NCBI GenBank assembly: GCA_029858285.1 | Contig: JAOUFN010000007.1 | Location: 1-64,000, forward strand | Direction of reading: 5' to 3' | Origin: Nitrospirota bacterium | GTDB taxonomy: Bacteria > Nitrospirota > JACRHL01 | Length of the DNA stretch: 64,000 nt | Shown here: positions 1-64,000 of the stretch, one piece after another | How positions within the stretch are numbered: position 1 is the first letter of the stretch | How the letters are laid out: the number at the start of each line of letters is the position of its first letter | Program-made: the position numbers and the translations under genes | The notes under the pieces: generated by a model | Databases searched by the model: none | The model's input: only the letters and a program-made list of their open reading frames with translations | What the model was told of the DNA's origin: nothing

Positions 1-2
1 GC

Positions 3-1223
3 GTGGATTGGCGGTCTTCGCGGTTCTGGATGCCCTATTTGCCGTACGCGGTGGGGCTGATGGTGGCCATTTCCGTCATGCCCAACATGACGAATATCTT
101 CGGCTATTTGAAGCGAGTGACCGGGGAGGAGTGGCGTCTGGCCACGGCCATTTACTGCCTGGTGGAAAACCTGCGCTTGATGGTCCTGCCCACCGGTCTG
201 ACCGTAGCCCACCCGATCGACGAAACAGTACGCATGACATCGCCTGCCACACTGTGGAGTGGTTTCATTCTTCTGGGTATGGCGGGGGCGACGGTCTGGG
301 CGGGGAGGCGTCTGCCGCTGGTGGCGTTCGGCGTGGTGTGGTACCTGCTGCTGATTATCCCCTCGACCTTTGTCCACCTGACCACGATTTTGCTGGAAAA
401 CCGCGGATATTCATCCAGTGCGGGCGTTTGCATGCTATTGGCGGCCCTGTTTTTTGCCTTGTGGGAGATGGCGGCACGTCACCGGAGTGTTTTGGCGGTG
501 ACAGGTGGCGTTGTCGTGTCCGCCTTTCTGGTAATGAGCGTGGTTCGTGAGCGGGTATGGGCCAGCAACGCCGCCCTGTGGCCAGATGCCGTGGCGCACG
601 ACCCGGATGCCTACGATGCCCGGCACAATCTGGCCACCGTGTATATGCTGGCTGGGCGGCTGGATGAGGCATCGCGGGAGTTTGAGTACCTGATCTGGAC
701 CACAGGTTCCGTGGACGCCTCCTTCAATCTGGGCCGGGTACGCGTTCGACAGGGGCGGTTTTCGGAGGCGTACCGGATTTTTGAAGAGGGTGCACGGGCA
801 GAGCCTACGAATCCCACACCTCTGTTCGAAATGGCAGCCCTGTTACGAATGCAAAACCGGGAGGATGAACTGGTTTCCATGATGCGCCACCTGGTGGAAA
901 TTCAGTTGGTCAATGAACAGAGCCGTAAATATCTGTTTCCCCGATCGTTGACCGAAACGGCGACTGAACTGGCGCGGGTGGCGGTGCGCACCGGTCGACT
1001 GGAGGATGCGGTATGGGCGGCGGATACGTTGCGCTCCCATCGTCCCGGTGAATTCGACACCGAATTGCTGACGTTGAATATCCAGTTGCTCACGAGTAAC
1101 GCCGATGGAGCCCGTGAGACACTGGAGCGCCTGCGCCAGATTTCACCACAGAACCCCCAGATGCAGAACTGGGAGAAGGCTGTTGCGCAAATGGATGCGG
1201 TGGGGCGGCAAGGCCAGCGTTGA
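3..1223 (+). CDS. TMTC-like membrane protein with C-terminal TPR repeats (5' end outside window)
   Basis: The reading frame is already open at the window edge, so the true start probably lies upstream. The first ~180 visible residues form several hydrophobic segments. The rest is soluble and helical, with tetratricopeptide-like repeats from about residue 195 (DAYDARHNLATVYMLAGRLD, then FNLGRVRVRQGRFSEAYRIF). This layout, multi-spanning membrane domain followed by TPRs, matches the bacterial relatives of TMTC O-mannosyltransferase-like proteins (GT-C fold). The following gene has the same layout and starts inside this stop codon, so the two are probably co-translated paralogues. The N-terminal motifs that would test for a glycosyltransferase are outside the window, so the enzymatic role is inference. 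Confidence 0.75.
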   Translation: MDWRSSRFWMPYLPYAVGLMVAISVMPNMTNIFGYLKRVTGEEWRLATAIYCLVENLRLMVLPTGLTVAHPIDETVRMTSPATLWSGFILLGMAGATVWAGRRLPLVAFGVVWYLLLIIPSTFVHLTTILLENRGYSSSAGVCMLLAALFFALWEMAARHRSVLAVTGGVVVSAFLVMSVVRERVWASNAALWPDAVAHDPDAYDARHNLATVYMLAGRLDEASREFEYLIWTTGSVDASFNLGRVRVRQGRFSEAYRIFEEGARAEPTNPTPLFEMAALLRMQNREDELVSMMRHLVEIQLVNEQSRKYLFPRSLTETATELARVAVRTGRLEDAVWAADTLRSHRPGEFDTELLTLNIQLLTSNADGARETLERLRQISPQNPQMQNWEKAVAQMDAVGRQGQR

Positions 1224-3040
1224 ACGGTATGTGGTCCCATCTGCGGAGTAGAGGCTGGCCGCTGGTTGTGCTGGCGGCGCTGTTGCCGTTCCTGAATGGC
1301 CTTGGTGGCGATTTTGTGTGGGACGATTTTTCGACCGTGGTGGACAACACGGCGAGCCACGGTTTTTCCCATCTGCCACAACTGCTGGGCTGGGGTGATG
1401 CCCATTTTCGCTACCGGCTTGGCCGCGATGTGTCCCAGATGCTGGACTACACGCTGGGAGGTCTCAATCCCCTCGTGTATCACCTGTTCAACATCCTGTA
1501 CCACGCGATGACCTCGTGGCTGGTATGGGTGATTGCCCGCGATATTACCGGCAGCAACCGGGCCGCACTTTGGGGGGGGGTGCTGTTTGCGGTGCATGCG
1601 GTACATACGGATGCAGTAACCTACATTTCCGGACGCCGCGATGTACTGTCCGGTTTTCTCGCGTTGGCCAGTGTCGCGGCCTTTATCCGTTACCGAGCCA
1701 GCGGTCATCGGGGCTGGTTTGTAGGGGCGGCCGTGGCAGGTCTGGCGGGTCTGCTCACCAAGGAAATGGCCGCCACGTTTCCAGCCCTATGGTTTCTGGT
1801 GGATGTGGTCCACGCCCTGCGGGACCAACCACAGCGACTATCCAGAGCTGTGGGGCAGGTGCTAAAGACGCATTGGCGTTTGTACGGTGTCGGCGGGACG
1901 GTGGCGAGCGCCTTCATTCTGTATGTGGCGCTGGTCCAGATGCCGGTAGCAATTGTGCCCCCGCACGGCGGTTCCTGGCTCGCCAACTTCATGACTGTGG
2001 CGGTGGTGTTGAGCCATGCCCTGCGGCTGCTGTTGTGGCCCACAGGGCTGATGGTGGACTACGACGGCTTTTTCACACCAGTGATCTCCTTTGCCGATCC
2101 CCGCCTTTCAGGATCCCTGATGGTCCTGGGGTTGGCCATATGGAGCGGAATTTATGCCGCCCGATTCAGCACAGCAGCCTTTTTTGCAGTGAATTGGCTG
2201 TGGATTTCCTACTTGCCGGTAATGCACATCGTTCCGCATGTCGAGCTTTTTGCGGAGCATTATTTGTATCTGCCCTCGGTGGGGTTCTGCATCCTGGCCG
2301 GGATGGGTATTTCCCGTCTGCAGGAATTCCCCCGTTTCGGACGCGTGGCAACAGTGGCAGGAATTGCAGTGTTGTTGCTGCTCTCCGCGCTCACCTGGGA
2401 CCGCAACCGCGATTTTTCCTCCCAAATCCGGGTACTGGAAGCCGAAATGAGGGTCTATCCGCATAATCTCAGAGCCATGTCCAACTTGGGCTGGAGTTAC
2501 CTGAAAGTGGGCCGCTACGCTGAAGCCCTTGGTGTGTACGAGCCCTACCTGGAGAGGGATCCCGGTGACCTGGACGTGTGGAAGAGCGGCGGACACGCTG
2601 CCATGCAAATCGGGGATGCGGCTCGATCGGCCACCATGTACGCCCGGGCCACCCAACTTGCACCCCGGGATTCAGGTGCCTGGATGGGGTTGGGCGTCGC
2701 CTTGCAATCTGTCGGAGATAAGGAGGGTGCCGAGTCCGCCTTTATCACCGGCACATCGCTGGCCCCGCAAGACTACGAACCGTGGCACAACCTGGGGGTG
2801 CTGTACGCGCTGTCACTGCGACCGGATGCCGCGCGGGATGCCTTCGAGCGCGCGTTTCAGTCTCCCAAGGCTCCGCCAAGCGCCGCACTGGACCTGTCGC
2901 AGGCCAACATTGCCTTGGGGCGCTGTCAGGAGGCTCGGGCGGTGATGATGGAAGTGGATGCCTCCGCATTGGATGTGGCAGGGCAAAAACGATTCGTCAT
3001 GCTGGGAGAAAGGTGGCGCAACCGCTGCGAAAGCCGCTGA
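1220..3040 (+). CDS. TMTC-like GT-C membrane protein with TPR domain
   Basis: This 606-residue protein has a multi-pass membrane domain (residues ~12-390) followed by TPR repeats (~395-560). Two features are characteristic of TMTC/PMT-like GT-C proteins: an aspartate pair in the first extracytoplasmic loop (FVWDD, residues 32-36) and the later ISGRRDVLSG stretch near residue 136. Family members transfer sugars from lipid carriers to exported proteins, and that is the inferred role here. The TTG start at 1220 overlaps the preceding stop by 4 bp; an ATG lies 9 bp further in at 1229. It heads a run with an outer-membrane barrel, a giant lipoprotein and three glycosyltransferases, which suggests modification of a surface protein or glycan. 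Confidence 0.8.
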   Translation: MNGMWSHLRSRGWPLVVLAALLPFLNGLGGDFVWDDFSTVVDNTASHGFSHLPQLLGWGDAHFRYRLGRDVSQMLDYTLGGLNPLVYHLFNILYHAMTSWLVWVIARDITGSNRAALWGGVLFAVHAVHTDAVTYISGRRDVLSGFLALASVAAFIRYRASGHRGWFVGAAVAGLAGLLTKEMAATFPALWFLVDVVHALRDQPQRLSRAVGQVLKTHWRLYGVGGTVASAFILYVALVQMPVAIVPPHGGSWLANFMTVAVVLSHALRLLLWPTGLMVDYDGFFTPVISFADPRLSGSLMVLGLAIWSGIYAARFSTAAFFAVNWLWISYLPVMHIVPHVELFAEHYLYLPSVGFCILAGMGISRLQEFPRFGRVATVAGIAVLLLLSALTWDRNRDFSSQIRVLEAEMRVYPHNLRAMSNLGWSYLKVGRYAEALGVYEPYLERDPGDLDVWKSGGHAAMQIGDAARSATMYARATQLAPRDSGAWMGLGVALQSVGDKEGAESAFITGTSLAPQDYEPWHNLGVLYALSLRPDAARDAFERAFQSPKAPPSAALDLSQANIALGRCQEARAVMMEVDASALDVAGQKRFVMLGERWRNRCESR

Positions 3041-3246
3041 CCGAGCACTATCCGGACTTTCCAAAGGGGTAGGTCCAAAAATGGAACTGTTTTTGCTTCC
3101 ATTCCCTGTGCAGAGTGTGTTCCTGTGCTGTGAATTTGCTGCGTGTGAAGTTTAACCATTTGAAAATAAACGGTAAAACGGGGTTTTCTGCGCCGCCATT
3201 GCACGCCTGTGCCAAAAATATGGTATGCCAGCGTCCGGGCAGGTTG

Positions 3247-4869
3247 ATGGAGGGGGGAAGCCGGACTCCGAAAAGCGTGCGGTGGATTCCTCTTTTTTCC
3301 TCACCCACGCACGGTCAGGCATTCTTGTGGGTGGTGGCCATGTGGGCCCTGGCCATATTCATTCCCGGTACTTCTGCGGCCGTGTCACTACGGGCACCCG
3401 CCGCGGTATCAACCAACCCGAAGGCTCTGGCAGAAACCGGGGGACTGACGCAGGAGCCGGCTTCCCCTAACGGGAGTGCGGTGGCAGGACCGGGAGTAGT
3501 GGGGCGTCTGCTGGAAGCATCCGGCACCAGTGTTACTGGCTACCTGCGCAATGAAACCGCGTATCGATACATTAATCCGGTTTCTTTTTCAAAAGTACTC
3601 ACGGTCATCCGGATGGAGACCACCACCCCAATCGGCGACCGCATGGAACTGCGACTTGTGCCGCGGGTGAGCTACGACTCGGTGTACGACCTGGAAGACG
3701 TGGATACCATTCACCCCCGCCACGGACCTACTACCATTCTCACCACAGAACAAACCCCCGGCCTGGTCGACCAGTTGACTGCGGACAATGTGCGCTTGGT
3801 AGAAGTGGTGCAGGTGGAAAAGGAACTGCGCGAGTGGTTTCTGGATATCCATTTTGCCGCCTCTGACCTTCGGGTGGGGCGTCAGATTGTGCGCTGGGGC
3901 GTGGTGGAAGGCGCGCGAGTGACGGATGAGGTTAATCCCCTTGATTTCAAGGAATTTATTCTGCGAGACGTGGTGGATCGGTACGTCCCGCTGATGATGG
4001 CAAAATACGATTACTATTTGCCAAATTCCAGTATGCAACTCTTGTGGATTCCTGAGGTGCAACCCCACCTGCCGGCTCCGGTAGGGACCGAATTCGAGCA
4101 GTTTCAGTATCTTCCCGGGCTACGGGTCCCCCGAAGCGGAATTTCCAATGCCGAATACGGAGCGCGCTACAGTTTCAGCCTTGTGGGTGCCGACCTGTCC
4201 CTGAGTTACCTGGACACCTGGGACGACTTTCCAGCGGCGTTTCGATCGGTACGCGGGGTAGGGGCGACCGCCGAATTTGGTGTGACCCCCACTGTGGATT
4301 TCGTGCCCGCTCCGCCACGCTTGCACATCCCGGGCATCAGCTTCTCCCGGGCCCTGGGGCCGTTCATCTGGAGTGGTGAGGCCGCCTATGTGAACAACAA
4401 GGTGTTCGGCACCTTCCTGGCCAAAAACGTGGTGCTGCCACCGGAAGCCTTGCTGGGATCCCTTCAGCGGGACTACTACAAGTGGGCCGCGAACGTGGAT
4501 TTCACCTATTTTGGTATTGATTTTTCCCTGCAATTCCTGCGCGCCACGATCATTGATTACCACCCGGCGATCATTGCCGACCGTGTGGACACGGTACACT
4601 CGGCATTCATTCGCAAGACCTTCCTGGACAACATCGTGACCGCCCAGATGTTGGCGATCCATTTTATCAATGACGCTGAATGGGTCATCCGTCCGCGCCT
4701 GGATGTGCTGATGACCCAAAAGGTCAAACTGTCGGTGGGTGCGGATGTCATGGCAGGGGACATAGCGGATACGGGACCACGGGGAGAGCCGCTGCCCGGA
4801 CAATTTCACTTTGCAGGTTTTTTCCAGAACAGTTCACGGATGTATGTGGAACTCTCTTACCAATTTTAG
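3247..4869 (+). CDS. Outer-membrane beta-barrel protein, DUF1302-like
   Basis: The protein is about 540 residues. I chose the ATG at 3247 because it places a signal peptide close to the N-terminus (hydrophobic AMWALAIFIPGTSAA). The frame is open upstream, with an alternative ATG at 3220. The mature part is rich in alternating strands. It carries LRVGRQIVRWG followed by DEVNPLDFKEF, resembling the GRQ..WG...NP.D signature of DUF1302 outer-membrane proteins, and it ends in an aromatic residue (YQF), as outer-membrane barrels do. DUF1302 proteins often accompany export systems, but their substrate is unknown. The gene overlaps the start of the downstream giant lipoprotein, so the two surface proteins are translationally linked. 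Confidence 0.65.
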   Translation: MEGGSRTPKSVRWIPLFSSPTHGQAFLWVVAMWALAIFIPGTSAAVSLRAPAAVSTNPKALAETGGLTQEPASPNGSAVAGPGVVGRLLEASGTSVTGYLRNETAYRYINPVSFSKVLTVIRMETTTPIGDRMELRLVPRVSYDSVYDLEDVDTIHPRHGPTTILTTEQTPGLVDQLTADNVRLVEVVQVEKELREWFLDIHFAASDLRVGRQIVRWGVVEGARVTDEVNPLDFKEFILRDVVDRYVPLMMAKYDYYLPNSSMQLLWIPEVQPHLPAPVGTEFEQFQYLPGLRVPRSGISNAEYGARYSFSLVGADLSLSYLDTWDDFPAAFRSVRGVGATAEFGVTPTVDFVPAPPRLHIPGISFSRALGPFIWSGEAAYVNNKVFGTFLAKNVVLPPEALLGSLQRDYYKWAANVDFTYFGIDFSLQFLRATIIDYHPAIIADRVDTVHSAFIRKTFLDNIVTAQMLAIHFINDAEWVIRPRLDVLMTQKVKLSVGADVMAGDIADTGPRGEPLPGQFHFAGFFQNSSRMYVELSYQF

Positions 4870-7800
4870 CCATATCCTCCGCGCAGGCCGATCTCTGTGG
4901 GCGGCCGCCCTGTGCGCGTGCTTGGCTCTGATGACCACGGGCTGCGGAGCTGCGCCGTTTCCGGGCAGCCCGGCCGCTTCCGGTGTGCGCGATGTGCCGT
5001 TTGTGGACACCTATAACTTTGATTTCCCGACCGGGAGCGCCAACCACGGCAGCAAGGATGGGCGAGATACCAGCGGCAACCTGCGCGTGTTCTCCGCCGC
5101 TGATTTGGCCAACCTGCTCTCTGCGGCCAACGTCTCCACCGAACTGAGCGGCGGCGTGATTAGCGGCTACACGCTGTTTGGGACGGCAGTGGAACGGGTG
5201 ATCCTGCAGGCCCGCGATTTTGATGGCAACGTGTTGCCGGACGTATTTTACAACGGCTTGGGTGGTGTGCCCGATTTCGGCGCCGAGGAGGGCACAACCT
5301 CCCAAGGGACGTTTACCATCTTCAACGTCCCTCCCGGGGAGACGTTTCTGATCGCCTCCCATGGGGGAATCGGGATGGGACGGGTATCGGCATTTGCACG
5401 TGGCATTTCGGTCAAGGCGGTGGACGTTGTGCCACTGGTCGTGGCTCAGATTGGCGTGACTGGTGCCATTGCGGACTGGACCACCGGATTGAATGTGTTT
5501 CCGGTGACCATCACCGGAATGGGGCTGCAGTCCGATTCCCGTTTCTCTGACGATCAGGGGCACCTGGATGTGACTCCACTGGTGGGTTACCGGTTCGTGT
5601 TGCCCGCCGGCAGCGAATTTTTGATCCAGCAACAGGCCGCAGGGTATCTTCCCACCTACCAGATGGTGAATACATACCTGACTGACCTGAACGGGGCAGT
5701 GGACCTGACGCGTGACTTTTTCATGGTCTCGCAAAGTACGGTGACCAGATGGCTTGCCCAGGCGGGAATTAACCGCATCCCCGGCACCGGTATGATTGCC
5801 GGCAGGGTGATGTCCGGAGACAGTTCCCAGCCACATGGGCGCCTGGCTTTTTACACCTTCGATGGTACCCCCGTGGGAGAGTACCGTATGGGACTCAGCG
5901 TACTGGCCAACCCAGGCACCCCAAGCGCGGAAGACCTCGTCTATTTCGTAGCCTTCAACCTCCCTCCTGGTCCTGTTTTTACGCGTGCCAGCGCCTATCA
6001 CGTGAGCAGTGGCTTTGAGGTGATGATGGCGGGAGGCAGTGTAACGGAGGTGCTGGCCGATTCGGTTACCCTGGAGGACATCAAGCTAGCGGGCTCCCAG
6101 TCGGCAGATACACCGGGCGGCACCACCGAGGTTACCCTGCGCGGCACGATTACCCTGTCCGATCTGGCCACAGTGGTGAAGGATGTGGTGGTGGATGTGG
6201 GGGGGTATCCCGGCGGTCCTGGTCGTTACGACGGTCCGGTGCGCTCCCGGACGGTTTTTACAGGTGATGAGTATTCGGTGCTCGCACAGCAGCGGGTATC
6301 ACCCACCGATCCTTACGACCTGACCCAGTCCAATTTGCCGATCAAGGGTGACTATGTGGTACGGGTAGCCAACCTGCCGGGCCAGTCGCACTATGTGGAT
6401 ACCTACCAATACATCGACACCCGCACCGCCCAGCCGCTACCGGATGGCAGCGCCGAACTGGTCTGGAATCTCCAGGTGTTCTCCCGTACCGAGGTGGAGG
6501 CCATGGCCGCAGTGGCCGGAGTGCAACTTGATCCTGGCAGGGGTGTGCTGGTTGGAAGGGTGATCGACGTCCTCAGTGGTAACACCGCTCAGAATATCCG
6601 GCTTACCGTGTATAACCAGGATGGCATTCCCGTGGGTGACATGCGTTACCTGGATCTGGTCGGGCTACCGCAACGGCTGGATTCCACCTCCCTCCAGGGT
6701 GAATTCATGGTATTCAACGTACCGCCCGGGTTGGTTCTGATCCAGGTCACATCCGCCAATGATACCGGCAGCCTCACCACACGCGTCTATCCTGGCGGTG
6801 TCACCGCAGTTGGTGTCCTTCCCGTGGGCGACGCACCCGAGGAAATAACCTCCATATCCGGAACCCTGTTCGACCTGAAGGGCAAAGCGCCGGTGGCAGG
6901 GGCGGAGGTAATGTACCGCGGTGAACCGTCGCGGGATCCAAGCGTGCGTTCTGGATACCTGACCGGGTTGACGGACACCCTCGGAAATTTCAGCGCCAAG
7001 TTACGGATATTCGGTGATTTCATCGTCTCGGCCACACCGGGGAGTGGCTACTTCAGAACCCATAATCTGGGGGTCCAGACAGGGCTGAGAGAACAAACCA
7101 GAGAGAATTTGTGGGCCCTGTCACGACAACATGTGCAACAAATGGAGCAGCAACTCGCGGCGGCCGGTAAGAGCGTAGTCCAGGACGCTGCCCGGGGCAT
7201 TGTGGTGGGAGAGGTGCAAGCCCGTTCCTGGCTCAATCGGCCCGGTGACTCCTGGACGATACAGTCCGGGGTGTTGGGCCCCACCGCCATTGCCTCCTCA
7301 CTGATGAACGGCGATTACATTCCAGACATGCTGGTGGCCAACGGCGATTCTGACGACGTTTCAGTGTTCTTCGGTAATCAGGAGGGCACTTTTGACTTTG
7401 CCGGCTCCTACCCGGTTGGTCTTAGTCCTATTGATCTGCTGGGCATGGATGTCAATGCGGACGGTGTGGGGGACATTCTGGTGCTTGACCAGGGCGCCCT
7501 GTCGGGCGACGTGCGGGTATTGATGGGGACCATCCGCGGATCCTTCCGCGAGGAACGCAGTCGACGCCTGTTTACAGGCAACGCCCCCGTTGCCATGAGC
7601 CTGGGCGATATGGATGGGGACGGTCTGGCGGATGATCTGGTGGTGCTGAACGGAGGGGGAACCCCTTCCCTGTCGGTGTATTTTCGCAACGACGAGCGTC
7701 GTTTCGTGGAGGCACCCTATTCCCCCACCCCCATTGCCGGAAACGGCCCGAGCGCGCTCCAGGTCCTTGATATTCACCCCGTGGTGAGTGATGCCGGGCG

Positions 7801-8821
7801 TCTGCGCGGTTCCAAGGTTCTGGATGACGTGATTGTGGCAATGGAGGGGTCGGACACCATTGAGAGCTATGCCAATATTGGTACGGAGTTGTATCGGGAG
7901 ACGCCAGTGTTCCTGGCCTCGGGTACATTGCCTTCCGACGTGCTGCGCATCGATATCAACTTCGACGGCGTGCTGGATACAGACCGCAGCCTGGAGTTTG
8001 TAGTGCTCAGCCGGGGCCTGAATGAGGTACAAGTGCTGCATCAGGATGCCGCAGGGTTGGTCACCCAGCTGGCTCCTCCGGTGCAGCTTGACGCCGGTTG
8101 CAACGCCCGCAAACTGAAGTTGACACCGGTCAACGAAGACGGTTGGGCCGACCTGCTGGTGCTGTGCAACGGGACCGGTACGGCGGCCGTCTATCTGGGC
8201 AAGAGACAAGGCCAGTTTATCCCCTGGCAATGTGCCAGTGGCTGCCGTCGACCAGCTCTGACCGTGGGTAGTGGCCCTTCCGATATCGTGGTGTCGAACT
8301 TCGACAGCCGCCAGGGCGCCGACCTTGTGGTCGCCAACCGGTTGAGTCATTCCCTGTCGGTGTTTTCATCAGTTACCACCCCTTTGCAGGGGGTGCCCGT
8401 AACGGTGGCGGATCTGGATGGTAATCCGGTGCCGGACCTGTATTACCTGGATGATTTCGGCAACATACTTCCAACCGATACAATGACCAGCAGTTCCGGT
8501 CGGTTTGTGGCCTTCAACGTGCCGCCTGGAAGTGCGTGGGTGGTGGCCAGAGATGGGGACAACGGCGATCGACGACTGGTTGTTTTGCCGGGAGAGGCCA
8601 CCTATTCAACCCTCCTGACCATTGCCGGATCGCCGCCGCCGATCGTTCTGGAGGGCACGGTCAGTGATGCGGTGGGAGCGGCGCAGGAGGGTATCGAACT
8701 GCAGTTCTCCGGGACTGGCATCTCCGTCATCAGCGCCAACGATGTGTCGGCCAACGGAGGATACAGCGTGACTCTCCCCACGAATTTCGGCGAAACCGTG
8801 GTAAGGTTGCGCCAGCCATGA
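4844..8821 (+). CDS. Giant surface lipoprotein with repeated FNVPPG modules and FG-GAP/VCBS-like repeats
   Basis: This protein of about 1325 residues has a lipoprotein signal ending in LALMTTGCG, so Cys is the expected lipidation site. Four modules resembling carboxypeptidase-regulatory/SdrD-like beta sandwiches each end in FNVPPG or FNLPPG followed by a self-reporting strand; the motifs lie at nt 5321-5338, 5954-5971, 6713-6730 and 8513-8530. Between the third and fourth copies (nt ~7300-8350) sit FG-GAP/VCBS-like repeats with calcium-loop patterns such as DVNADGVGD, DMDGDGLADD and DINFDGVLD. The ATG at 4844 lies inside the 3' end of the barrel gene; a TTG at 4811 is in frame. I infer an outer-surface adhesin or scaffold, possibly the acceptor of the neighbouring glycosyltransferases. 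No enzymatic domain is recognised. Confidence 0.7.
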   Translation: MWNSLTNFSHILRAGRSLWAAALCACLALMTTGCGAAPFPGSPAASGVRDVPFVDTYNFDFPTGSANHGSKDGRDTSGNLRVFSAADLANLLSAANVSTELSGGVISGYTLFGTAVERVILQARDFDGNVLPDVFYNGLGGVPDFGAEEGTTSQGTFTIFNVPPGETFLIASHGGIGMGRVSAFARGISVKAVDVVPLVVAQIGVTGAIADWTTGLNVFPVTITGMGLQSDSRFSDDQGHLDVTPLVGYRFVLPAGSEFLIQQQAAGYLPTYQMVNTYLTDLNGAVDLTRDFFMVSQSTVTRWLAQAGINRIPGTGMIAGRVMSGDSSQPHGRLAFYTFDGTPVGEYRMGLSVLANPGTPSAEDLVYFVAFNLPPGPVFTRASAYHVSSGFEVMMAGGSVTEVLADSVTLEDIKLAGSQSADTPGGTTEVTLRGTITLSDLATVVKDVVVDVGGYPGGPGRYDGPVRSRTVFTGDEYSVLAQQRVSPTDPYDLTQSNLPIKGDYVVRVANLPGQSHYVDTYQYIDTRTAQPLPDGSAELVWNLQVFSRTEVEAMAAVAGVQLDPGRGVLVGRVIDVLSGNTAQNIRLTVYNQDGIPVGDMRYLDLVGLPQRLDSTSLQGEFMVFNVPPGLVLIQVTSANDTGSLTTRVYPGGVTAVGVLPVGDAPEEITSISGTLFDLKGKAPVAGAEVMYRGEPSRDPSVRSGYLTGLTDTLGNFSAKLRIFGDFIVSATPGSGYFRTHNLGVQTGLREQTRENLWALSRQHVQQMEQQLAAAGKSVVQDAARGIVVGEVQARSWLNRPGDSWTIQSGVLGPTAIASSLMNGDYIPDMLVANGDSDDVSVFFGNQEGTFDFAGSYPVGLSPIDLLGMDVNADGVGDILVLDQGALSGDVRVLMGTIRGSFREERSRRLFTGNAPVAMSLGDMDGDGLADDLVVLNGGGTPSLSVYFRNDERRFVEAPYSPTPIAGNGPSALQVLDIHPVVSDAGRLRGSKVLDDVIVAMEGSDTIESYANIGTELYRETPVFLASGTLPSDVLRIDINFDGVLDTDRSLEFVVLSRGLNEVQVLHQDAAGLVTQLAPPVQLDAGCNARKLKLTPVNEDGWADLLVLCNGTGTAAVYLGKRQGQFIPWQCASGCRRPALTVGSGPSDIVVSNFDSRQGADLVVANRLSHSLSVFSSVTTPLQGVPVTVADLDGNPVPDLYYLDDFGNILPTDTMTSSSGRFVAFNVPPGSAWVVARDGDNGDRRLVVLPGEATYSTLLTIAGSPPPIVLEGTVSDAVGAAQEGIELQFSGTGISVISANDVSANGGYSVTLPTNFGETVVRLRQP

Positions 8822-8927
8822 TCGTGGTGGCATCTTACTTCGGGAAGGTAGGCCGGGCGGCCCCAGACCCCGTTGACAATTCGGTGTGTGCCGGTATGTG
8901 GCTGTGTGAAAAATCCCCGCGTGGCTG

Positions 8928-9929
8928 GTGAATGTTGTGCGAATTTCGTCCCCTGTCAAGCTGATCATCCAGATTCCATGCCTGAACGAAGAGCAGACGC
9001 TACCGCAAACCGTGGCGGACCTGCCACGTTCCATCCCCGGGGTGGACCGCATCGAACTGCTGGTAATCGATGACGGTTCTACCGATCGGACCCCGGAAGT
9101 TGCTCGCGAGTTGGGCGTGCATCACCTCATCCGCTTTACCGCCAACAAAGGGCTGGCGCGCGCGTTCTCCGCAGGAATCGAGTTTTCCCTGGCAAACGGT
9201 GCCGACATTATTGTCAATACGGACGCCGACAACCAGTACTGTGGCGCCGACGTGGAAAAGCTGATCCGACCGGTGCTGGAAGGCAAGGCCGATATTGTCA
9301 TCGGCGACCGCGAACCGCAGACCATCGCACATTTTTCCTTCGTCAAAAAACGTCTTCAGTACTGGGGTAGTTGGGTGGTCCGGCAACTTTCCGGCACAGA
9401 CATTCCGGATACCACTTCCGGTTTTCGTGCCTACAGTCGGGAGGCTGCGTTGCACCTGAACGTGGTGTCGGAGTTTACCTATACACTGGAAACCATCATC
9501 CAGGCCGGCAAGCTGTCGATGACCATTACCCACGTGCCGGTGCGCACCAATCCGGAACTGCGCAAGAGCCGCCTGTTCCGATCTATTCCGGGTTACCTGA
9601 AACGCTCGGCTGCAACCATCCTGCGCGTGTACACCATGTACGAGCCGCTCAAGATGTTTTCCTATCTGGGAGGGGGATTGATTGCCGCCGGCCTGGTACC
9701 GGGGCTGCGTTACCTTTATCTGTACGCCATCGGCGAAGGGGTGGGCCATGTGCAGTCGGTGGTTGCGGCGGCGGTGCTGATCATCCTCGGGTTCCAGGTG
9801 CTGGTGCTCGGGGTGCTGGCCGACCTGATCGGCAGCAACCGCAAGCTGACCGAGAAACTCCTGTATCTCTCCCGCAAGGTAGCCTACCAATCTCCGTCAG
9901 AAACTCCACAGTCGGAGAAAAAATCATGA
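8928..9929 (+). CDS. Family-2 glycosyltransferase, DPM1-like, with C-terminal membrane helices
   Basis: A 333-residue GT2 enzyme. The N-terminal GT-A domain shows IIQIPCLNEEQTLP, VIDDGSTDRT and a metal-binding NTDADNQY (DxD) motif. The C-terminal ~100 residues hold two hydrophobic helices (around residues 243-295). Dolichol/polyprenyl-phosphate mannosyl- and glucosyltransferases share this build and make lipid-linked sugar donors. That would supply the TMTC-like GT-C proteins upstream, which use such donors, but the sugar cannot be read from sequence. The GTG start is at 8928 and its stop overlaps the next gene by 4 bp (ATGA). Confidence 0.85.
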   Translation: MNVVRISSPVKLIIQIPCLNEEQTLPQTVADLPRSIPGVDRIELLVIDDGSTDRTPEVARELGVHHLIRFTANKGLARAFSAGIEFSLANGADIIVNTDADNQYCGADVEKLIRPVLEGKADIVIGDREPQTIAHFSFVKKRLQYWGSWVVRQLSGTDIPDTTSGFRAYSREAALHLNVVSEFTYTLETIIQAGKLSMTITHVPVRTNPELRKSRLFRSIPGYLKRSAATILRVYTMYEPLKMFSYLGGGLIAAGLVPGLRYLYLYAIGEGVGHVQSVVAAAVLIILGFQVLVLGVLADLIGSNRKLTEKLLYLSRKVAYQSPSETPQSEKKS

Positions 9930-10897
9930 AGGCGGCTCCGTTAGCGCGGTCTTACGAAAGTGGTGCCCTGCCGCGCCTGTCCTACGTCATTCCCCTGCTC
10001 AACGAGAAGGCCTCCCTGGAAGAGCTGTACCGGCGCATTGCCACCGTTACCGAGCGTGCGGGGTGCCAGTTCGAAGTGCTGTTTGTGGACGACGGCAGCC
10101 GCGATGGATCGTTTGAGGTGGTGGCGGAACTGGGTCGCCGCGACCCACGGGTCCGTGGTGTCCGGTTTGGCCGCAACCGGGGCAAATCCGCAGCCCTCGA
10201 CGCCGGTTTTCGTGCCGCCCTAGGGGATGTGATCATTACCATGGACGCCGACCTTCAGGACGACCCGGAGGAAGTCCCCCGCATGCTGGAACTGTTGGCC
10301 AGCCACAATCTTGATGTGGTTTCCGGCTGGAAGCGGTCTCGCCGCGACCCGTTTTCCCGGCGGCTGCTGTCGCGCATTTTCAACGGTGTGACTGCGCGCT
10401 TCTCGGGCCTGCATCTGCATGACTTCAATTGTGGCTTCAAGGCCTATCGTCGCCAGGTCATCGACCACACCCGGGTGTACGGGGAATTGCACCGTTTTTT
10501 GCCGGTCCTGGCCCACTGGAACGGCTTTCGGGTGGGAGAGATGGAAGTGCGCCACCACCCGCGCCGATTTGGCTCTTCGCGCTATGGCGCCTCGCGCATC
10601 GTGAAGGGGTTGTTCGACTTCATTACTGTGATGTTTCTGGTCAAGTTCAGCCGTCGGCCACTACACCTGTTCGGCTCCATCGGTATGCTGTGCCTTCTGG
10701 CAGGTGGAGGCATCAGCCTGTTCTTCGTCGCCCAGTGGCTGTCGGGGGTTCCGATGCGGCTGCGACCGGTCATGGTGGGTGGATGGGTACTGGTGCTGGT
10801 GGGTATCCAGTTCTTCTCGATTGGCCTCCTGGGGGAGATGCTGGCCCGCAGCCAGCACGAGAGCGAAGAAGCTCCCGTACAGGACCGGGTGGGATAA
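9926..10897 (+). CDS. Family-2 glycosyltransferase, GtrB/ArnC-like polyprenyl-phosphate sugar synthase
   Basis: 323 residues starting at the ATG inside the previous stop (ATGA overlap). Motifs are YVIPLLNEKASLEEL, FVDDGSRDGS and MDADLQDDPEE, the last typical of ArnC/GtrB/YfdH-type undecaprenyl-phosphate glycosyltransferases. RFGSSRYGASRI precedes two C-terminal transmembrane helices (residues ~245-300), which is also the GtrB layout. It likely charges polyprenyl phosphate with a sugar at the inner membrane. Together with the preceding GT2 it gives the locus two potential lipid-donor synthases for the two TMTC-like proteins. Confidence 0.85.
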   Translation: MKAAPLARSYESGALPRLSYVIPLLNEKASLEELYRRIATVTERAGCQFEVLFVDDGSRDGSFEVVAELGRRDPRVRGVRFGRNRGKSAALDAGFRAALGDVIITMDADLQDDPEEVPRMLELLASHNLDVVSGWKRSRRDPFSRRLLSRIFNGVTARFSGLHLHDFNCGFKAYRRQVIDHTRVYGELHRFLPVLAHWNGFRVGEMEVRHHPRRFGSSRYGASRIVKGLFDFITVMFLVKFSRRPLHLFGSIGMLCLLAGGGISLFFVAQWLSGVPMRLRPVMVGGWVLVLVGIQFFSIGLLGEMLARSQHESEEAPVQDRVG

Positions 10898-10900
10898 CCG

Positions 10901-12097
10901 ATGCACCAGGGACATGAGGGGGGGGGCCAACCCGTCAAATGGGGGGTATGTCTGCTGTCGTCTTCCTATCCCAGCCCGCAGGCGCCCACCCGAGGGGCCT
11001 TTGTGGAGGACATCGCCAAGGGTGTCTACAGCCGTTGGCCAGTTTCGGTGGTGGCGCCGCGCATCTACCCCCAAGACCCCGTCGCCGAAGTACGCAACAG
11101 CTTGGCAATCAAGCGTTTTTCCTTCGGTTCCCGGGGGGTGTTGCTCAAGGAATATGGCCACACCCCTCTGTGGCTGATGCTGCGTTACATGCTGTCCGGG
11201 GTGCTCTCTTGCCTTCGGGTGTCCCGCGGGCACCAGTTAATATTCGCCCACTGGGTGGTGCCCGCCGGAGTGATCGGCGCTGTCGTTTCCTGGCTCACGG
11301 GCAAACCGTTGGCGGTGTATGCACACGGCTCCGACATCAATGTATATGCCGACAAATCCGCCCTGTACCGCCTCCTTACCCGTTTGGTTCTGGGCCGGGC
11401 ACGCCACGTGTTTGCGGTCAGCCGGGAGATCCACGAGCGCCTGGAACATCGCTGGAGTGTGCCGCCGGAACGTTTGTCATTGATCCCCTGTGGGATCGAT
11501 ACGCGGATGTTTTTCCCCGCCGAATCCCAGTCGGAATTGGTGTCGCCGCCGCGTTTTCTCTTCGTGGGTGACCTGGTTCCTGCCAAGGGGGTGCCGGAAC
11601 TGGTGGATGCGGCGCTGGAGTTGTGGCGGGAAGGGATGGTGTTCCGGCTTGATGTGGTGGGCGACGGCCCTCTCAGGCAGGAGTTTACCGCCCGGCTTGC
11701 CGAGATGGGAGCGGACAAGATCATCACCTTTCATGGACCTCTGCCGCGCACGGAAGTGGCCAGGTTGATGCGCCGCAACCACTGCCTGGTGCTGCCATCC
11801 CACAACGAGGGCACTCCCCTGTGTGTGATGGAAGCCCTTTCTTCCGGTATTCCTGTGCTGGCCAGCCGGGTCGGGGGGATTCCAGACCTGGTGCGGGATG
11901 GCGTGGATGGACTTCTGGTGCCCCCCCGCGATGTGTCCGCCCTGAGTGCGGCACTGCACCGACTAGCCAGTGAGGAGGGGTTGATGAAGTCCATGGGTGA
12001 CGCTGCGCGTACCACCGGCGAGCGTTTTTCTCTGGAACGCCGCCGCGATCAGGTGTGCCAGGCGTTGGCGGCAGCGTTCCCGGAACTGGGCGATTGA
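10901..12097 (+). CDS. Family-4 glycosyltransferase
   Basis: A 398-residue GT-B fold enzyme. The N-terminal half has the hydrophobic core and HGSDINVYADKS of GT4 acceptor domains. The C-terminal donor domain carries FVGDLVPAKGV, a histidine/glutamate motif (SHNEGTPLCVMEALSSG, the E-x7-E pattern) and VGGIPDLVRDGVDG. GT4 enzymes use nucleotide-sugar donors in the cytoplasm to build lipid-linked oligosaccharides or exopolysaccharide. It starts 3 bp after the preceding glycosyltransferase and closes the plus-strand block; its 3' end faces the convergent histidine phosphatase gene 26 bp away. Substrate unknown. Confidence 0.85.
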   Translation: MHQGHEGGGQPVKWGVCLLSSSYPSPQAPTRGAFVEDIAKGVYSRWPVSVVAPRIYPQDPVAEVRNSLAIKRFSFGSRGVLLKEYGHTPLWLMLRYMLSGVLSCLRVSRGHQLIFAHWVVPAGVIGAVVSWLTGKPLAVYAHGSDINVYADKSALYRLLTRLVLGRARHVFAVSREIHERLEHRWSVPPERLSLIPCGIDTRMFFPAESQSELVSPPRFLFVGDLVPAKGVPELVDAALELWREGMVFRLDVVGDGPLRQEFTARLAEMGADKIITFHGPLPRTEVARLMRRNHCLVLPSHNEGTPLCVMEALSSGIPVLASRVGGIPDLVRDGVDGLLVPPRDVSALSAALHRLASEEGLMKSMGDAARTTGERFSLERRRDQVCQALAAAFPELGD

Positions 12098-12123
12098 CCC
12101 CCCTGGGTGCCGGGGTGGCGCCT

Positions 12124-12822
12124 TCAGAGTTGGGTCACGACAGCAGGCTGCGTATCACTTAACTCCACCCGGAAGAGCTGATCGTGCTGCGGGCGCACGG
12201 GCTGTTCGGTGGGGATGCGCAGGTAGTGGCGCAGTACCGTTTCGATCACCCCGAAATGGGTCATCACCAGCACCCGTTCTCCGGCGTGGCGTGCGCTGAT
12301 CTCGGCCACAAATTCCAGCACCCGATTTTGCAGATCTTGCCCACTTTCGCCGCCGGGGTAGGCCTGCCATGGATGGCGTTTGTGGTGCAGGATGAGTTCC
12401 AGCACCTCGTCCACCGGGCGCCCGGTGTGCTCCCCAAAATCGATCTCCATCAGCCGCGGGTCGTATGACACCGGGGTTTCCGTCAGTCCCAGGTGGGTGC
12501 GCAGATGGCCCAGCGTGTCCCGCGCCCGTTGCAGGGGAGAACAGTACTGGTGGGGCCAGTCCGGGAGGGTATTGGGGGAGCGAGAAGCGCTGCTCTCCCC
12601 ACTCTTTCCACCGGCTAAGGTTGTCTCCTCCAGCGCGGCCAGTTTAGCGGCCATGGCCCGGGTGGCGCGGATGGCATGCGCGGTGAGGGGGGTGTCATCC
12701 TGCCCCTGAATGCGCCGCGCCCGGTTGGCTTCGGTCTCACCGTGGCGCAAAAACAGCAGGGTAGTGGTCAGCAGAGGGTGGGGCCTCCCATGGCAGCGGT
12801 CACTTGAATCTGGCTGTGCCAA
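12124..12822 (-). CDS. Histidine phosphatase family protein (phosphoglycerate mutase-like)
   Basis: 232 residues with the RHGETEANR signature near the N-terminus, so the phospho-accepting histidine is present, and the second catalytic histidine in VMTHFGVIETV near residue 185. The LMEIDFGEHTGRP stretch and overall size resemble CobC/GpmB-type phosphatases. No cobalamin genes are nearby, so a CobC role is not supported. The only in-frame start gives a 23-bp overlap with the upstream DUF599 gene, which suggests coupled expression. The ~25-residue Ser/Gly-rich insertion near residue 65 is unusual for the family. Confidence 0.8.
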   Translation of the reverse strand: MAQPDSSDRCHGRPHPLLTTTLLFLRHGETEANRARRIQGQDDTPLTAHAIRATRAMAAKLAALEETTLAGGKSGESSASRSPNTLPDWPHQYCSPLQRARDTLGHLRTHLGLTETPVSYDPRLMEIDFGEHTGRPVDEVLELILHHKRHPWQAYPGGESGQDLQNRVLEFVAEISARHAGERVLVMTHFGVIETVLRHYLRIPTEQPVRPQHDQLFRVELSDTQPAVVTQL

Positions 12823-13477
12823 AATCCAGTTTCATCAGGATGAAGCCCACCGACACGGTGGCCAGGATGCACGGCGTGGGACCCAGGAACCACAGTACAG
12901 CGGGGATCAGGAAATAGAACGAACGCATGCCGAAGGTGTAGTGCCGACCGGCGATGGCATACAGGTTGTACACAAAATCCGTCGCGTCGTATCCGGTGGC
13001 TTGACGGATTGCCTCCGGCGGTGCCCCCAGCAGCATGCCCACGTGGTTGAGCAGACGCACGCACAGGGAAAAATAAAACAGCGAAGCCGCAAACAGCACA
13101 ATCAGGGTGAGCAGCTTGATGGCCAGCAACCAGTCCCGCACCTGCCCGGTTCCAGGGCCGATGAACAGGTGCTGGGTGGATTCCAGATTCAACAGCAGAC
13201 TGATGAGTCCGCCGATCAGCACCACCGATGCGGTGGCCAGAAACGACGCCGCCATGTTGATGTTGCGCAGCGTCTGCACGCCGACGATTCCGGTATTCTC
13301 GTCAAAGATTTTCTGTACCCAGGCCCGCCGGATCAGGTTGATCTTGCCCTTGAAGATCAACTCCGGCCGACGGCGCACCAGGTAGTTGTAGAGCATGTGG
13401 TAGCCAATGGTGAAACTGAGAAACACCAGGAAGGCCAAGGTATCCAGAGGGTGCTGGTCGATGAGATCCCACAGCAT
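12800..13477 (-). CDS. DUF599 family membrane protein
   Basis: 225 residues with about four transmembrane segments (residues ~14-34, 74-98, 114-140 and 185-215). The features YNYLVRRRP and NMAASFLATASV...GG are typical of DUF599 (YqfA-like) proteins, whose function is unknown. It lies 3 bp downstream of a single-span protein and overlaps the histidine phosphatase gene, at the distal end of the arg-lysA run. No regulation is visible between it and its neighbours. Confidence 0.75.
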   Translation of the reverse strand: MLWDLIDQHPLDTLAFLVFLSFTIGYHMLYNYLVRRRPELIFKGKINLIRRAWVQKIFDENTGIVGVQTLRNINMAASFLATASVVLIGGLISLLLNLESTQHLFIGPGTGQVRDWLLAIKLLTLIVLFAASLFYFSLCVRLLNHVGMLLGAPPEAIRQATGYDATDFVYNLYAIAGRHYTFGMRSFYFLIPAVLWFLGPTPCILATVSVGFILMKLDFGTARFK

Positions 13478-13480
13478 GGG

Positions 13481-13978
13481 TCAGCGGCCTCCAGAGACGG
13501 TGTCGGAACCGGTGCCGGTGGTCAGCAGAGCGGCTTGCCCGGCCAATGTTTCCAGTTCGACCACCTCGGCCCGGGTGATCACCCGGTCGGACAGCACGGC
13601 ATCAATGCGCTGGATCATGTCCAGCACCAGCGGATCGGGCAATTCGCGCCTGTCGGCGCGGGCAAAAAAGGTATCCAGGGTGTGTATCAGGTGGCGCGCG
13701 TCGTCCAGCTGCACGTCCGCGGCCAGTGCCTCGGGAATGCTTCGCTGCACGGTGTAGTCGCGATAGAAGCCAACCAGCAGGCTGCGCCCGGTAAAGAACA
13801 GGATCAGACTGGCCAGCGCCAGGGCGGCGCCGGTAAACAGCAGCACCAGAAAAAAAGTGCGGCCCTTCTTGCGCGGTACCCGGGGCGGCGTTGGTCCCGC
13901 CTGGGCGTGTTCTCCCAAGGTGGCAAACGGGTCGCCTGGGCGAGGTGGCCGGGGTGGAAATGTCTCGCCTACTGCCAC
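13481..13978 (-). CDS. Single-span membrane protein of unknown function
   Basis: 165 residues, not recognised. The first ~38 residues are Pro/Gly-rich with a basic stretch (PRKKGR), followed by one clear transmembrane helix (~42-64). The C-terminal ~100 residues are soluble and helical. The topology suggests a cytoplasmic proline-rich tail and a periplasmic helical domain. It overlaps the 3' end of lysA by 10 bp and sits 3 bp before the DUF599 gene, so it is probably in the same transcript. Confidence 0.65.
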   Translation of the reverse strand: MAVGETFPPRPPRPGDPFATLGEHAQAGPTPPRVPRKKGRTFFLVLLFTGAALALASLILFFTGRSLLVGFYRDYTVQRSIPEALAADVQLDDARHLIHTLDTFFARADRRELPDPLVLDMIQRIDAVLSDRVITRAEVVELETLAGQAALLTTGTGSDTVSGGR

Positions 13979-15237
13979 GGAATGACCTCCCTCGCCACCA
14001 GATCTTCGTAGGTTTCCCGAGTGCGGATCACGTGCACGGTGGTGCCGTCCACCAACACTTCCGGCACCCGTGGGCGGGAATTGTAGGTGGAGGACATGGA
14101 AAAGCCGTAGGCCCCGGCGCTCATCACCGCCAGCAATTCCCCTTCTTCGGGGCGGGGCAGCGTGCGGTTACGGGCCAGAAAATCCCCCGATTCGCAGATT
14201 GGCCCCACTACATCCGCCAGGATATCCTTGCGCAGCACCCCCTGCGAGTCCAGCGGTTCCCGCACCGGGATGATCTTGTGATAGGCGTTGTAGAGACTGG
14301 GGCGCATCAGGTCGTTCATGGCGCCGTCCACCACCAGAAAATTCTTGTCCGTATGCTCCTTGGTGCGCAGCACTCGGGTGACAAACACTCCCGCGTTTCC
14401 CGCGATCACCCGGCCCGGTTCGGTGATGATGTGTACGCCCAGGGACGCCAGGATCGGTACCACTGCCTCGGCCAGTTGTTCGGGGCTGGGGGGCTGGGTG
14501 TCTTCGTAGGGGATGCCGATGCCGCCGCCGATGTCCAGGCACTCGATGGCAAGGCCCGCAGCCCGCAGGGAACGGATCAGTTCCGCGGCGCGTTCCACCG
14601 CTTCGACAAAGGGCGGAATCTGGGTGATCTGGCTGCCGATGTGCTGATGCACGCCGATCACCCGGATGTGGGGCATGGCGGCGGCCTTCAGAAAAACTTC
14701 CTCGACGCCCTTTACAGGGAAGCCGAACTTGTTTTCCTTGAGACCGGTGGAGATATAGGGATGGGTCTGCGGGTCCACGTCCGGGTTGACGCGCAGCGCC
14801 ACCGGGGCGCGCAGCCCGAGTTCACCCGCCACGCGGTTGATCATGGTCAGTTCCGGGCCGCTTTCTACCGAGAACATGCGGATGCCCGCACGCAGGGCGG
14901 CGGCCACCTCCGGCTCGGTCTTGCCCACGCCGGAGAACACGATGCGCTCGCCGGGGATGCCGGCGCGCAGGACGCGGAACAGTTCGCCGCCAGAGACGAT
15001 GTCAGCCCCTGCTCCGAGACGCCCCAGAAGGGACAAAATGGCAATGTTGGAACATGCCTTGACGGCGAACGCAGTCAAGTGTGGCAGGGCGGCAAAGGCC
15101 CCGTCGAACACCGTGTAGTGGCGGGTGAGGGTGGCCTGACTATAGAGGTAAAACGGGGTGCCCACCTGCCGGGCGATGTCGCGGATCTCTACCCCTTCAC
15201 AGCGCAGTTCGCCATGGTGGTACTCAAAATGGTGCAT
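13969..15237 (-). CDS. lysA: Diaminopimelate decarboxylase
   Basis: 422 residues from the ATG at 15237, which begins MHHFEYHHGEL, the usual LysA opening. PLP-binding Lys lies in AFAVKACSN; GGELFRVL, the glycine-rich GGGIGIPY and the C-terminal active-site Cys region CESGDFLAR are all present. LysA decarboxylates meso-diaminopimelate to L-lysine in the cytoplasm, the last step of lysine synthesis. The gene starts inside the small lipoprotein gene that links it to argH. The order argH-small lipoprotein-lysA is shared with many gammaproteobacteria. Confidence 0.95.
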   Translation of the reverse strand: MHHFEYHHGELRCEGVEIRDIARQVGTPFYLYSQATLTRHYTVFDGAFAALPHLTAFAVKACSNIAILSLLGRLGAGADIVSGGELFRVLRAGIPGERIVFSGVGKTEPEVAAALRAGIRMFSVESGPELTMINRVAGELGLRAPVALRVNPDVDPQTHPYISTGLKENKFGFPVKGVEEVFLKAAAMPHIRVIGVHQHIGSQITQIPPFVEAVERAAELIRSLRAAGLAIECLDIGGGIGIPYEDTQPPSPEQLAEAVVPILASLGVHIITEPGRVIAGNAGVFVTRVLRTKEHTDKNFLVVDGAMNDLMRPSLYNAYHKIIPVREPLDSQGVLRKDILADVVGPICESGDFLARNRTLPRPEEGELLAVMSAGAYGFSMSSTYNSRPRVPEVLVDGTTVHVIRTRETYEDLVAREVIPWQ

Positions 15238-15358
15238 GGGACTCCCCGGCTGGGCGTGCGCCTTCAGTGGGCGGTACCAAAGGTCCCACATGGCCGCAGG
15301 CGCCCGCCAGCAGCGCTGTCCCCAGTATCAGCAAAATCAGGAACAGACGCGTTTTCAC
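15224..15358 (-). CDS. lptM: Small lipoprotein, LptM (YifL)-like
   Basis: A 44-residue ORF between argH and lysA that is easily missed. It starts at a GTG overlapping the argH stop by 4 bp and ends 14 bp inside lysA. The sequence has MKTR, a hydrophobic core, LLAGAC as lipobox (Cys 21) and then CGHVGPLVPP. This closely fits the CGQKGPL pattern of LptM/YifL, the small lipoprotein that stabilises the LptD/E lipopolysaccharide translocon and is encoded next to lysA in enterobacteria. Position, overlap on both sides and motif together make it convincing despite its length. Confidence 0.8.
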   Translation of the reverse strand: MKTRLFLILLILGTALLAGACGHVGPLVPPTEGARPAGESHAPF

Positions 15359-16794
15359 GGCAGCGTCTCCTCCCAGAATTGCAGCCGCTCCGCCACCCGT
15401 TGCGGCGCGGTGCCCCCCGGCTGGCTCTTGCGCGCAAGGCTGGCGTCAATGGTGGCGTAGGTGGTGATGTCGTCGTCAAAACGGTCGGAAAATGCGCGGA
15501 ATTCCGCCACCGACAAATCCTCGATCTCCCACTTTCGCTCAATGCAGTCGCGCACCACACGCCCCACTACCTCGTGGGCTTCGCGAAACGGCAGGCCCCG
15601 GGTGACCAGATAGTCCGCCAGATCGGTGGCCAGCAGATATCCCCCCTTCAGGGAGAGCGCTGCCCGCTCGCGGTTGACACTGGCGTCGGCCATCATCGCG
15701 GCGGTGATGGACAGGCAGGCGGAAAGTGTGTCCACACCATCGAACAGTGGCTCCTTGTCCTCCTGCATGTCCTTGTTGTAGGCCAGCGGCAGGCCTTTCA
15801 TCGTGGTCAGCAGGGAAAACAGATCGCCGTACACGCGGCCGGTCTTGCCGCGGATCAGTTCCGGCATGTCCGGATTTTTTTTCTGGGGCATCATCGACGA
15901 GCCGGTGCAAAAGCGGTCTGGCAGGGAGATCAGGGCGAACTCGCTGGTGGACCACAGCACCAGTTCCTCCGAAAGCCGGGACAGGTGCATCATGCAGATA
16001 CTGGCCGCAGCCAGAAACTCGATGACAAAATCCCGGTCGGAGACCGCATCCAGGGAGTTGGGGGTAAGGGCAGCGAAACCCATTTCGCGGCGCGCCACCT
16101 CGCGCGGCACCGGGATATTGGCGCCGGTGAGGGCGCCGGACCCAAGGGGGGAGCGGTCCATGCGCCGGGCGCAATCACTAAAGCGTTCCCGGTCGCGCTC
16201 CAGCATTTCCACATAGGCCAACATGTGGTGTGCGAACAATACCGGTTGGGCGCGCTGCAGGTGGGTGTAACCGCACATCACCACGTCCTGATGGGCGCGG
16301 CCGCACGTAACCAGACTGCGCTGGGTGGACTGGATCAGGCGTGTGATGCGATTGATTTCGGCCATCAGGTACAGGCGCACGTCGGTGGTCACCTGATCGT
16401 TGCGCGAGCGACCGGTGTGCAACTTGCCCCCCAGGGGGCCGATTCGCTCCGTGAGGCGCGCTTCCACATTCATGTGGATGTCCTCCAGACGCACCGAAAA
16501 GGCAAAGCTGCCGTCCTCGATTTCTGCCAGGATTGCGTTCAACCCGTCCTCGACCTGTTGCCCTTCCTGCACGGTGAGTACCCCGGCGGCCACCAGGGCG
16601 CGGGCCTGGGCGACACTACCTTGCACATCGTAGCGGGCCAGCCGCTGCTCAAAGGCGATAGAGGCGTTGAAAGCGGCGACCTCGTCGGTAACCGCCTCGT
16701 CAAAGCGCCCCCCCCACATGCGGTTCGGTCGGTCGGTGGCGGACCTGTTGGCTGGTGGTGCGCCGGACGTATCGGATGTCTTTTTCCTGGGCAT
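15355..16794 (-). CDS. argH: Argininosuccinate lyase
   Basis: 479 residues. It contains the fumarase/aspartase-superfamily signature GSSMMPQKKNPD with the mobile catalytic Ser loop, plus MWGGRFDE near the N-terminus and the substrate-binding HTGRSRNDQV. It splits argininosuccinate into arginine and fumarate, the last step of arginine synthesis. The first ~22 residues (KKTSDTSGAPP...) precede the conserved MWGGRF and are a non-conserved extension, so a later start is possible. It lies 32 bp after argG. Confidence 0.95.
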   Translation of the reverse strand: MPRKKTSDTSGAPPANRSATDRPNRMWGGRFDEAVTDEVAAFNASIAFEQRLARYDVQGSVAQARALVAAGVLTVQEGQQVEDGLNAILAEIEDGSFAFSVRLEDIHMNVEARLTERIGPLGGKLHTGRSRNDQVTTDVRLYLMAEINRITRLIQSTQRSLVTCGRAHQDVVMCGYTHLQRAQPVLFAHHMLAYVEMLERDRERFSDCARRMDRSPLGSGALTGANIPVPREVARREMGFAALTPNSLDAVSDRDFVIEFLAAASICMMHLSRLSEELVLWSTSEFALISLPDRFCTGSSMMPQKKNPDMPELIRGKTGRVYGDLFSLLTTMKGLPLAYNKDMQEDKEPLFDGVDTLSACLSITAAMMADASVNRERAALSLKGGYLLATDLADYLVTRGLPFREAHEVVGRVVRDCIERKWEIEDLSVAEFRAFSDRFDDDITTYATIDASLARKSQPGGTAPQRVAERLQFWEETLP

Positions 16795-16826
16795 CGGGAG
16801 TCTTGGTCGGCAGGGTCGCCGACGGC

Positions 16827-18041
<1,215 letters not shown>

Positions 18042-18102
18042 TCCCCTGATTCCCGTCGTTTAACTGTTCCGTGGTCTGCCGTGTTACCGCCTTCGGAGGG
18101 CA

Positions 18103-19035
18103 TCAAATGCCCGCTCCGGTGAGCAGCCGCAGCAGGATGGCTTTCTGAATGTGCAAACGGTTTTCCGCCTGGTCGAACACTGCCGAGCGCGGTCCGTCCA
18201 TGACCTCGGCGCTGACCTCCAGCCCCCGGTAGGCGGGCAGACAGTGCATGAAAATTGCGTCCGGAGCCGCCCTGCCGAGCAGATCGCCATTGACCTGGTA
18301 GCGCTCGAACTCGTGCTTACGCTGCTCCGCAGAGGCCTCCTGCCCCATACTGGCCCACACATCGGTGTATACCACTTGGGCGCTGGTGACGGCGACAAAA
18401 GGGTCTGTCCCCACGCTCACCCGACCACCTCCACTGTCTGCCAGACGAGCCGTGGTGCGGACCACTTCCGGGGCGGGAGCATAGCCCGGCGGGGTGGCTA
18501 CACGCAGGGTCATGCCGGTGAGGGCGGCGGCCTCCATCAGGGAGTGGACCACGTTGTTGCCATCCCCCACATAGGCCATTTCCCGCCCCTTGAGGGCACC
18601 GAAGCGCTCGCGGATGGTAAGAAGGTCTCCCAGTGCCTGGCACGGATGGGCCAGGTCGGTAAGTCCATTGATGACCGGCACGCTGGAATGCTGTGCCCAC
18701 TCCTCAATGCACGGGTGGCCGAAGGTACGGATCATCAATCCATCCACATAGCGCGACAGGGTACGCGCCGTATCGGAAACGCTTTCGCCTCTACCCAACT
18801 GGCTGTCCTGGGTGCTGATCAGCAACGCCGCGCCGCCGAGCTGGTTCATGGCCACCTCGAAGGAGATCCGGGTGCGCGTGGAATGCTTGTCGAACAGCAT
18901 GCCCAGAGTTCGGCCACACAGGGCCTGGGCATATTCCGGAACCCGCGGACGGGCCTTGATATCCGCCGCCAGGTCCAGCAGCGCGGCGACCCCGCCGGGG
19001 GTAACCCCGGAGAGGGTGAGCAGATGCCGGGTCAT
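18103..19035 (-). CDS. argF: Ornithine carbamoyltransferase
   Basis: 310 residues from the ATG at 19035, which overlaps the argD stop by 4 bp. The carbamoyl-phosphate motif STRTR is at residues 52-56, HPCQALGD binds carbamoyl phosphate, and HCLPAYRG carries the ornithine-site cysteine. It makes citrulline from ornithine. A longer open frame upstream overlaps argD extensively and lacks family similarity, so the ATG at 19035 is preferred. Confidence 0.95.
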   Translation of the reverse strand: MTRHLLTLSGVTPGGVAALLDLAADIKARPRVPEYAQALCGRTLGMLFDKHSTRTRISFEVAMNQLGGAALLISTQDSQLGRGESVSDTARTLSRYVDGLMIRTFGHPCIEEWAQHSSVPVINGLTDLAHPCQALGDLLTIRERFGALKGREMAYVGDGNNVVHSLMEAAALTGMTLRVATPPGYAPAPEVVRTTARLADSGGGRVSVGTDPFVAVTSAQVVYTDVWASMGQEASAEQRKHEFERYQVNGDLLGRAAPDAIFMHCLPAYRGLEVSAEVMDGPRSAVFDQAENRLHIQKAILLRLLTGAGI

Positions 19036-20231
19036 GCAGGCACCTGGGCTCCGGCGCTGGCGAGGGCGCGGGTGAAAATGGTCAGGGCCTCGTCCACATC
19101 GGCCTCGCGTACCGTGAGTGGCGGCATGAAACGCACCACATGTGGGCCCGCCAGCGCCAGCAGCAGGCCGTCCGCCAGGCATGCCTCGGCCACCGGTCGG
19201 GCCGGGATGGAAAGTTCGCAGCCAATCAGCAGGCCTCGACCGCGCACCTCGCGGATGACCGGCTGGGTGGCGGCCAGGGTTTCCAGGCCCAGCATGATGC
19301 GTGCGCCCATGCGCTGGGTGTTGCCCAGAATCCACGGATCCTCGCGCAGGGTTTCCAGCACCGCCAGGGCGGCAGCGCAGGCCAGCGGGTTGCCGCCGAA
19401 TGTGCTGCCGTGGGTGCCGGGGCCCAGAGCCCTGGCAATCTCGTCCCGCGCCACCAGTGCGCCGATGGGGAAGCCGTTGCCCAGTCCCTTGGCCAGGGTC
19501 ATGGCATCCGGCACCACCCCCTCGTGCTCATAGGCGAACAGGGAGCCGCAGCGGCCCACGCCGGTCTGCACCTCATCGAATATCAGCAACAGTTCCTCGC
19601 GATTGCATACCTCGCGCAGGTCCGTCAGGTAGCCGGCAGGGGGGATGTTGACGCCACCCTCGCCCTGAATCGGTTCCACCATCACCGCCGCCGTCTGCGG
19701 GGTGATGGCCGCCTCGACGGCGGCCACGTCGCCATAGGGCACATGGACGAAGCCGGGGGGCAGGGGGTTGAACCCTTCCTTCACTTTGTCCTGCCCGGTG
19801 GCGGCCATGGTGGTGAGGGTGCGGCCGTGGAACGACTGGGTGGCGGTGATGATCTCGTAGCGATTCGGCCCCATGGACTTGCGCACCAGTTTAATGGCCG
19901 CCTCATTGGCCTCGGCTCCGGAGTTACAAAAAAATACCCGACCGGTGAACGATGCGGCGGTGAGGGCCTCGGCCAGTTCAATCTGGGGCTCGGTGAAAAA
20001 CAGATTCGAGGAATGCACCAGCCGCTGGGCCTGCTTCTGGATGGCCAGGGTCACCTTGGGGTGGCAGTGCCCCAGGCTGGTGACGGCCACCCCGGCGGTG
20101 AAATCCAGATATGAACGCCCGGACGGGTCGAACAGCCGACAGTCGCGCCCCTTTGTGACCACGAGGGGGAAGCGGGCATAATTCGGGAACAGGACCTGTT
20201 CTGCCCGCTGGATGATGGCGTTGTGCTGCAA
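19032..20231 (-). CDS. argD: Acetylornithine aminotransferase
   Basis: 399 residues, a class-III PLP aminotransferase. The PLP lysine is in TLAKGLGNGFPIGA, with IFDEVQTGVGRCG binding the cofactor ring and NSGAEANEAAIK at the phosphate. It transaminates N-acetylglutamate semialdehyde, and possibly the succinyl-diaminopimelate pathway intermediate, which fits co-transcription with lysA. Start is TTG at 20231 with a GGAG 11 nt upstream and a good promoter just before it. First gene of the arg-lysA run. Confidence 0.95.
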   Translation of the reverse strand: MQHNAIIQRAEQVLFPNYARFPLVVTKGRDCRLFDPSGRSYLDFTAGVAVTSLGHCHPKVTLAIQKQAQRLVHSSNLFFTEPQIELAEALTAASFTGRVFFCNSGAEANEAAIKLVRKSMGPNRYEIITATQSFHGRTLTTMAATGQDKVKEGFNPLPPGFVHVPYGDVAAVEAAITPQTAAVMVEPIQGEGGVNIPPAGYLTDLREVCNREELLLIFDEVQTGVGRCGSLFAYEHEGVVPDAMTLAKGLGNGFPIGALVARDEIARALGPGTHGSTFGGNPLACAAALAVLETLREDPWILGNTQRMGARIMLGLETLAATQPVIREVRGRGLLIGCELSIPARPVAEACLADGLLLALAGPHVVRFMPPLTVREADVDEALTIFTRALASAGAQVPA

Positions 20232-20258
20232 GTCGGATGGCTCCGGAAAAAGACTGTG

Positions 20259-20288
20259 ATTATATGAAATTTACGCCCCCGAGTCCAA
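20259..20288 (-). promoter_or_regulatory. Predicted sigma70-type promoter of the argD-lysA run
   Basis: On the minus strand TTGGAC (20283-20288) and TATAAT (20259-20264, perfect -10) are separated by 18 nt. The predicted transcript would start near 20252, giving a leader of about 20 nt before the TTG start of argD. No ArgR box of the enterobacterial type is obvious. Confidence 0.6.
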
Positions 20289-20404
20289 GTTCACCGCCCG
20301 ATTTCCTTACCGGTTCCCCGTATGGTGAAAACCCCGGTGGGCAGTCCGGTGGACTACCCGCCCGACGGTCTCCCCGGCGGGTGGCGGGTTGGGCGGCTCG
20401 GGCC

Positions 20405-21115
20405 ATGGAACTGCTTTTTCCAGCCGCCTGTGCCGCCTGTGGCGAGTCGCTGGCGGGGGCGCCCACACCGTGGTTCTGCGCCACCTGCTGGAATCGGGTG
20501 GGGGAGCTGTCGGGACCAGTATGCCATCAATGCGGGGAATTTTTGTCCTCCGCCACAGTGGAAACCGTTCCCGATTGGCGCTGCGGGGCCTGTATTCAAA
20601 CCCCGCCCCCGTTTGCCATAGCGCGGGTGATGGGGGGATATGACGGCGTGTGCGGGTGCATGGTGCGGCTGCTCAAATACCGGGAAAAAACCGCCCTGGC
20701 AGGGCATCTGGTGCGACGTATCGACCTGGCTGCCGTCCCCTCCGGATTCTGGGATGTGGATCTGATAGTGCCGGTGCCCTTGCACGCATCGCGCCTGCGG
20801 CAGCGGGGATTCAACCAGTCGGCGCGGGTGGCCGCGGCATTGGCGGCGCGTCTGGGGGTTCCGCTGGCGGTGGAAGCACTGTGGCGCACGGTGGACACCC
20901 CTTCTCAGGTAGGCATGCGCCGTCGCCAGCGGCTGCGCAACGTGGCCCGCGCCTTTTCTGTCCCGGAGGCGGAACGGGTGGAGGGCAAAAACATCCTGCT
21001 GGTGGATGACGTCATCACCACGGGGGCGACATTAAACGCCTGTGCCCGCGCCCTGCGGCGCGCGGGGGCAATCCGGGTCCACGCCTGGGCCGTGGCGCGA
21101 CAGGCCATCCGATGA
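20405..21115 (+). CDS. comF: ComF family phosphoribosyltransferase-like protein
   Basis: About 236 residues from the ATG at 20405 (MELLFPAACAACGE, the usual ComF opening). The frame is open to ATGs at 20264 and 20237, but those add a Pro/Gly-rich non-conserved stretch. The N-terminal zinc-finger-like cysteines (CAAC, CATC, CHQC, CGAC) precede a phosphoribosyltransferase domain with VDDVITTGAT and the family's PLH...RGFNQS motif. ComF is needed for DNA uptake in transformable bacteria, but orthologues are also common in non-competent ones and the biochemical role is unsettled. It is divergent from argD and followed by a predicted terminator. Confidence 0.85.
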   Translation: MELLFPAACAACGESLAGAPTPWFCATCWNRVGELSGPVCHQCGEFLSSATVETVPDWRCGACIQTPPPFAIARVMGGYDGVCGCMVRLLKYREKTALAGHLVRRIDLAAVPSGFWDVDLIVPVPLHASRLRQRGFNQSARVAAALAARLGVPLAVEALWRTVDTPSQVGMRRRQRLRNVARAFSVPEAERVEGKNILLVDDVITTGATLNACARALRRAGAIRVHAWAVARQAIR

Positions 21116-21180
21116 CGGCCTGTCGCGCCCGGCAACCGAGTGGCGCCGGGGTGGTGGGTGGGGGGGGTACCCCGGCGCCA

Positions 21181-21208
21181 GGGCGCCAGCCATTGGCGGC
21201 GCCCTTTT
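21181..21208 (+). terminator. Predicted rho-independent terminator of comF
   Basis: A 7-bp GC stem (GGGCGCC 21181-21187 with GGCGCCC 21198-21204) is followed by TTTT. The loop contains a further GCCA/TGGC pairing. It lies about 65 bp after the comF stop. Confidence 0.6.
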
Positions 21209-21224
21209 CCAAAAAGGCTGGAGT

Positions 21225-21252
21225 AATATATACATATTGCACAATTTGTCAA
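21225..21252 (-). promoter_or_regulatory. Strong minus-strand promoter-like sequence facing comF
   Basis: Minus-strand consensus TTGACA (21247-21252), a 16-nt spacer and TATATT (21225-21230), in a sharply AT-rich patch. Transcription would start near 21218 and run antisense into the comF terminator and gene. No ORF follows on that strand. It could drive a small or antisense RNA, or be an incidental match within the AT-rich promoter region of the plus-strand glycosyltransferase. Confidence 0.35.
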
Positions 21253-21305
21253 TGGATAATTGAGCATCCCATTCGCATCCATCGGCACCGGAGCGGTGCA
21301 GTCGG

Positions 21306-22046
21306 ATGACCCCGGTGGTGTCGGTCATCGTCCCGGTGCTGAACGAGGCTGGGGTGCTGGAGGCCACGCTGGGTGCGGTTGCTGCGGCCTTCCCCGAGGG
21401 GGCGATTGAGGTGATCGTGGCCGACGGTGGCAGCCACGACGCCAGTGTGGCACTCGCCGGACGCCACGCTTGCCAGGTGGTGTCGGCGCCCCGTGGGCGG
21501 GGACCACAGATGAACGCCGGGGCGGCGCTGGCGCGAGGCGACGTGCTGCTGTTCCTGCATGCCGATACGCTGTTGCCACCGGATGCCCTGCACCACATGA
21601 GCATGGCGCTGGAGTCTCCCCGGGTAGTGGGGGGTGGCTTTCGACTATCCATCGCCGGGGGCGAAGGCTCTTCTGCCAGAGGGGGGCTTGGCCAAGGGGC
21701 GCTGCGCATGGTGGCCCGGGGGGCCAACCTGCGTACCCGCCTGACGGGGGTGTTTTATGGTGATCAGGGGCTGTTTGTGCGCCGCGAGGTGTTTGTCCGG
21801 CTGGGAGGGTTTCCACCTTACCCCATCATGGAGGATGTGGCCTTTGGCCGCCGTCTCAAGAGGGCGGGACAGGTGGTGCTGCTGCCGGTGGCGGTGACCA
21901 CCAGCGCCCGCCGTTGGGAGCGGGAGGGGCTGGTCTACACCACCCTGCGCAACTGGTTGTTGGTATCCCTGTTCCTTCTGGGGGTTTCCCCCACCGTTTT
22001 GGTGAGGGGTTACCGGCCTCACCCGTCCCCCGGTGAGGGTGGGTAG
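21306..22046 (+). CDS. TIGR04283-like family-2 glycosyltransferase
   Basis: 246 residues. The GT2 motifs SVIVPVLNEAG, VADGGSHD and FLHADTLLPP, plus RGRGPQMNAGA and FYGDQGLFVRR, match the TIGR04283 subfamily, which is often found beside TIGR04282 partners or arsenosugar-type genes. No such partner is present. The C-terminus has one hydrophobic helix (~215-232) that probably anchors it to the inner membrane. An AT-rich patch 50-90 bp upstream may be its promoter. Followed by a bidirectional terminator shared with rpsU. Confidence 0.75.
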   Translation: MTPVVSVIVPVLNEAGVLEATLGAVAAAFPEGAIEVIVADGGSHDASVALAGRHACQVVSAPRGRGPQMNAGAALARGDVLLFLHADTLLPPDALHHMSMALESPRVVGGGFRLSIAGGEGSSARGGLGQGALRMVARGANLRTRLTGVFYGDQGLFVRREVFVRLGGFPPYPIMEDVAFGRRLKRAGQVVLLPVAVTTSARRWEREGLVYTTLRNWLLVSLFLLGVSPTVLVRGYRPHPSPGEGG

Positions 22047-22102
22047 GGTGCACTCGCGGCCCCCCCCGGTGGCCCCCCCGGCAACGCCCCAAAGAGCAAA
22101 AT

Positions 22103-22131
22103 AAAAAAGCCGCCCAATGGGGGCGGCTTTT
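22103..22131. terminator. Bidirectional rho-independent terminator between glycosyltransferase and rpsU
   Basis: The stem GCCGCCC (22109-22115) pairs with GGGCGGC (22121-22127). A6 precedes it and T4 follows it, so it can stop transcription from both strands. It sits between the convergent glycosyltransferase and rpsU genes. Confidence 0.8.
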
Positions 22132-22183
22132 GTAACGGACGGGCGACCAACTGGCGGCGCGACGCCGACATGATCCGGGGGTG

Positions 22184-22387
22184 TCAGCGAGTCATCAGGC
22201 GGTCCAGTTTGTCACGACGTTTCTTGGCTTCCTTGGCCTTACGCTTCTTACGCACGCTCGGCTTCTCAAAGTAGCGCAGGCGTTTGATATCCTTGAGGAC
22301 GCCATCGCGGGCCAGCTTGCGCTTGAAAATTTTGAGGGCCTTCTCGACCTGGTTGCCGTGAACCTTGATCTCGACGTTTGGAAGCAT
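22184..22387 (-). CDS. rpsU: Ribosomal protein bS21
   Basis: 67 residues (MLPNVEIKVHGNQVEKALK...) with the very basic KKRKAKEAKKRRDK C-terminus of S21 of the small ribosomal subunit. The frame is open upstream for 59 more codons, but only the ATG at 22387 gives the family's N-terminus, and an AGGAG lies about 13-17 nt upstream. Monocistronic between its own candidate promoter and the bidirectional terminator. Confidence 0.93.
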   Translation of the reverse strand: MLPNVEIKVHGNQVEKALKIFKRKLARDGVLKDIKRLRYFEKPSVRKKRKAKEAKKRRDKLDRLMTR

Positions 22388-22740
22388 CACCTTGGGATAA
22401 ACTCCTGTTCCACGCTCGTCACCGCAACGGGGTTCCCGCCCGCGTTGCGCAGTCTTCTTACTCTCGCTCCGGGTGCCAACACCCGAAAAAAAACCGTCGC
22501 ACCCGCCTCCACGCGACCCGGTGGCACAAGGCCGCCAGCCGCTCACGGCTCCGGGGGGACGCACACACCCGCCGGTCTCACCTGACTGAAAGCGTCAGCG
22601 AAACCGGTACTCTAGCCGTAAACGCCGCCGCCGTCAATCCCCCCTCGCGGACGACCTTCCCCGCAGGGTGCCGGTTCCGGGCCGGTCCCCGGTCGGCGGC
22701 ATCAATCGCCGGGGGTAATTGCCGGAGTCGCTCGCAAAAA
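22388..22740 (-). other. Gene-free rpsU leader region
   Basis: A 353-bp stretch between the tautomerase gene and rpsU. It is GC-rich and I see no convincing gene in it. It contains a candidate promoter about 225 bp upstream of rpsU, which would leave an unusually long 5' leader. Confidence 0.5.
22609..22637 (-). promoter_or_regulatory. Candidate promoter of rpsU
   Basis: Minus-strand TTGACG (22632-22637), a 17-nt spacer and TAGAGT (22609-22614). Predicted start near 22602, so the rpsU leader would be about 215 nt. Confidence 0.45.
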
Positions 22741-22932
22741 TCAGTCGCCGGGGTCTTCCAGTGGCGCACCGGCCTTGGCCCAGTTGGTGCGCGGCACCTC
22801 ATCGATGACGATATATGTGGCGGCGGGGGGCTTTCCAGCCACCTCCTCCATCACCTGGGTGATACGGCGGACAATTTCTTTTTTTTGGGTGCCGGTGAGC
22901 TTTCCCGCTACTTTCACATTGATATACGGCAT
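22741..22932 (-). CDS. 4-oxalocrotonate tautomerase family protein
   Basis: 63 residues beginning MPYINVKVAG. Removal of Met exposes the catalytic Pro1 of the tautomerase superfamily, and size and the VRRITQVMEE helix fit the 4-OT subgroup. Position 11, an arginine in the classical enzyme, is not Arg here, so the substrate may differ from 2-hydroxymuconate. No aromatic degradation genes are nearby; it follows a GH13 gene by 61 bp. Exact reaction unknown. Confidence 0.8.
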   Translation of the reverse strand: MPYINVKVAGKLTGTQKKEIVRRITQVMEEVAGKPPAATYIVIDEVPRTNWAKAGAPLEDPGD

Positions 22933-22993
22933 CGGTAGGTCCTTTCCCGGTCACACGGGTCGTTTCGGTTTTATCAGTCACGGCGGTTGCACC

Positions 22994-24241
22994 TTACCCC
23001 GGAGCGGCCCGCAGCAGTACCCGCAGCGGAGCGCCCTGCTCCAGCAGGCTGGCAGGGGTGAGCTCAACCGCCTCTCGCCAGCCGTCGGGTCGTGGTTCCG
23101 GAACCCCCATTCCGCGCTCCCGCGACACCAGGATGAGGGCAGACAGGGTGCCCTCCACAGTGGATTTTTGCAAGGCCGTCACATGTTCTGCGGGGGACGG
23201 CCCCGGCTCCATCGGCCCCTCCTCGCGGAATATCTGGTGGCGCAGCTTGAGGTGGTTGATCTCGGTGATGGCAGCGCACAGGTCGGCGCGGTTGCCGTCG
23301 TCCGGATGCAGATCGCCGGGGCGGCTGGTCACCACGTGCATCTGCTGGCGTGCGGCGAACTCGAACCCCATGGGCATCATCACACCGGTGGAGAACAGGC
23401 AGGCGAGGGCATGGCGCGCCAGCAGGGTACCCACGTCGCCGCGGCATTCGGCGGCCAGACGCGGGGTATCGTGGCTTTCGGCAAACGCCACCGTGGCGAT
23501 GTGGGGGCGGGTCTGGCGGTACTGCTCCAGACACCAGGGGGCGATCAGATCCCACCATTTCGAACTGTTGAAGGTGAAGGAAAATCCGGCCCCCGCCAGG
23601 GCGATGATGTCCGATACCGGACAGCCCAGGGTTTCGGCAAAGAAGGTGGCACCGGGGTCGCGTTCGCGGGCGCGGGTGATCAGATGGCGCCATAGCTCCA
23701 CCGGCACCTGATAGGCGGCGTCGCAGCGAAAGCCGCGCACCCCGAGTCGCTGATGATGGGCGATCAGCCGGTCCCAGTAATCCCACAGGGAGTCGCGGTC
23801 GGCGGAATGGGCATTGTCCACGCTGGCCAGATCCCCCCACTCCACCCAGGTAGTGTCGTGCAGGGCGCCGGGGCGCACCACCCGGCCGTTTTGCCACTGA
23901 TACCACGCGGGGTGCTCTTCGATCAGCGGGCTGTCAATGGCGGTGTGGTTGATGACCAGATCCATCATCGGCGTCAGCCCCAGGTTGTGCATGGACTTCA
24001 GGACGGTGGCAAAGGCGTCCCCCGCAGCGGCGTCTCCGGATTCGGAAAGCAGGGGGTGAAAGCCGTAATAGTTCTTTACCGAGTAGAGACTACCGGAAAA
24101 TCCGGGGTAGGAGACCGGGTTGAAATAGAGCCAGTTGAACCCCATGCCCCGCGCCCGTTCCAAATGTGGTTGCCAACCCGTGAACGGCCCCGCGAGAAGT
24201 GGAAACAGGTTGTAGATCAAGGGCGGTGTGGGGTGGGTCAC
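22994..24241 (-). CDS. GH13 alpha-amylase family enzyme (GlgE-like catalytic barrel)
   Basis: 415 residues, shorter than most amylases and without an obvious C-terminal beta domain. The four GH13 regions are present: DLVINHT (residues ~94-100), nucleophile Asp174 in GFRCDAA, acid/base Glu203 in FFAETLG, and Asp258 in ESHDTPR. The FAETLG and ESHDTPR wording resembles the GlgE maltosyltransferase subfamily more than secreted amylases, and there is no signal peptide, so a cytoplasmic glycan or maltosyl-transfer role is inferred. It lies in the ruvX-mltG-SUMF1 run, 25 bp after the SUMF1-like gene. Confidence 0.75.
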   Translation of the reverse strand: MTHPTPPLIYNLFPLLAGPFTGWQPHLERARGMGFNWLYFNPVSYPGFSGSLYSVKNYYGFHPLLSESGDAAAGDAFATVLKSMHNLGLTPMMDLVINHTAIDSPLIEEHPAWYQWQNGRVVRPGALHDTTWVEWGDLASVDNAHSADRDSLWDYWDRLIAHHQRLGVRGFRCDAAYQVPVELWRHLITRARERDPGATFFAETLGCPVSDIIALAGAGFSFTFNSSKWWDLIAPWCLEQYRQTRPHIATVAFAESHDTPRLAAECRGDVGTLLARHALACLFSTGVMMPMGFEFAARQQMHVVTSRPGDLHPDDGNRADLCAAITEINHLKLRHQIFREEGPMEPGPSPAEHVTALQKSTVEGTLSALILVSRERGMGVPEPRPDGWREAVELTPASLLEQGAPLRVLLRAAPG

Positions 24242-24266
24242 GATGGTATCCGTCGAGGTGTATCGG

Positions 24267-25154
24267 TCATTGGTGGAGGGCGATTTCGGCGTCGTCTACC
24301 GGCTGGCCGTCATTGCCCAGCCGTTGCACGCAGCGGAAGCCCACATCGGGCTGTTTTTCCCGCGGGTCCAGATAAAACCGGTAACTGGCACGGCTGGTGA
24401 GTTCCTCCAGCCTGTAGTGTCCCTGACCGCCATGGCTGCCGCCCCGCACTACCTTGTAGCGGTGGCCATAGTCGTCAAAAGGCGTGGTGTTTCCGGGGTA
24501 CGGAAGATACCAGCTTGCGGTCCATTCCCACACGTTGCCGGCCATGTCCAGCGCCCCGTAAGGGCTGACGGATTCGGCAAAATGCCCGGCCGGCGCCAGT
24601 GATCCAAGCTGGCCGGTGTTGGCACGCTTCGGGTCAAAATCGTTGCCCCAAGGATAAACCCACCCGGCGGCACCGCGTGCGGCCTTTTCCCACTCCGCCT
24701 CGGTGGGCAGGCGGGCGCTGCGCCAATGGCAAAAATTCTGTGCGTCCATCCAACTGACCCGGGTGACGGGCAGGTCCGGATGGTCCGGTGTGGGGGTTTC
24801 ATCCTTCCAGTGGGGCGGCGGCGGGTAGGGGATGGCGGCCACGAATTTCTGGTAATCCGCCTCGCTCACCTCGGTGCGGTCGATCCGGAAGGTGGGCAGT
24901 TCCACCCGGCGTCTGGGGTGTTCGTCCAGGTACCAGGGGCGGCGTCCACCGAATTCCCGCGCCAGCCCCTCCTTGTCCACCGTATCGGATCCTTGCACGA
25001 AGGGGCCAGCGGGCACCGTGACCATATCGGCGGGATATCCGGTTGTGCGGGGTACCGGCTGATCTTCTCCCGGCGGTTCCGTTCCCCGGGTGCAGGCGCC
25101 GAGGGTCAGCCATAGCGCTAACAGCCAGAACGTTGCCCGACCGTGGGGCTTCAC
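24267..25154 (-). CDS. SUMF1/FGE-fold lipoprotein, probably non-catalytic
   Basis: 295 residues with a lipoprotein signal ending LTLGAC (Cys 21). The mature part is a formylglycine-generating-enzyme sulfatase-modifying fold: MVTVPAGPFVQGSD, TEVSEADYQKFV, RLPTEAEWEKAARG, DMAGNVWEWT and the closing VGFRCVQ. The active-site cysteine pair of genuine FGE is not visible in the expected C-terminal region, and no sulfatase is encoded nearby. This is therefore more likely a structural or binding version of the fold on the outer membrane. Starts inside the mltG stop (4-bp overlap). Confidence 0.75.
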   Translation of the reverse strand: MKPHGRATFWLLALWLTLGACTRGTEPPGEDQPVPRTTGYPADMVTVPAGPFVQGSDTVDKEGLAREFGGRRPWYLDEHPRRRVELPTFRIDRTEVSEADYQKFVAAIPYPPPPHWKDETPTPDHPDLPVTRVSWMDAQNFCHWRSARLPTEAEWEKAARGAAGWVYPWGNDFDPKRANTGQLGSLAPAGHFAESVSPYGALDMAGNVWEWTASWYLPYPGNTTPFDDYGHRYKVVRGGSHGGQGHYRLEELTSRASYRFYLDPREKQPDVGFRCVQRLGNDGQPVDDAEIALHQ

Positions 25155-26239
25155 CGGCGGGACGCCCTCCCGGATGTGCTCCCGGCCGAGTTTCCGGTCG
25201 AATTTCCAGCGGAACTCCTGCGCCCACGCTGGTAGCGATCCACGCTGCGATTGTGTTCCTCCAGGGATTTGGAAAAGATGTGGGTGCCGTTCCCCCGGCT
25301 GACGAAATACAGCGAAGATGGATCGTCGGCCGGAAACAGGGCCGCGTCGATAGCGGCTTCACCGGGGCTGGCGATGGGGCCGGGGGGCAACCCCTTGTGG
25401 AGATAGGTGTTGTAAGGGTCCTCCCGGCGCAGGTCCTTGAAGCGGATGTCGCCGTCGTAGTTGGGGATGGCGTAGATCACTGTGGGGTCGGTCTGCAGTC
25501 GCATGCCGCGCCGCAGACGGTTGTGGAATACCGCCCCGATACGGGGCCGCTCCTGGGGCGCCCCGGTCTCTTTTTCGATCAGCGAGGCCAGGGTCAGTAC
25601 CTGATGGCGTGTCCACCCCATGGCGGTACGGCGCGCCTCCCGTTCCGGAGTGAATGCGGCGTCCATGCGCCGGAGCATGGTCTGGAAAATCACTCGTGGC
25701 GGGGTGCGGAGGGGAAATCTGTAGGTGGCTGGAAACAGGTATCCCTCGAAGGGCACCTTGACCCCCACCGTCACCACCCCGAAGGTGCGGGCGAGGTCCG
25801 CATCAAGCAATGCCGCCGCGTACTCTTCAGGGGTCCCGAGTCCAGCTTCGGTGAAGCGCTGGATGATCTCGCGCACGCCGATTCCCTCCGGCAGGGTGAC
25901 TGCGTGCAACACCACATCGCCCTTGATCATTTTGCGCACCATCTGGTGCGGGGACATGGCGGAGGAAAACTGGTACTCGCCGGGGGAGGTGCGTCCGGCG
26001 ACGCCGGTCAGGCGGGTTGTCAGTTCAAGCGGCAGGGCGGAGCCGGTGACGCCGTGCACCACCAGCAGATTGGCGATGGCACGCATGGAGGTGCCGGGGG
26101 GGATGTCCACCACGGTTTCCACCGGGTTTTGGGCGTTCAGCGGGCGGTTGTAGGACCACGCCAGCCAGCCACCAGCCAGCACGGCCACACCCAGCAAGGT
26201 GGCGATGGCCACCAGCAGGAGACGCAACACCCCCCTCAC
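25151..26239 (-). CDS. mltG: Endolytic murein transglycosylase MltG (YceG-like)
   Basis: 362 residues: an N-terminal transmembrane anchor (~6-29), a LysM-like segment, then the catalytic YceG domain with the essential Glu in LASLIEKETG, followed by GAVFHNRL and MRLQTDPTVIYAI. MltG cuts nascent glycan strands in the periplasm and sets their length. The last ~35 residues (Ser/Arg/Gly-rich) are a non-conserved tail. Overlaps ruvX and the SUMF1 gene by 4 bp each, so the three are translationally coupled. Confidence 0.92.
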   Translation of the reverse strand: MRGVLRLLLVAIATLLGVAVLAGGWLAWSYNRPLNAQNPVETVVDIPPGTSMRAIANLLVVHGVTGSALPLELTTRLTGVAGRTSPGEYQFSSAMSPHQMVRKMIKGDVVLHAVTLPEGIGVREIIQRFTEAGLGTPEEYAAALLDADLARTFGVVTVGVKVPFEGYLFPATYRFPLRTPPRVIFQTMLRRMDAAFTPEREARRTAMGWTRHQVLTLASLIEKETGAPQERPRIGAVFHNRLRRGMRLQTDPTVIYAIPNYDGDIRFKDLRREDPYNTYLHKGLPPGPIASPGEAAIDAALFPADDPSSLYFVSRGNGTHIFSKSLEEHNRSVDRYQRGRRSSAGNSTGNSAGSTSGRASRR

Positions 26240-26823
26240 GACGACGTCTCCGTTTTCGGCATTACTTCGGATACCGGCTCAGGAACGGGTTCACCCCGCC
26301 CCTCTGGATGCAGGCGCAGGAATTCAAGGTAGCCTTGCAGAAAATAAACAGCGGCCACCTGATCCACCACTTGCTTGCGCCGTTTGCGGGTGAGCCCGGA
26401 CTCAATCAGGGCACTCTCGGCGGCGGCGGTGGAATAGCGCTCGTCCCATAATTCCACCGGCAACGGCAGGGTTTCCGCCAGGTAACGGGTCAGGTGCTGG
26501 GCAAATTCACGCACCTTTTCCGCCTGCACACCCAGGGAGCCGTCCAGCATACGCGGCAATCCCACCAGCACGCGTTCCACCTGGCGTTCATCGGCCAACT
26601 GGCGCACGCGTTCAAGGTCCGCCTTTTCACTCCGGCGGCGGATGGTCTCCACCGGGTGGGCGGCGATGCCCAGTGTGTCGCTGACCGCCACACCAATGGT
26701 GCGGTCGCCCACGTCCAGGGCCAGCACCCGGGCATGCGTGCGCGCCACGCCACCGGGGGCGTCGGGGGGACCGCTGGCGGGCGCATGAGTCATTGAGGGG
26801 GCGCTCCGGAAATCATCCGGCAA
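26236..26823 (-). CDS. ruvX: Putative pre-16S rRNA nuclease / Holliday junction resolvase RuvX (YqgF)
   Basis: The RNase-H-like fold is shown by VLALDVGDRTIGVAVSD, VGLPRMLDGSLG and LWDERYSTAAAE with the conserved acidic residues, ending in DQVAAVYFLQGYLE. YqgF/RuvX processes the 5' end of 16S rRNA in E. coli. The first ~28 residues are non-conserved; a second ATG 30 nt downstream (26793) is an alternative start. Overlaps mltG by 4 bp, an arrangement seen in other proteobacteria. Confidence 0.9.
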   Translation of the reverse strand: MPDDFRSAPSMTHAPASGPPDAPGGVARTHARVLALDVGDRTIGVAVSDTLGIAAHPVETIRRRSEKADLERVRQLADERQVERVLVGLPRMLDGSLGVQAEKVREFAQHLTRYLAETLPLPVELWDERYSTAAAESALIESGLTRKRRKQVVDQVAAVYFLQGYLEFLRLHPEGRGEPVPEPVSEVMPKTETSS

Positions 26824-26905
26824 TTATACCGATGCGGGACGCAACCGTGGGGGCCGGATTGGGGAAGTCGGCCGGGGAGCCCGGGGCCTGGGTAGCCGGG
26901 GCCTC

Positions 26906-29581
26906 TCAGCCGCCCAGACGTTTGGTGGCCAGATCCAGGAACGCTGTCAGGGCGTCATCCAGCGCGGCCGGGTTGGTGCCGCCGCCCTGGGCCATGTCGG
27001 GCCGTCCGCCACCCTTGCCACCGACCATGACGGCTACTTCGCGCAGCAGGTCGCCCGCACTGAGCCGATCCACCAGATCGCGGCTGACCACACACAGCAG
27101 GCTCACCCGCTCGCCTTCGACGCTGGATAGCAGGGCGGCGCCAGTTCCCAACTGATCGCGCACCCGGTCCGACAGGGTGCGCAGGGCTCCTGCGTTCAGG
27201 CCGTCGTCCCGGCGGGCCAGCAGGGTGGCACCGGCTACCTCGCGGCGCTGTTCGTTGTCCCCGCCGCCTTCAGTGAGTTTCTGTTGCAGGTGGGCAACCT
27301 GCCGGTCCTTTTCCTTGAGCTGGCCCAGCAACTGCTCAATTCGCTCTTGCAGGGTGTCCGGGGTGGCTTTGAACAACTGCGCGCAGGCCAGCAAACGCGC
27401 CTCCTGGGCGCGAACATGGGCCAGTGCGTGGCTGCCGGTGACTGCCTCAATGCGGCGCACTCCGGCCCCCACGCTGCCCTCGGAAACGATCTTGAACAGG
27501 CCGATCTCGCCCACGCCGCCGCAATGGGTGCCGCCACACAGTTCGGTGGAGACGTCGGCGATTTTCACCACCCGCACCTCACTGTCGTATTTTTCGCCGA
27601 ACAGCGCCATGGCGCCGCTGGCGATGGCACCTTCCAGGTCCTTGATCTCGGTCTGCACCCGGCTGTCGGCACGGATGTGGTGGTTGACGGTCTGCTCCAC
27701 CCGTTCCAGATCACGGGGAGAAAGGGGTTGAAAGTGGGTAAAGTCAAAACGTAGCCGCCCCGGTTCCACCAGTGACCCGGCCTGCTTCACATGTTCCCCG
27801 AGCAGGTCGCGCAGCACTGCGTGCAGAAGGTGAGTGGCGGTGTGGTTGCGGGCGGTGTTGCGGCGCATGGCGGCGTCCACCTGGGCATCCACGGCGTCGC
27901 CGACATGTACCTGACCACGCGCCACCTTGCCGCTGTGCACCACGACTTTGCCCGCCACGCGCCGGGTGGAGTCGATCTCCACCATCGTCACCCCGGCGGC
28001 AGTCTCTACCGACAGGGTGCCGGCATCCCCGGCCTGACCGCCGGACTCGGCGTAGAACGGCGTCTCCGCAAGAATCACCTCCACGGCATCCCCTTGGGCG
28101 GCCTGTTCGGCGGCGGCCCCGTCGCGAATCAGTGCCGCGATGCGGGTGGCGTGGCGGGTGGTGGTGTAGCCCACAAACGGCGTCGCCCCGGCACGGGCGG
28201 CCACCTCGCCATACACGCTGGCCGTGCGGGCCTCATCGGCGCCCTTCCACGAGGCGCGGGCGCGCTCCTTCTGGGCGTTCATGGCGGCCTGGAAGCCGGG
28301 CATGTCCACGCCCATGCCGCGCTCCCGGGCGATGTCGGAGGCCAGATCGGCGGGGAAGCCATAGGTGTCGTACAGGTTGAACAACTCCTCCCCCGGCAAA
28401 TCCTTGAGGTCCTTCGCCTGGGCCGCGTCCAGGGCATCGGTGAGGCGCTCCAGCCCGCTGTCGAGGGTGTGGGAAAAGCGTTCTTCTTCCGACCGTGTGA
28501 TGGCGGCGATGGTGTCGCGGGAGCGCACCAGTTCGGGATATGCGTCACCCATCTGGTCTACCACCACGCCGGTGAGGCGCGCCAGGAAGTCGCCCTCCAG
28601 ACCGATGGTGCGCCCGTAGCGGGCGGCGCGGCGCAGGATGCGGCGCAGCACGTAGCCGCGCCCCTCGTTGGAGGGCAGTACCCCGTCCGCTAGCAGGAAG
28701 GTGATGGCGCGGCAGTGATCGGCCAGTACCCGCAGGGCGGTATCATTCTCGCGGGATGAGCCGTAAGTCACGCGGGCCTCGGCGGCGGCGGCCTGAATGA
28801 TAGGCATGAACAGGTCGGTGCCGTAGTTGCCCACCACGCCGTTGACCACCGCGGTCAGCCGCTCCAGCCCCATGCCGGTGTCGATGCTGGGGTGGGGCAG
28901 GGGGTGCAGGGTGCCGCTGCTGTCGCGGTTGTACTGCATGAACACCAGATTCCACACTTCCAGAAAGCGGTCGCAGGTATCGTCGTCGCACCCCACCTTG
29001 CAGGTAGGCTGGCCGCACCCCACCTGGGGGCCCTGATCAATGTGAATTTCGGTACACGGACCGCAGGGGCCGGTGTCGCCCATCTGCCAGAAGTTATCCT
29101 TTTCGCCCATGCGCACGATGCGGCTCTCGGGCACCCCCTCCTGATCGCGCCAGATGGCAAAGGCCTCGTCGTCTTCGCGGAATACCGATACCCACAGTCG
29201 TTCCCTGGGCAAGCCGAGCTCACGGGTGAGAAATTCCCAACCGAAGCGAATGGCGTCCTGCTTGAAGTAGTCGCCAAAGGAAAAATTGCCGAGCATCTCG
29301 AAGAAGGTGTGGTGGCGCCCGGTGTAGCCGACATTCTCCAGGTCGTTATGCTTGCCCCCGGCGCGCACACATTTCTGCACACTGACGGCGCACGGCGCCT
29401 TGCGCGGCTCCTCTCCGGTAAACACCCGCTTGAATGGCACCATGCCCGCGTTGGTGAACAGCAGGGTGGGGTCGTTTTGGGGGATCAGGGGCGCGCTGGG
29501 CACACAGATGTGCTTACGGTCCGTGAAATAGGTGACAAAAGCCTCACGAATCTGCCGGGAACTGAGCGACATGCACGACAA
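26906..29581 (-). CDS. alaS: Alanyl-tRNA synthetase
   Basis: About 890 residues, the normal length. Class-II aminoacylation domain at the N-terminus (GNFSFGDYFK, VFREDDEA), the editing-domain zinc motif NHTATHLLHAVLRD and CGGTHC, and the C-terminal C-Ala domain with GKGGGRPDMAQGGG. Charges tRNA-Ala. Start is ATG at 29581 or 9 nt later at 29572 (MSLSSRQIREAF, closer to the family). It follows recX by 113 bp, the usual recA-recX-alaS neighbourhood. Confidence 0.96.
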   Translation of the reverse strand: MSCMSLSSRQIREAFVTYFTDRKHICVPSAPLIPQNDPTLLFTNAGMVPFKRVFTGEEPRKAPCAVSVQKCVRAGGKHNDLENVGYTGRHHTFFEMLGNFSFGDYFKQDAIRFGWEFLTRELGLPRERLWVSVFREDDEAFAIWRDQEGVPESRIVRMGEKDNFWQMGDTGPCGPCTEIHIDQGPQVGCGQPTCKVGCDDDTCDRFLEVWNLVFMQYNRDSSGTLHPLPHPSIDTGMGLERLTAVVNGVVGNYGTDLFMPIIQAAAAEARVTYGSSRENDTALRVLADHCRAITFLLADGVLPSNEGRGYVLRRILRRAARYGRTIGLEGDFLARLTGVVVDQMGDAYPELVRSRDTIAAITRSEEERFSHTLDSGLERLTDALDAAQAKDLKDLPGEELFNLYDTYGFPADLASDIARERGMGVDMPGFQAAMNAQKERARASWKGADEARTASVYGEVAARAGATPFVGYTTTRHATRIAALIRDGAAAEQAAQGDAVEVILAETPFYAESGGQAGDAGTLSVETAAGVTMVEIDSTRRVAGKVVVHSGKVARGQVHVGDAVDAQVDAAMRRNTARNHTATHLLHAVLRDLLGEHVKQAGSLVEPGRLRFDFTHFQPLSPRDLERVEQTVNHHIRADSRVQTEIKDLEGAIASGAMALFGEKYDSEVRVVKIADVSTELCGGTHCGGVGEIGLFKIVSEGSVGAGVRRIEAVTGSHALAHVRAQEARLLACAQLFKATPDTLQERIEQLLGQLKEKDRQVAHLQQKLTEGGGDNEQRREVAGATLLARRDDGLNAGALRTLSDRVRDQLGTGAALLSSVEGERVSLLCVVSRDLVDRLSAGDLLREVAVMVGGKGGGRPDMAQGGGTNPAALDDALTAFLDLATKRLGG

Positions 29582-29694
29582 GCCCTAAACTGGGAGCGGT
29601 AAACAAACCACCGGGGCGGAAACACACTGGAGAAATAGACGCTGTCCATCGAAGCGGCTCACAAACGAGCCCCGACCGTAGCACCCACCGGGTC

Positions 29695-30279
29695 TCAGTC
29701 GATCCCTTCGAAGCTGGCGCCGGCCTCGAATTCCGCTTCAAAGCCCGGGTCAGACTCCAATTCGGAATTTGGCCCAGGCTCCGCAATCTGTCCCCGCCGG
29801 GTGGCGGATACGATATCACGAATGGTTCCGGACGGGAAACCGCGCCGCGCAAGATAGGCGGCAAGGCGGCGCAGGGTGCGCTCGTCCGGGACGGTGGCGC
29901 CCTTCAGGTAGCGCATGGCGGCGGCCCGGGCAGTGGCAGACAGGGATGGACCGGAGCGCAGGTCGGCGAGCAGATCGGCCACGGCCTCCAGGGGCAGGCC
30001 GCGCCGCCGCAACTCTGCCTGGATGCGCACCGGGCCGAAGCGGCGCTCGGTGGCGTACCACTCCACCAGCCGCCGGGCGGTGCGGGTGTCGTCCACCCAG
30101 CCGTTTTGCTGGAATTCGTCAATCACCTGCACGGTGGCCGCTTCCGAAAAGCGGGTCAGCAGGCGGGTGCGTAGTTCAGTGCTGGAATAATCCCGACGGG
30201 CCAGCAGGCGCATGGCCGCCTGACGCACCGGACCAAGGGGTTGGGGTGCCTCCGCCGCGCTGTCGGCGGCGTCGCTCAA
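29695..30279 (-). CDS. recX: RecX regulatory protein
   Basis: 194 residues made of repeated three-helix units. Conserved stretches are AAMRLLARRDYSSTELRTRL, FQQNGWVDDTRTA and GPVRIQAELRRRG. RecX binds RecA filaments and limits recombinase activity. Its start overlaps the pilT stop by 4 bp, so it is translationally coupled to pilT rather than directly to recA. The acidic C-terminal tail (ELESDPGFEAEFEAG) is not part of the fold. Confidence 0.88.
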   Translation of the reverse strand: MSDAADSAAEAPQPLGPVRQAAMRLLARRDYSSTELRTRLLTRFSEAATVQVIDEFQQNGWVDDTRTARRLVEWYATERRFGPVRIQAELRRRGLPLEAVADLLADLRSGPSLSATARAAAMRYLKGATVPDERTLRRLAAYLARRGFPSGTIRDIVSATRRGQIAEPGPNSELESDPGFEAEFEAGASFEGID

Positions 30280-31484
30280 AAGCGGTCGACCTGCATGCGG
30301 TCACCCGGGGCCTCCGGCTTGGCGGCGGGTTTGCTGGCGGCGCCGGTGGCCCCCGGCTTGGCAGCTTTGTCCGGGGAAGCTCCCCAGTCTGCATCCTCTC
30401 CGGAGTCCGAGGTGGAGGATACGCCGCTGAGCTTGAGGCGGAAGTCCTCCGGGTTGGAGGCGTGAGCCAGGGCTGCCTCCTCGTTGATCAGGCCGCGCTT
30501 CATGAGGTTGAACAGGGACTGGTCGAAAGTCTGCATGCCGTACTGTGAGCCGCCCTGGGAAATCACGTTTTTCAGGTTACGGGTCTTTTCCGGATCGATG
30601 ATCGCCTCGCGCACGGTCTGGGTGCTGACCATCACCTCCACCGAGGCGACGCGGCCCTTGATGTCGGAACGCGGGATCAGTCGCTGGGACACCACCCCCT
30701 TGAGCACGGAGGCGATCTGCAGGCGCACCTGCTTCTGCTGGAAGGGCGGGAACACGCCGATGATGCGGTTGATGGTTTCGGCGGCGTCGGTGGTGTGCAG
30801 GGTGCTCATCACCAGGTGGCCGGTTTCCGCCGCCACCAGGGCGGTGTGGATGGTCTCGTAGTCACGCATCTCACCCACCAGAATCACGTCCGGATCCTGA
30901 CGCAGTGCGGCACGCAGGGCGACGCCAAAGGATTCGGTGTCGTAGCCGACTTCACGCTGGCTGATGACGCTCTGCTTGTCCTGATACAGATACTCGATGG
31001 GATCTTCGATGGTGATGACGTTGGCCGAGCGGTTGGTGTTGATGTCTTCCACCAGGGCCGCCAGAGTGGTGGATTTACCACTGCCGGTAGAACCGGTAAC
31101 CAGCACCAGGCCACGGGGTTCCATGGCGATCTTGTGCAACACGGGCGGCAGGTTCAGTTCGTCAATGGTATAGACCTTGGTGGCCACCACGCGGAACACC
31201 ATGCTCACCGACCCACGCTGCTTGAAGGCGTTCACACGAAAACGCCCCACCCCCGGATAGGAATAGGCAAGGTCGCCCTCTCCAGTGCGCAGGAAGGTTT
31301 CGCGCTGGGTCTCGTTCATCATCGAAAACGCCAGTTGCTGGGCCGCCTCGGCGGACAGCGACGGGGCATTGGGCACGTCCACCAGCTTGCCGTCGACGCG
31401 AATCTTGGGGACCCGGCCTGATTTCAGGTGCAGGTCGGACGCACCATTGGAAATGACGGCTTTCAGCAGGTCGGCGATGTTCAT
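30276..31484 (-). CDS. pilT: Type IV pilus retraction ATPase PilT
   Basis: 402 residues. PAS-like N-terminal domain, Walker A GSTGSGKST (131-139), Asp box ITIEDPIEY, Walker B DVILVGEMRD and the His box STLHTTDAAETI. PilT powers pilus retraction for twitching and DNA uptake. The last ~50 residues are an Ala/Pro/Lys-rich extension that PilT normally lacks, and the AIRNLIRE retraction motif is replaced by another sequence, so a PilU-like variant is possible. It sits between recA (10 bp upstream) and recX (4-bp overlap), an unusual place. Confidence 0.9.
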   Translation of the reverse strand: MNIADLLKAVISNGASDLHLKSGRVPKIRVDGKLVDVPNAPSLSAEAAQQLAFSMMNETQRETFLRTGEGDLAYSYPGVGRFRVNAFKQRGSVSMVFRVVATKVYTIDELNLPPVLHKIAMEPRGLVLVTGSTGSGKSTTLAALVEDINTNRSANVITIEDPIEYLYQDKQSVISQREVGYDTESFGVALRAALRQDPDVILVGEMRDYETIHTALVAAETGHLVMSTLHTTDAAETINRIIGVFPPFQQKQVRLQIASVLKGVVSQRLIPRSDIKGRVASVEVMVSTQTVREAIIDPEKTRNLKNVISQGGSQYGMQTFDQSLFNLMKRGLINEEAALAHASNPEDFRLKLSGVSSTSDSGEDADWGASPDKAAKPGATGAASKPAAKPEAPGDRMQVDRF

Positions 31485-31494
31485 GTAAGGGAAC

Positions 31495-32550
31495 CTATGC
31501 TTTGGCTGTTGCTTCCAGAGACTTCCCTTCCTTATCGTTCAAACCGAGCGATTCCTTGACCTTTTGTGTGATCTCGGCAAAAAGTTCCGGATTTTCCTTG
31601 AGATAGGTACGCACCGAGTCGCGCCCCTGGCCAATGCGCTGGGTGCCGTAGGAATACCAGGCGCCACTTTTGCTGATAACCCCCTTGTCGACACCCAGGT
31701 CGATGACCTCCCCGGCGGTGGAAATGCCCTCGTCGAACAGGATTTCGAACTCGGCCTGGCGGAACGGGGCGGCCACCTTGTTCTTGACCACCTTCACGCG
31801 GACCCGGCCTCCGACCACTTCCTCACCTTTTTTGAGCGCCTCGATGCGGCGAATGTCCAGGCGCACACTGGAGTAAAACTTCAGGGCGTTGCCGCCGGTG
31901 GTGGTCTCCGGGCTGCCAAACATCACGCCGATCTTCATGCGCAACTGGTTGATGAAGATCACGATACAGTTGGTCTTGGAAATGGTGGCGGTGAGCTTGC
32001 GCAACGCCTGGGACATGAGGCGCGCGTGCAGGCCGACATGGGAGTCGCCCATGTCGCCCTCCAACTCCGCCTTGGGGGTGAGGGCGGCCACCGAGTCCAC
32101 CACGATGATGTCCACGGCGCCGGAACGCACCAGTGTCTCGGCAATTTCCAGGGCCTGTTCGCCGGTGTCGGGCTGGGAGACCAGCAGTTCCTCCACGTTC
32201 ACCCCCAGCCGCCGGGCGTACTGCATGTCCATGGCGTGCTCCGCGTCGACGAAGGCGGCGGTGCCCCCCCGACGCTGGCACTGGGCCACGACAGACAGGG
32301 CCAGGGTGGTTTTTCCGGAGGACTCCGGTCCGAAGATCTCGGTCACCCGGCCCTTGGGCAGGCCACCCACCCCCAGCGCCACATCCAGCGTCAGGGAGCC
32401 GCTGGGGATGGAACCGATTTCGGCCAGGGCGCCGGTCTGCCCCAATTTCATCACCGCCCCCTTGCCGAACTGGCGCTCAATCTGGGCCAGAGCCAGTTCC
32501 AGCGCCTTGGCCCGATTGCCCTCGACCGTCGTTTTTGTGTCCGCCGCCAT
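31495..32550 (-). CDS. recA: Recombinase RecA
   Basis: 351 residues from the ATG at 32550, with GGGGAG about 9 nt upstream. Walker A GPESSGKT (74-81), VDAEHAMD (most RecA have DAEHALD), Walker [11 protein letters not shown] and the L2-loop region [11 protein letters not shown] are all present. Catalyses strand exchange and triggers LexA cleavage. The open frame continues upstream but shows no RecA similarity. Divergent from recJ across a 244-bp intergenic region holding two inverted repeats. Confidence 0.97.
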
Positions 32551-32619
32551 TGGTATTGCTCCCCGTGTGTGAAAAAAATCCAAAAAATCCAAAAAGCCCG
32601 CCCAAAGCCCGCAGGGTTC

Positions 32620-32632
32620 CGGTCTCCGACCG
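32620..32632. promoter_or_regulatory. Inverted repeat upstream of recA
   Basis: CGGTC-TCC-GACCG, a perfect 5-3-5 inverted repeat 70-82 bp upstream of the recA start. It matches neither the gamma LexA box (CTGT-N8-ACAG) nor the alpha box (GTTC-N7-GTTC). Possible operator for a lineage-specific LexA, or coincidence. Confidence 0.3.
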
Positions 32633-32718
32633 TTCCACCCGCCTGCAGTGTGGCCGCCGTGTCCCCTCCTTGGGATGTCGCCTGAATATTTCCGGGGTGC
32701 TCCGGCCCATCCGTGGCC

Positions 32719-32733
32719 GATTCGTGGCGAATC
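32719..32733. promoter_or_regulatory. Inverted repeat upstream of recJ
   Basis: GATTCG-TGG-CGAATC, a perfect 6-3-6 inverted repeat about 26 bp upstream of the candidate recJ -35 element. It has the same 3-nt spacer geometry as the repeat nearer recA. No regulator can be assigned. Confidence 0.3.
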
Positions 32734-32758
32734 TGCGGCCCGGGTCCGGTTTCCGCGG

Positions 32759-32788
32759 TTGACGCCTGCCGGTTCCACTCTCAATAAT
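32759..32788 (+). promoter_or_regulatory. Candidate recJ promoter next to the start codon
   Basis: TTGACG (32759-32764), an 18-nt spacer and AATAAT (32783-32788). The -10 ends only 6 nt before the recJ ATG at 32795, so transcription would begin at or next to the start codon. No Shine-Dalgarno sequence precedes that ATG. Confidence 0.45.
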
Positions 32789-32794
32789 CACAAA

Positions 32795-34570
32795 ATGGGA
32801 CCACAACCTCAAGAGCAACCGCTCAAATACCGCTGGGAAATTCCCGCCATCGACCCGGAAAAACGCCGTGCATTGCGCGAAGTGCTGGGATTGTCGCGAA
32901 TTTCTGCTCAGGTATTGCTGAACCGGGGGGTCGGCACGCCGGAGGCCGCCGGGCGGTTTCTCGATCCCGCCTCGGGGACACTCCACGATCCGTACCTGTT
33001 TCGTGACATGACGCGGGCGGTGGAGCGTCTGGATCGCGCCCTGGAGGCAGGAGAACCCATCGCCGTTTACGGCGATTACGATGTGGACGGCATTTCCGGC
33101 GCTACCCTGCTGGCGGAATTTTTCGCGGGCCTCGGCCACCCGGTACGGGTGGTGATCCCGGACCGCTTTGCCGATGGTTACGGCCTTTCCGGCGACTGGG
33201 TGGAGCGGCTGGCGGCGGACGGAGTCACCCTGATCGTGACCACCGACAACGGTACCACCGCCCACGCCGCCGTGGCGCGGGCGGTGGAACTGGGGGTGGA
33301 CGTGATCATTACCGATCACCACGAGGTGCGCGGGGCGTTGCCCCCGGCCTACGCCCTGCTCAACCCGCACCGCCCGGACGCCACCTATCCGGAAAAACGC
33401 CTGTGCGGAGTAGGTGTGGCCCTCAAGCTATGCCACGGATTGCTGGTGCGGCGCGGAGCGGCGCAAAGGGACCAGCTTCCGCCTTCTCTTCTGCCCCTGC
33501 TGGATCTGGTGGCTCTGGGCACGGTGGCGGACATGGCGCCCCTCACCGGCGAGAACCGCATGCTGGTGCGGGCCGGTTTGCAGTTGCTGTCCCGGGGAGA
33601 GCGCCCTGGCGTGGCCGCCCTCAAGGAAGTGGCGGGGCTGACGGGGCAACGCATCGGCGCGGGCCAGGTGGGGTTTCATCTGGGGCCGCGGATCAACGCG
33701 GGCGGCCGCGTGGCGGACGCCGGAGAGGGGGTGACACTGCTCACCACCCGCGACCCGGAGGTGGCCCGCGACATGGCCCGTTCCCTCGACCGCGCCAATC
33801 AGGAGCGCCGCCGTGTCGAGGCGCGCATCACCGAGGAGGTGGTGGAACGCATTGAGGCGGAAAATCTGGGGCGGCGCAACTGCATCGTGCTGGGTTCGCC
33901 GGAGTGGCATCCGGGCGTGTTGGGCATCATCGCCTCGCGGGTGGTGGAGCGCTACCACCGGCCGAGCCTGCTGATCGGCATTGGCAGCGGCGGGGTGGGC
34001 AAGGGGTCCGGGCGCAGCATCCCCGGCCTGCACCTGTTCGATGCGCTGGGCCGTTGCGAAGACCTGCTGTTGGGCTATGGCGGCCACATGTACGCGGCGG
34101 GGATAACGCTGGAAATGGGGCAGGTGGAGGCCCTGGGCCAGCGTCTGGACGAGGTGGTGGGGCGCATGGTGAAGCCGGATGCCTTCCGTCTGGCCCTGCG
34201 CCTGGACGCCAGCGCGCGCCTGACGGAGGTCAACCGGGAACTGACCGGTGAATTCGAGCGTCTGGCACCCTTCGGACCGGGCAACCCGGAGCCATTGCTG
34301 TTGCTGGAGCGGGTGGTGCCGGTGCGCCCCCAGGTGGTGGGCAATGGCCACCTGCGCATGACCCTCACCCGCGCCGATGCCTCGGGCGTACGCCTGTCTG
34401 CCATGGCTTTCGGCTGTGGCGACTGGTACGACGGGGCGGTAACCGAGGGCAAGCCGGTGGACCTGGTGGGCAGCGTGTCGATCAACCACTGGCAGGGGCG
34501 GGAGACACTGCAATTCCGGGTCCGTGACTTGCGCCCGGTGCCAGGGGTGGTTTCAGGGGGGATGGCCTGA
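32795..34570 (+). CDS. recJ: Single-stranded-DNA exonuclease RecJ
   Basis: 591 residues. DHH phosphoesterase motifs: YGDYDVDGISG (Asp residues at 94, 96 and 98), TTDNGTTAH (usually DCG), TDHHEV (174-176), then the DHHA1 domain with SGRSIPGLHLFDAL and a C-terminal OB fold. RecJ degrades single strands 5' to 3' in recombination and mismatch repair. ATG at 32795 gives the family's usual N-terminus (KYRWEIPAID) and has no ribosome-binding site. One base separates its stop from the rel start. Confidence 0.95.
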   Translation: MGPQPQEQPLKYRWEIPAIDPEKRRALREVLGLSRISAQVLLNRGVGTPEAAGRFLDPASGTLHDPYLFRDMTRAVERLDRALEAGEPIAVYGDYDVDGISGATLLAEFFAGLGHPVRVVIPDRFADGYGLSGDWVERLAADGVTLIVTTDNGTTAHAAVARAVELGVDVIITDHHEVRGALPPAYALLNPHRPDATYPEKRLCGVGVALKLCHGLLVRRGAAQRDQLPPSLLPLLDLVALGTVADMAPLTGENRMLVRAGLQLLSRGERPGVAALKEVAGLTGQRIGAGQVGFHLGPRINAGGRVADAGEGVTLLTTRDPEVARDMARSLDRANQERRRVEARITEEVVERIEAENLGRRNCIVLGSPEWHPGVLGIIASRVVERYHRPSLLIGIGSGGVGKGSGRSIPGLHLFDALGRCEDLLLGYGGHMYAAGITLEMGQVEALGQRLDEVVGRMVKPDAFRLALRLDASARLTEVNRELTGEFERLAPFGPGNPEPLLLLERVVPVRPQVVGNGHLRMTLTRADASGVRLSAMAFGCGDWYDGAVTEGKPVDLVGSVSINHWQGRETLQFRVRDLRPVPGVVSGGMA

Positions 34571-34571
34571 C

Positions 34572-36698
34572 GTGGTTACCGACTACGGCCTCATCGACAA
34601 GGTGACCGCCTACCGGCCGGAGGCCGACGTGCACCTGATCCGGCGCGCCCTGGAACTGTCCGCCGAGGCCCACGCCGGGCAGCGGCGGGCTACCGGGCAT
34701 CCCTACCTCAAGCACCCGGTTGAGGTGGCCGAAATCCTCACCCAGTTGCGCATGGACGAGGCCACCATCGTGGCCGCCCTGCTGCACGACACGCTGGAAG
34801 ACACCCACTTCACCCGCGAGCAGATTGTCACCGAGTTCGGCGAGGAGATCGCCTACCTGGTGGATGGCGTCACCAAGATCGACAAGTTGCGGCTGATCAA
34901 CCGCGAGCAGGCGCAGGCGGACAGTTTCCGCAAGATGCTGGTGTCCATGGCGCGGGACGTCCGGGTGATCCTCATCAAGCTGGCGGACCGTCTGCACAAC
35001 ATGCGCACCCTGGCGCCATTGCCCGACGAAAAGCGCCAGCGCATCGCCCAGGAGACGCTGGAAATTTATGCCCCCATTGCCAACCGACTGGGGTTGGGCT
35101 GGATCAAGGTGGAACTGGAAGACCTGTGCCTGCGCTATCTGAAGGCGGAAATTTATTTTTCGCTGGTAAAGCAGGTGGCGGCGGGCAAGAAGGTACGCGA
35201 CGAGTACATTCAGGGGGTGCGCACCCTGGTGGAGCGGGAGATCGAGCGGGTGAACATCCCCGCCGAAGTGGTGGGGCGCTCCAAGCACATGTACAGCATC
35301 TATCAGAAAATGACCAGCCGCAACCTGGAACTGGGGCAGGTGTACGACCTGTCGGGCATCCGCATCATCACCGATACCAAGATGCACTGCTACGCCCTGC
35401 TCGGCATCATCCATTCGGTGTGGCAGCCGATTCCCGGTAAATTCAAGGATTACATCGCGGTACCCAAGTCCAACGGCTACCAGTCCCTGCACACCACGGT
35501 GGTGTGCGAGGGGGGCAAGCGGGTGGAGTTCCAGGTCCGCACCCGCGACATGCACCGGGTGGCCGAAGAGGGTATCGCCGCGCACTGGAAATACAAGGAG
35601 GGTGGCCCCATTGACGCCGCCGGGGACGACGCCTTCCGCTGGCTGCGACAGATTCTGGAGTGGCAGCAGGAAGTGGCGGACGGCAAACAGTTTCTCGACG
35701 CCCTCAAGGTGGACCTGTTCTCCGACAGCGTGTTTGCCTACACCAAGAATGGCGAACTGCTGGAAATGCCGCGCGGCAGCACGGTGCTGGACTTCGCCTT
35801 TGCCATTCACACCGAGTTGGGGCTGCACTGCGTGGGGGCCAGTGTGGACGGCAAGCTGGTGTCACCGCGCCATGTGCTGAAAAACGGGCAGACGGTAGAG
35901 GTGCTCACCAGCAATGACCAGTTTCCGTCCCGTGATTGGATCGGCTTTCTCAAGACCTCCCGCGCCCGCTCGGCAGTCAAGCACTGGACCAAGCAGGAGG
36001 AGCGGCGTCGCACCATCGACGTGGGACGAAAGGTGCTGGCGAGAGAGATCCGGCGTCAGGGACACTCCCCGGAACAGGTCCTTGCCGACCTGCCGAAAGC
36101 GCTGGCCGCCCTGGGAGTGGGGGAGGAGCAGCTCTACTCCGAAGTGGGCTACGGCAAACGCTCCATCGGCGAGGTGCTGGCCCATTTGCTCCCCGAGGCG
36201 CGGGTACGGCCCAGCTTCAAGGAGCGCATCATGATGCGCATCGGCAAGCGGGACGGTGCGGTGGTGATCCAGGGCGAGGACGTGATGGTGCACCTGGCGG
36301 GCTGCTGCCGACCTATTCCGGGCGATGAGATTATCGGTCACGTCAAGCGTGGCAAGGGGTTGGTGGTGCACGTGTCCGACTGCTCCCGCCTGGAACAACT
36401 CGACTTCGACCCCGAACTAATGGTGGAGGTGGTATGGGACGCCCACCCCTCCAGCCCCCACGCGGTGCCGGTGCGGGTCTTCACCCGTGATCGCACCGGC
36501 GTGCTCGGCAGGGTGTCATCCGCCATCGCGGACGCCAAAGCCAACATTTCCCACGCCCAGATCCACACCACCGAGGATCGCAAGGCGTGCTTCAACCTGA
36601 CCATTGAGGTGGATCATGTGCGCCACCTGCAACGAGTGATCCGCGCCGTGGAACGGCTGCCGGACGTGCTGGAGATGCACCGCGTGCGCGGCGAGTAG
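34572..36698 (+). CDS. spoT: Bifunctional (p)ppGpp synthetase/hydrolase (RelA/SpoT family)
   Basis: 708 residues from the GTG at 34572, 1 bp after recJ. The order is HD hydrolase domain with intact LLHDTLEDT (HD at residues 72-73), synthetase domain with SGIRIITD and KFKDYIAVPKSNGYQSLHT, TGS domain (~385-445), and C-terminal ACT domain (VRVFTRDRTGVLG). The basic KFKD loop (290-293) and intact HD residues point to a bifunctional Rel/SpoT enzyme rather than monofunctional RelA. It makes and degrades the stringent alarmone. Confidence 0.95.
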   Translation: MVTDYGLIDKVTAYRPEADVHLIRRALELSAEAHAGQRRATGHPYLKHPVEVAEILTQLRMDEATIVAALLHDTLEDTHFTREQIVTEFGEEIAYLVDGVTKIDKLRLINREQAQADSFRKMLVSMARDVRVILIKLADRLHNMRTLAPLPDEKRQRIAQETLEIYAPIANRLGLGWIKVELEDLCLRYLKAEIYFSLVKQVAAGKKVRDEYIQGVRTLVEREIERVNIPAEVVGRSKHMYSIYQKMTSRNLELGQVYDLSGIRIITDTKMHCYALLGIIHSVWQPIPGKFKDYIAVPKSNGYQSLHTTVVCEGGKRVEFQVRTRDMHRVAEEGIAAHWKYKEGGPIDAAGDDAFRWLRQILEWQQEVADGKQFLDALKVDLFSDSVFAYTKNGELLEMPRGSTVLDFAFAIHTELGLHCVGASVDGKLVSPRHVLKNGQTVEVLTSNDQFPSRDWIGFLKTSRARSAVKHWTKQEERRRTIDVGRKVLAREIRRQGHSPEQVLADLPKALAALGVGEEQLYSEVGYGKRSIGEVLAHLLPEARVRPSFKERIMMRIGKRDGAVVIQGEDVMVHLAGCCRPIPGDEIIGHVKRGKGLVVHVSDCSRLEQLDFDPELMVEVVWDAHPSSPHAVPVRVFTRDRTGVLGRVSSAIADAKANISHAQIHTTEDRKACFNLTIEVDHVRHLQRVIRAVERLPDVLEMHRVRGE

Positions 36699-36740
36699 GC
36701 CGCCCCCTTCCCCCCCGGGGCCCCCGGAGGGGGCCAACTG

Positions 36741-38198
36741 TCAATTAATCAGCAGGTGCACCCATATGCTGGCCGCATATCCCAGCGCCACCGCCCACGA
36801 CCAGCGCAGGTGCCCAAAGAAGGTGTAAACGCCCCGCGCCTGCCCCATCAGGGCCACCCCGGCGGCGGACCCGACAGACAGCAGGGAACCGCCCACGCCG
36901 GCGGTAAGGGTCACCAGCAACCACTGGCTGACGTCCATGTCCGGGTTCATGGTGAGTACCGCAAACATCACCGGAATGTTGTCCACCACCGCCGACAGCA
37001 GCCCTACCAGAATATTGGCGGTCGTCGGCCCCAGGTCGGTGTACATGGCGTGGGACAGCCCCGCCAGATAGCCAATGGTGCCCAGTCCGCCGACGCACAT
37101 GACCACACCATAGAAGAACATCAGTGTGTCCCACTCGGCGCGTTTCATGCTGCTGAAGATATCGAACGCCCGGTCACCATCCACCACCGAGCGTTCCTCT
37201 TCCGGCCCGCCAATGTCCGCAAATTCCCGCCGTAGTTCGTCCCGCCGCAGTTCGTCCCGCCGCAGGAAATAGCCATAAACTTTCAGCAGCCCCAGACCGG
37301 TCATCATGCCCAGAACCGGCGGCAGGTGCAGAAAGTTGTGCCCGGTCACTGCCAGGGTAATGGTGATCGCAAACAGACCCACTACCACGAAGCCGCCATG
37401 CTTTACCTCCACGCGTTCGGTAGACGCATGAGGGTTGCCGCGGGGTACCGCAAAGGCCATGCACACGGCTGGGACCAGCCAGTTGACGGCGGAGGGGATC
37501 AGCAGGCGGAAAAATTCCTGAAAATGCACCAGCCCCTTTTGCCATACCATCAAGGTGGTGATATCCCCGAACGGCGAAAAGGCCCCTCCGGCATTGGCGG
37601 CCACCACGATGTTGATGTACGACAGGGCCACGAAGCGGGGCTGTCCGGCGCCCACGGCCATGACCACAGCACCCATCACCAGGGCGGTGGTAAGGTTATC
37701 CGCCACGGGACTGATGCAGAACGCCAGCAAACCGGTAAGCCAGAACACGGCGCGCAGGGAAAAACCGGAGGACACCAGCCAGCCGCGTAAGGCACGGAAG
37801 ATGTCGCGCTCTTCCATGGTGTTGATGTAGGTCATCGCCGCCAGCAGGAACAGCATCAGTTCCGCATATTCCAGCAGATTGTGGCGTACCGCCTCCCCGG
37901 CGCTGTGGGTGTCGCCGTGCAGGGCGTAGGCGACACCGATCAGCCCCCAGATGATGCCCGCCGCCACCATCACCGGCTTCGATTTGCGCAGGTGCAGGAA
38001 CTCCTCGCTCATCACCAGCAGGTAGGCGAGCACGAACAGGCCAAGGGAGGTGATACCAAACCAGGTGTCGGTGAGATCAAGGGGGGCGATGGGCTCCCCG
38101 GAGGGGATTCCGGAAGCCAGTGCGGCGCCGGGGGCCAACGCCCCGATCAGGGACGGCAGGCCAAGGGCGAGGACAGATCGAAAGCGGGGAGGGGTCAC
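36741..38198 (-). CDS. nhaD: NhaD-type Na+/H+ antiporter
   Basis: 485 residues from the GTG at 38198, which has AAGGA 9 nt upstream; the frame is open further but without family similarity. A signal-like N-terminal helix is followed by ~12 transmembrane segments. Hallmarks of NhaD/arsenite-permease superfamily antiporters are SPVADNLTTALVMGA, ANAGGAFSPFGDITTLMVWQ and VDNIPVMFA. Exports sodium (or lithium) in exchange for protons at the inner membrane; the family is common in marine and halophilic bacteria. A short charged loop holds a tandem RRDEL duplication. Confidence 0.9.
   Translation of the reverse strand: MTPPRFRSVLALGLPSLIGALAPGAALASGIPSGEPIAPLDLTDTWFGITSLGLFVLAYLLVMSEEFLHLRKSKPVMVAAGIIWGLIGVAYALHGDTHSAGEAVRHNLLEYAELMLFLLAAMTYINTMEERDIFRALRGWLVSSGFSLRAVFWLTGLLAFCISPVADNLTTALVMGAVVMAVGAGQPRFVALSYINIVVAANAGGAFSPFGDITTLMVWQKGLVHFQEFFRLLIPSAVNWLVPAVCMAFAVPRGNPHASTERVEVKHGGFVVVGLFAITITLAVTGHNFLHLPPVLGMMTGLGLLKVYGYFLRRDELRRDELRREFADIGGPEEERSVVDGDRAFDIFSSMKRAEWDTLMFFYGVVMCVGGLGTIGYLAGLSHAMYTDLGPTTANILVGLLSAVVDNIPVMFAVLTMNPDMDVSQWLLVTLTAGVGGSLLSVGSAAGVALMGQARGVYTFFGHLRWSWAVALGYAASIWVHLLIN
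37236..37265. repeat. 15-bp tandem duplication inside nhaD
   Basis: TTCGTCCCGCCGCAG occurs twice in direct succession and encodes RRDELRRDELRRE in a cytoplasmic-type charged loop. In-frame, so it does not disrupt the protein; a likely slippage site. Confidence 0.7.
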
Positions 38199-38513
38199 CA
38201 AAAAAGTCCTTGTAGTTTGTTCGGGTGGCGGGCGAGGTAGCCTCCGGGAGGCCGGGAGCACGTCACGGGAACCATCCAGGGTAACCGTTGGCGGCCCATT
38301 CTGCCCATATCCACCGGGGCAGGCAAGGGGCGGGCCCGATCTATCCACCAGGCTCCGCAGGTGTTCGGGGCGGTACCGATGCACACCTTTGGAAATAATC
38401 GCGCCCCCCGCCGGCCAGACACCGGTCAACGGTTTGGCTTGACAATTGGGCACGGGAGACAAATACTTCTCTCCTTTGAAACGGGCGTATTGCGCCGTTC
38501 ACAGGAAGCATTC
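38199..38513. other. Intergenic region between nhaD and tRNA-Val
   Basis: 315 bp between divergent genes. I see the nhaD ribosome-binding site at its left edge and a strong tRNA promoter at 38439-38467; no gene. Confidence 0.5.
38439..38467 (+). promoter_or_regulatory. Promoter of tRNA-Val
   Basis: Consensus TTGACA (38439-38444), a 17-nt spacer and AATACT (38462-38467). The transcript would start near 38474, about 40 nt before the tRNA. It could also read on into infC, as no terminator is evident between them. Confidence 0.7.
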
Positions 38514-38588
38514 AGGCGCGTAGCTCAGGGGTAGAGCGCTACCTTGACACGGTAGAGGTCGGCGGTTCGAAACCGCCCGTGCCTACCA
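38514..38588 (+). tRNA. tRNA-Val(GAC)
   Basis: Cloverleaf read by eye: acceptor stem AGGCGCG pairs with CGTGCCT (one G-U pair), D arm TAGCTCAGGGGTAGAGC, anticodon stem CTACC/GGTAG with loop TTGACAC giving anticodon GAC, T arm with GGTTCGAAACC. The 3' CCA is encoded (38586-38588). Reads valine codons GUC/GUU. It stands alone, upstream of the infC-rpmI-rplT group. Confidence 0.93.
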
Positions 38589-38793
38589 TCTTTCTTGTCC
38601 GGCCACGCATGGTCGGGGGGCTGTCCGGGACCCGTGGTTACGGGTTGGGCGGGTCCGGAGGCGGGGTGTTCGGGGATTCCGGCGGCTATGGTCCGTGTGG
38701 ATCGTGTGGTGAGGGTTCGATTTGTGCCGGGCCGATGTGAGGCCGGGATTGTTTTTGCGGGGCGCGGGAGCGCGCTTTAGGGAGGAACGGGTC

Positions 38794-39312
38794 ATCGCAG
38801 GCGAGCACAGGGTCAACGAGGACATTAACGCACCCAAGGTGCGGTTGGTGGCCGAGGACGGCGAGCAGGTCGGCATTGTCAGTGTCCATGAGGCGCTGGG
38901 TATGGCCCGTGGGCGGGGGCTGGACCTGGTGGAGGTGGCCCCCCAGGCCAGTCCTCCGGTATGCCGGATCATGGATTACGGCAAGTTCCGTTTCGAGTCC
39001 CGCAAGCAGCAGAAAGGCCGGGTCAAGGTCAACCGGGCCGGGCAGGTCAAGGAAGTCAAATTCCGGCCGCGCACCGACGATCACGACATTGAGTACAAGG
39101 TGCGTAACCTGCTCAAGTTCCTCGCCAACGGTCAGAAGGTGAAGGTAACCCTGTCATTCCGTGGTCGCGAGCGCAGCCGGATGGACATGTACTCGGCCGA
39201 TTTCCTGCCCAAGGTGCTGGAACTGATCGGCGATGCCGGTGTGGTGGAGCAGGCGCCGCGTCAGGAGGGAAACGTGGTTTCGTTGATGATTGCTCCCAAG
39301 GCCGGCAAGTGA
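38794..39312 (+). CDS. infC: Translation initiation factor IF-3, probable ATC start
   Basis: 172 residues. Conserved IF3 N- and C-terminal domains: HRVNEDINAPKVRLV, PPVCRIMDYGKFRFE, QVKEVKFRPRTDDHD and LSFRGRE. No ATG, GTG or TTG lies near the conserved N-terminus; the first usable one is a GTG at 38722, which adds an unrelated stretch. A perfect GGAGG at 38781-38785 sits 8 nt before ATC at 38794, matching the rare-start autoregulation of infC (AUU in E. coli, AUC in Myxococcus). thrS, usually adjacent, is absent; tRNA-Val lies upstream. Confidence 0.92.
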   Translation: MAGEHRVNEDINAPKVRLVAEDGEQVGIVSVHEALGMARGRGLDLVEVAPQASPPVCRIMDYGKFRFESRKQQKGRVKVNRAGQVKEVKFRPRTDDHDIEYKVRNLLKFLANGQKVKVTLSFRGRERSRMDMYSADFLPKVLELIGDAGVVEQAPRQEGNVVSLMIAPKAGK

Positions 39313-39318
39313 TATAAT
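39290..39318 (+). promoter_or_regulatory. Candidate internal promoter for rpmI-rplT
   Basis: TTGCTC (39290-39295), a 17-nt spacer and a perfect TATAAT (39313-39318) starting just after the infC stop. It would yield a transcript with a leader of about 165 nt before rpmI, long enough for L20-type autoregulation. Confidence 0.5.
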
Positions 39319-39489
39319 CCCCCGCTTTCGCCATCGCCCCGTTGTGTGCGGGCGCACCCCGGTCCGGGGCGGGTGCTCCGCCGGTCACATGGTGTGCGGG
39401 TGGCGGACAGTTCGGGCAGCAGGTTGTTGCGACACGCTGCGGCGTGCGCGTCTTTATTTGATCGGCGTGTTTTTTTCTCTGGGGTAACC

Positions 39490-39693
39490 ATGGCACGGCA
39501 GAAGCTTAAAACCCACCGGGGCGCGGCCAAGCGCTTCATCCGGACCAAGAACGGCAAGGTCAAGCGTGCCAGGGCGTTCGCCCGGCACCTGCTGACCAAA
39601 AAGTCGGCCAAGCGCAAGCGTCAGTACCGCAGCGGGGCCGAAGTGTCTGCCGGCGAAGTGCGCATGATTGAGCGTCTGCTGCCCTACGGGTAG
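39490..39693 (+). CDS. rpmI: Ribosomal protein bL35
   Basis: 67 residues, MARQKLKTHRGAAKRF...KSAKRKRQYR, the basic L35 signature. ATG at 39490; the frame is open upstream but unrelated. Part of infC-rpmI-rplT with a 177-bp gap from infC. Confidence 0.95.
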   Translation: MARQKLKTHRGAAKRFIRTKNGKVKRARAFARHLLTKKSAKRKRQYRSGAEVSAGEVRMIERLLPYG

Positions 39694-39769
39694 CGTCGCG
39701 GCCCGTGGCATCCGTCCTCGACGGTGTGCGGGTAAACATGGATTTTTTTCTTTGAAGGCGGGTTGAGCG

Positions 39770-40123
39770 ATGGCCAGAGTCAAGGGCGGAATCAAGACGC
39801 GCAAGCGTCACAAGAAGTACATCAAGCAGGCCAAGGGCTACGTGGGGGGGCGTGGCGCCCTTTACCGCACAGCGCGCGAGACCGTGGACCGCGCTGGCGT
39901 GTACGCCTACCGGGACCGTCGTTGCCGCAAGCGTGAATACCGCGCCCTGTGGATCGTGCGCATCAATGCCGCGGCGAACGCCCTTGGTTTGTCCTATTCG
40001 CGTTTCATGGGCGCCCTCCGGAAGCAGGGCGTCGAACTGGACCGTCGGGCCCTGGCCGATCTTGCGGCAAACCAGCCGGAGGCCTTCTCCCGGTTGGTGG
40101 AGCAGGTGAAGGCCGCGGCCTGA
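39770..40123 (+). CDS. rplT: Ribosomal protein bL20
   Basis: 117 residues, normal length. [32 protein letters not shown] and [14 protein letters not shown] are classic L20. It binds 23S rRNA early in 50S assembly and represses its own operon in several bacteria. Lies 76 bp after rpmI and ends 28 bp before a terminator. Confidence 0.96.
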
Positions 40124-40150
40124 GTCTGTTGCGTCACCGTCGCGCACATG

Positions 40151-40183
40151 AGGCCCCCGCTGATTTCGGCCGGGGCCTTTTTG
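40151..40183 (+). terminator. Rho-independent terminator after rplT
   Basis: AGGCCCC (40151-40157) pairs with GGGGCCT (40172-40178), followed by TTTTTGTT. Ends the ribosomal-protein transcript and separates it from the polysaccharide export genes. Confidence 0.75.
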
Positions 40184-40224
40184 TTGGGAACTGGGCCAGA
40201 CACTTCCGGCGCATCGCGTGGGGG

Positions 40225-42888
40225 GTGGTTCCGTTCCTGGCTCCGGTGTTGGCCGTGTGCCTGCCTCCCGCCCCGGCTTCTGCGCAGGACGGCGGGTTGC
40301 TGGATCTTTTGACTCCCACACAACAGGGTCAGGTCGGCGGGCTCCTTGAGGGGCGTTCCCCGGCCAGTGCGGGCAACGGCCCGGCATTCGGCTCTCCGGC
40401 GGCGGAAAAGCCCGATAGCGGTGCTGGCTCCCGGCGCGAGGATCGCGAGTATCTCGGCCAGGAAAAGGATGAGCCGGTGGCGTGGCCGGAAATTGCCGGT
40501 GGCGTTCAGCCGGGCGATGTCCTGCTGATTGATGGCATCCGCCACCGTATCGACCGGGAGGGCCGCCTGTGGCTCCCGGGAGAGGCCCCCCTGACGGTTA
40601 TGGGGTGGTCACTGTCAGAAGTGCGGGCAACCATTTCTACCTTGCCATTCGCCAGCGGCCGCCCCTTGGGTCTGCGCATCCTGCCGCGTTCCGAGCGACT
40701 TTCGGGCTTGGGTGTGCAGCCTTTCGGCTACGACATCCTGCGCAGCGGCAATGCCACTTTGCCGGATCCCCGCGCCCCGGTGGCCAAAGACTATGTGGTG
40801 GGACCGGGTGATACCTTCCTGTTGCAACTGTTCGGCAAGGAAAGCGCCGAATACAACCTTGCGGTTACCCGCGATGGCACACTGCTCATCCCGCGCTTCG
40901 GCCCTCTGCAGGTGGCGGGCCTCTCTTACGACGAAGTTCACAAGCTGATCCGCTCGCGAATCCGCTCCCAGAGCATCGGAGTGGAGGTGGGGGTGACCAT
41001 GGGCACCCTGCGCAGCATCCAGGTTTTTGTGCTCGGGGATGTGGAAAAACCCGGCCTGTACGGCCTCAGCGCCATGTCCACCCCGATTCATGCCCTGTAC
41101 GCCGCAGGGGGGGTGCGCCCCAATGGCAGCCTGCGCCGTGTCGAGGTCAAGCGCAACGGAAAGAGCATTGGTGTGGTGGACCTGTACGACTTTTTGCTGT
41201 CCGGCAACAGCCGCGCCCATTTGCGGCTGGAATCCGGCGACGTGGTACTGGTTCCACCGGTGGAAGGGCTGGTGGCTGTGGCGGGTATGGTGCGGCGGGC
41301 CGCCATTTACGAATTGAAGGGTGGCGAAACCGCTGCGGACATGTTGACGCTGGCCGGGGGACTGTCCGCCGAGGGGAACGAAGCCGCCATACGCCTTCAG
41401 CGGCTGGAGCCGGTCCGCGGCCAGAGCGTGCGAGACCTTGGTTCCGCAGAACTGGTGCTGCCGGTGCAGGACGGTGACGTATTGCGCGTCTACCCCAAAT
41501 TCGGCGGGGTACTCCATACCATCCGCATCGGGGGGCATGTCGTCGAGCCGGGTGAATATCCGTGGTCGACGGGAATGCGTCTGACCGACCTGGTGCAGGA
41601 CATGGGGCGCCTGTTGCCGGGGGCCGATCCGGACTTCATTCTGGTGGCCCGTATGGAGCAACCTGGCACCGCCCCCGCCTACTACCAGACCTCCCTGCGG
41701 GAGGCGCTGCTACATCCCGAGTCCGACGCCAACCTGGCTCTCCATGAGCAGGATCGCATCCTCGTGTTCTCTGTGGACGATGACCGCGCTACCCTGCTGC
41801 GGCCAGAGGTCGATCAGCTTTCCCGCACAGCGGTGGCGGGTAAAATTCCCGACCGAACCGTGGCCATTGATGGGGAGGTGCACCATGTGGGTCGTTACCC
41901 ACTCACCTCGGGCATGCGTTTGATGGATTTGCTGGCTGCGGCTGGCAGCACCACCGGGCGGGCGTTTCCCCACCAGGTGTTGATTACGCGATTTTCCCTC
42001 AGCGGAAACGGGGAGCAGCGCGAGGCTTCCCACATCACCGTCGATCTGGAGAAGGCCCGTGCCGGCAGCGCCGGGGACAATCTGCAGCTACAGCCAGGGG
42101 ACCGGGTGATGGTGCGCTCCGTGCCCAGTTGGCAGGGGGGGGCGGTGATGTTGTCCGGTGAGGTGAAATTCCCCGGTCGGTACGTCATTGGTGAGGGGGA
42201 GACCGTTGGCGATCTGGTAAAGCGCGCCGGGGGGCTGACCGAGCATGCATACCTGGACGGCGTCGTGTTCACGCGGGAGGAGGTTCGCCGTCAGGCCACG
42301 CGGGAGTGGGGCCGTGCCATCGAAGACCTGGAAAAGGAAATCGCCTGGTTGCAAGGAGATACGTCGCCAATTATCGACGAGGCCCAGCGCCACCGCTCGG
42401 TGGCCGCCGGAAACCAGTTGCTGCAGTCGATGCGCGAGGCGGACCTTCCCGGCCGGGTCGCAATACAGCTCCGATCACGGCGCGACGGTAATGTGGAGGT
42501 GGTGGGTGGTCAGGTGACCCTGGCAGCCGGGGATCGCCTGCACATTCCCCGGCAGCCGGACTCGGTGTTGGTGCTGGGTGAGGTGTTTCACCCCACCGCC
42601 CATCTCTACCGCAGCGGCAAGCACATGAAGTTTTACGTGGCTTCCAGCGGCGGCATCACCCGCTACGGTGACAGGCGCCGCGTGCTGGTGGTACGGGCCG
42701 ACGGTTCGGTGCGGCAGGCCAAAATCGGCTGGCTGCGTTCAGGCCTGTCCGTGCACGCTGGCGATGTGGTGGTGGTGCCGAAAAAACTGGAGACCTATTC
42801 GGCCCTGCGCATGGCCACCGATATCACCCAGATTCTCTACCAATTGGCCGTGTCCACCGCAGCGGCCAAAGCCGTGGGCGTGTTCTAG
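40225..42888 (+). CDS. Polysaccharide export protein with multiple SLBB domains (Wza-like)
   Basis: About 887 residues from the GTG at 40225. A signal peptide (FLAPVLAVCLPPAPASAQ) leads to a Poly_export domain (KDYVVGPGDTFLLQLFGKES) and then several SLBB repeats, each with a G.V..PG.Y core (EKPGLYGL, VEPGEYPW, HHVGRYPL, KFPGRYVI). This is the build of outer-membrane secretins for exopolysaccharide that are longer than Wza. The start is uncertain: the frame is open upstream through rplT, and any earlier start would place the terminator inside the gene. Coupled to a chain-length regulator 6 bp downstream. Confidence 0.8.
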   Translation: MVPFLAPVLAVCLPPAPASAQDGGLLDLLTPTQQGQVGGLLEGRSPASAGNGPAFGSPAAEKPDSGAGSRREDREYLGQEKDEPVAWPEIAGGVQPGDVLLIDGIRHRIDREGRLWLPGEAPLTVMGWSLSEVRATISTLPFASGRPLGLRILPRSERLSGLGVQPFGYDILRSGNATLPDPRAPVAKDYVVGPGDTFLLQLFGKESAEYNLAVTRDGTLLIPRFGPLQVAGLSYDEVHKLIRSRIRSQSIGVEVGVTMGTLRSIQVFVLGDVEKPGLYGLSAMSTPIHALYAAGGVRPNGSLRRVEVKRNGKSIGVVDLYDFLLSGNSRAHLRLESGDVVLVPPVEGLVAVAGMVRRAAIYELKGGETAADMLTLAGGLSAEGNEAAIRLQRLEPVRGQSVRDLGSAELVLPVQDGDVLRVYPKFGGVLHTIRIGGHVVEPGEYPWSTGMRLTDLVQDMGRLLPGADPDFILVARMEQPGTAPAYYQTSLREALLHPESDANLALHEQDRILVFSVDDDRATLLRPEVDQLSRTAVAGKIPDRTVAIDGEVHHVGRYPLTSGMRLMDLLAAAGSTTGRAFPHQVLITRFSLSGNGEQREASHITVDLEKARAGSAGDNLQLQPGDRVMVRSVPSWQGGAVMLSGEVKFPGRYVIGEGETVGDLVKRAGGLTEHAYLDGVVFTREEVRRQATREWGRAIEDLEKEIAWLQGDTSPIIDEAQRHRSVAAGNQLLQSMREADLPGRVAIQLRSRRDGNVEVVGGQVTLAAGDRLHIPRQPDSVLVLGEVFHPTAHLYRSGKHMKFYVASSGGITRYGDRRRVLVVRADGSVRQAKIGWLRSGLSVHAGDVVVVPKKLETYSALRMATDITQILYQLAVSTAAAKAVGVF

Positions 42889-42894
42889 TCGCAG

Positions 42895-43794
42895 ATGCAC
42901 GGGCACGCTCCAGAAATGGTTCCGGACGTCCATCTGTCCGATTACCTTCGCGTATTGCGCGCCTGGAAATGGTGGATCACCCTGGCCAGCGTGACAGGGG
43001 CGGGAATAGGGGTGTGCGTCGCGCTGTGGATGTCTCCTGTCTACCGTGCCGAGGCCGTCATCTTTCCGGTGGCGACGGGGGGCGGGTCCGGGATGGCGCT
43101 GGCGGACCGACTGGGGGGAATGTTTCCGGGATTCGGGGTCTCCGCGGGGAACAATACATCGCGCCAGCAGGTGGCCATTCTGACCTCCCGGGCGTTTACG
43201 GTGCGGGTTATCGAGCACTACCACCTTCTTCCGGAATTGTTTCCCGATCGCTGGGACGCCGCTACCAAGACATGGCGAGATGGGGTCGAGCCGACCCAAT
43301 GGCAGGCCTACCGGCGCATGCGGCAGGCACGCAGCGTGGAGGAGGATCGCAAGACCGGCCTGTTCACCGTCGCCATCGAGTGGCAGGACCCGAATTTGGC
43401 CGCACGCTGGGTGGATTTGCACATCCGGGCCCTCAATCACGACCTGCAGCAACAGGCCATCGCGTCTTCCGAAAAGATCATTGCCGACCTCACCGAACAG
43501 GCCAATCAAACCGGCAACGTGGACATGCGGGCAGCGCTGTTCCGGCTGATTGAGTCCGAAACCAAGCGGGGGGTGCTGGCGCGGGTGTCGGATGAGTACG
43601 CCTTCGGGGTGATTGATCCTCCGGTGGCCCCGGACCGCAAGGTGCGTCCCAACCGCAAGCTGATCGTCCTGCTGGGCACTGGAACTGGTTTTGGAGGCAT
43701 GACTTTCGCGGCGTTTTTCGCGGAATACCTGGCCAGTTCACGGCAGCGCCGCCATCTGGCTGCCGGGGCCGCCACTCCGGTTTCCCGCGTTTAG
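42895..43794 (+). CDS. Wzz/GumC-type polysaccharide chain-length determinant
   Basis: 299 residues: an N-terminal transmembrane helix (~30-51), a large periplasmic helical domain, and a second helix (~260-282) preceded by the family's proline motif (VIDPPVAPDRKVRPNRK). Wzz proteins sit in the inner membrane and control polymer length or export with the outer-membrane partner encoded immediately upstream. There is no C-terminal kinase domain. Its stop overlaps the convergent tatC stop by 4 bp. Confidence 0.82.
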   Translation: MHGHAPEMVPDVHLSDYLRVLRAWKWWITLASVTGAGIGVCVALWMSPVYRAEAVIFPVATGGGSGMALADRLGGMFPGFGVSAGNNTSRQQVAILTSRAFTVRVIEHYHLLPELFPDRWDAATKTWRDGVEPTQWQAYRRMRQARSVEEDRKTGLFTVAIEWQDPNLAARWVDLHIRALNHDLQQQAIASSEKIIADLTEQANQTGNVDMRAALFRLIESETKRGVLARVSDEYAFGVIDPPVAPDRKVRPNRKLIVLLGTGTGFGGMTFAAFFAEYLASSRQRRHLAAGAATPVSRV

Positions 43795-44543
43795 GATTCG
43801 GTCTGGCGGGTGGCGGCGCGCCGCTTTTGGCGACCGAACCAGCGCGCCAGCAACACCCCCACCTCGTACAGCACGATCAGAGGTGCCGCCATCAGCAATT
43901 GGTTGAATACGTCCGGCGTGGGGGTGAGCACAGCGGCGACCACGAATGCCAGAAGAACGGCATAGCGCCGGTTGCGGGACAGGAACTCCGGGGTAACCAC
44001 CCCCATCCGCGACAACAGCACCAGCAGCGGTGGCAGTTCAAAAATTATTCCGAACGCCAAGAAGAATTTGACGCAAAAATCCACATAAGTGCCTACCGAC
44101 AGGACCGCCTGCAAGCCGTCGGTCTTGTAGCCGAGCAGGAAACCGATGGTGAATGGCAGCACCACCCAGGCACAAAAGGCCATGCCGCCCGCGAACAGCA
44201 GCGAGGCGAAGGTGACGAACAGCCCCCCCAGGCGGCGTTCATCCGGATGCAGCCCCGGTTCCACGAAGCGCCAAACCTGATACAACACCACCGGCATGGA
44301 CAACAGCAGTCCGGCCATAAAGGCCACTTTCATGTTGGCCCAGAACGGTTCACCCGGGGTGATGAACACCAGGGGGGAGGAAAGTGGCCTGGCCAGCCAG
44401 TGGATGATCCGTTCCGATATTGCAAAGCAGGCCACGGAGGCAATCAGCACCGCCAGGGCAGCACGCATCAGGCGCACCCGCAACTCGCCCAGATGGAGCA
44501 GGAAGGGCATGCGACCGTCCGGTGGGGTCGGGCGGGGAGTCAC
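43791..44543 (-). CDS. tatC: Sec-independent translocase subunit TatC
   Basis: 250 residues with six predicted transmembrane segments. Conserved FLLHLGELRVRLMRA at the N-terminus, FVEPGLHPDERR and FELPPLLVLLSRMGVV. TatC forms the receptor for twin-arginine signal peptides. ATGA overlap with tatB. No tatA is seen in the window. Confidence 0.94.
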   Translation of the reverse strand: MTPRPTPPDGRMPFLLHLGELRVRLMRAALAVLIASVACFAISERIIHWLARPLSSPLVFITPGEPFWANMKVAFMAGLLLSMPVVLYQVWRFVEPGLHPDERRLGGLFVTFASLLFAGGMAFCAWVVLPFTIGFLLGYKTDGLQAVLSVGTYVDFCVKFFLAFGIIFELPPLLVLLSRMGVVTPEFLSRNRRYAVLLAFVVAAVLTPTPDVFNQLLMAAPLIVLYEVGVLLARWFGRQKRRAATRQTES

Positions 44544-44821
44544 GGTTTTTCGGGGGTCGGGGGTTGTGGGGCTGGCCGTTCCGGGGCGTCCGGCAACGTC
44601 GGTGCGCCCCCTTGGTGCGGGGGCCCGTCTGTGTGCGTCGGGCGGGTGTCGGTGGAGGAAATGCCCCGGTCCACCTCGCGCCGCACTTCAGCCGCAGCTG
44701 CCCGGAACCTGCCGATGATGCGCCCTAGCGCGTGCGCCAGCTCCGGCAGCCGCTGGGGACCCAACACCACCAGGGCGACGGCCAGAATCACCAGAAGTTC
44801 CGGCATCCCTACACCAAACAC
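44540..44821 (-). CDS. tatB: Sec-independent translocase subunit TatB
   Basis: 93 residues. N-terminal transmembrane helix, then the LGPQRLPELAHALGR amphipathic helix typical of TatB (TatA has FGAKRLPELG), and a Pro-rich tail. Short for TatB. With TatC it builds the substrate receptor. Divergent from purA. Confidence 0.85.
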   Translation of the reverse strand: MFGVGMPELLVILAVALVVLGPQRLPELAHALGRIIGRFRAAAAEVRREVDRGISSTDTRPTHTDGPPHQGGAPTLPDAPERPAPQPPTPEKP

Positions 44822-44988
44822 GGTGTGCTCCCTGGCCCGGATAACGTGCGCATGGGGGCAGCATATCCGGTCCGGCTTCGGCGGCGCAACGCGATCCCGT
44901 CATTGGCGGCTGGCTCTGCCCCTTCTTTACAGGCTTTCTTCCGGGGGTGGCCCCCTGCTATGCTGTCCCGGTTTTTCCCCAAAAGTAA

Positions 44989-46329
<1,341 letters not shown>

Positions 46330-46379
46330 TCGCCCGCCCGGCGGTCCACTGTGATGTAACACTGGTAGGGGACGAATTC

Positions 46380-46712
46380 ATGGCACACGGCAAGGATTTG
46401 CGCCGCTCAGCGCGCTACCCGGTAGTGGGATTGGCCACCGTTGAGGTGTTGCCGGGGCTGGATGTGCTGGAGGGGTATGTGGCCAACTTTGGCACCCACG
46501 GCGTGGGGCTGTATGTTCGCGATCCCTTGGCACCGGGGGACCACGTGCACATCACCCTGGCCATCGACGGGGTGCCGGACATGGATGTGGCCGAGCGCTA
46601 CCAGGGCAATGTGGTGTGGATCAACCAGGTCGGCGGCGTGTTTGCGGTAGGTATCGAGTTTCTGGACGAGCAGGGCGGTTGCCCGTACGCGGCCAGTTTC
46701 AGACAGGGATGA
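46380..46712 (+). CDS. PilZ domain protein
   Basis: 110 residues from the ATG at 46380. The c-di-GMP-binding signature is present in variant form: RRSARYPV (RxxxR) near the N-terminus and NFGTHGVGL (D/NxSxxG with Thr for Ser). Single-domain PilZ proteins act as c-di-GMP receptors for motility, pili or exopolysaccharide. Regulatory targets are not evident, but pilT and exopolysaccharide genes are in the same window. Confidence 0.78.
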   Translation: MAHGKDLRRSARYPVVGLATVEVLPGLDVLEGYVANFGTHGVGLYVRDPLAPGDHVHITLAIDGVPDMDVAERYQGNVVWINQVGGVFAVGIEFLDEQGGCPYAASFRQG

Positions 46713-46722
46713 TGTCCCGCAG

Positions 46723-46750
46723 TTGATCTTTTGCTGCGGGCGCGTATACT
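46723..46750 (+). promoter_or_regulatory. Promoter of the exported-protein operon
   Basis: TTGATC (46723-46728), a 16-nt spacer and TATACT (46745-46750), just after the PilZ stop. The leader to the next gene would be about 105 or 180 nt depending on its start. Confidence 0.5.
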
Positions 46751-46937
46751 GCCCGGGTCACAGCCGTGGTTTGTGTTGCGGAGTCGGCGGTGCGTGCCGC
46801 GGTTCACAGGGAAGTGGACGCTGGGGTGGCCAGCGCCCGGGCCGTAAAAAGGGTCAGCACATATGACAGATGTCATGGTTCGCCCGCCGGATGTTGCTAC
46901 GATTCCCGCTGTTCGTTCCGTGTGGGGTGTGTCGTCA

Positions 46938-47627
46938 ATGGTTTGCATTCGTCCCCAATTGAGTTTGCGCGTGCTGCTGGCAGGTCTGGCGGTGTGGTTG
47001 TGCGCGACTGCGGCTCCCGGCTGGGCGGCGTCGCCAGCAGATCCGGTGCGTCAGCGCTTTGCCGGTGATTTTCAGGCGGCCATGGACGGTTACGCGCGTC
47101 TCGGTGCTGAGGCCGGGGCCAATGCGGCCAAGGGGTTGAAGCCACTGGACGCCACTTGGGACGGCCGCATGAAGGTGGTGGACCGGTTGCTGGTGCAGCA
47201 CGAATCAGTGTTCTTTCCAATGATGACCCGCCCCTGGAGTCGCGAGGCGGCGGTATTTTCCAACTTGCAGGGTGCCCGCATGTGGCTGTGGTCCATTCAT
47301 GACGGACTGCGGGACGGGGCGGCCGGAGTGAAAACCCTGGATGTGGTGGACGGTCGCGTGCGTGATGAGTTGCTGGCCAACTTCACGGCCTACCTCGAGA
47401 AGGCGCACTCGCTGATGGCGGGGGGCGAATTCAAGGGCTCGTATTTCGCCGACACCCACACTCCGGTGCTGGCCGATTACTGCGCCTACCCTGAAGACGG
47501 CAAGCGTGTGCGACCCGATTTCAAGGATCAGAATATTTTCAAGCAGTCTCCTGCGGGTCAGTCGGCTCGGAATGGTGGCGGTGGCGTTCAAATGCGGCCG
47601 GTAGTGGCTTCCACGGGAGGGTTCTGA
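46938..47627 (+). CDS. Exported protein of unknown function
   Basis: 229 residues from the ATG at 46938, chosen because it puts a signal peptide at the N-terminus (LRVLLAGLAVWLCATAAPGWAA); an ATG at 46863 with an AAGGG upstream would add 25 residues. The mature part is largely helical with no motif I recognise. It overlaps the next gene by one base (TGATG) and leads a three-gene set just before the oxidase cluster. Periplasmic location is inferred. Confidence 0.6.
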   Translation: MVCIRPQLSLRVLLAGLAVWLCATAAPGWAASPADPVRQRFAGDFQAAMDGYARLGAEAGANAAKGLKPLDATWDGRMKVVDRLLVQHESVFFPMMTRPWSREAAVFSNLQGARMWLWSIHDGLRDGAAGVKTLDVVDGRVRDELLANFTAYLEKAHSLMAGGEFKGSYFADTHTPVLADYCAYPEDGKRVRPDFKDQNIFKQSPAGQSARNGGGGVQMRPVVASTGGF

Positions 47628-48001
47628 TGCTGCGGGAGCCCGGCATCGAGGGGACGCAAGGGGAGCCCCGGCGGGGCGGCCTGGATGTGGACCACGACCT
47701 GATTGCCCAGGTGGACGCGTCCCGGGACCGTTACCAGGATTCCGACCTGTACCAGCAGATTCACCGCAGCCAGCGGACCATTCCATGGTGGCTGGTGGTG
47801 ATGCTGGCCGTTGTGGTGCTGCTGGCGGTGGCCCTGAACGCGCCGTTTCTCACCGGCGGGGGTGCCAACCCGATGGAGAAGCTGGCAGGCGGCCACGGGT
47901 CCGGGTCGTTCCTGGATATGGGTATGGCGTTGGCGCTGTTGTATGTGGGCGGCGGGTTTGCGGTGATCTTCTGGTTCACCTGGCGCCGCAAGGAGTCGTA
48001 G
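47627..48001 (+). CDS. Small membrane protein of unknown function
   Basis: 124 residues. A charged N-terminal ~48 residues, then two transmembrane helices (~53-73 and ~97-117) separated by a Gly-rich loop, ending with basic WRRKES. Not recognised. Start codon overlaps the previous stop; likely co-translated and possibly oxidase-associated. Confidence 0.6.
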   Translation: MLREPGIEGTQGEPRRGGLDVDHDLIAQVDASRDRYQDSDLYQQIHRSQRTIPWWLVVMLAVVVLLAVALNAPFLTGGGANPMEKLAGGHGSGSFLDMGMALALLYVGGGFAVIFWFTWRRKES

Positions 48002-48019
48002 GAGAGGTTCAGGTGCCGG

Positions 48020-48643
48020 TTGGCGGACACACGCAAAAAGGTGGTCGTCACGCTGGCGGTGTTGTTGACTTCCGCCGCGTTGGTGAGTTTAATACTCGCC
48101 ATTTCGCGGTATGTCGGGTTTCTTTCGCACCCGGAAGCTTGGCGGTACGCGCTGGTCTATCGGGTGGAACCCGTCGGGCAGGTTGCCGCGGGACTCAGGG
48201 TGCGGGCCGTGTCCCTCGGGGACGGAGCGGAAGGTGTGTCGTCCTTGCTGGCGAGCGCCTTCTGGATCTTTGAGGTGACTGTCGAGAACGTATCCGGCGG
48301 GCCGGTCGATGTGGATTTCGATCGTGTGACCCTCGGTTTTGGCGGGCGGGAGGAACGTGCCCTGACCGCCGAAGCGGCCCTCGGATTGTTCAACGAGCGG
48401 ATGACTGGTGCTTTCGCCTCGGCCTCGGCCCGGCGGGAGTACCAACGGGTTCTGGATCTGCTCCAGAACCGGGTACTCGGGGTGACCAGGGTGTTTCCGG
48501 GGTATTCCCGGGCCTCACTGGTGTTGTTTCAGCCCCATCCGGATCCCCCTGCTGCGGCAGAGCTGAAGCTGTACGGGATCCGGGCCGCAGGAGGTGATCC
48601 GGCGCCGCCGGTTGCCTTCCATCTCAGCCGGGAGACCGGGTAA
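48020..48643 (+). CDS. Membrane-anchored protein of unknown function
   Basis: 207 residues from a TTG, with GGAGAGG about 14 nt upstream. One N-terminal anchor helix (~8-29), then a beta-rich extracytoplasmic domain (WIFEVTVENVSGGPVDVDF) reminiscent of Ig-like or FixG/CtaG-like folds, but I cannot assign it. It lies 18 bp after the preceding gene and 132 bp before the oxidase small subunits. Confidence 0.55.
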   Translation: MADTRKKVVVTLAVLLTSAALVSLILAISRYVGFLSHPEAWRYALVYRVEPVGQVAAGLRVRAVSLGDGAEGVSSLLASAFWIFEVTVENVSGGPVDVDFDRVTLGFGGREERALTAEAALGLFNERMTGAFASASARREYQRVLDLLQNRVLGVTRVFPGYSRASLVLFQPHPDPPAAAELKLYGIRAAGGDPAPPVAFHLSRETG

Positions 48644-48775
48644 GGCGGTTTGGTCAAGTCGGCGCGGGGCTGGCAAAAATGCCGGCGCAGAACCGGCAGT
48701 GAGGTCGGGTAGAAGGGGTTGTGTAAGGACTGAAATCGGCGGTTGACGCCGGCAGTGAAAGGGAGGATGTAGCCC

Positions 48776-49024
48776 ATGCAAGGGAAGTTCCTGATTTGGG
48801 GTTTGGTCATCGCCGCAGCAGTGGTGGTGGAGGTGTTCTTCGCCAACCAGCCCAAAGTGTTTGGTGAGGACATCGGCGGGTATGCGTGGTACGGCCCGTA
48901 CGGTCCGTTCATGTACATCCTGATCACCTACGTTGCGGTGTGGGTGACGGGTGGTGTGTTGTGGTACAAGGACGCCATCGACGACATCGACGTCGACCGG
49001 AAGGATCCTTACCTGGACAACTAG
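48776..49024 (+). CDS. Two-helix small membrane protein, oxidase cluster
   Basis: 82 residues with transmembrane helices at ~6-23 and ~45-63, joined by a loop rich in Gly/Tyr (GGYAWYGPYGPF), and an acidic C-terminus. Not recognised; not CcoQ, which has one helix. Preceded by GGGAGG. First of four unfamiliar small membrane proteins around ccoN/ccoO. Confidence 0.65.
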   Translation: MQGKFLIWGLVIAAAVVVEVFFANQPKVFGEDIGGYAWYGPYGPFMYILITYVAVWVTGGVLWYKDAIDDIDVDRKDPYLDN

Positions 49025-49068
49025 TAACGGCGAGTGTCGTTCGAACGACAAGTAAAGGAGGGATCCTG

Positions 49069-49284
49069 ATGAGCAAATCGATGTGGACGGCCGTAATGAC
49101 GGTCGTGATGGTGCATGCGGGTGACATTGCGTTCGCCATGCAGAAGCCGGAGGCCGATCCGGCGCACCACGGGCCGGGGTGGTTGTCGGGTCTGGCGTCG
49201 TTGTCGGGCTTTATTCTTGCCTGGGCCAGTGTGGTGTTGATCTACATGATGGTCAGCGGCAAGGCCGGCAAGTACAAGGCGTAG
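49069..49284 (+). CDS. Small membrane protein, oxidase cluster
   Basis: 71 residues from the ATG at 49069, with a strong AAAGGAGGG upstream. An N-terminal hydrophobic segment (~5-24), a His-containing loop (ADPAHHGPGW) and a second helix (~41-62). Not recognised. Tight spacing and strong ribosome-binding site suggest high expression with the oxidase. Confidence 0.65.
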   Translation: MSKSMWTAVMTVVMVHAGDIAFAMQKPEADPAHHGPGWLSGLASLSGFILAWASVVLIYMMVSGKAGKYKA

Positions 49285-49316
49285 CACTGACTGTTGTACT
49301 TGGGAGGAGTGGCGTT

Positions 49317-49535
49317 ATGGAAAAAATGTTGACCTGGGTGTTGAACGGGATCTTTCTCGGCTTCGGTCTGGGGACCGTGATCGGCTCTGCCGCCAATCTT
49401 GGCGCCTGGGCCGGTCGTCATGATGTGTGGACGGGAGACTACCACTACATGTTTGCCTGGACCTTCGCAGTCGGCGCGCTGGTGGGCATCATCATGTTCA
49501 TGCTGATGAAGCAGCAGACCCCGGACAAGGGTTGA
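49317..49535 (+). CDS. Two-helix small membrane protein, oxidase cluster
   Basis: 72 residues from the ATG at 49317, with GGGAGGAG upstream. Two helices (~6-28 and ~44-64) joined by a loop with Trp/His/Tyr (GRHDVWTGDYHY). Not recognised. Lies 52 bp before ccoN and is probably a structural subunit or assembly factor of the oxidase. Confidence 0.65.
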   Translation: MEKMLTWVLNGIFLGFGLGTVIGSAANLGAWAGRHDVWTGDYHYMFAWTFAVGALVGIIMFMLMKQQTPDKG

Positions 49536-49587
49536 AATTTAGACTGACGGTGTCTGTGGATCCCGTCACCAAGAGGAGTTGTTTGGT

Positions 49588-51009
49588 ATGAGTACTGCAA
49601 CCGCTGCCTACGATGGCATCCGGCCTGGTACCGCCGCAAAACACGCGTTTTTCAGCGCTGTGGTGTGGCTGTGCATCGGGGCCTCGTTCGGGTTCTTTAC
49701 CAGCTTGCGTATCGCCTGGCCTGACTTGCTGAACGGCAAGGAAGTCATGGGTCCGCTGGCTTCGGCCTTTGCATTCGGGCGCGTGCGTCCGATGCACATT
49801 ACCCTGGTGATCTTTGGCTGGATCTCCATGGCGTTCGTCGCGGCCATGTATTACATGACCCCGGCGCTTTGCAACTGCCGGCTGTGGAGCGAGAAGCTCG
49901 GCCTGTGGAACATCTGGCTCTGGAACGTCGGCCTGGTGGTCGCCGCCATCTCCCTGCTTGTCGGCGCCAACTCGGGCCGCGAGTACCAGGAGCTGATCTG
50001 GCCGGTGGACATCTATGTGCTGGTGTTCATCCTCGGCTTCGCTGCGGTCAACACCTTCAACACGGTGTTGCAGCGTCGCACCCAGGGTATGTACATCACC
50101 ATCTGGTTCTTCCTGGGCGCCCTGGTGATGATCTGGATGACCTACTTCATCGGCGCGATCCCCGATCTGTTCCCGGTGACGGGTCTGAACGAGGCCTACA
50201 TGGTGTGGTGGCACGCGCACAACGTGCTCGGCCTGTGGATCACCCCGGTGTCCGCCGCGATCGCGTACTACGTGATCCCGAAGGTGACCGGTAACGTGCT
50301 CTACAGCCACAAGGTGGGCCACCTGCACTTCTGGACCATCGTGGCCTTCTACTCCACCCCCGGCGCGCACCACCTGATGGGTGCCCCGCTGCCGGAGTGG
50401 ATGAAGTCCTTCGCGTCGGTTTCCGGCGTGATGATCCTGATTCCGGCGCTGGCGTTCATCACCAACATGGTGCTGACCGTGCAGGGCAAGTGGCAGATGT
50501 TCTCGGATAACGTCTCCATCCAGTTTGCGCTCACCGGTACCCTGATGGCGGTGCCCCTGAATTTCCAGGGCGCCTTCCAGCAGACCCGCGCGATCAACTG
50601 GTACATCCACGGCACCCACTGGATCGTGGCGCACGCCCACTTTGCGCTGCTTGGCTTCTCGACCTTCATCGAGATTGGCGCGACCTACTACGCCATCGCC
50701 AAGCTGTTCCAGCGCAAGATCTACAGCCAGTCGTTGGCCACCACCCATTACTGGCTGACCACGGTCGGCTTCATCGGGTTCTGGACCACGTTGACCCTGG
50801 CTGGTCTGATCCAGGCTTCGGGTAAGGTGTACAACACCACGTTCATCGACGTGGTGTATGCCACCCACCCGTACATGGTCGGTCGTTCCCTGTTCGGTCT
50901 GACCATCGTGCTGGGCCAGTGGATCTTCCTCTACAACCTCTACAAAACTGCCACCGCGGGTGAGCCTGTGACGGAGAAGAATCCTCCGGCCACTGTCTAC
51001 TACACCTAG
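49588..51009 (+). CDS. ccoN: cbb3-type cytochrome c oxidase catalytic subunit (CcoN-like)
   Basis: 473 residues, about 12 transmembrane helices. Low-spin heme ligand His70 (RVRPMHITLV) and His351, CuB ligands His211 (WWHAHNVLG), His261 and His262, high-spin heme ligand His349 (VAHAH), and Tyr255 (FYSTPGAHH) where cbb3 enzymes have their cross-linked tyrosine. The residue four after His211 is not Glu, which argues against a NorB-type NO reductase. Q327 (NFQGAF) replaces a Glu found in typical CcoN (FEGP). Reduces oxygen to water with proton pumping. Followed by a CcoO-like gene, but no CcoP or CcoQ. Confidence 0.9.
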   Translation: MSTATAAYDGIRPGTAAKHAFFSAVVWLCIGASFGFFTSLRIAWPDLLNGKEVMGPLASAFAFGRVRPMHITLVIFGWISMAFVAAMYYMTPALCNCRLWSEKLGLWNIWLWNVGLVVAAISLLVGANSGREYQELIWPVDIYVLVFILGFAAVNTFNTVLQRRTQGMYITIWFFLGALVMIWMTYFIGAIPDLFPVTGLNEAYMVWWHAHNVLGLWITPVSAAIAYYVIPKVTGNVLYSHKVGHLHFWTIVAFYSTPGAHHLMGAPLPEWMKSFASVSGVMILIPALAFITNMVLTVQGKWQMFSDNVSIQFALTGTLMAVPLNFQGAFQQTRAINWYIHGTHWIVAHAHFALLGFSTFIEIGATYYAIAKLFQRKIYSQSLATTHYWLTTVGFIGFWTTLTLAGLIQASGKVYNTTFIDVVYATHPYMVGRSLFGLTIVLGQWIFLYNLYKTATAGEPVTEKNPPATVYYT

Positions 51010-51039
51010 GCACGGAACCGGGAAAGGAGAAACTTACCC

Positions 51040-51603
51040 ATGGGTGGTTATAAAGAGTACAAAATCGGGGTGATCATGTTCCTCGCCGTCTTCGGGATGG
51101 CGGTGTTCATGACCATCGGTATCGGAGGTGTGTACCTCGGATCCGTGCCAGCGACACAGCTGGCACTGGAGAAGCAGGTGCACTACGGCTCTTCGGCGTG
51201 GTCCATTCGGGACCCGCTGATGAAGGGCTGGAACCAGCCGAAGATCCAGAAGGCCGACGGCACGATGGTGTCCGATCCGGTCGGCGTCGGGAAGAAGATC
51301 TTCATCCGCGAGGGGTGCTGGCATTGCCACACCCTGCTGCCGGAGCAGACTTCCGACTGGGAATACTTCGGTGCGCCGCCTCTGGCGGGCGACTTCGTGG
51401 GCGAATCGCCCACGGTGATCGGTTCCGACCGCAAGGCTCCGGACCTGATGCATGTGGGCAGCCGTATGCCGTCGATGGCTTGGCACCTGCAGCACCACAA
51501 GGACCCGCGTTCGGTGCAGGCCAAGTCCATCATGCAGTCCTTCGACTTCCTTGAGACAAGTGAGTTGAAGGCGCTGGCGACTTACATGGTCAGCCTGAAG
51601 TAA
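51040..51603 (+). CDS. ccoO: CcoO-like membrane-anchored monoheme cytochrome c
   Basis: 187 residues: one N-terminal helix (~9-33) and a periplasmic c-type domain with heme motif CWHCH (93-97) in IREGCWHCHTLLPEQ, matching the CcoO context (YIREGC..CHSQMIRP). GSDRKAPDLMHVG corresponds to CcoO GPDLARVG. The axial-Met region is altered (SIMQSF for NMPAY). Likely passes electrons to the CcoN heme b; with no CcoP it may take them directly from soluble cytochromes. Confidence 0.8.
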   Translation: MGGYKEYKIGVIMFLAVFGMAVFMTIGIGGVYLGSVPATQLALEKQVHYGSSAWSIRDPLMKGWNQPKIQKADGTMVSDPVGVGKKIFIREGCWHCHTLLPEQTSDWEYFGAPPLAGDFVGESPTVIGSDRKAPDLMHVGSRMPSMAWHLQHHKDPRSVQAKSIMQSFDFLETSELKALATYMVSLK

Positions 51604-51676
51604 CAATTGCGCGCTTCCCGGGTGGGGCCTGTCCCCACCCGGGGGTCGCGCCAACGGTTGTAAGGGAGATATTCAC

Positions 51677-52111
51677 ATGGCAGGTCGCAAGCTGACCTTT
51701 GAAGAGCTCAAATGGGAGCTCTATGACGGCATCCGCGAGGGTGGCCGCCCCTGGCCGATCTTTATGGCCGCATTGATCGCCATGGTGATCTTCACTTCGG
51801 TGTTGGTCACCTTCCCGCTGTGGGGTGAGCGCAAGGACTACGACTTCCTCACGCCGGCGTTCAACTTCGATCAGCGTCCGTTCTTCCTCGAGCCGAGCAT
51901 CGTCGGCGAGATGAAGTACGTGGGCGTGGAGAAGGTGCCACCGTACTCCGGTTGCGTCACCGAAACTCCGGATCCGAACTGCACCCAGGCACCGACCTCC
52001 AACCAGGCCCCCTGGTTTGACGGTGGTTTCGTGCTCACCGTGGTGTGGGTGCTGGTGGTGGTGATCTCGTTGTACTTCGTGGCGGCCAAGTGCCCCACGT
52101 ACTACGAATAG
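51677..52111 (+). CDS. Two-helix membrane protein at the end of the oxidase cluster
   Basis: 144 residues with helices at ~26-48 and ~117-137. The ~65-residue loop between them is probably periplasmic and contains two cysteines (SGCVTETPDPNC) that could form a disulfide. Not recognised as CcoP, CcoQ, CcoH or CcoS. Strong AAGGGAG upstream; ends before a strong terminator, so it belongs to the oxidase transcript. Confidence 0.65.
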   Translation: MAGRKLTFEELKWELYDGIREGGRPWPIFMAALIAMVIFTSVLVTFPLWGERKDYDFLTPAFNFDQRPFFLEPSIVGEMKYVGVEKVPPYSGCVTETPDPNCTQAPTSNQAPWFDGGFVLTVVWVLVVVISLYFVAAKCPTYYE

Positions 52112-52217
52112 TCCGCCCCAGGAGAAACGCATCCGGCGGTGGGCCTTCGGCTTCTCCGTAGGGGGACCTTGTGGTCTCCGGGGAGGTTTCGGTCTCACGG
52201 ACGGTAACGGATGATTC

Positions 52218-52253
52218 AAGAGTGGGAGGCCCTCGCCTCCCACTCTTTTTTTT
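52218..52253 (+). terminator. Strong rho-independent terminator after the oxidase cluster
   Basis: A 13-bp perfect stem (52218-52230 with 52235-52247), CCTC loop and an eight-T run overlapping the stem end. The strongest terminator in the window; it isolates the oxidase transcript from pgi. Confidence 0.93.
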
Positions 52254-52394
52254 GGCAAAATCACACCGCAAGCGCCCCTTCAGGCCTGACTCCTGGTGCC
52301 GCCGGGGCGGAGCAGGGGAGATGGGGCAGGGCACCATCCCAATGGGCTTGGTGGGCCGACAGGGCAGGCCGCAGGCCCGCAAAAAGGAGCCGCA

Positions 52395-53789
52395 GTGAGC
52401 CGATTTACCCGACCGGACTGGATTTCCGCCCAGCGCGTGCAGTTGGACAGCCGCCTCGCCTTGGCCGATGCCGTCGGCCCGCAGCATGGCGTCAGCGCGC
52501 AGGAGCTGGCCGACCTGCTGCCCAACCTGCGGTCGGTACACGCGGAGCTTGGCCGCCGCCGCGCTAGCGGGGAGCTGGGTTTTTACCAGTTGCCAGGACA
52601 GGACATTACCCCGGTGCTGGAGGCGGCCAACTGGGTGCGGGATGGCTTCGACAATTTTCTGCTGGTGGGCATCGGCGGCTCGTCCCTGGGCCCCAAGGCG
52701 GCCCACGCTGCGCTGCGCTCTCCCCTGTACAACCTGCTTTCCCGCGAAGAACGTGGCGGGCCGCGCCTTTTCCTGCTGGAAAATATCGATCCGGTTACGG
52801 TATCTGCGGTGCTGCGGCATCTTGACCCGGCGCGCACCTGCGTCAATGTGGTGTCCAAATCCGGTGGTACGGCCGAGACCGCCGCTAACTACCTGGTGGC
52901 GCGGGAGTGGCTGGAAAAATCCGTCCAAAATCCCCGCGAGCACCTGATTGCCACCACCGACCCCGCCAACGGCGACCTGCGCCCGCTGGCGGAGAGGGAG
53001 GGGTGGCGGACGCTGCCGATTCCTCCTGACGTCGGCGGACGTTTTTCGCAGCTTGCGGCGGTGGGATTGCTGCCCGCAGCGGTGTGCGGTATCGATATTG
53101 CCGAACTTCTGGCCGGTGCTCACGACATGGACCTGCGCTGCGCCACCCCCGACCTGGACACCAACCCCGCCTATCGGCTGGCGGCCCTGCACTACCTGGC
53201 AGACACCCGCCACGGCAAGCCCATGGCGGTGATGATGCCCTATGCCGACGGCCTGCGGAGTCTGGCGGACTGGTTCGTGCAACTGTGGGCCGAAAGCCTG
53301 GGCAAGGAGCGCGACCTGTCGGGAAAAATCGTGCATACCGGCCAGACACCCCTGCCCGCGCTGGGGGCCAGCGATCAACACTCCCAGGTGCAACTGTTCG
53401 TGGAGGGGCCGAACGACAAGCTCATCACATTTTTGCGCGTGGAGCACTTTGCCGAGGCGGTCCAAATCCCCTCCCTGCATGGGGATGTGGGGTCCCTCGC
53501 CTATCTGGGCGGGGCCACGCTGGAGCGCCTGCTGAACGTGGAGCAGGCCGCCACCGAAGCGGTGCTGAGGGAGCGCCAGCGCCCCACCCTGCGGCTGACG
53601 GTTCCGGAATTGAACCCCTTTGCCATGGGCCAGTTGTTCTTTTTGTTCGAGGTGATGACCGCCTTTGCCGGTGGGCTGTACGGCATCAACGCCTTTGACC
53701 AGCCCGGCGTGGAGCACGGCAAGCGCCTGACCTATGGCGCCTTCGGGCGCGCGGGGTATCCGGACCTGATGGGGGGTGGCGGGAAATAA
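52395..53789 (+). CDS. pgi: Glucose-6-phosphate isomerase
   Basis: 464 residues from the GTG at 52395, with AAGGAG 5-6 nt upstream. VGIGGSSLGPKAA, VVSKSGGTAET (phosphate site), DVGGRFSQLAAVG and ASDQHSQVQLFVEGP, with the catalytic His/Glu regions intact. Interconverts glucose-6-phosphate and fructose-6-phosphate. Stands alone between a terminator and a gene-poor stretch. Confidence 0.94.
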   Translation: MSRFTRPDWISAQRVQLDSRLALADAVGPQHGVSAQELADLLPNLRSVHAELGRRRASGELGFYQLPGQDITPVLEAANWVRDGFDNFLLVGIGGSSLGPKAAHAALRSPLYNLLSREERGGPRLFLLENIDPVTVSAVLRHLDPARTCVNVVSKSGGTAETAANYLVAREWLEKSVQNPREHLIATTDPANGDLRPLAEREGWRTLPIPPDVGGRFSQLAAVGLLPAAVCGIDIAELLAGAHDMDLRCATPDLDTNPAYRLAALHYLADTRHGKPMAVMMPYADGLRSLADWFVQLWAESLGKERDLSGKIVHTGQTPLPALGASDQHSQVQLFVEGPNDKLITFLRVEHFAEAVQIPSLHGDVGSLAYLGGATLERLLNVEQAATEAVLRERQRPTLRLTVPELNPFAMGQLFFLFEVMTAFAGGLYGINAFDQPGVEHGKRLTYGAFGRAGYPDLMGGGGK

Positions 53790-54378
53790 TCCCGACCGCA
53801 GGCCGCGACAAAAAATCCGTGCCGTCCGTCCGCCCCGGTTGCGGTGGCGCTTCGCGGTTCGGGAAGCCAAATTGCACCCCCTGATCCGTCAATCGGTTAC
53901 ACGCCGGGGGTGGCGGAAATATCCTGGCGTGACAATGAGTTATGACGCCCTTTGGGGGTTTATCCGATTGCGATGTGGGGGGGCGTGCCCGCGCCGCACG
54001 GGGAGCGGGCCGGGCGGCATCGGGCGCTGCGCAGGCCGGGAAATGCAGGGTGTGGGAAAATCGCCCCGAAAAATGACCTAACCCGTTGATATGGCGGATA
54101 AGAATTCCGGGTGCGGAGGTTTTTAGCGGCGGTTTTTTCGCAGGTTTTCGGGGAAAGGGGCCACGAAAAAACAAAGGGTTCGGTGTCCAAAAGTCCGCGC
54201 TGTGGTGGCGGAAAGGCCGTTGCTAAGCAAAAAGGCGCGGCCAGATTCGCGAGGAACGCAGGCCAGCCACTGGTTTTACGCGAAAACCGCAGCGGGATGT
54301 GCCCGCCCTCCGGACATGTCCGGCGACTTACCGTGGGCACCCCCGACCTCCAACAGCAACTGGAAACCAGCCCAATGG

Positions 54379-54398
54379 ATTTCCGCCTGCACGGGAAT
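54379..54398. repeat. dRS3-like 20-bp inverted repeat
   Basis: ATTTCCGCCTGCACGGGAAT fits the ATTCCC-N8-GGGAAT pattern of Neisseria dRS3 elements with one mismatch. Similar units are scattered in many proteobacterial genomes and can be integration sites for filamentous phage. Confidence 0.5.
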
Positions 54399-54429
54399 GA
54401 CATCAAGAGGGGGGCAGGTTAAGTGGAAC

Positions 54430-54463
54430 TGTAGGTTGGGGGGAAGGTAGCGAAGCCTAACAC
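54430..54463. repeat. REP-like palindromic element
   Basis: The segment from TGTAGGTTGGGG through AGCGAAGCCTAACAC is an imperfect palindrome (TAGGTT against AAGCCTAA) resembling the widespread GTAGGTTGGGG...CGAACCCCAACA intergenic repeat. Adjacent to the broken small ORF. Confidence 0.45.
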
Positions 54464-54503
54464 CATGCCTATTGGGCCGAAAAAGCCAGCTAAGGAAATT
54501 AAA

Positions 54504-54714
54504 ATGGTCAGTGTGAAACACACAGGTAATGCCATCATCCCCGTCAGCAAACAGTCCAAGATGCATCAGGCGTTCGATTTCCCCAACTCCGGGGACAAAA
54601 TACTTGATTGCCGAGAATGATCTCGAGGTCGGGTGGGATTTTGAGGCGGTAACCAGTTGCAATATCAGGGCAGTATTTTCTGCCCTGAAAAGCGAATGGA
54701 AGGGGTCCTCCTAA
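54504..54714 (+). pseudogene. Small frameshifted ORF of unknown function
   Basis: ATG at 54504 with a perfect AAGGA 7 nt upstream reads MVSVKHTGNAIIPVSKQSK... and stops at 54620. After NSGDK the reading continues sensibly in the +1 frame (YLIAENDLEVGWDFEAVTSC) to a TAA at 54712-54714. Removing one A from the run AAAA near 54597-54601 would restore one frame of about 69 residues. Base composition is more AT-rich than the surroundings, suggesting transferred DNA, a decayed gene or a sequencing error. Its end overlaps the convergent giant gene's stop. Confidence 0.4.
54666..54687. other. Perfect hairpin at the 3' end of the giant gene
   Basis: CAGGGCAG (54666-54673) pairs with CTGCCCTG (54680-54687) around a 6-nt loop, 24 bp past the giant gene's stop. 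It could mark the end of that minus-strand transcript, but no T run follows on that strand. Confidence 0.4.
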
Positions 54715-57700
54715 CCTTCCGGGTCGCCCCGCAACGCCGCAATCAACGCGGGCACGGTTACAAACAAATCCCCCGCAATCGGATGCACGGTGACGCCGGG
54801 GCGCTTCATGCTCATCAGGGGGGCGTCCGGGTCGCGGTTGAAGGCGAACACCTGGGCGCGGGCGCCGATGTAGTCCACGTGCTGGGGCGCGCCGGAGATG
54901 CCCAGCGCAAACAGAATGCGCGGATTCACTCGCAGGCCGGTCTGGCCGATCTGATGATCCAGCCCCAGCAACCCCAACCCCTGCGTGATCTTGCGCGAGG
55001 CCCCCAGGTGCGGCGACAGGCCCAGTTCCCGCAGCGCCGCCACCAGCTCTTCGGCCATTTGCATGCCCGCCGGGGAGCCCGCGCCGTAGCCGATGTCCAC
55101 GATCACTTCGGCCTGGGAAAGGGTTTCCGCCGGCGGCGTGAAGGCGGCGTCGAAGTCGGTCTTTTTGTTCAGCCCGGCGTCGAAGGCCGACAGGGTGAAG
55201 CCCGAGGCCACCCCGCTCAGGGGGAAGTCCGCCCCTTCCGCCACCGTGAACAGCAGGGGCCGCGCCCCGTCCACCCGGAGCGACTGGGTCACGCGCCCCC
55301 CGTAGGCGGAACGCAGCAGGCTGATTCCCCCTTCGGTGACAAGGCCGCTGGCGTCGCAGAACAGGTCTGCCGGACGCTCTCCGCAGGCCGTCGCGGCCAG
55401 CGCCGCAGCCCACTCACGGGGCGCCACGGCGCACGCCGGGTGGCCGTTGGAATTTTTTCCGCCGTTTTTTTGCGGTCCGGTGACGGTTTCGGCCAGCTTG
55501 CGGGCGCCCGCGAAGGACAGGGCGGTGTGGCGGGTGACCACGCCGTGGGCCGACGCCATCCCCGCATCCCGCGCCAGCCCCGCCAGCGCGGCCAGGTCGT
55601 CCTCGGTGCCGGTCATCAGGGCGCGGGCAGGCACGTTCATGGCGGCCGCCAGACGCGCGGCGGCCCCAAAGGCGGCGGTGGCGGCCTTTTTCTGGTGCCA
55701 TTCGGCCAGTGCCCACACCGCACCCCCCTCGGGCAGGGGGGCCGCATCGTGGAGGCCGGTGGTCACCGGCTTTGCCACCACCTGACGCACCGCGTCCGCC
55801 AGATGCCGCAGCACCCGTGCCGCCGCCTGCGCGTCGCTGGCCACCTGCTCCCCCGCAGCGCTGGCGGGGGGGGCGACAAAGCGCAGCGCCGGGGCGGCAA
55901 TCGCCATGTCCGGGCGTTCCAGATCGGTGTGCAGGGCGGCCACGTGTCCGCCGATGTTGGGGCGGATGCGCGCGCCATTGCCGCGCAGGGTCAGCACGCT
56001 GCCGGAGCCGGGCCTGTCGCCGCAGGACGTGGCCAACTGACCGTCGGCGACCGCCAGCCCGTCCGCCGTGTGGAAGGCAAAACCCAGTGAGGCGGCCACG
56101 GCGGCGCCGATGGGGGATTCTGCCTCTGGCCCGCCGTCACCGCACAGAATCCATCCGCCCAGGTCGTTTTTGCCCACGGCGGCCAGCGCCGCGCCCCACT
56201 CCGTGGGGGTGGCGTGGATGCCCACGGGCAGCAGCACGGCGCGGTCGGCCCCGGCGGCCAGCGCGTGGCGCAGCAGGTTTTCGCCCTGACTGCCGCCGCA
56301 GGAGATCACCTGCACCTTCAACCGGCCTCCGGAACGGGCGCGCAGTTCCAGCGCCGTGGCCAGCGCGGCCTCGTCCGCCGGGTGCATGCGCCACACGCGC
56401 TCGGCCAGGGTGCCGTCGGCGTTCAGGCGCGGGCGCGGGGCGGTGACCGCCGCCGGGCGCACCAGACAGGTGAGGGTGGCCTCTGCCTCCAGGGCGCCGG
56501 GGGTGGGGGACAGGGCGTGATGCTCCTGCATGATGGCGTCCGCCGCCACCGACTCCACCGGATAGTGGCTGGTCAGCGCCGCGTCGCGGCCCTGCTCGTA
56601 GCGGCCCGCGATAAATTCCAGCCGCGACAGGCACTGGGCGGCGGCGCGCTCGCCCACGGCGATCATGCGCGTGGCATAGTCGCCCTGAGTGGCGCGCTGG
56701 GCATCCAGCCAGCGCATGCGGTAGACCACCGTATCCAGCAGATACAGCTCTCCGGCCATTTCCGACAGGGGGAAGAAGGCGGGCTGCATGGCGGCGTCGG
56801 CCCACACGGTGTCGCCCAGCCGGTCCACGGCTTCCTTGACGTAGCGGCGCAGGCGTTCCTTGTAGTGGGCCATGCGCACGCCAAAGACGTCGGCCTCGGG
56901 GATCGGCACCGGCTCCCAGTCGGGGGCCATGGCGCACAGTTCGCGCAGGATCAGGAAGCGCTGCACCTCGTTGGTGCCCTCGTAAATGTTGAGGATGCGC
57001 GCGTCGCGGCGGGCCTTTTCCAGCAGGTTGTCGCGGGTTTGCCCGTGGGGACCCCAGAGCAGTTCCATCTGGTCCAGCCCCTCGTGGAACATTTCGGAGC
57101 AGGCGTACTTGGCCACCGCGCTTTCCATGCGCACGGAACGGGTGGAGTGGTTGTCGAACAGGCCGATCAGGTGGTAGCACAGGGATTCGGTGGCAAAGAT
57201 GCGCGCCGCGCAGTCGGCCAGCACGCGCTCCTTGTCCGGACCTTCCGGCGCGCCGGCGATGCTTTCCACCAGCATGCGCCGACCCATCACCACGCTGGCC
57301 ACCGCCAGGCCGCAGCGGCCGACGTTGAGGGTTTCCAGCGCGTTGACCTGGCCGTGCCCCTCGTAGCCGATGACGCACTCGCGGGGGACGCGCACGCGGT
57401 CGATGGCGATTTCGTTGGTGGGGGAGCCCTGCTGCCCCATCTTGTCCTCGTCGCGGCCCACCACCAGCCCTTCGGCGTGGCGGTCCACCAGGAGGCCGGT
57501 AATGCCCTCGTCGGTCTTGACGTACATGGACATCTGGGTGCAGACGCGGCCGTTGGTGATCCACATCTTGGCGCCGGTGAGTTCGTAGAACTCGTACACG
57601 TTGCCCTCGCGCACCTGGGCGATGTCGTGGAACGGCACCTCGGCGTCGCCGTGCACCAGGGTGCGGGTGCCCTGGTCGGTGCGGTAGTCGTACCCGCTGG

Positions 57701-60700
57701 TGGACACCCGCGCCAGGGTGCCGTCTTCCAGGCGACAGGTCATGCCGTCGGCATCGAAGCCGATGCGGTCGGCATCCAGCAGGAAGCGCTCCTGACCGTC
57801 GATCTCGAAGCGCCAGCGGCCGTCCGGCAGGGGGGTTACCGGCACCGAGTGCAGGCGGGCGGTGGTGGTCACGCCGCCGGAGTCGGAACCGGCGGTGGGC
57901 TCGGTGAGGGCGAAGGCGGCCACGCCGCCGTGGCCCATGGTGCGCAGGTACAGGTGATTGGCGCGCTCGCGGCGCGGCAGTTCCAGCACGGCGCGGTGAA
58001 TGGTGTCCGGCAGCGCCGCCAGCAGGGGTTGCGCCTCCCGCAGGCCGTCGGCGAAGGCGCCAAAGTCGCGCCGCTTGCCCGCCAGCGCGGCGGTGTAGAA
58101 GGTTTTGAGGAAATTCTGCGCCAGATACTTGGTGACCTTGGTCTTGCGGATCACCGCGTCCACCTGCTCCACCAGCCGCGTGAAGTCGCGCTCCAGGCGG
58201 CCCGGATCGGGGCGGTCGAGGCTGGCGACCACGGCGTCCAGCCCCTTCTTGATGTCGCCGAGGCGCTGCGGTTCCTTGTCGAAGGCCGTCAGCTCCGCCG
58301 CCACCAGCGGGATTTCCTTTTCCATCCCCAGCAACAGCGGGGTGACGCCGATGCTGGTGCTGGCCATGATCAGCAACGACAGGGAGGCGTCGCCGTGGCG
58401 CATGGCGCCCGAGACCAGCAGGTAATAACCGATCTTGCGCCAGCCCAGACCGTCCAGCTTCTTCGGCACCACGGTGGCGAAAAAGCCGTTCTGGACAAAC
58501 CCCTCCAGCATGTCCGGCGGGATGCTGTGGACGCGCTCGATGTAGTGTTCATAGTAGCCGCCGTCGTCCGGGGCGGTATGGCAGCGGTCGAGGAACCATT
58601 GGTAGCAGTAGGCCCAGCGTTCCCGCAGGGCGGGGTCGTGCAACTGGATTTCCGGGATGAAGCGCGGCTTGCCGCCGTCCTCGCCGCGCAGGAAATCGCC
58701 CGAAGCGTACGGATCCTCGGTGTGGATGATCTCTTCGTAGGTGAGCGGAATGACCTGGGCGGGCAGGTCGGGAAATTCGGGAAAGTGCGCCACCGTGTGG
58801 CTGGCATCCGCGTTGGCGGTGGCCTCGCGGGCGGTGTGGACGAGGCTGTCCAGCTCCCCCTGCAACACCTCCAGCAGGGCGGCGTCCGCCTCCACCGGCA
58901 GGCCCTGGGTCAGGGCCTCGCCGCAGGCGGACAGCAGGTGGAACAGGCCCACGGTCAGCACCGTGGCCTCCCGCGCGGAAGCCCCGCTCAGGGGCAATTG
59001 ATCGACCTCGGCCACGGCGCGCTGCCAGCGCTGCACGGCCTCGGCAAACGGCCCCTCGGCCAGCCGCGAAAAGGCGTCGGCGGCCTCCGGAATCAGCCGT
59101 GAGGCCAGCGGCAGGGTGGTGTCGCCACGCCATTCGGCAGCCACCCGGCCCACCGCGCCGAAGCCCGGAGACAGGAAGTGGAACGCCGCGCTGTCGCGGT
59201 AGAAACGGGCCAGCAGGTCGTCTTCGGAATAGCCGGTGCCGCCGAAGGCCTGCCCGGCGTCGTAGGACATGCGGCCGTTTTTGGGGCAAAAAGCCAGTGC
59301 GGCCAGGGCGGCGGCCAGGTCCGGCAGGGTGGTGGTGCGTTCCACCACCGCCGCCAGCAGCTTGCGCCACGCCAGGGTGCGCGCCAGAAGGGCCTTGACC
59401 GCGCCGAACTTGGCCACGCTGTCGTGCCCCTGGGAGTCCTTGAGCTGCCCCGGAAACTGGATGCGTCCGGCGGCCTGCTCCACGGTGCGGCGCGCCAGAT
59501 AATCGCCCGCCCCCAGTGCCACGGCGGCGTAGCCGTAGGACAGGAAGCGCAGCACGCCGTCGTGCAGGGGCACGCTGGCGGCGGCCTCCAGGGTGACGTC
59601 CAGTTGCACGCTCTCGAAGCCCGCCGGATGCAGGCCCCCGGAGCGCACCGTGCGGCGCGCAACGCCTTGGTGGCCGGTGGCAAGGGTGTGGGCGAAGCCC
59701 TGGTGGACGATGACCAGATCCCCCCCCAGGGCGGCGGGGACCATCACCAGCGTGCCACGAATGTGGGTGGTCTGGCTGCCCTTGGCGCCCTTCTTCGTCA
59801 CCTTCAGGCCGTCGCCGGACACCAGAATGCCGTCGGCGTTGCCGGTGGCGGCGCTGGCGCCGATCCGTGCCAGCGCCAGCACCGCCACGCCGGGGTGGAT
59901 GGCCCCCCAGGCGCGCAGGTGGGCGATGGTTTCGGCGGGCAACGGATGGTCGGCGTCCGGCACCGGCAGGGCGGCCAGATATTTGGCCAGTTCCTTCGCG
60001 CGGGCGCCCTCGATGCCGTGGCGCTCCCACTCCTTGATCAGGGTGTCGGGGTAGCGTTCGCGCAAGGCCGTTTCCACCGCACCGGGGGCGAACGGATCGG
60101 CCAGCGGGATGAGGGCCACGGCCCCCCCCGCGGGCGGCGCCAGTCCCAGCACGTGGTTCAGTCCGGCCAGAGCCGTCTCGCGGGTGCGGCGGGCAGAGGC
60201 CACCGCCTCGAATAGGTCGCCGTTGCGCAGGTGGGCGGCCAGCACCTCCACCTCGTCGCCGAGGCCGGGTGCGATGGCCACGAAAGGGGAGTGGGCCAGC
60301 CCCGCCCGCAGCGGCAGCAGCAGGGCGGCGGAGCCGGTCAGTTCCGCGTGCAGCACCCGCAGCCGCTGCACGGCGGCCTCGCCGGTGCGGCGCGGCCAGG
60401 CCAGACGGCTGCTGTCGGCCACGGCGGGAATGTTGGCCACCGCGACTTCAAACTGCACCAGGGACTGCAAGGTCAGTTCCGCCAGTTGCCCCAGTTCCGC
60501 CAGATGGGCGGTGTGCCGGGGGTCGTTGCGCACCGCTTCGGGCAGGGGACGCAGGGTGTCGGCGCGGGGCGGCGTGGGGGCCTTCTGGACCTCCGGCGCC
60601 GGAATGTCCATGGCCGCCGTCTCGGGGCGGTAGATCAGGCAGTGGTCGGTGTGGCGTCCCCAGCGCACCCCCGCCGCGGACGACTGCCAGCACGATTCGC

Positions 60701-62696
60701 ACTTGATGCAGTTCTGCCAGTTCACCGTCACCAGCCCGTGGCCGCTGAGGGCCGGTTCAAAGGCGTAAACTCCGGCGGGGCAGACCGACCAGTAGGGCGA
60801 TTCCGCCATCCGCGCGTGGTCCGGCAGGGCCTCGGGCCACAGCACGCGGATGTGCGCCGTGGAACCCTCTTCATAGGTGTTGGTGGCAAGGCGCGCGGCC
60901 ATGCCCAGCGCCGCCGGGGCCGGGGTCAGCTCGCGCAGTTCGCGCAGGCGGCGGCCGTCGGCGGTCACCCGCTCGGCCAGCATGCGCGCGGCGCCGACCT
61001 TGAACACGTAATAGCGCAGGGCGTCCACCACCACGCTGGCCACGGCGCAGGCGCTGGCAATGGCCCCGGCCAGCAGCACCCGCAGCAAATCCAGCAGGTG
61101 CACGCCGGAGACCAGTTCGCTCAGGGCGGTGCGCATGCGGTTGGCCAGCGGCGTCTCGTCGTTGCGATACACGGCGGCCAGCGCCCGGGACAGGGGCGGC
61201 AGCATGCGCCCCAGGGGGCCGCGCACCAGCCACGGCAGGTCGCGCAGTTCCTTGCGCTGGCCGCCGCTGCGGATTTCCAGCCGGATGCCGTCCGGTTTGC
61301 GGCGCGGGGTCAGGGAGTTGGTCACCCAGCGCCCCAGCGTGCGCAGGGAGGCGGCCTTGCCGATGGCGTCGCCAATACGCAGGGCGGTGGCGGTTTTCAG
61401 GCCGTCCCCCAGCAGGCGCTGGATCATTTTTGGCGCGTAATAGGTGCGCATGAAGCGCCCCAGCAGCCACCAGCGGCGCCACGCCGGTTCGCTGGCGGTG
61501 AGGTAGCGCACCTTGCCGCACACCAGGTCCACCGAGGCGCCGAACAGTTCGCGGCTGTGCTCCATGTGCCGGGGCCACGCCGACAGGGCGTCCGCGTCCT
61601 TCCAGTAGCGGGACTGGCGCAACCGGTCCAGGTACAGGGCGGTGAGGTTGGCGGCGGAGAACGGCGAGCCGACCCGTGCCAGATCGCGGTACGCCTGGGC
61701 GAAATACAGGCCGGTGGCGGAGGCGGGGCCGGTGAAGTTGGGGCACGGGATGTCGATGCCCAGACCGCAGGCGGAACCGCCCACGGCCAGGCCGTCCTCC
61801 ACCAGGAGGGGTGACTGGGTGAGGCCGCCGGTGCGGATCAATTTGGTGCCGAAGGCCGACAGTTCGGCGCCTTCGAGGTATTCGGCGATACCCGGCATGC
61901 GCGTGACGAAGGCCAGCAGGTCGTCGTGGTTGCCCTTGAAGTTGCGCGCCAGATTGGTCAGCGGCACCACATAGCCCACCGACAGGGTGTCGCGGTTGGT
62001 ATAGAGGAACGCCCCCATGTTCAGGTGCAGGGAACGCCCCGCCAGGGATGGGTTGCGCAGCAGGATTTCGTAGGCCGCGCCGTCGCCGGGATTCAGGTTG
62101 AAGCGGCGCTCGATGTCGGCGGCGGGAAGGCGGAACACGGCCTTGACGCCCTGCATGAAGTCGGGGCTCTGCACCCGCTCCAGCCCCTCGTAGCGCACCA
62201 GATGCGAGGCGTCGCCCTCGGCCAGGAACACCACGTCGGCATAGGCCGGACCGCGGCTGGTGTGAACCCCCACCACGCGTCCGGAGCGGCGGATCAGCGA
62301 GGTGACGGTGGTGCCGGGCAGATAGGTGGCGCCCATGGCCCCCGCCCGCTGGGCCCACCACGGATCGAAGGCCGGACGCAGCACGGTGTAGCAGTTGCGA
62401 AAGGTGTCCGCATCCTGATGCGAGGCGCCGAACAGGGTTTCGCCGTCGGTGACCGCCAGTCCCCTGCGCACCACCGGGCGCTCGAAGGGCGCGCCGGACA
62501 TGGCGTCCGCTCCGAAAATGTCCGGATGCAGCAGATTTTCCGCGAAGTAGACGCAGCCGGACCAGTTTTCGGCCCCGGCGAACGCACCGGCCTCGAGCAG
62601 CAGAACCGAGGCGCCGGTGCGAGCCACGCCGGCGGCGGCGGTTACCCCGGCGGGTCCGGCACCCACCACAATGACGTCAAAATGAACCCGTTGCAT
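54711..62696 (-). CDS. Fused ETF:quinone oxidoreductase - acyl-CoA dehydrogenase (x2) - ETF beta - ETF alpha megaprotein
   Basis: One 2661-residue reading frame. Residues 1-~440: FixC/ETF-QO flavoprotein (FAD motif VGAGPAG, 11-17). ~534-558: hydrophobic segment. 639-669: 4Fe-4S ferredoxin domain, Cys 639, 663, 666 and 669, with spacing like animal ETF-QO. ~735-1300: degenerate acyl-CoA dehydrogenase keeping FGGTGYSEDD...YRDS but with Ser1176 where the catalytic Glu should be. ~1316-2060: intact acyl-CoA dehydrogenase with ALTEPTAGSDSGG, GAKMWITNG and catalytic Glu1906 in IYEGTNEVQR. ~2073-2270: ETF beta (HPADEAALATALEL, VISCGGSQGENLLR). ~2325-2655: ETF alpha (LGASRK, HQIGQTG, ALGISGAPQH). Predicted to oxidise an acyl-CoA and carry electrons through ETF to quinone on one chain at the membrane. 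GAGGGAG precedes the ATG. Acyl specificity unknown. Confidence 0.9.
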   Translation of the reverse strand: MQRVHFDVIVVGAGPAGVTAAAGVARTGASVLLLEAGAFAGAENWSGCVYFAENLLHPDIFGADAMSGAPFERPVVRRGLAVTDGETLFGASHQDADTFRNCYTVLRPAFDPWWAQRAGAMGATYLPGTTVTSLIRRSGRVVGVHTSRGPAYADVVFLAEGDASHLVRYEGLERVQSPDFMQGVKAVFRLPAADIERRFNLNPGDGAAYEILLRNPSLAGRSLHLNMGAFLYTNRDTLSVGYVVPLTNLARNFKGNHDDLLAFVTRMPGIAEYLEGAELSAFGTKLIRTGGLTQSPLLVEDGLAVGGSACGLGIDIPCPNFTGPASATGLYFAQAYRDLARVGSPFSAANLTALYLDRLRQSRYWKDADALSAWPRHMEHSRELFGASVDLVCGKVRYLTASEPAWRRWWLLGRFMRTYYAPKMIQRLLGDGLKTATALRIGDAIGKAASLRTLGRWVTNSLTPRRKPDGIRLEIRSGGQRKELRDLPWLVRGPLGRMLPPLSRALAAVYRNDETPLANRMRTALSELVSGVHLLDLLRVLLAGAIASACAVASVVVDALRYYVFKVGAARMLAERVTADGRRLRELRELTPAPAALGMAARLATNTYEEGSTAHIRVLWPEALPDHARMAESPYWSVCPAGVYAFEPALSGHGLVTVNWQNCIKCESCWQSSAAGVRWGRHTDHCLIYRPETAAMDIPAPEVQKAPTPPRADTLRPLPEAVRNDPRHTAHLAELGQLAELTLQSLVQFEVAVANIPAVADSSRLAWPRRTGEAAVQRLRVLHAELTGSAALLLPLRAGLAHSPFVAIAPGLGDEVEVLAAHLRNGDLFEAVASARRTRETALAGLNHVLGLAPPAGGAVALIPLADPFAPGAVETALRERYPDTLIKEWERHGIEGARAKELAKYLAALPVPDADHPLPAETIAHLRAWGAIHPGVAVLALARIGASAATGNADGILVSGDGLKVTKKGAKGSQTTHIRGTLVMVPAALGGDLVIVHQGFAHTLATGHQGVARRTVRSGGLHPAGFESVQLDVTLEAAASVPLHDGVLRFLSYGYAAVALGAGDYLARRTVEQAAGRIQFPGQLKDSQGHDSVAKFGAVKALLARTLAWRKLLAAVVERTTTLPDLAAALAALAFCPKNGRMSYDAGQAFGGTGYSEDDLLARFYRDSAAFHFLSPGFGAVGRVAAEWRGDTTLPLASRLIPEAADAFSRLAEGPFAEAVQRWQRAVAEVDQLPLSGASAREATVLTVGLFHLLSACGEALTQGLPVEADAALLEVLQGELDSLVHTAREATANADASHTVAHFPEFPDLPAQVIPLTYEEIIHTEDPYASGDFLRGEDGGKPRFIPEIQLHDPALRERWAYCYQWFLDRCHTAPDDGGYYEHYIERVHSIPPDMLEGFVQNGFFATVVPKKLDGLGWRKIGYYLLVSGAMRHGDASLSLLIMASTSIGVTPLLLGMEKEIPLVAAELTAFDKEPQRLGDIKKGLDAVVASLDRPDPGRLERDFTRLVEQVDAVIRKTKVTKYLAQNFLKTFYTAALAGKRRDFGAFADGLREAQPLLAALPDTIHRAVLELPRRERANHLYLRTMGHGGVAAFALTEPTAGSDSGGVTTTARLHSVPVTPLPDGRWRFEIDGQERFLLDADRIGFDADGMTCRLEDGTLARVSTSGYDYRTDQGTRTLVHGDAEVPFHDIAQVREGNVYEFYELTGAKMWITNGRVCTQMSMYVKTDEGITGLLVDRHAEGLVVGRDEDKMGQQGSPTNEIAIDRVRVPRECVIGYEGHGQVNALETLNVGRCGLAVASVVMGRRMLVESIAGAPEGPDKERVLADCAARIFATESLCYHLIGLFDNHSTRSVRMESAVAKYACSEMFHEGLDQMELLWGPHGQTRDNLLEKARRDARILNIYEGTNEVQRFLILRELCAMAPDWEPVPIPEADVFGVRMAHYKERLRRYVKEAVDRLGDTVWADAAMQPAFFPLSEMAGELYLLDTVVYRMRWLDAQRATQGDYATRMIAVGERAAAQCLSRLEFIAGRYEQGRDAALTSHYPVESVAADAIMQEHHALSPTPGALEAEATLTCLVRPAAVTAPRPRLNADGTLAERVWRMHPADEAALATALELRARSGGRLKVQVISCGGSQGENLLRHALAAGADRAVLLPVGIHATPTEWGAALAAVGKNDLGGWILCGDGGPEAESPIGAAVAASLGFAFHTADGLAVADGQLATSCGDRPGSGSVLTLRGNGARIRPNIGGHVAALHTDLERPDMAIAAPALRFVAPPASAAGEQVASDAQAAARVLRHLADAVRQVVAKPVTTGLHDAAPLPEGGAVWALAEWHQKKAATAAFGAAARLAAAMNVPARALMTGTEDDLAALAGLARDAGMASAHGVVTRHTALSFAGARKLAETVTGPQKNGGKNSNGHPACAVAPREWAAALAATACGERPADLFCDASGLVTEGGISLLRSAYGGRVTQSLRVDGARPLLFTVAEGADFPLSGVASGFTLSAFDAGLNKKTDFDAAFTPPAETLSQAEVIVDIGYGAGSPAGMQMAEELVAALRELGLSPHLGASRKITQGLGLLGLDHQIGQTGLRVNPRILFALGISGAPQHVDYIGARAQVFAFNRDPDAPLMSMKRPGVTVHPIAGDLFVTVPALIAALRGDPEG

Positions 62697-62709
62697 AGTG
62701 CTCCCTCAT

Positions 62710-62723
62710 CGGCCAGTTGGCCG
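62710..62723. promoter_or_regulatory. Palindrome directly upstream of the giant gene's ribosome-binding site
   Basis: CGGCCA-GT-TGGCCG, a perfect 6-2-6 palindrome ending a few bases before the ribosome-binding site. As RNA it could form a hairpin that limits initiation; as DNA it could be a protein site. Confidence 0.35.
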
Positions 62724-62740
62724 GACGGGTCAATAGGAAA

Positions 62741-62757
62741 GACACATTCCATGTGTC
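62741..62757. promoter_or_regulatory. Operator-like inverted repeat upstream of the giant gene
   Basis: GACACAT-TCC-ATGTGTC, a perfect 7-3-7 inverted repeat 45-61 bp upstream of the ATG, between it and a possible minus-strand -10 (TACAAT, 62803-62808). The geometry suits a dimeric TetR- or GntR-type repressor, the usual regulators of fatty-acid oxidation genes. No such regulator is in the window. Confidence 0.45.
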
Positions 62758-62924
62758 CCCACGCGTCCCGGCCTGCATACCGTACGTCCGCGTACCTTCG
62801 CCATTGTAGCGGAGGTCTCGAAAAAGCACAGGGAATCGTGCCGGAAAGGCAAATTTGAGTAAAAGCCCGGATTTCCAGTGAATTATGCAACCGGGGCGGA
62901 GGCGGCGGCGCCGCTCCGGGGGGG

Positions 62925-64000
62925 TTACTCGGTAACCGACAGGTTGTCCCGGTGCACCACCTCGTCGTAGGCCCGGTGGCCGAGGATGGATTCGATTTTC
63001 GACGAGTGCTGGCCGCGGATGCGCTCGATGTCCGGGGCGCTGTAGTTGGAAAGGCCGCGGGCGATTTCCTTGCCGTCCGGCCCCGCCAGCACCACCCCGG
63101 CGCCCATCTCGAAGCGGCCGTCCACCCGGGTGATGCCGGAGGCGAGCAGGCTTTTTTTGCCGCCGCGCAGGGCCTCGGCGGCCCCGGCGTCCACATGGAT
63201 GGTGCCTTCCACCCGGGCCACGTGGCTGAGCCACTGTTTCTTGCGCGCCTTGCGGTTGCTTCGGGCCAGGAACAGGGTACCCACGTCCTCCCCGGCAAAG
63301 GCGGCGCGGATGGTGCCCGGCCGGGTGCCGTTCAACAGCAGGGTGGGGATGCCGATCTCCGCCAGCCGCTCCGCCGCCGCCAGCTTGGTGACCATGCCGC
63401 CGGTGCCCTCGTGGCTGCCCGCCCCCCCGGCCATGGCGCGGATTTCGGCGGTGATCTCCGGCACCACGTCCAGCCGCGTGGCCTCCGGGTGCTTGCGCGG
63501 ATCGGCGGTAAACAGCCCCTCCACGTCCGACAGGATCACCAGCAGGTCGGCCGCCACCACCGTGGCCACCAGCGCCGACAGGGTGTCGTTGTCGCCGAAC
63601 TTGATCTCTTCCACCACCACCGAGTCGTTTTCGTTGACGATCGGCACGATGCCCAGGGACAGCAGGGTGCCCATGGTGTTGCGGGCGTTCAGGAAGCGGC
63701 GGCGGTTGGCCACGTCGTCCTGGGTGAGCAACACCTGGGCGACGCGCAGGTTGCGGGCCTGAAAGTGTTTTTCGTATTTCCAGATCAGGCGGCTCTGCCC
63801 GGCGGCGGCGCACGCCTGGCGCACCGGAATGCCGGTGATTTCACGCAGCCCCAGCACCGCGACCCCGGCGGCCACCGCGCCGGAGGAGACGATCACCACC
63901 TCGCGGCCATCCGCCACCAGCTCAGCCACCTGTTCGGTGATGAGGGCAAAGCGCTCGGCCAGAAGGCCGGTCTTGCGGGACGAAATCACCCCGCTGCCCA
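62925..64000 (-). CDS. proB: Glutamate 5-kinase (N-terminus outside window)
   Basis: The visible part begins at GSGVISSRKTGLLAE, the end of the ATP-binding K-x-GSG motif, so about 10-15 N-terminal residues are beyond the window. Amino-acid kinase domain: VSSGAVAAGVAVLG, VNENDSVVVEEIKFGDNDTLSA, SDVEGLFTADPR and GTGGMVTKLAAA. A C-terminal PUA domain (from ~residue 260) is present, as in E. coli ProB. Phosphorylates glutamate in proline synthesis. Its stop lies 228 bp before the giant gene. Confidence 0.94.
   Translation of the reverse strand, partial: GSGVISSRKTGLLAERFALITEQVAELVADGREVVIVSSGAVAAGVAVLGLREITGIPVRQACAAAGQSRLIWKYEKHFQARNLRVAQVLLTQDDVANRRRFLNARNTMGTLLSLGIVPIVNENDSVVVEEIKFGDNDTLSALVATVVAADLLVILSDVEGLFTADPRKHPEATRLDVVPEITAEIRAMAGGAGSHEGTGGMVTKLAAAERLAEIGIPTLLLNGTRPGTIRAAFAGEDVGTLFLARSNRKARKKQWLSHVARVEGTIHVDAGAAEALRGGKKSLLASGITRVDGRFEMGAGVVLAGPDGKEIARGLSNYSAPDIERIRGQHSSKIESILGHRAYDEVVHRDNLSVTE

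Follow-up and report, generated by a model that had tools for sequence, protein, structure and literature searches.

Papers on iron-oxidising bacteria cite proximal and distal subtrees of cbb3 oxidases that differ in subunit composition (PMC8788666, PMC7029218, PMC10734462). The oxidase of Leptospirillum is labelled cbb3 in papers on this genus, the available portions of which give no account of its subunits. Ferrovum JA12 was described as being without subunit III, and co-localised cytochromes c were proposed as its replacement (PMC4725956); in Ca. Tenderia, a highly expressed oxidase exists alongside the canonical ccoNOPQ (PMC5371394).

The gene block around ccoN

We analysed a stretch of 64,000 nucleotides (hereafter, the window) from a Nitrospirota genome whose assembly comprises 2.56 Mb in 57 contigs and is 99.5% complete. 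A preliminary description had placed a cbb3-like oxidase cluster at positions 48776-52111. Upon re-checking, the genes with their sizes and coordinates, the ribosome-binding sites (purine-rich, upstream of s1, s2, s3, ccoN, ccoO and p144) and a strong terminator were all present, but the conserved block was found to reach upstream to 46863, taking in three further genes, u1-u3. The features are as follows:

46863..47627, + strand: u1, 254 aa, predicted exported protein, family-restricted, same position in related loci L012 and L018
47627..48001, + strand: u2, 124 aa, two transmembrane (TM) segments, second CcoP-anchor-like (p144-like) protein
48020..48643, + strand: u3, membrane-anchored periplasmic protein, start codon uncertain, 52-70% identity and same position in L012, L013 and L018
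48776..49024, + strand: s1, 82 aa, two TM segments, 72-79% identity and same position in three other genera
49069..49284, + strand: s2, 71 aa, N-terminal signal-like segment and one TM helix, 50-65% identity and same position in three other genera
49317..49535, + strand: s3, 72 aa, two TM segments, adjoins ccoN, 78% identity in L012
49588..51009, + strand: ccoN-like gene, 473 aa, catalytic subunit (heme b, heme b3, CuB), PF00115 at 267 bits, in a clade of its own
51040..51603, + strand: ccoO-like gene, 187 aa, membrane-anchored monoheme cytochrome c, PF02433, CxxCH at residue 93
51677..52111, + strand: p144, 144 aa, heme-free, two TM segments, likely relative of the CcoP N-terminal anchor (FixP_N)
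52218..52253, + strand: intrinsic terminator ending the cluster, 13 stem pairs (52218-52247) followed by a T run

Conservation of gene order in related genomes had been proposed as a check, and it was found: the order s1-s2-s3-ccoN-ccoO-p144 is preserved in each of the three other genera in the family, the small proteins being 50-85% identical, and u1-u2-u3 also lie upstream in related genera wherever the contigs extend far enough. Since the block is syntenic in three other genera, we take the small open reading frames to be genuine genes; this conservation rules out chance frames. No Pfam match or known domain was found in u1, with which the conserved block probably begins. All four small proteins had been called unfamiliar; none of s1, s2 and s3 is named by a profile (for s1, no Pfam match exceeded the cut-off), but p144 can be recognised as a relative of the CcoP N-terminal anchor. 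While s1 and s2 are known only from this Nitrospirota family, the conservation of s3, p144 and u2 reaches across phyla. Aligned counterparts of s3 adjoin ccoN in Gammaproteobacteria, lie near ccoO in Leptospirillum and share an invariant GxGxV.

Elsewhere in the window, a single 2661-aa frame on the - strand (54711-62696) combines FAD-dependent oxidoreductase and acyl-CoA dehydrogenase domains with an ETF alpha FAD-binding domain, and appears to be a giant fusion of the electron-transfer pathway for acyl-CoA oxidation. A long frame matching this protein (1764 aa) adjoins pgi in L018.

CcoN and CcoO

The ccoN product is the only full-length PF00115 protein (heme-copper oxidase subunit I) of the genome. 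Aligned with P. stutzeri CcoN (PDB 3mk7_A), it keeps every histidine ligand of heme b, heme b3 and CuB, as well as the cross-link Tyr251 of helix VII. Relative to 3mk7, three changes run through its clade: Glu323 to Gln, Tyr317 to Ala/Gly and Tyr338 to Gly. The first corresponds to Gln327 of the window protein, singled out earlier for occupying a position that is normally Glu (Glu323 in canonical CcoN); the substitution is real, but it is a property of the clade and no local oddity. The scores of both CcoN (254.8 bits against a cut-off of 583) and CcoO (77.2 against 200.65) fall far below the cut-offs of the NCBIfam equivalog models for ccoN and ccoO (TIGR00780/00781).

A tree of 33 CcoN sequences, suggested as a check in the preliminary description, groups the window protein and those of its family with Leptospirillum and with two gammaproteobacterial sets (support 100/99), separate from the group of canonical CcoN (100/100). 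Searches of plasmids for relatives returned best matches only 28-35% identical and outside the window's CcoN clade. One plasmid, Paraburkholderia pBN2 (L058, 5728-12590), carries a CcoN group with Gln at the Glu323 position and Phe at that of Tyr338, which branches between canonical cbb3 and the window clade in the midpoint-rooted tree; its neighbours are CcoO, cytochrome c, a P-type ATPase and a molybdopterin oxidoreductase. On a Ruegeria pomeroyi megaplasmid (L060, 9096-11000), near ccoNOQP, proteins of 157 and 476 aa annotated as oxidase subunit I are followed by an SCO gene; the 476-aa protein, the second gene of L060, aligns very poorly with CcoN and was left out of the tree as unrelated.

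CcoO matches FixO (PF02433) over the cut-off at 73.6 bits and has one CxxCH and one TM segment. Its axial-Met region had been called altered. As can be seen from the motif, SIMQSF as against canonical SVMPSY, Pro is indeed replaced by Gln, but the axial Met itself is present.

CcoP-like anchors and the second locus

The cluster contains no ccoP or ccoQ domain, as originally reported, and no FixQ match was obtained among its small proteins. Over the TIGR00782 cut-off, no ccoP was detected in seven Nitrospirota genomes (the source genome and six relatives); as a control, each of six tested Gammaproteobacteria carries one or two, elsewhere in its genome. The profile search thus refutes a ccoP elsewhere in the source genome, as far as its completeness of 99.5% allows. 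A complete ccoNOQP operon outside the cluster, which would have spoken against the preliminary account, was likewise sought in this genome and none was found.

No CxxCH occurs in p144, and hence the two heme c sites of CcoP/FixP are missing. The profile of its family aligns with the CcoP N-terminal anchor at an hhalign probability of 74% (E=2.9e-5), compared with 0.7% for s3 as a negative control. Its PDB matches are CcoP chains only (E=0.027 and 0.047); the Leptospirillum homologue matches FixP_N at E=5.3e-4, while p144 as a single sequence does so weakly (E=0.085), and the AlphaFold model of p144 is of low quality (pLDDT 54.6). A feature of the CcoP/FixP anchor, the segment GIxE...P.P followed by a TM helix, is present in p144; within the p144-like family, Asp is missing from it in some Gammaproteobacteria and Glu in L181. 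Proton entry in cbb3 oxidases has been linked to a Glu of the CcoP anchor. Each line of evidence from the p144 comparisons is modest; combined with the position after ccoO, they make a relationship of p144 to the CcoP N-terminal anchor likely. Since p144 resembles this anchor in heme-free form, CcoP would be reduced here, not simply missing. The p144 profile also matches u2 (E=1.7e-4), homologues of which occur near ccoG in Gammaproteobacteria (E to 8e-9) and in Leptospirillum (E about 4e-6).

Assembly genes, reported as absent, are indeed lacking up to the terminator, but they have not been lost: accessory genes, including ccoS-like and ccoG-like ones, lie on another contig, C24. This second locus encodes a ccoS-like protein, a monoheme cytochrome c (c180), a protein with three to four TM segments, tN1, a SUMF-domain protein (PF03781, E=8.5e-54), tN2, a thioredoxin-like lipoprotein, a 91-aa TM protein and a ccoG-like product. 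Most of these accessory genes accompany the window-type oxidase in Leptospirillum and Gammaproteobacteria. The positions of three of them are:

L054 (G000:C24) 8203-8916 and 10024-10527: short CcoN tN1 and tN2, one-third-size COX1-family proteins
L054 8942-9985 and L122 12116-13237: membrane-anchored SUMF/FGE-sulfatase-domain protein

In Nitrospirota the SUMF gene is flanked by the two short CcoN genes, and in Gammaproteobacteria it lies inside the oxidase cluster; in a literature search conducted outside subscription journals, we found no report of a SUMF/formylglycine protein in a cbb3 cluster.

An HxH corresponding to the heme ligands of helix X is kept in 77/77 distinct short CcoN proteins, 12 further sequences being fragments of full CcoN. 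The short-CcoN profile matches the last third of CcoN best (E=2e-20), then the middle (1.1e-10) and the first (5e-9); the first and last thirds of CcoN align with each other at only 1.8e-4. Among PDB entries, the short-CcoN AlphaFold model (pLDDT 71.8) matches cbb3 CcoN best, with weak E-values (0.08 and above), and a plasmid search returned only weak matches of 28-29%, located, where annotated, inside CcoN genes. Most simply, the short proteins would be truncated CcoN paralogues. A bolder and rather doubtful idea is that tN1 and tN2 bind heme as genuine subunits, each a four-helix unit standing free of the threefold repeat that makes up heme-copper oxidases, in which case one respiratory complex would hold three COX1-family polypeptides and heme-free CcoP-like anchors.

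The gene set is kept in the Nitrospirota family, in Leptospirillum and in Gammaproteobacteria, as two blocks in the first, as a cluster without ccoN in the second and as one operon or region in the third. In a Leptospirillum-family genome (G020), a single run comprises s3-like, a 66-aa protein, ccoO, p144-like, a 68-aa protein, monoheme c, ccoS-like, a TM protein, tN1, SUMF, tN2, a small TM protein and ccoG, while ccoN lies about 100 kb from it. In at least 15 gammaproteobacterial loci the order is nearly constant: monoheme c, tN2, thioredoxin-like, s3-like, ccoN, ccoO, p144-like, ccoS-like, monoheme c, SUMF, ccoG, tN1. Among 369 Gammaproteobacteria, window-type CcoN was found in 32 genomes, with short CcoN in 32/32 and a p144-like protein in 31/32 of these; overall, 36 genomes have short CcoN (four matches inside frames of ~480 aa being excluded) and 34 the p144-like protein. 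For 396 Nitrospirota, the overlap was 19/22. The hypergeometric values for co-occurrence are tiny, computed regardless of shared ancestry.

Interpretation and comparison with known oxidases

The separate CcoN clade, the lack of CcoP in the genome and the small proteins, conserved in order and, for s3, p144 and u2, across phyla, support the proposal that this is a divergent oxidase with new subunits. Parts of it had to be revised: p144 is better seen as a relative of the CcoP anchor, and a distal cbb3 group is already in the literature (PMC8788666), as are its differing composition and, for Ferrovum, the missing subunit III. What is new is the conserved extra subunits; in a literature search conducted mostly outside subscription journals, nothing was found that describes s3, the heme-free CcoP-like protein or the two short CcoN proteins.

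In our estimate, the whole is best explained, with a probability of about 0.72, by a terminal oxidase that belongs to a separate branch of cbb3-like enzymes, with CcoP reduced to a heme-free anchor and with s1-s3 and short CcoN as accessory proteins. O2 would be reduced to water at the heme b3/CuB site of CcoN, and electrons would pass from a periplasmic cytochrome c to the monoheme CcoO, their entry probably assisted by the separately encoded membrane-anchored monoheme cytochrome of C24. The two-heme CcoP would have been pared to p144, with u2 as a second copy; p144 probably holds CcoN in place and provides the Gly-Ile-x-Glu segment that the CcoP anchor carries. A role as accessory subunits or assembly factors is proposed for s1-s3 and the pair of one-third-size CcoN paralogues. 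We infer all functions, among them the electron route, the role in proton uptake and O2 as the substrate from sequence, and the membership of the small proteins in the complex from gene order.

The main rival, which we hold to be unlikely, is a minimal oxidase for which CcoN and CcoO suffice, with s1-s3, p144 and short CcoN as assembly factors that leave the finished enzyme, comparable with CcoH, CcoS or CcoQ. The wealth of assembly-type genes at the second locus (ccoS-like, thioredoxin-like lipoprotein, ccoG) fits such an enzyme, and so does the Ferrovum paper, in which only subunits I and II are described (PMC4725956); however, in the majority of lineages p144 and s3 directly adjoin ccoO and ccoN, and the similarity of p144 is to a structural part of CcoP, not to an assembly factor. 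A nitric oxide reductase or another non-oxidase member of the heme-copper superfamily, which includes such reductases, is very improbable: the Glu323 position is altered and there is a weak similarity to NorB, but the best matches are to CcoN, and the oxidase Tyr, present in every aligned clade member, rules out identification as NorB. An ordinary cbb3 oxidase with ccoP and ccoQ elsewhere in the genome can be dismissed almost entirely, since, although assembly genes do sit elsewhere (C24), no ccoP exceeded the cut-off in any of the seven Nitrospirota genomes, against 6/6 Gammaproteobacteria in which one was found, and CcoN belongs to a different clade.

The branch of cbb3-like oxidases favoured here matters beyond the window, as its gene set is shared by about 9% of the sampled Gammaproteobacteria and by Leptospirillum, an iron oxidiser of major importance in bioleaching for which the label cbb3 is in routine use. 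Should the extra proteins prove to be subunits, this would be a widespread respiratory enzyme with a composition and electron entry unlike those of the solved cbb3 structures. A CcoP cut down to a heme-free anchor separates the role of the anchor from that of the hemes, and through the one-third-size CcoN proteins the long-standing proposal that repetition of a four-helix unit gave rise to heme-copper oxidases becomes accessible to structural test.

With canonical cbb3 (ccoNOQP, PDB 3mk7) the window system shares the CcoN ligands and Tyr, the monoheme CcoO, a CcoP-anchor-like segment and ccoG and ccoS-like genes. Unlike it, the window system is without diheme CcoP and, in the cluster, without recognisable CcoQ, has Gln, Ala/Gly and Gly at positions 323, 317 and 338, adds small membrane proteins and short CcoN paralogues, and stays below the TIGR00780/00781 cut-offs. 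The distal cbb3 group (Ducluzeau et al. 2008, cited by PMC8788666, PMC7029218 and PMC10734462), said to have a separate ccoN, another subunit composition and occurrence in iron oxidisers, is similar by its description, and so is the Ferrovum JA12 cluster with its two recognised subunits (PMC4725956). The Leptospirillum cbb3 oxidase has a CcoN of the same clade (57-60% identity), CcoO, p144-like and s3-like proteins, the short CcoN pair and ccoG; it differs in that ccoN stands alone, the remaining genes forming one cluster.
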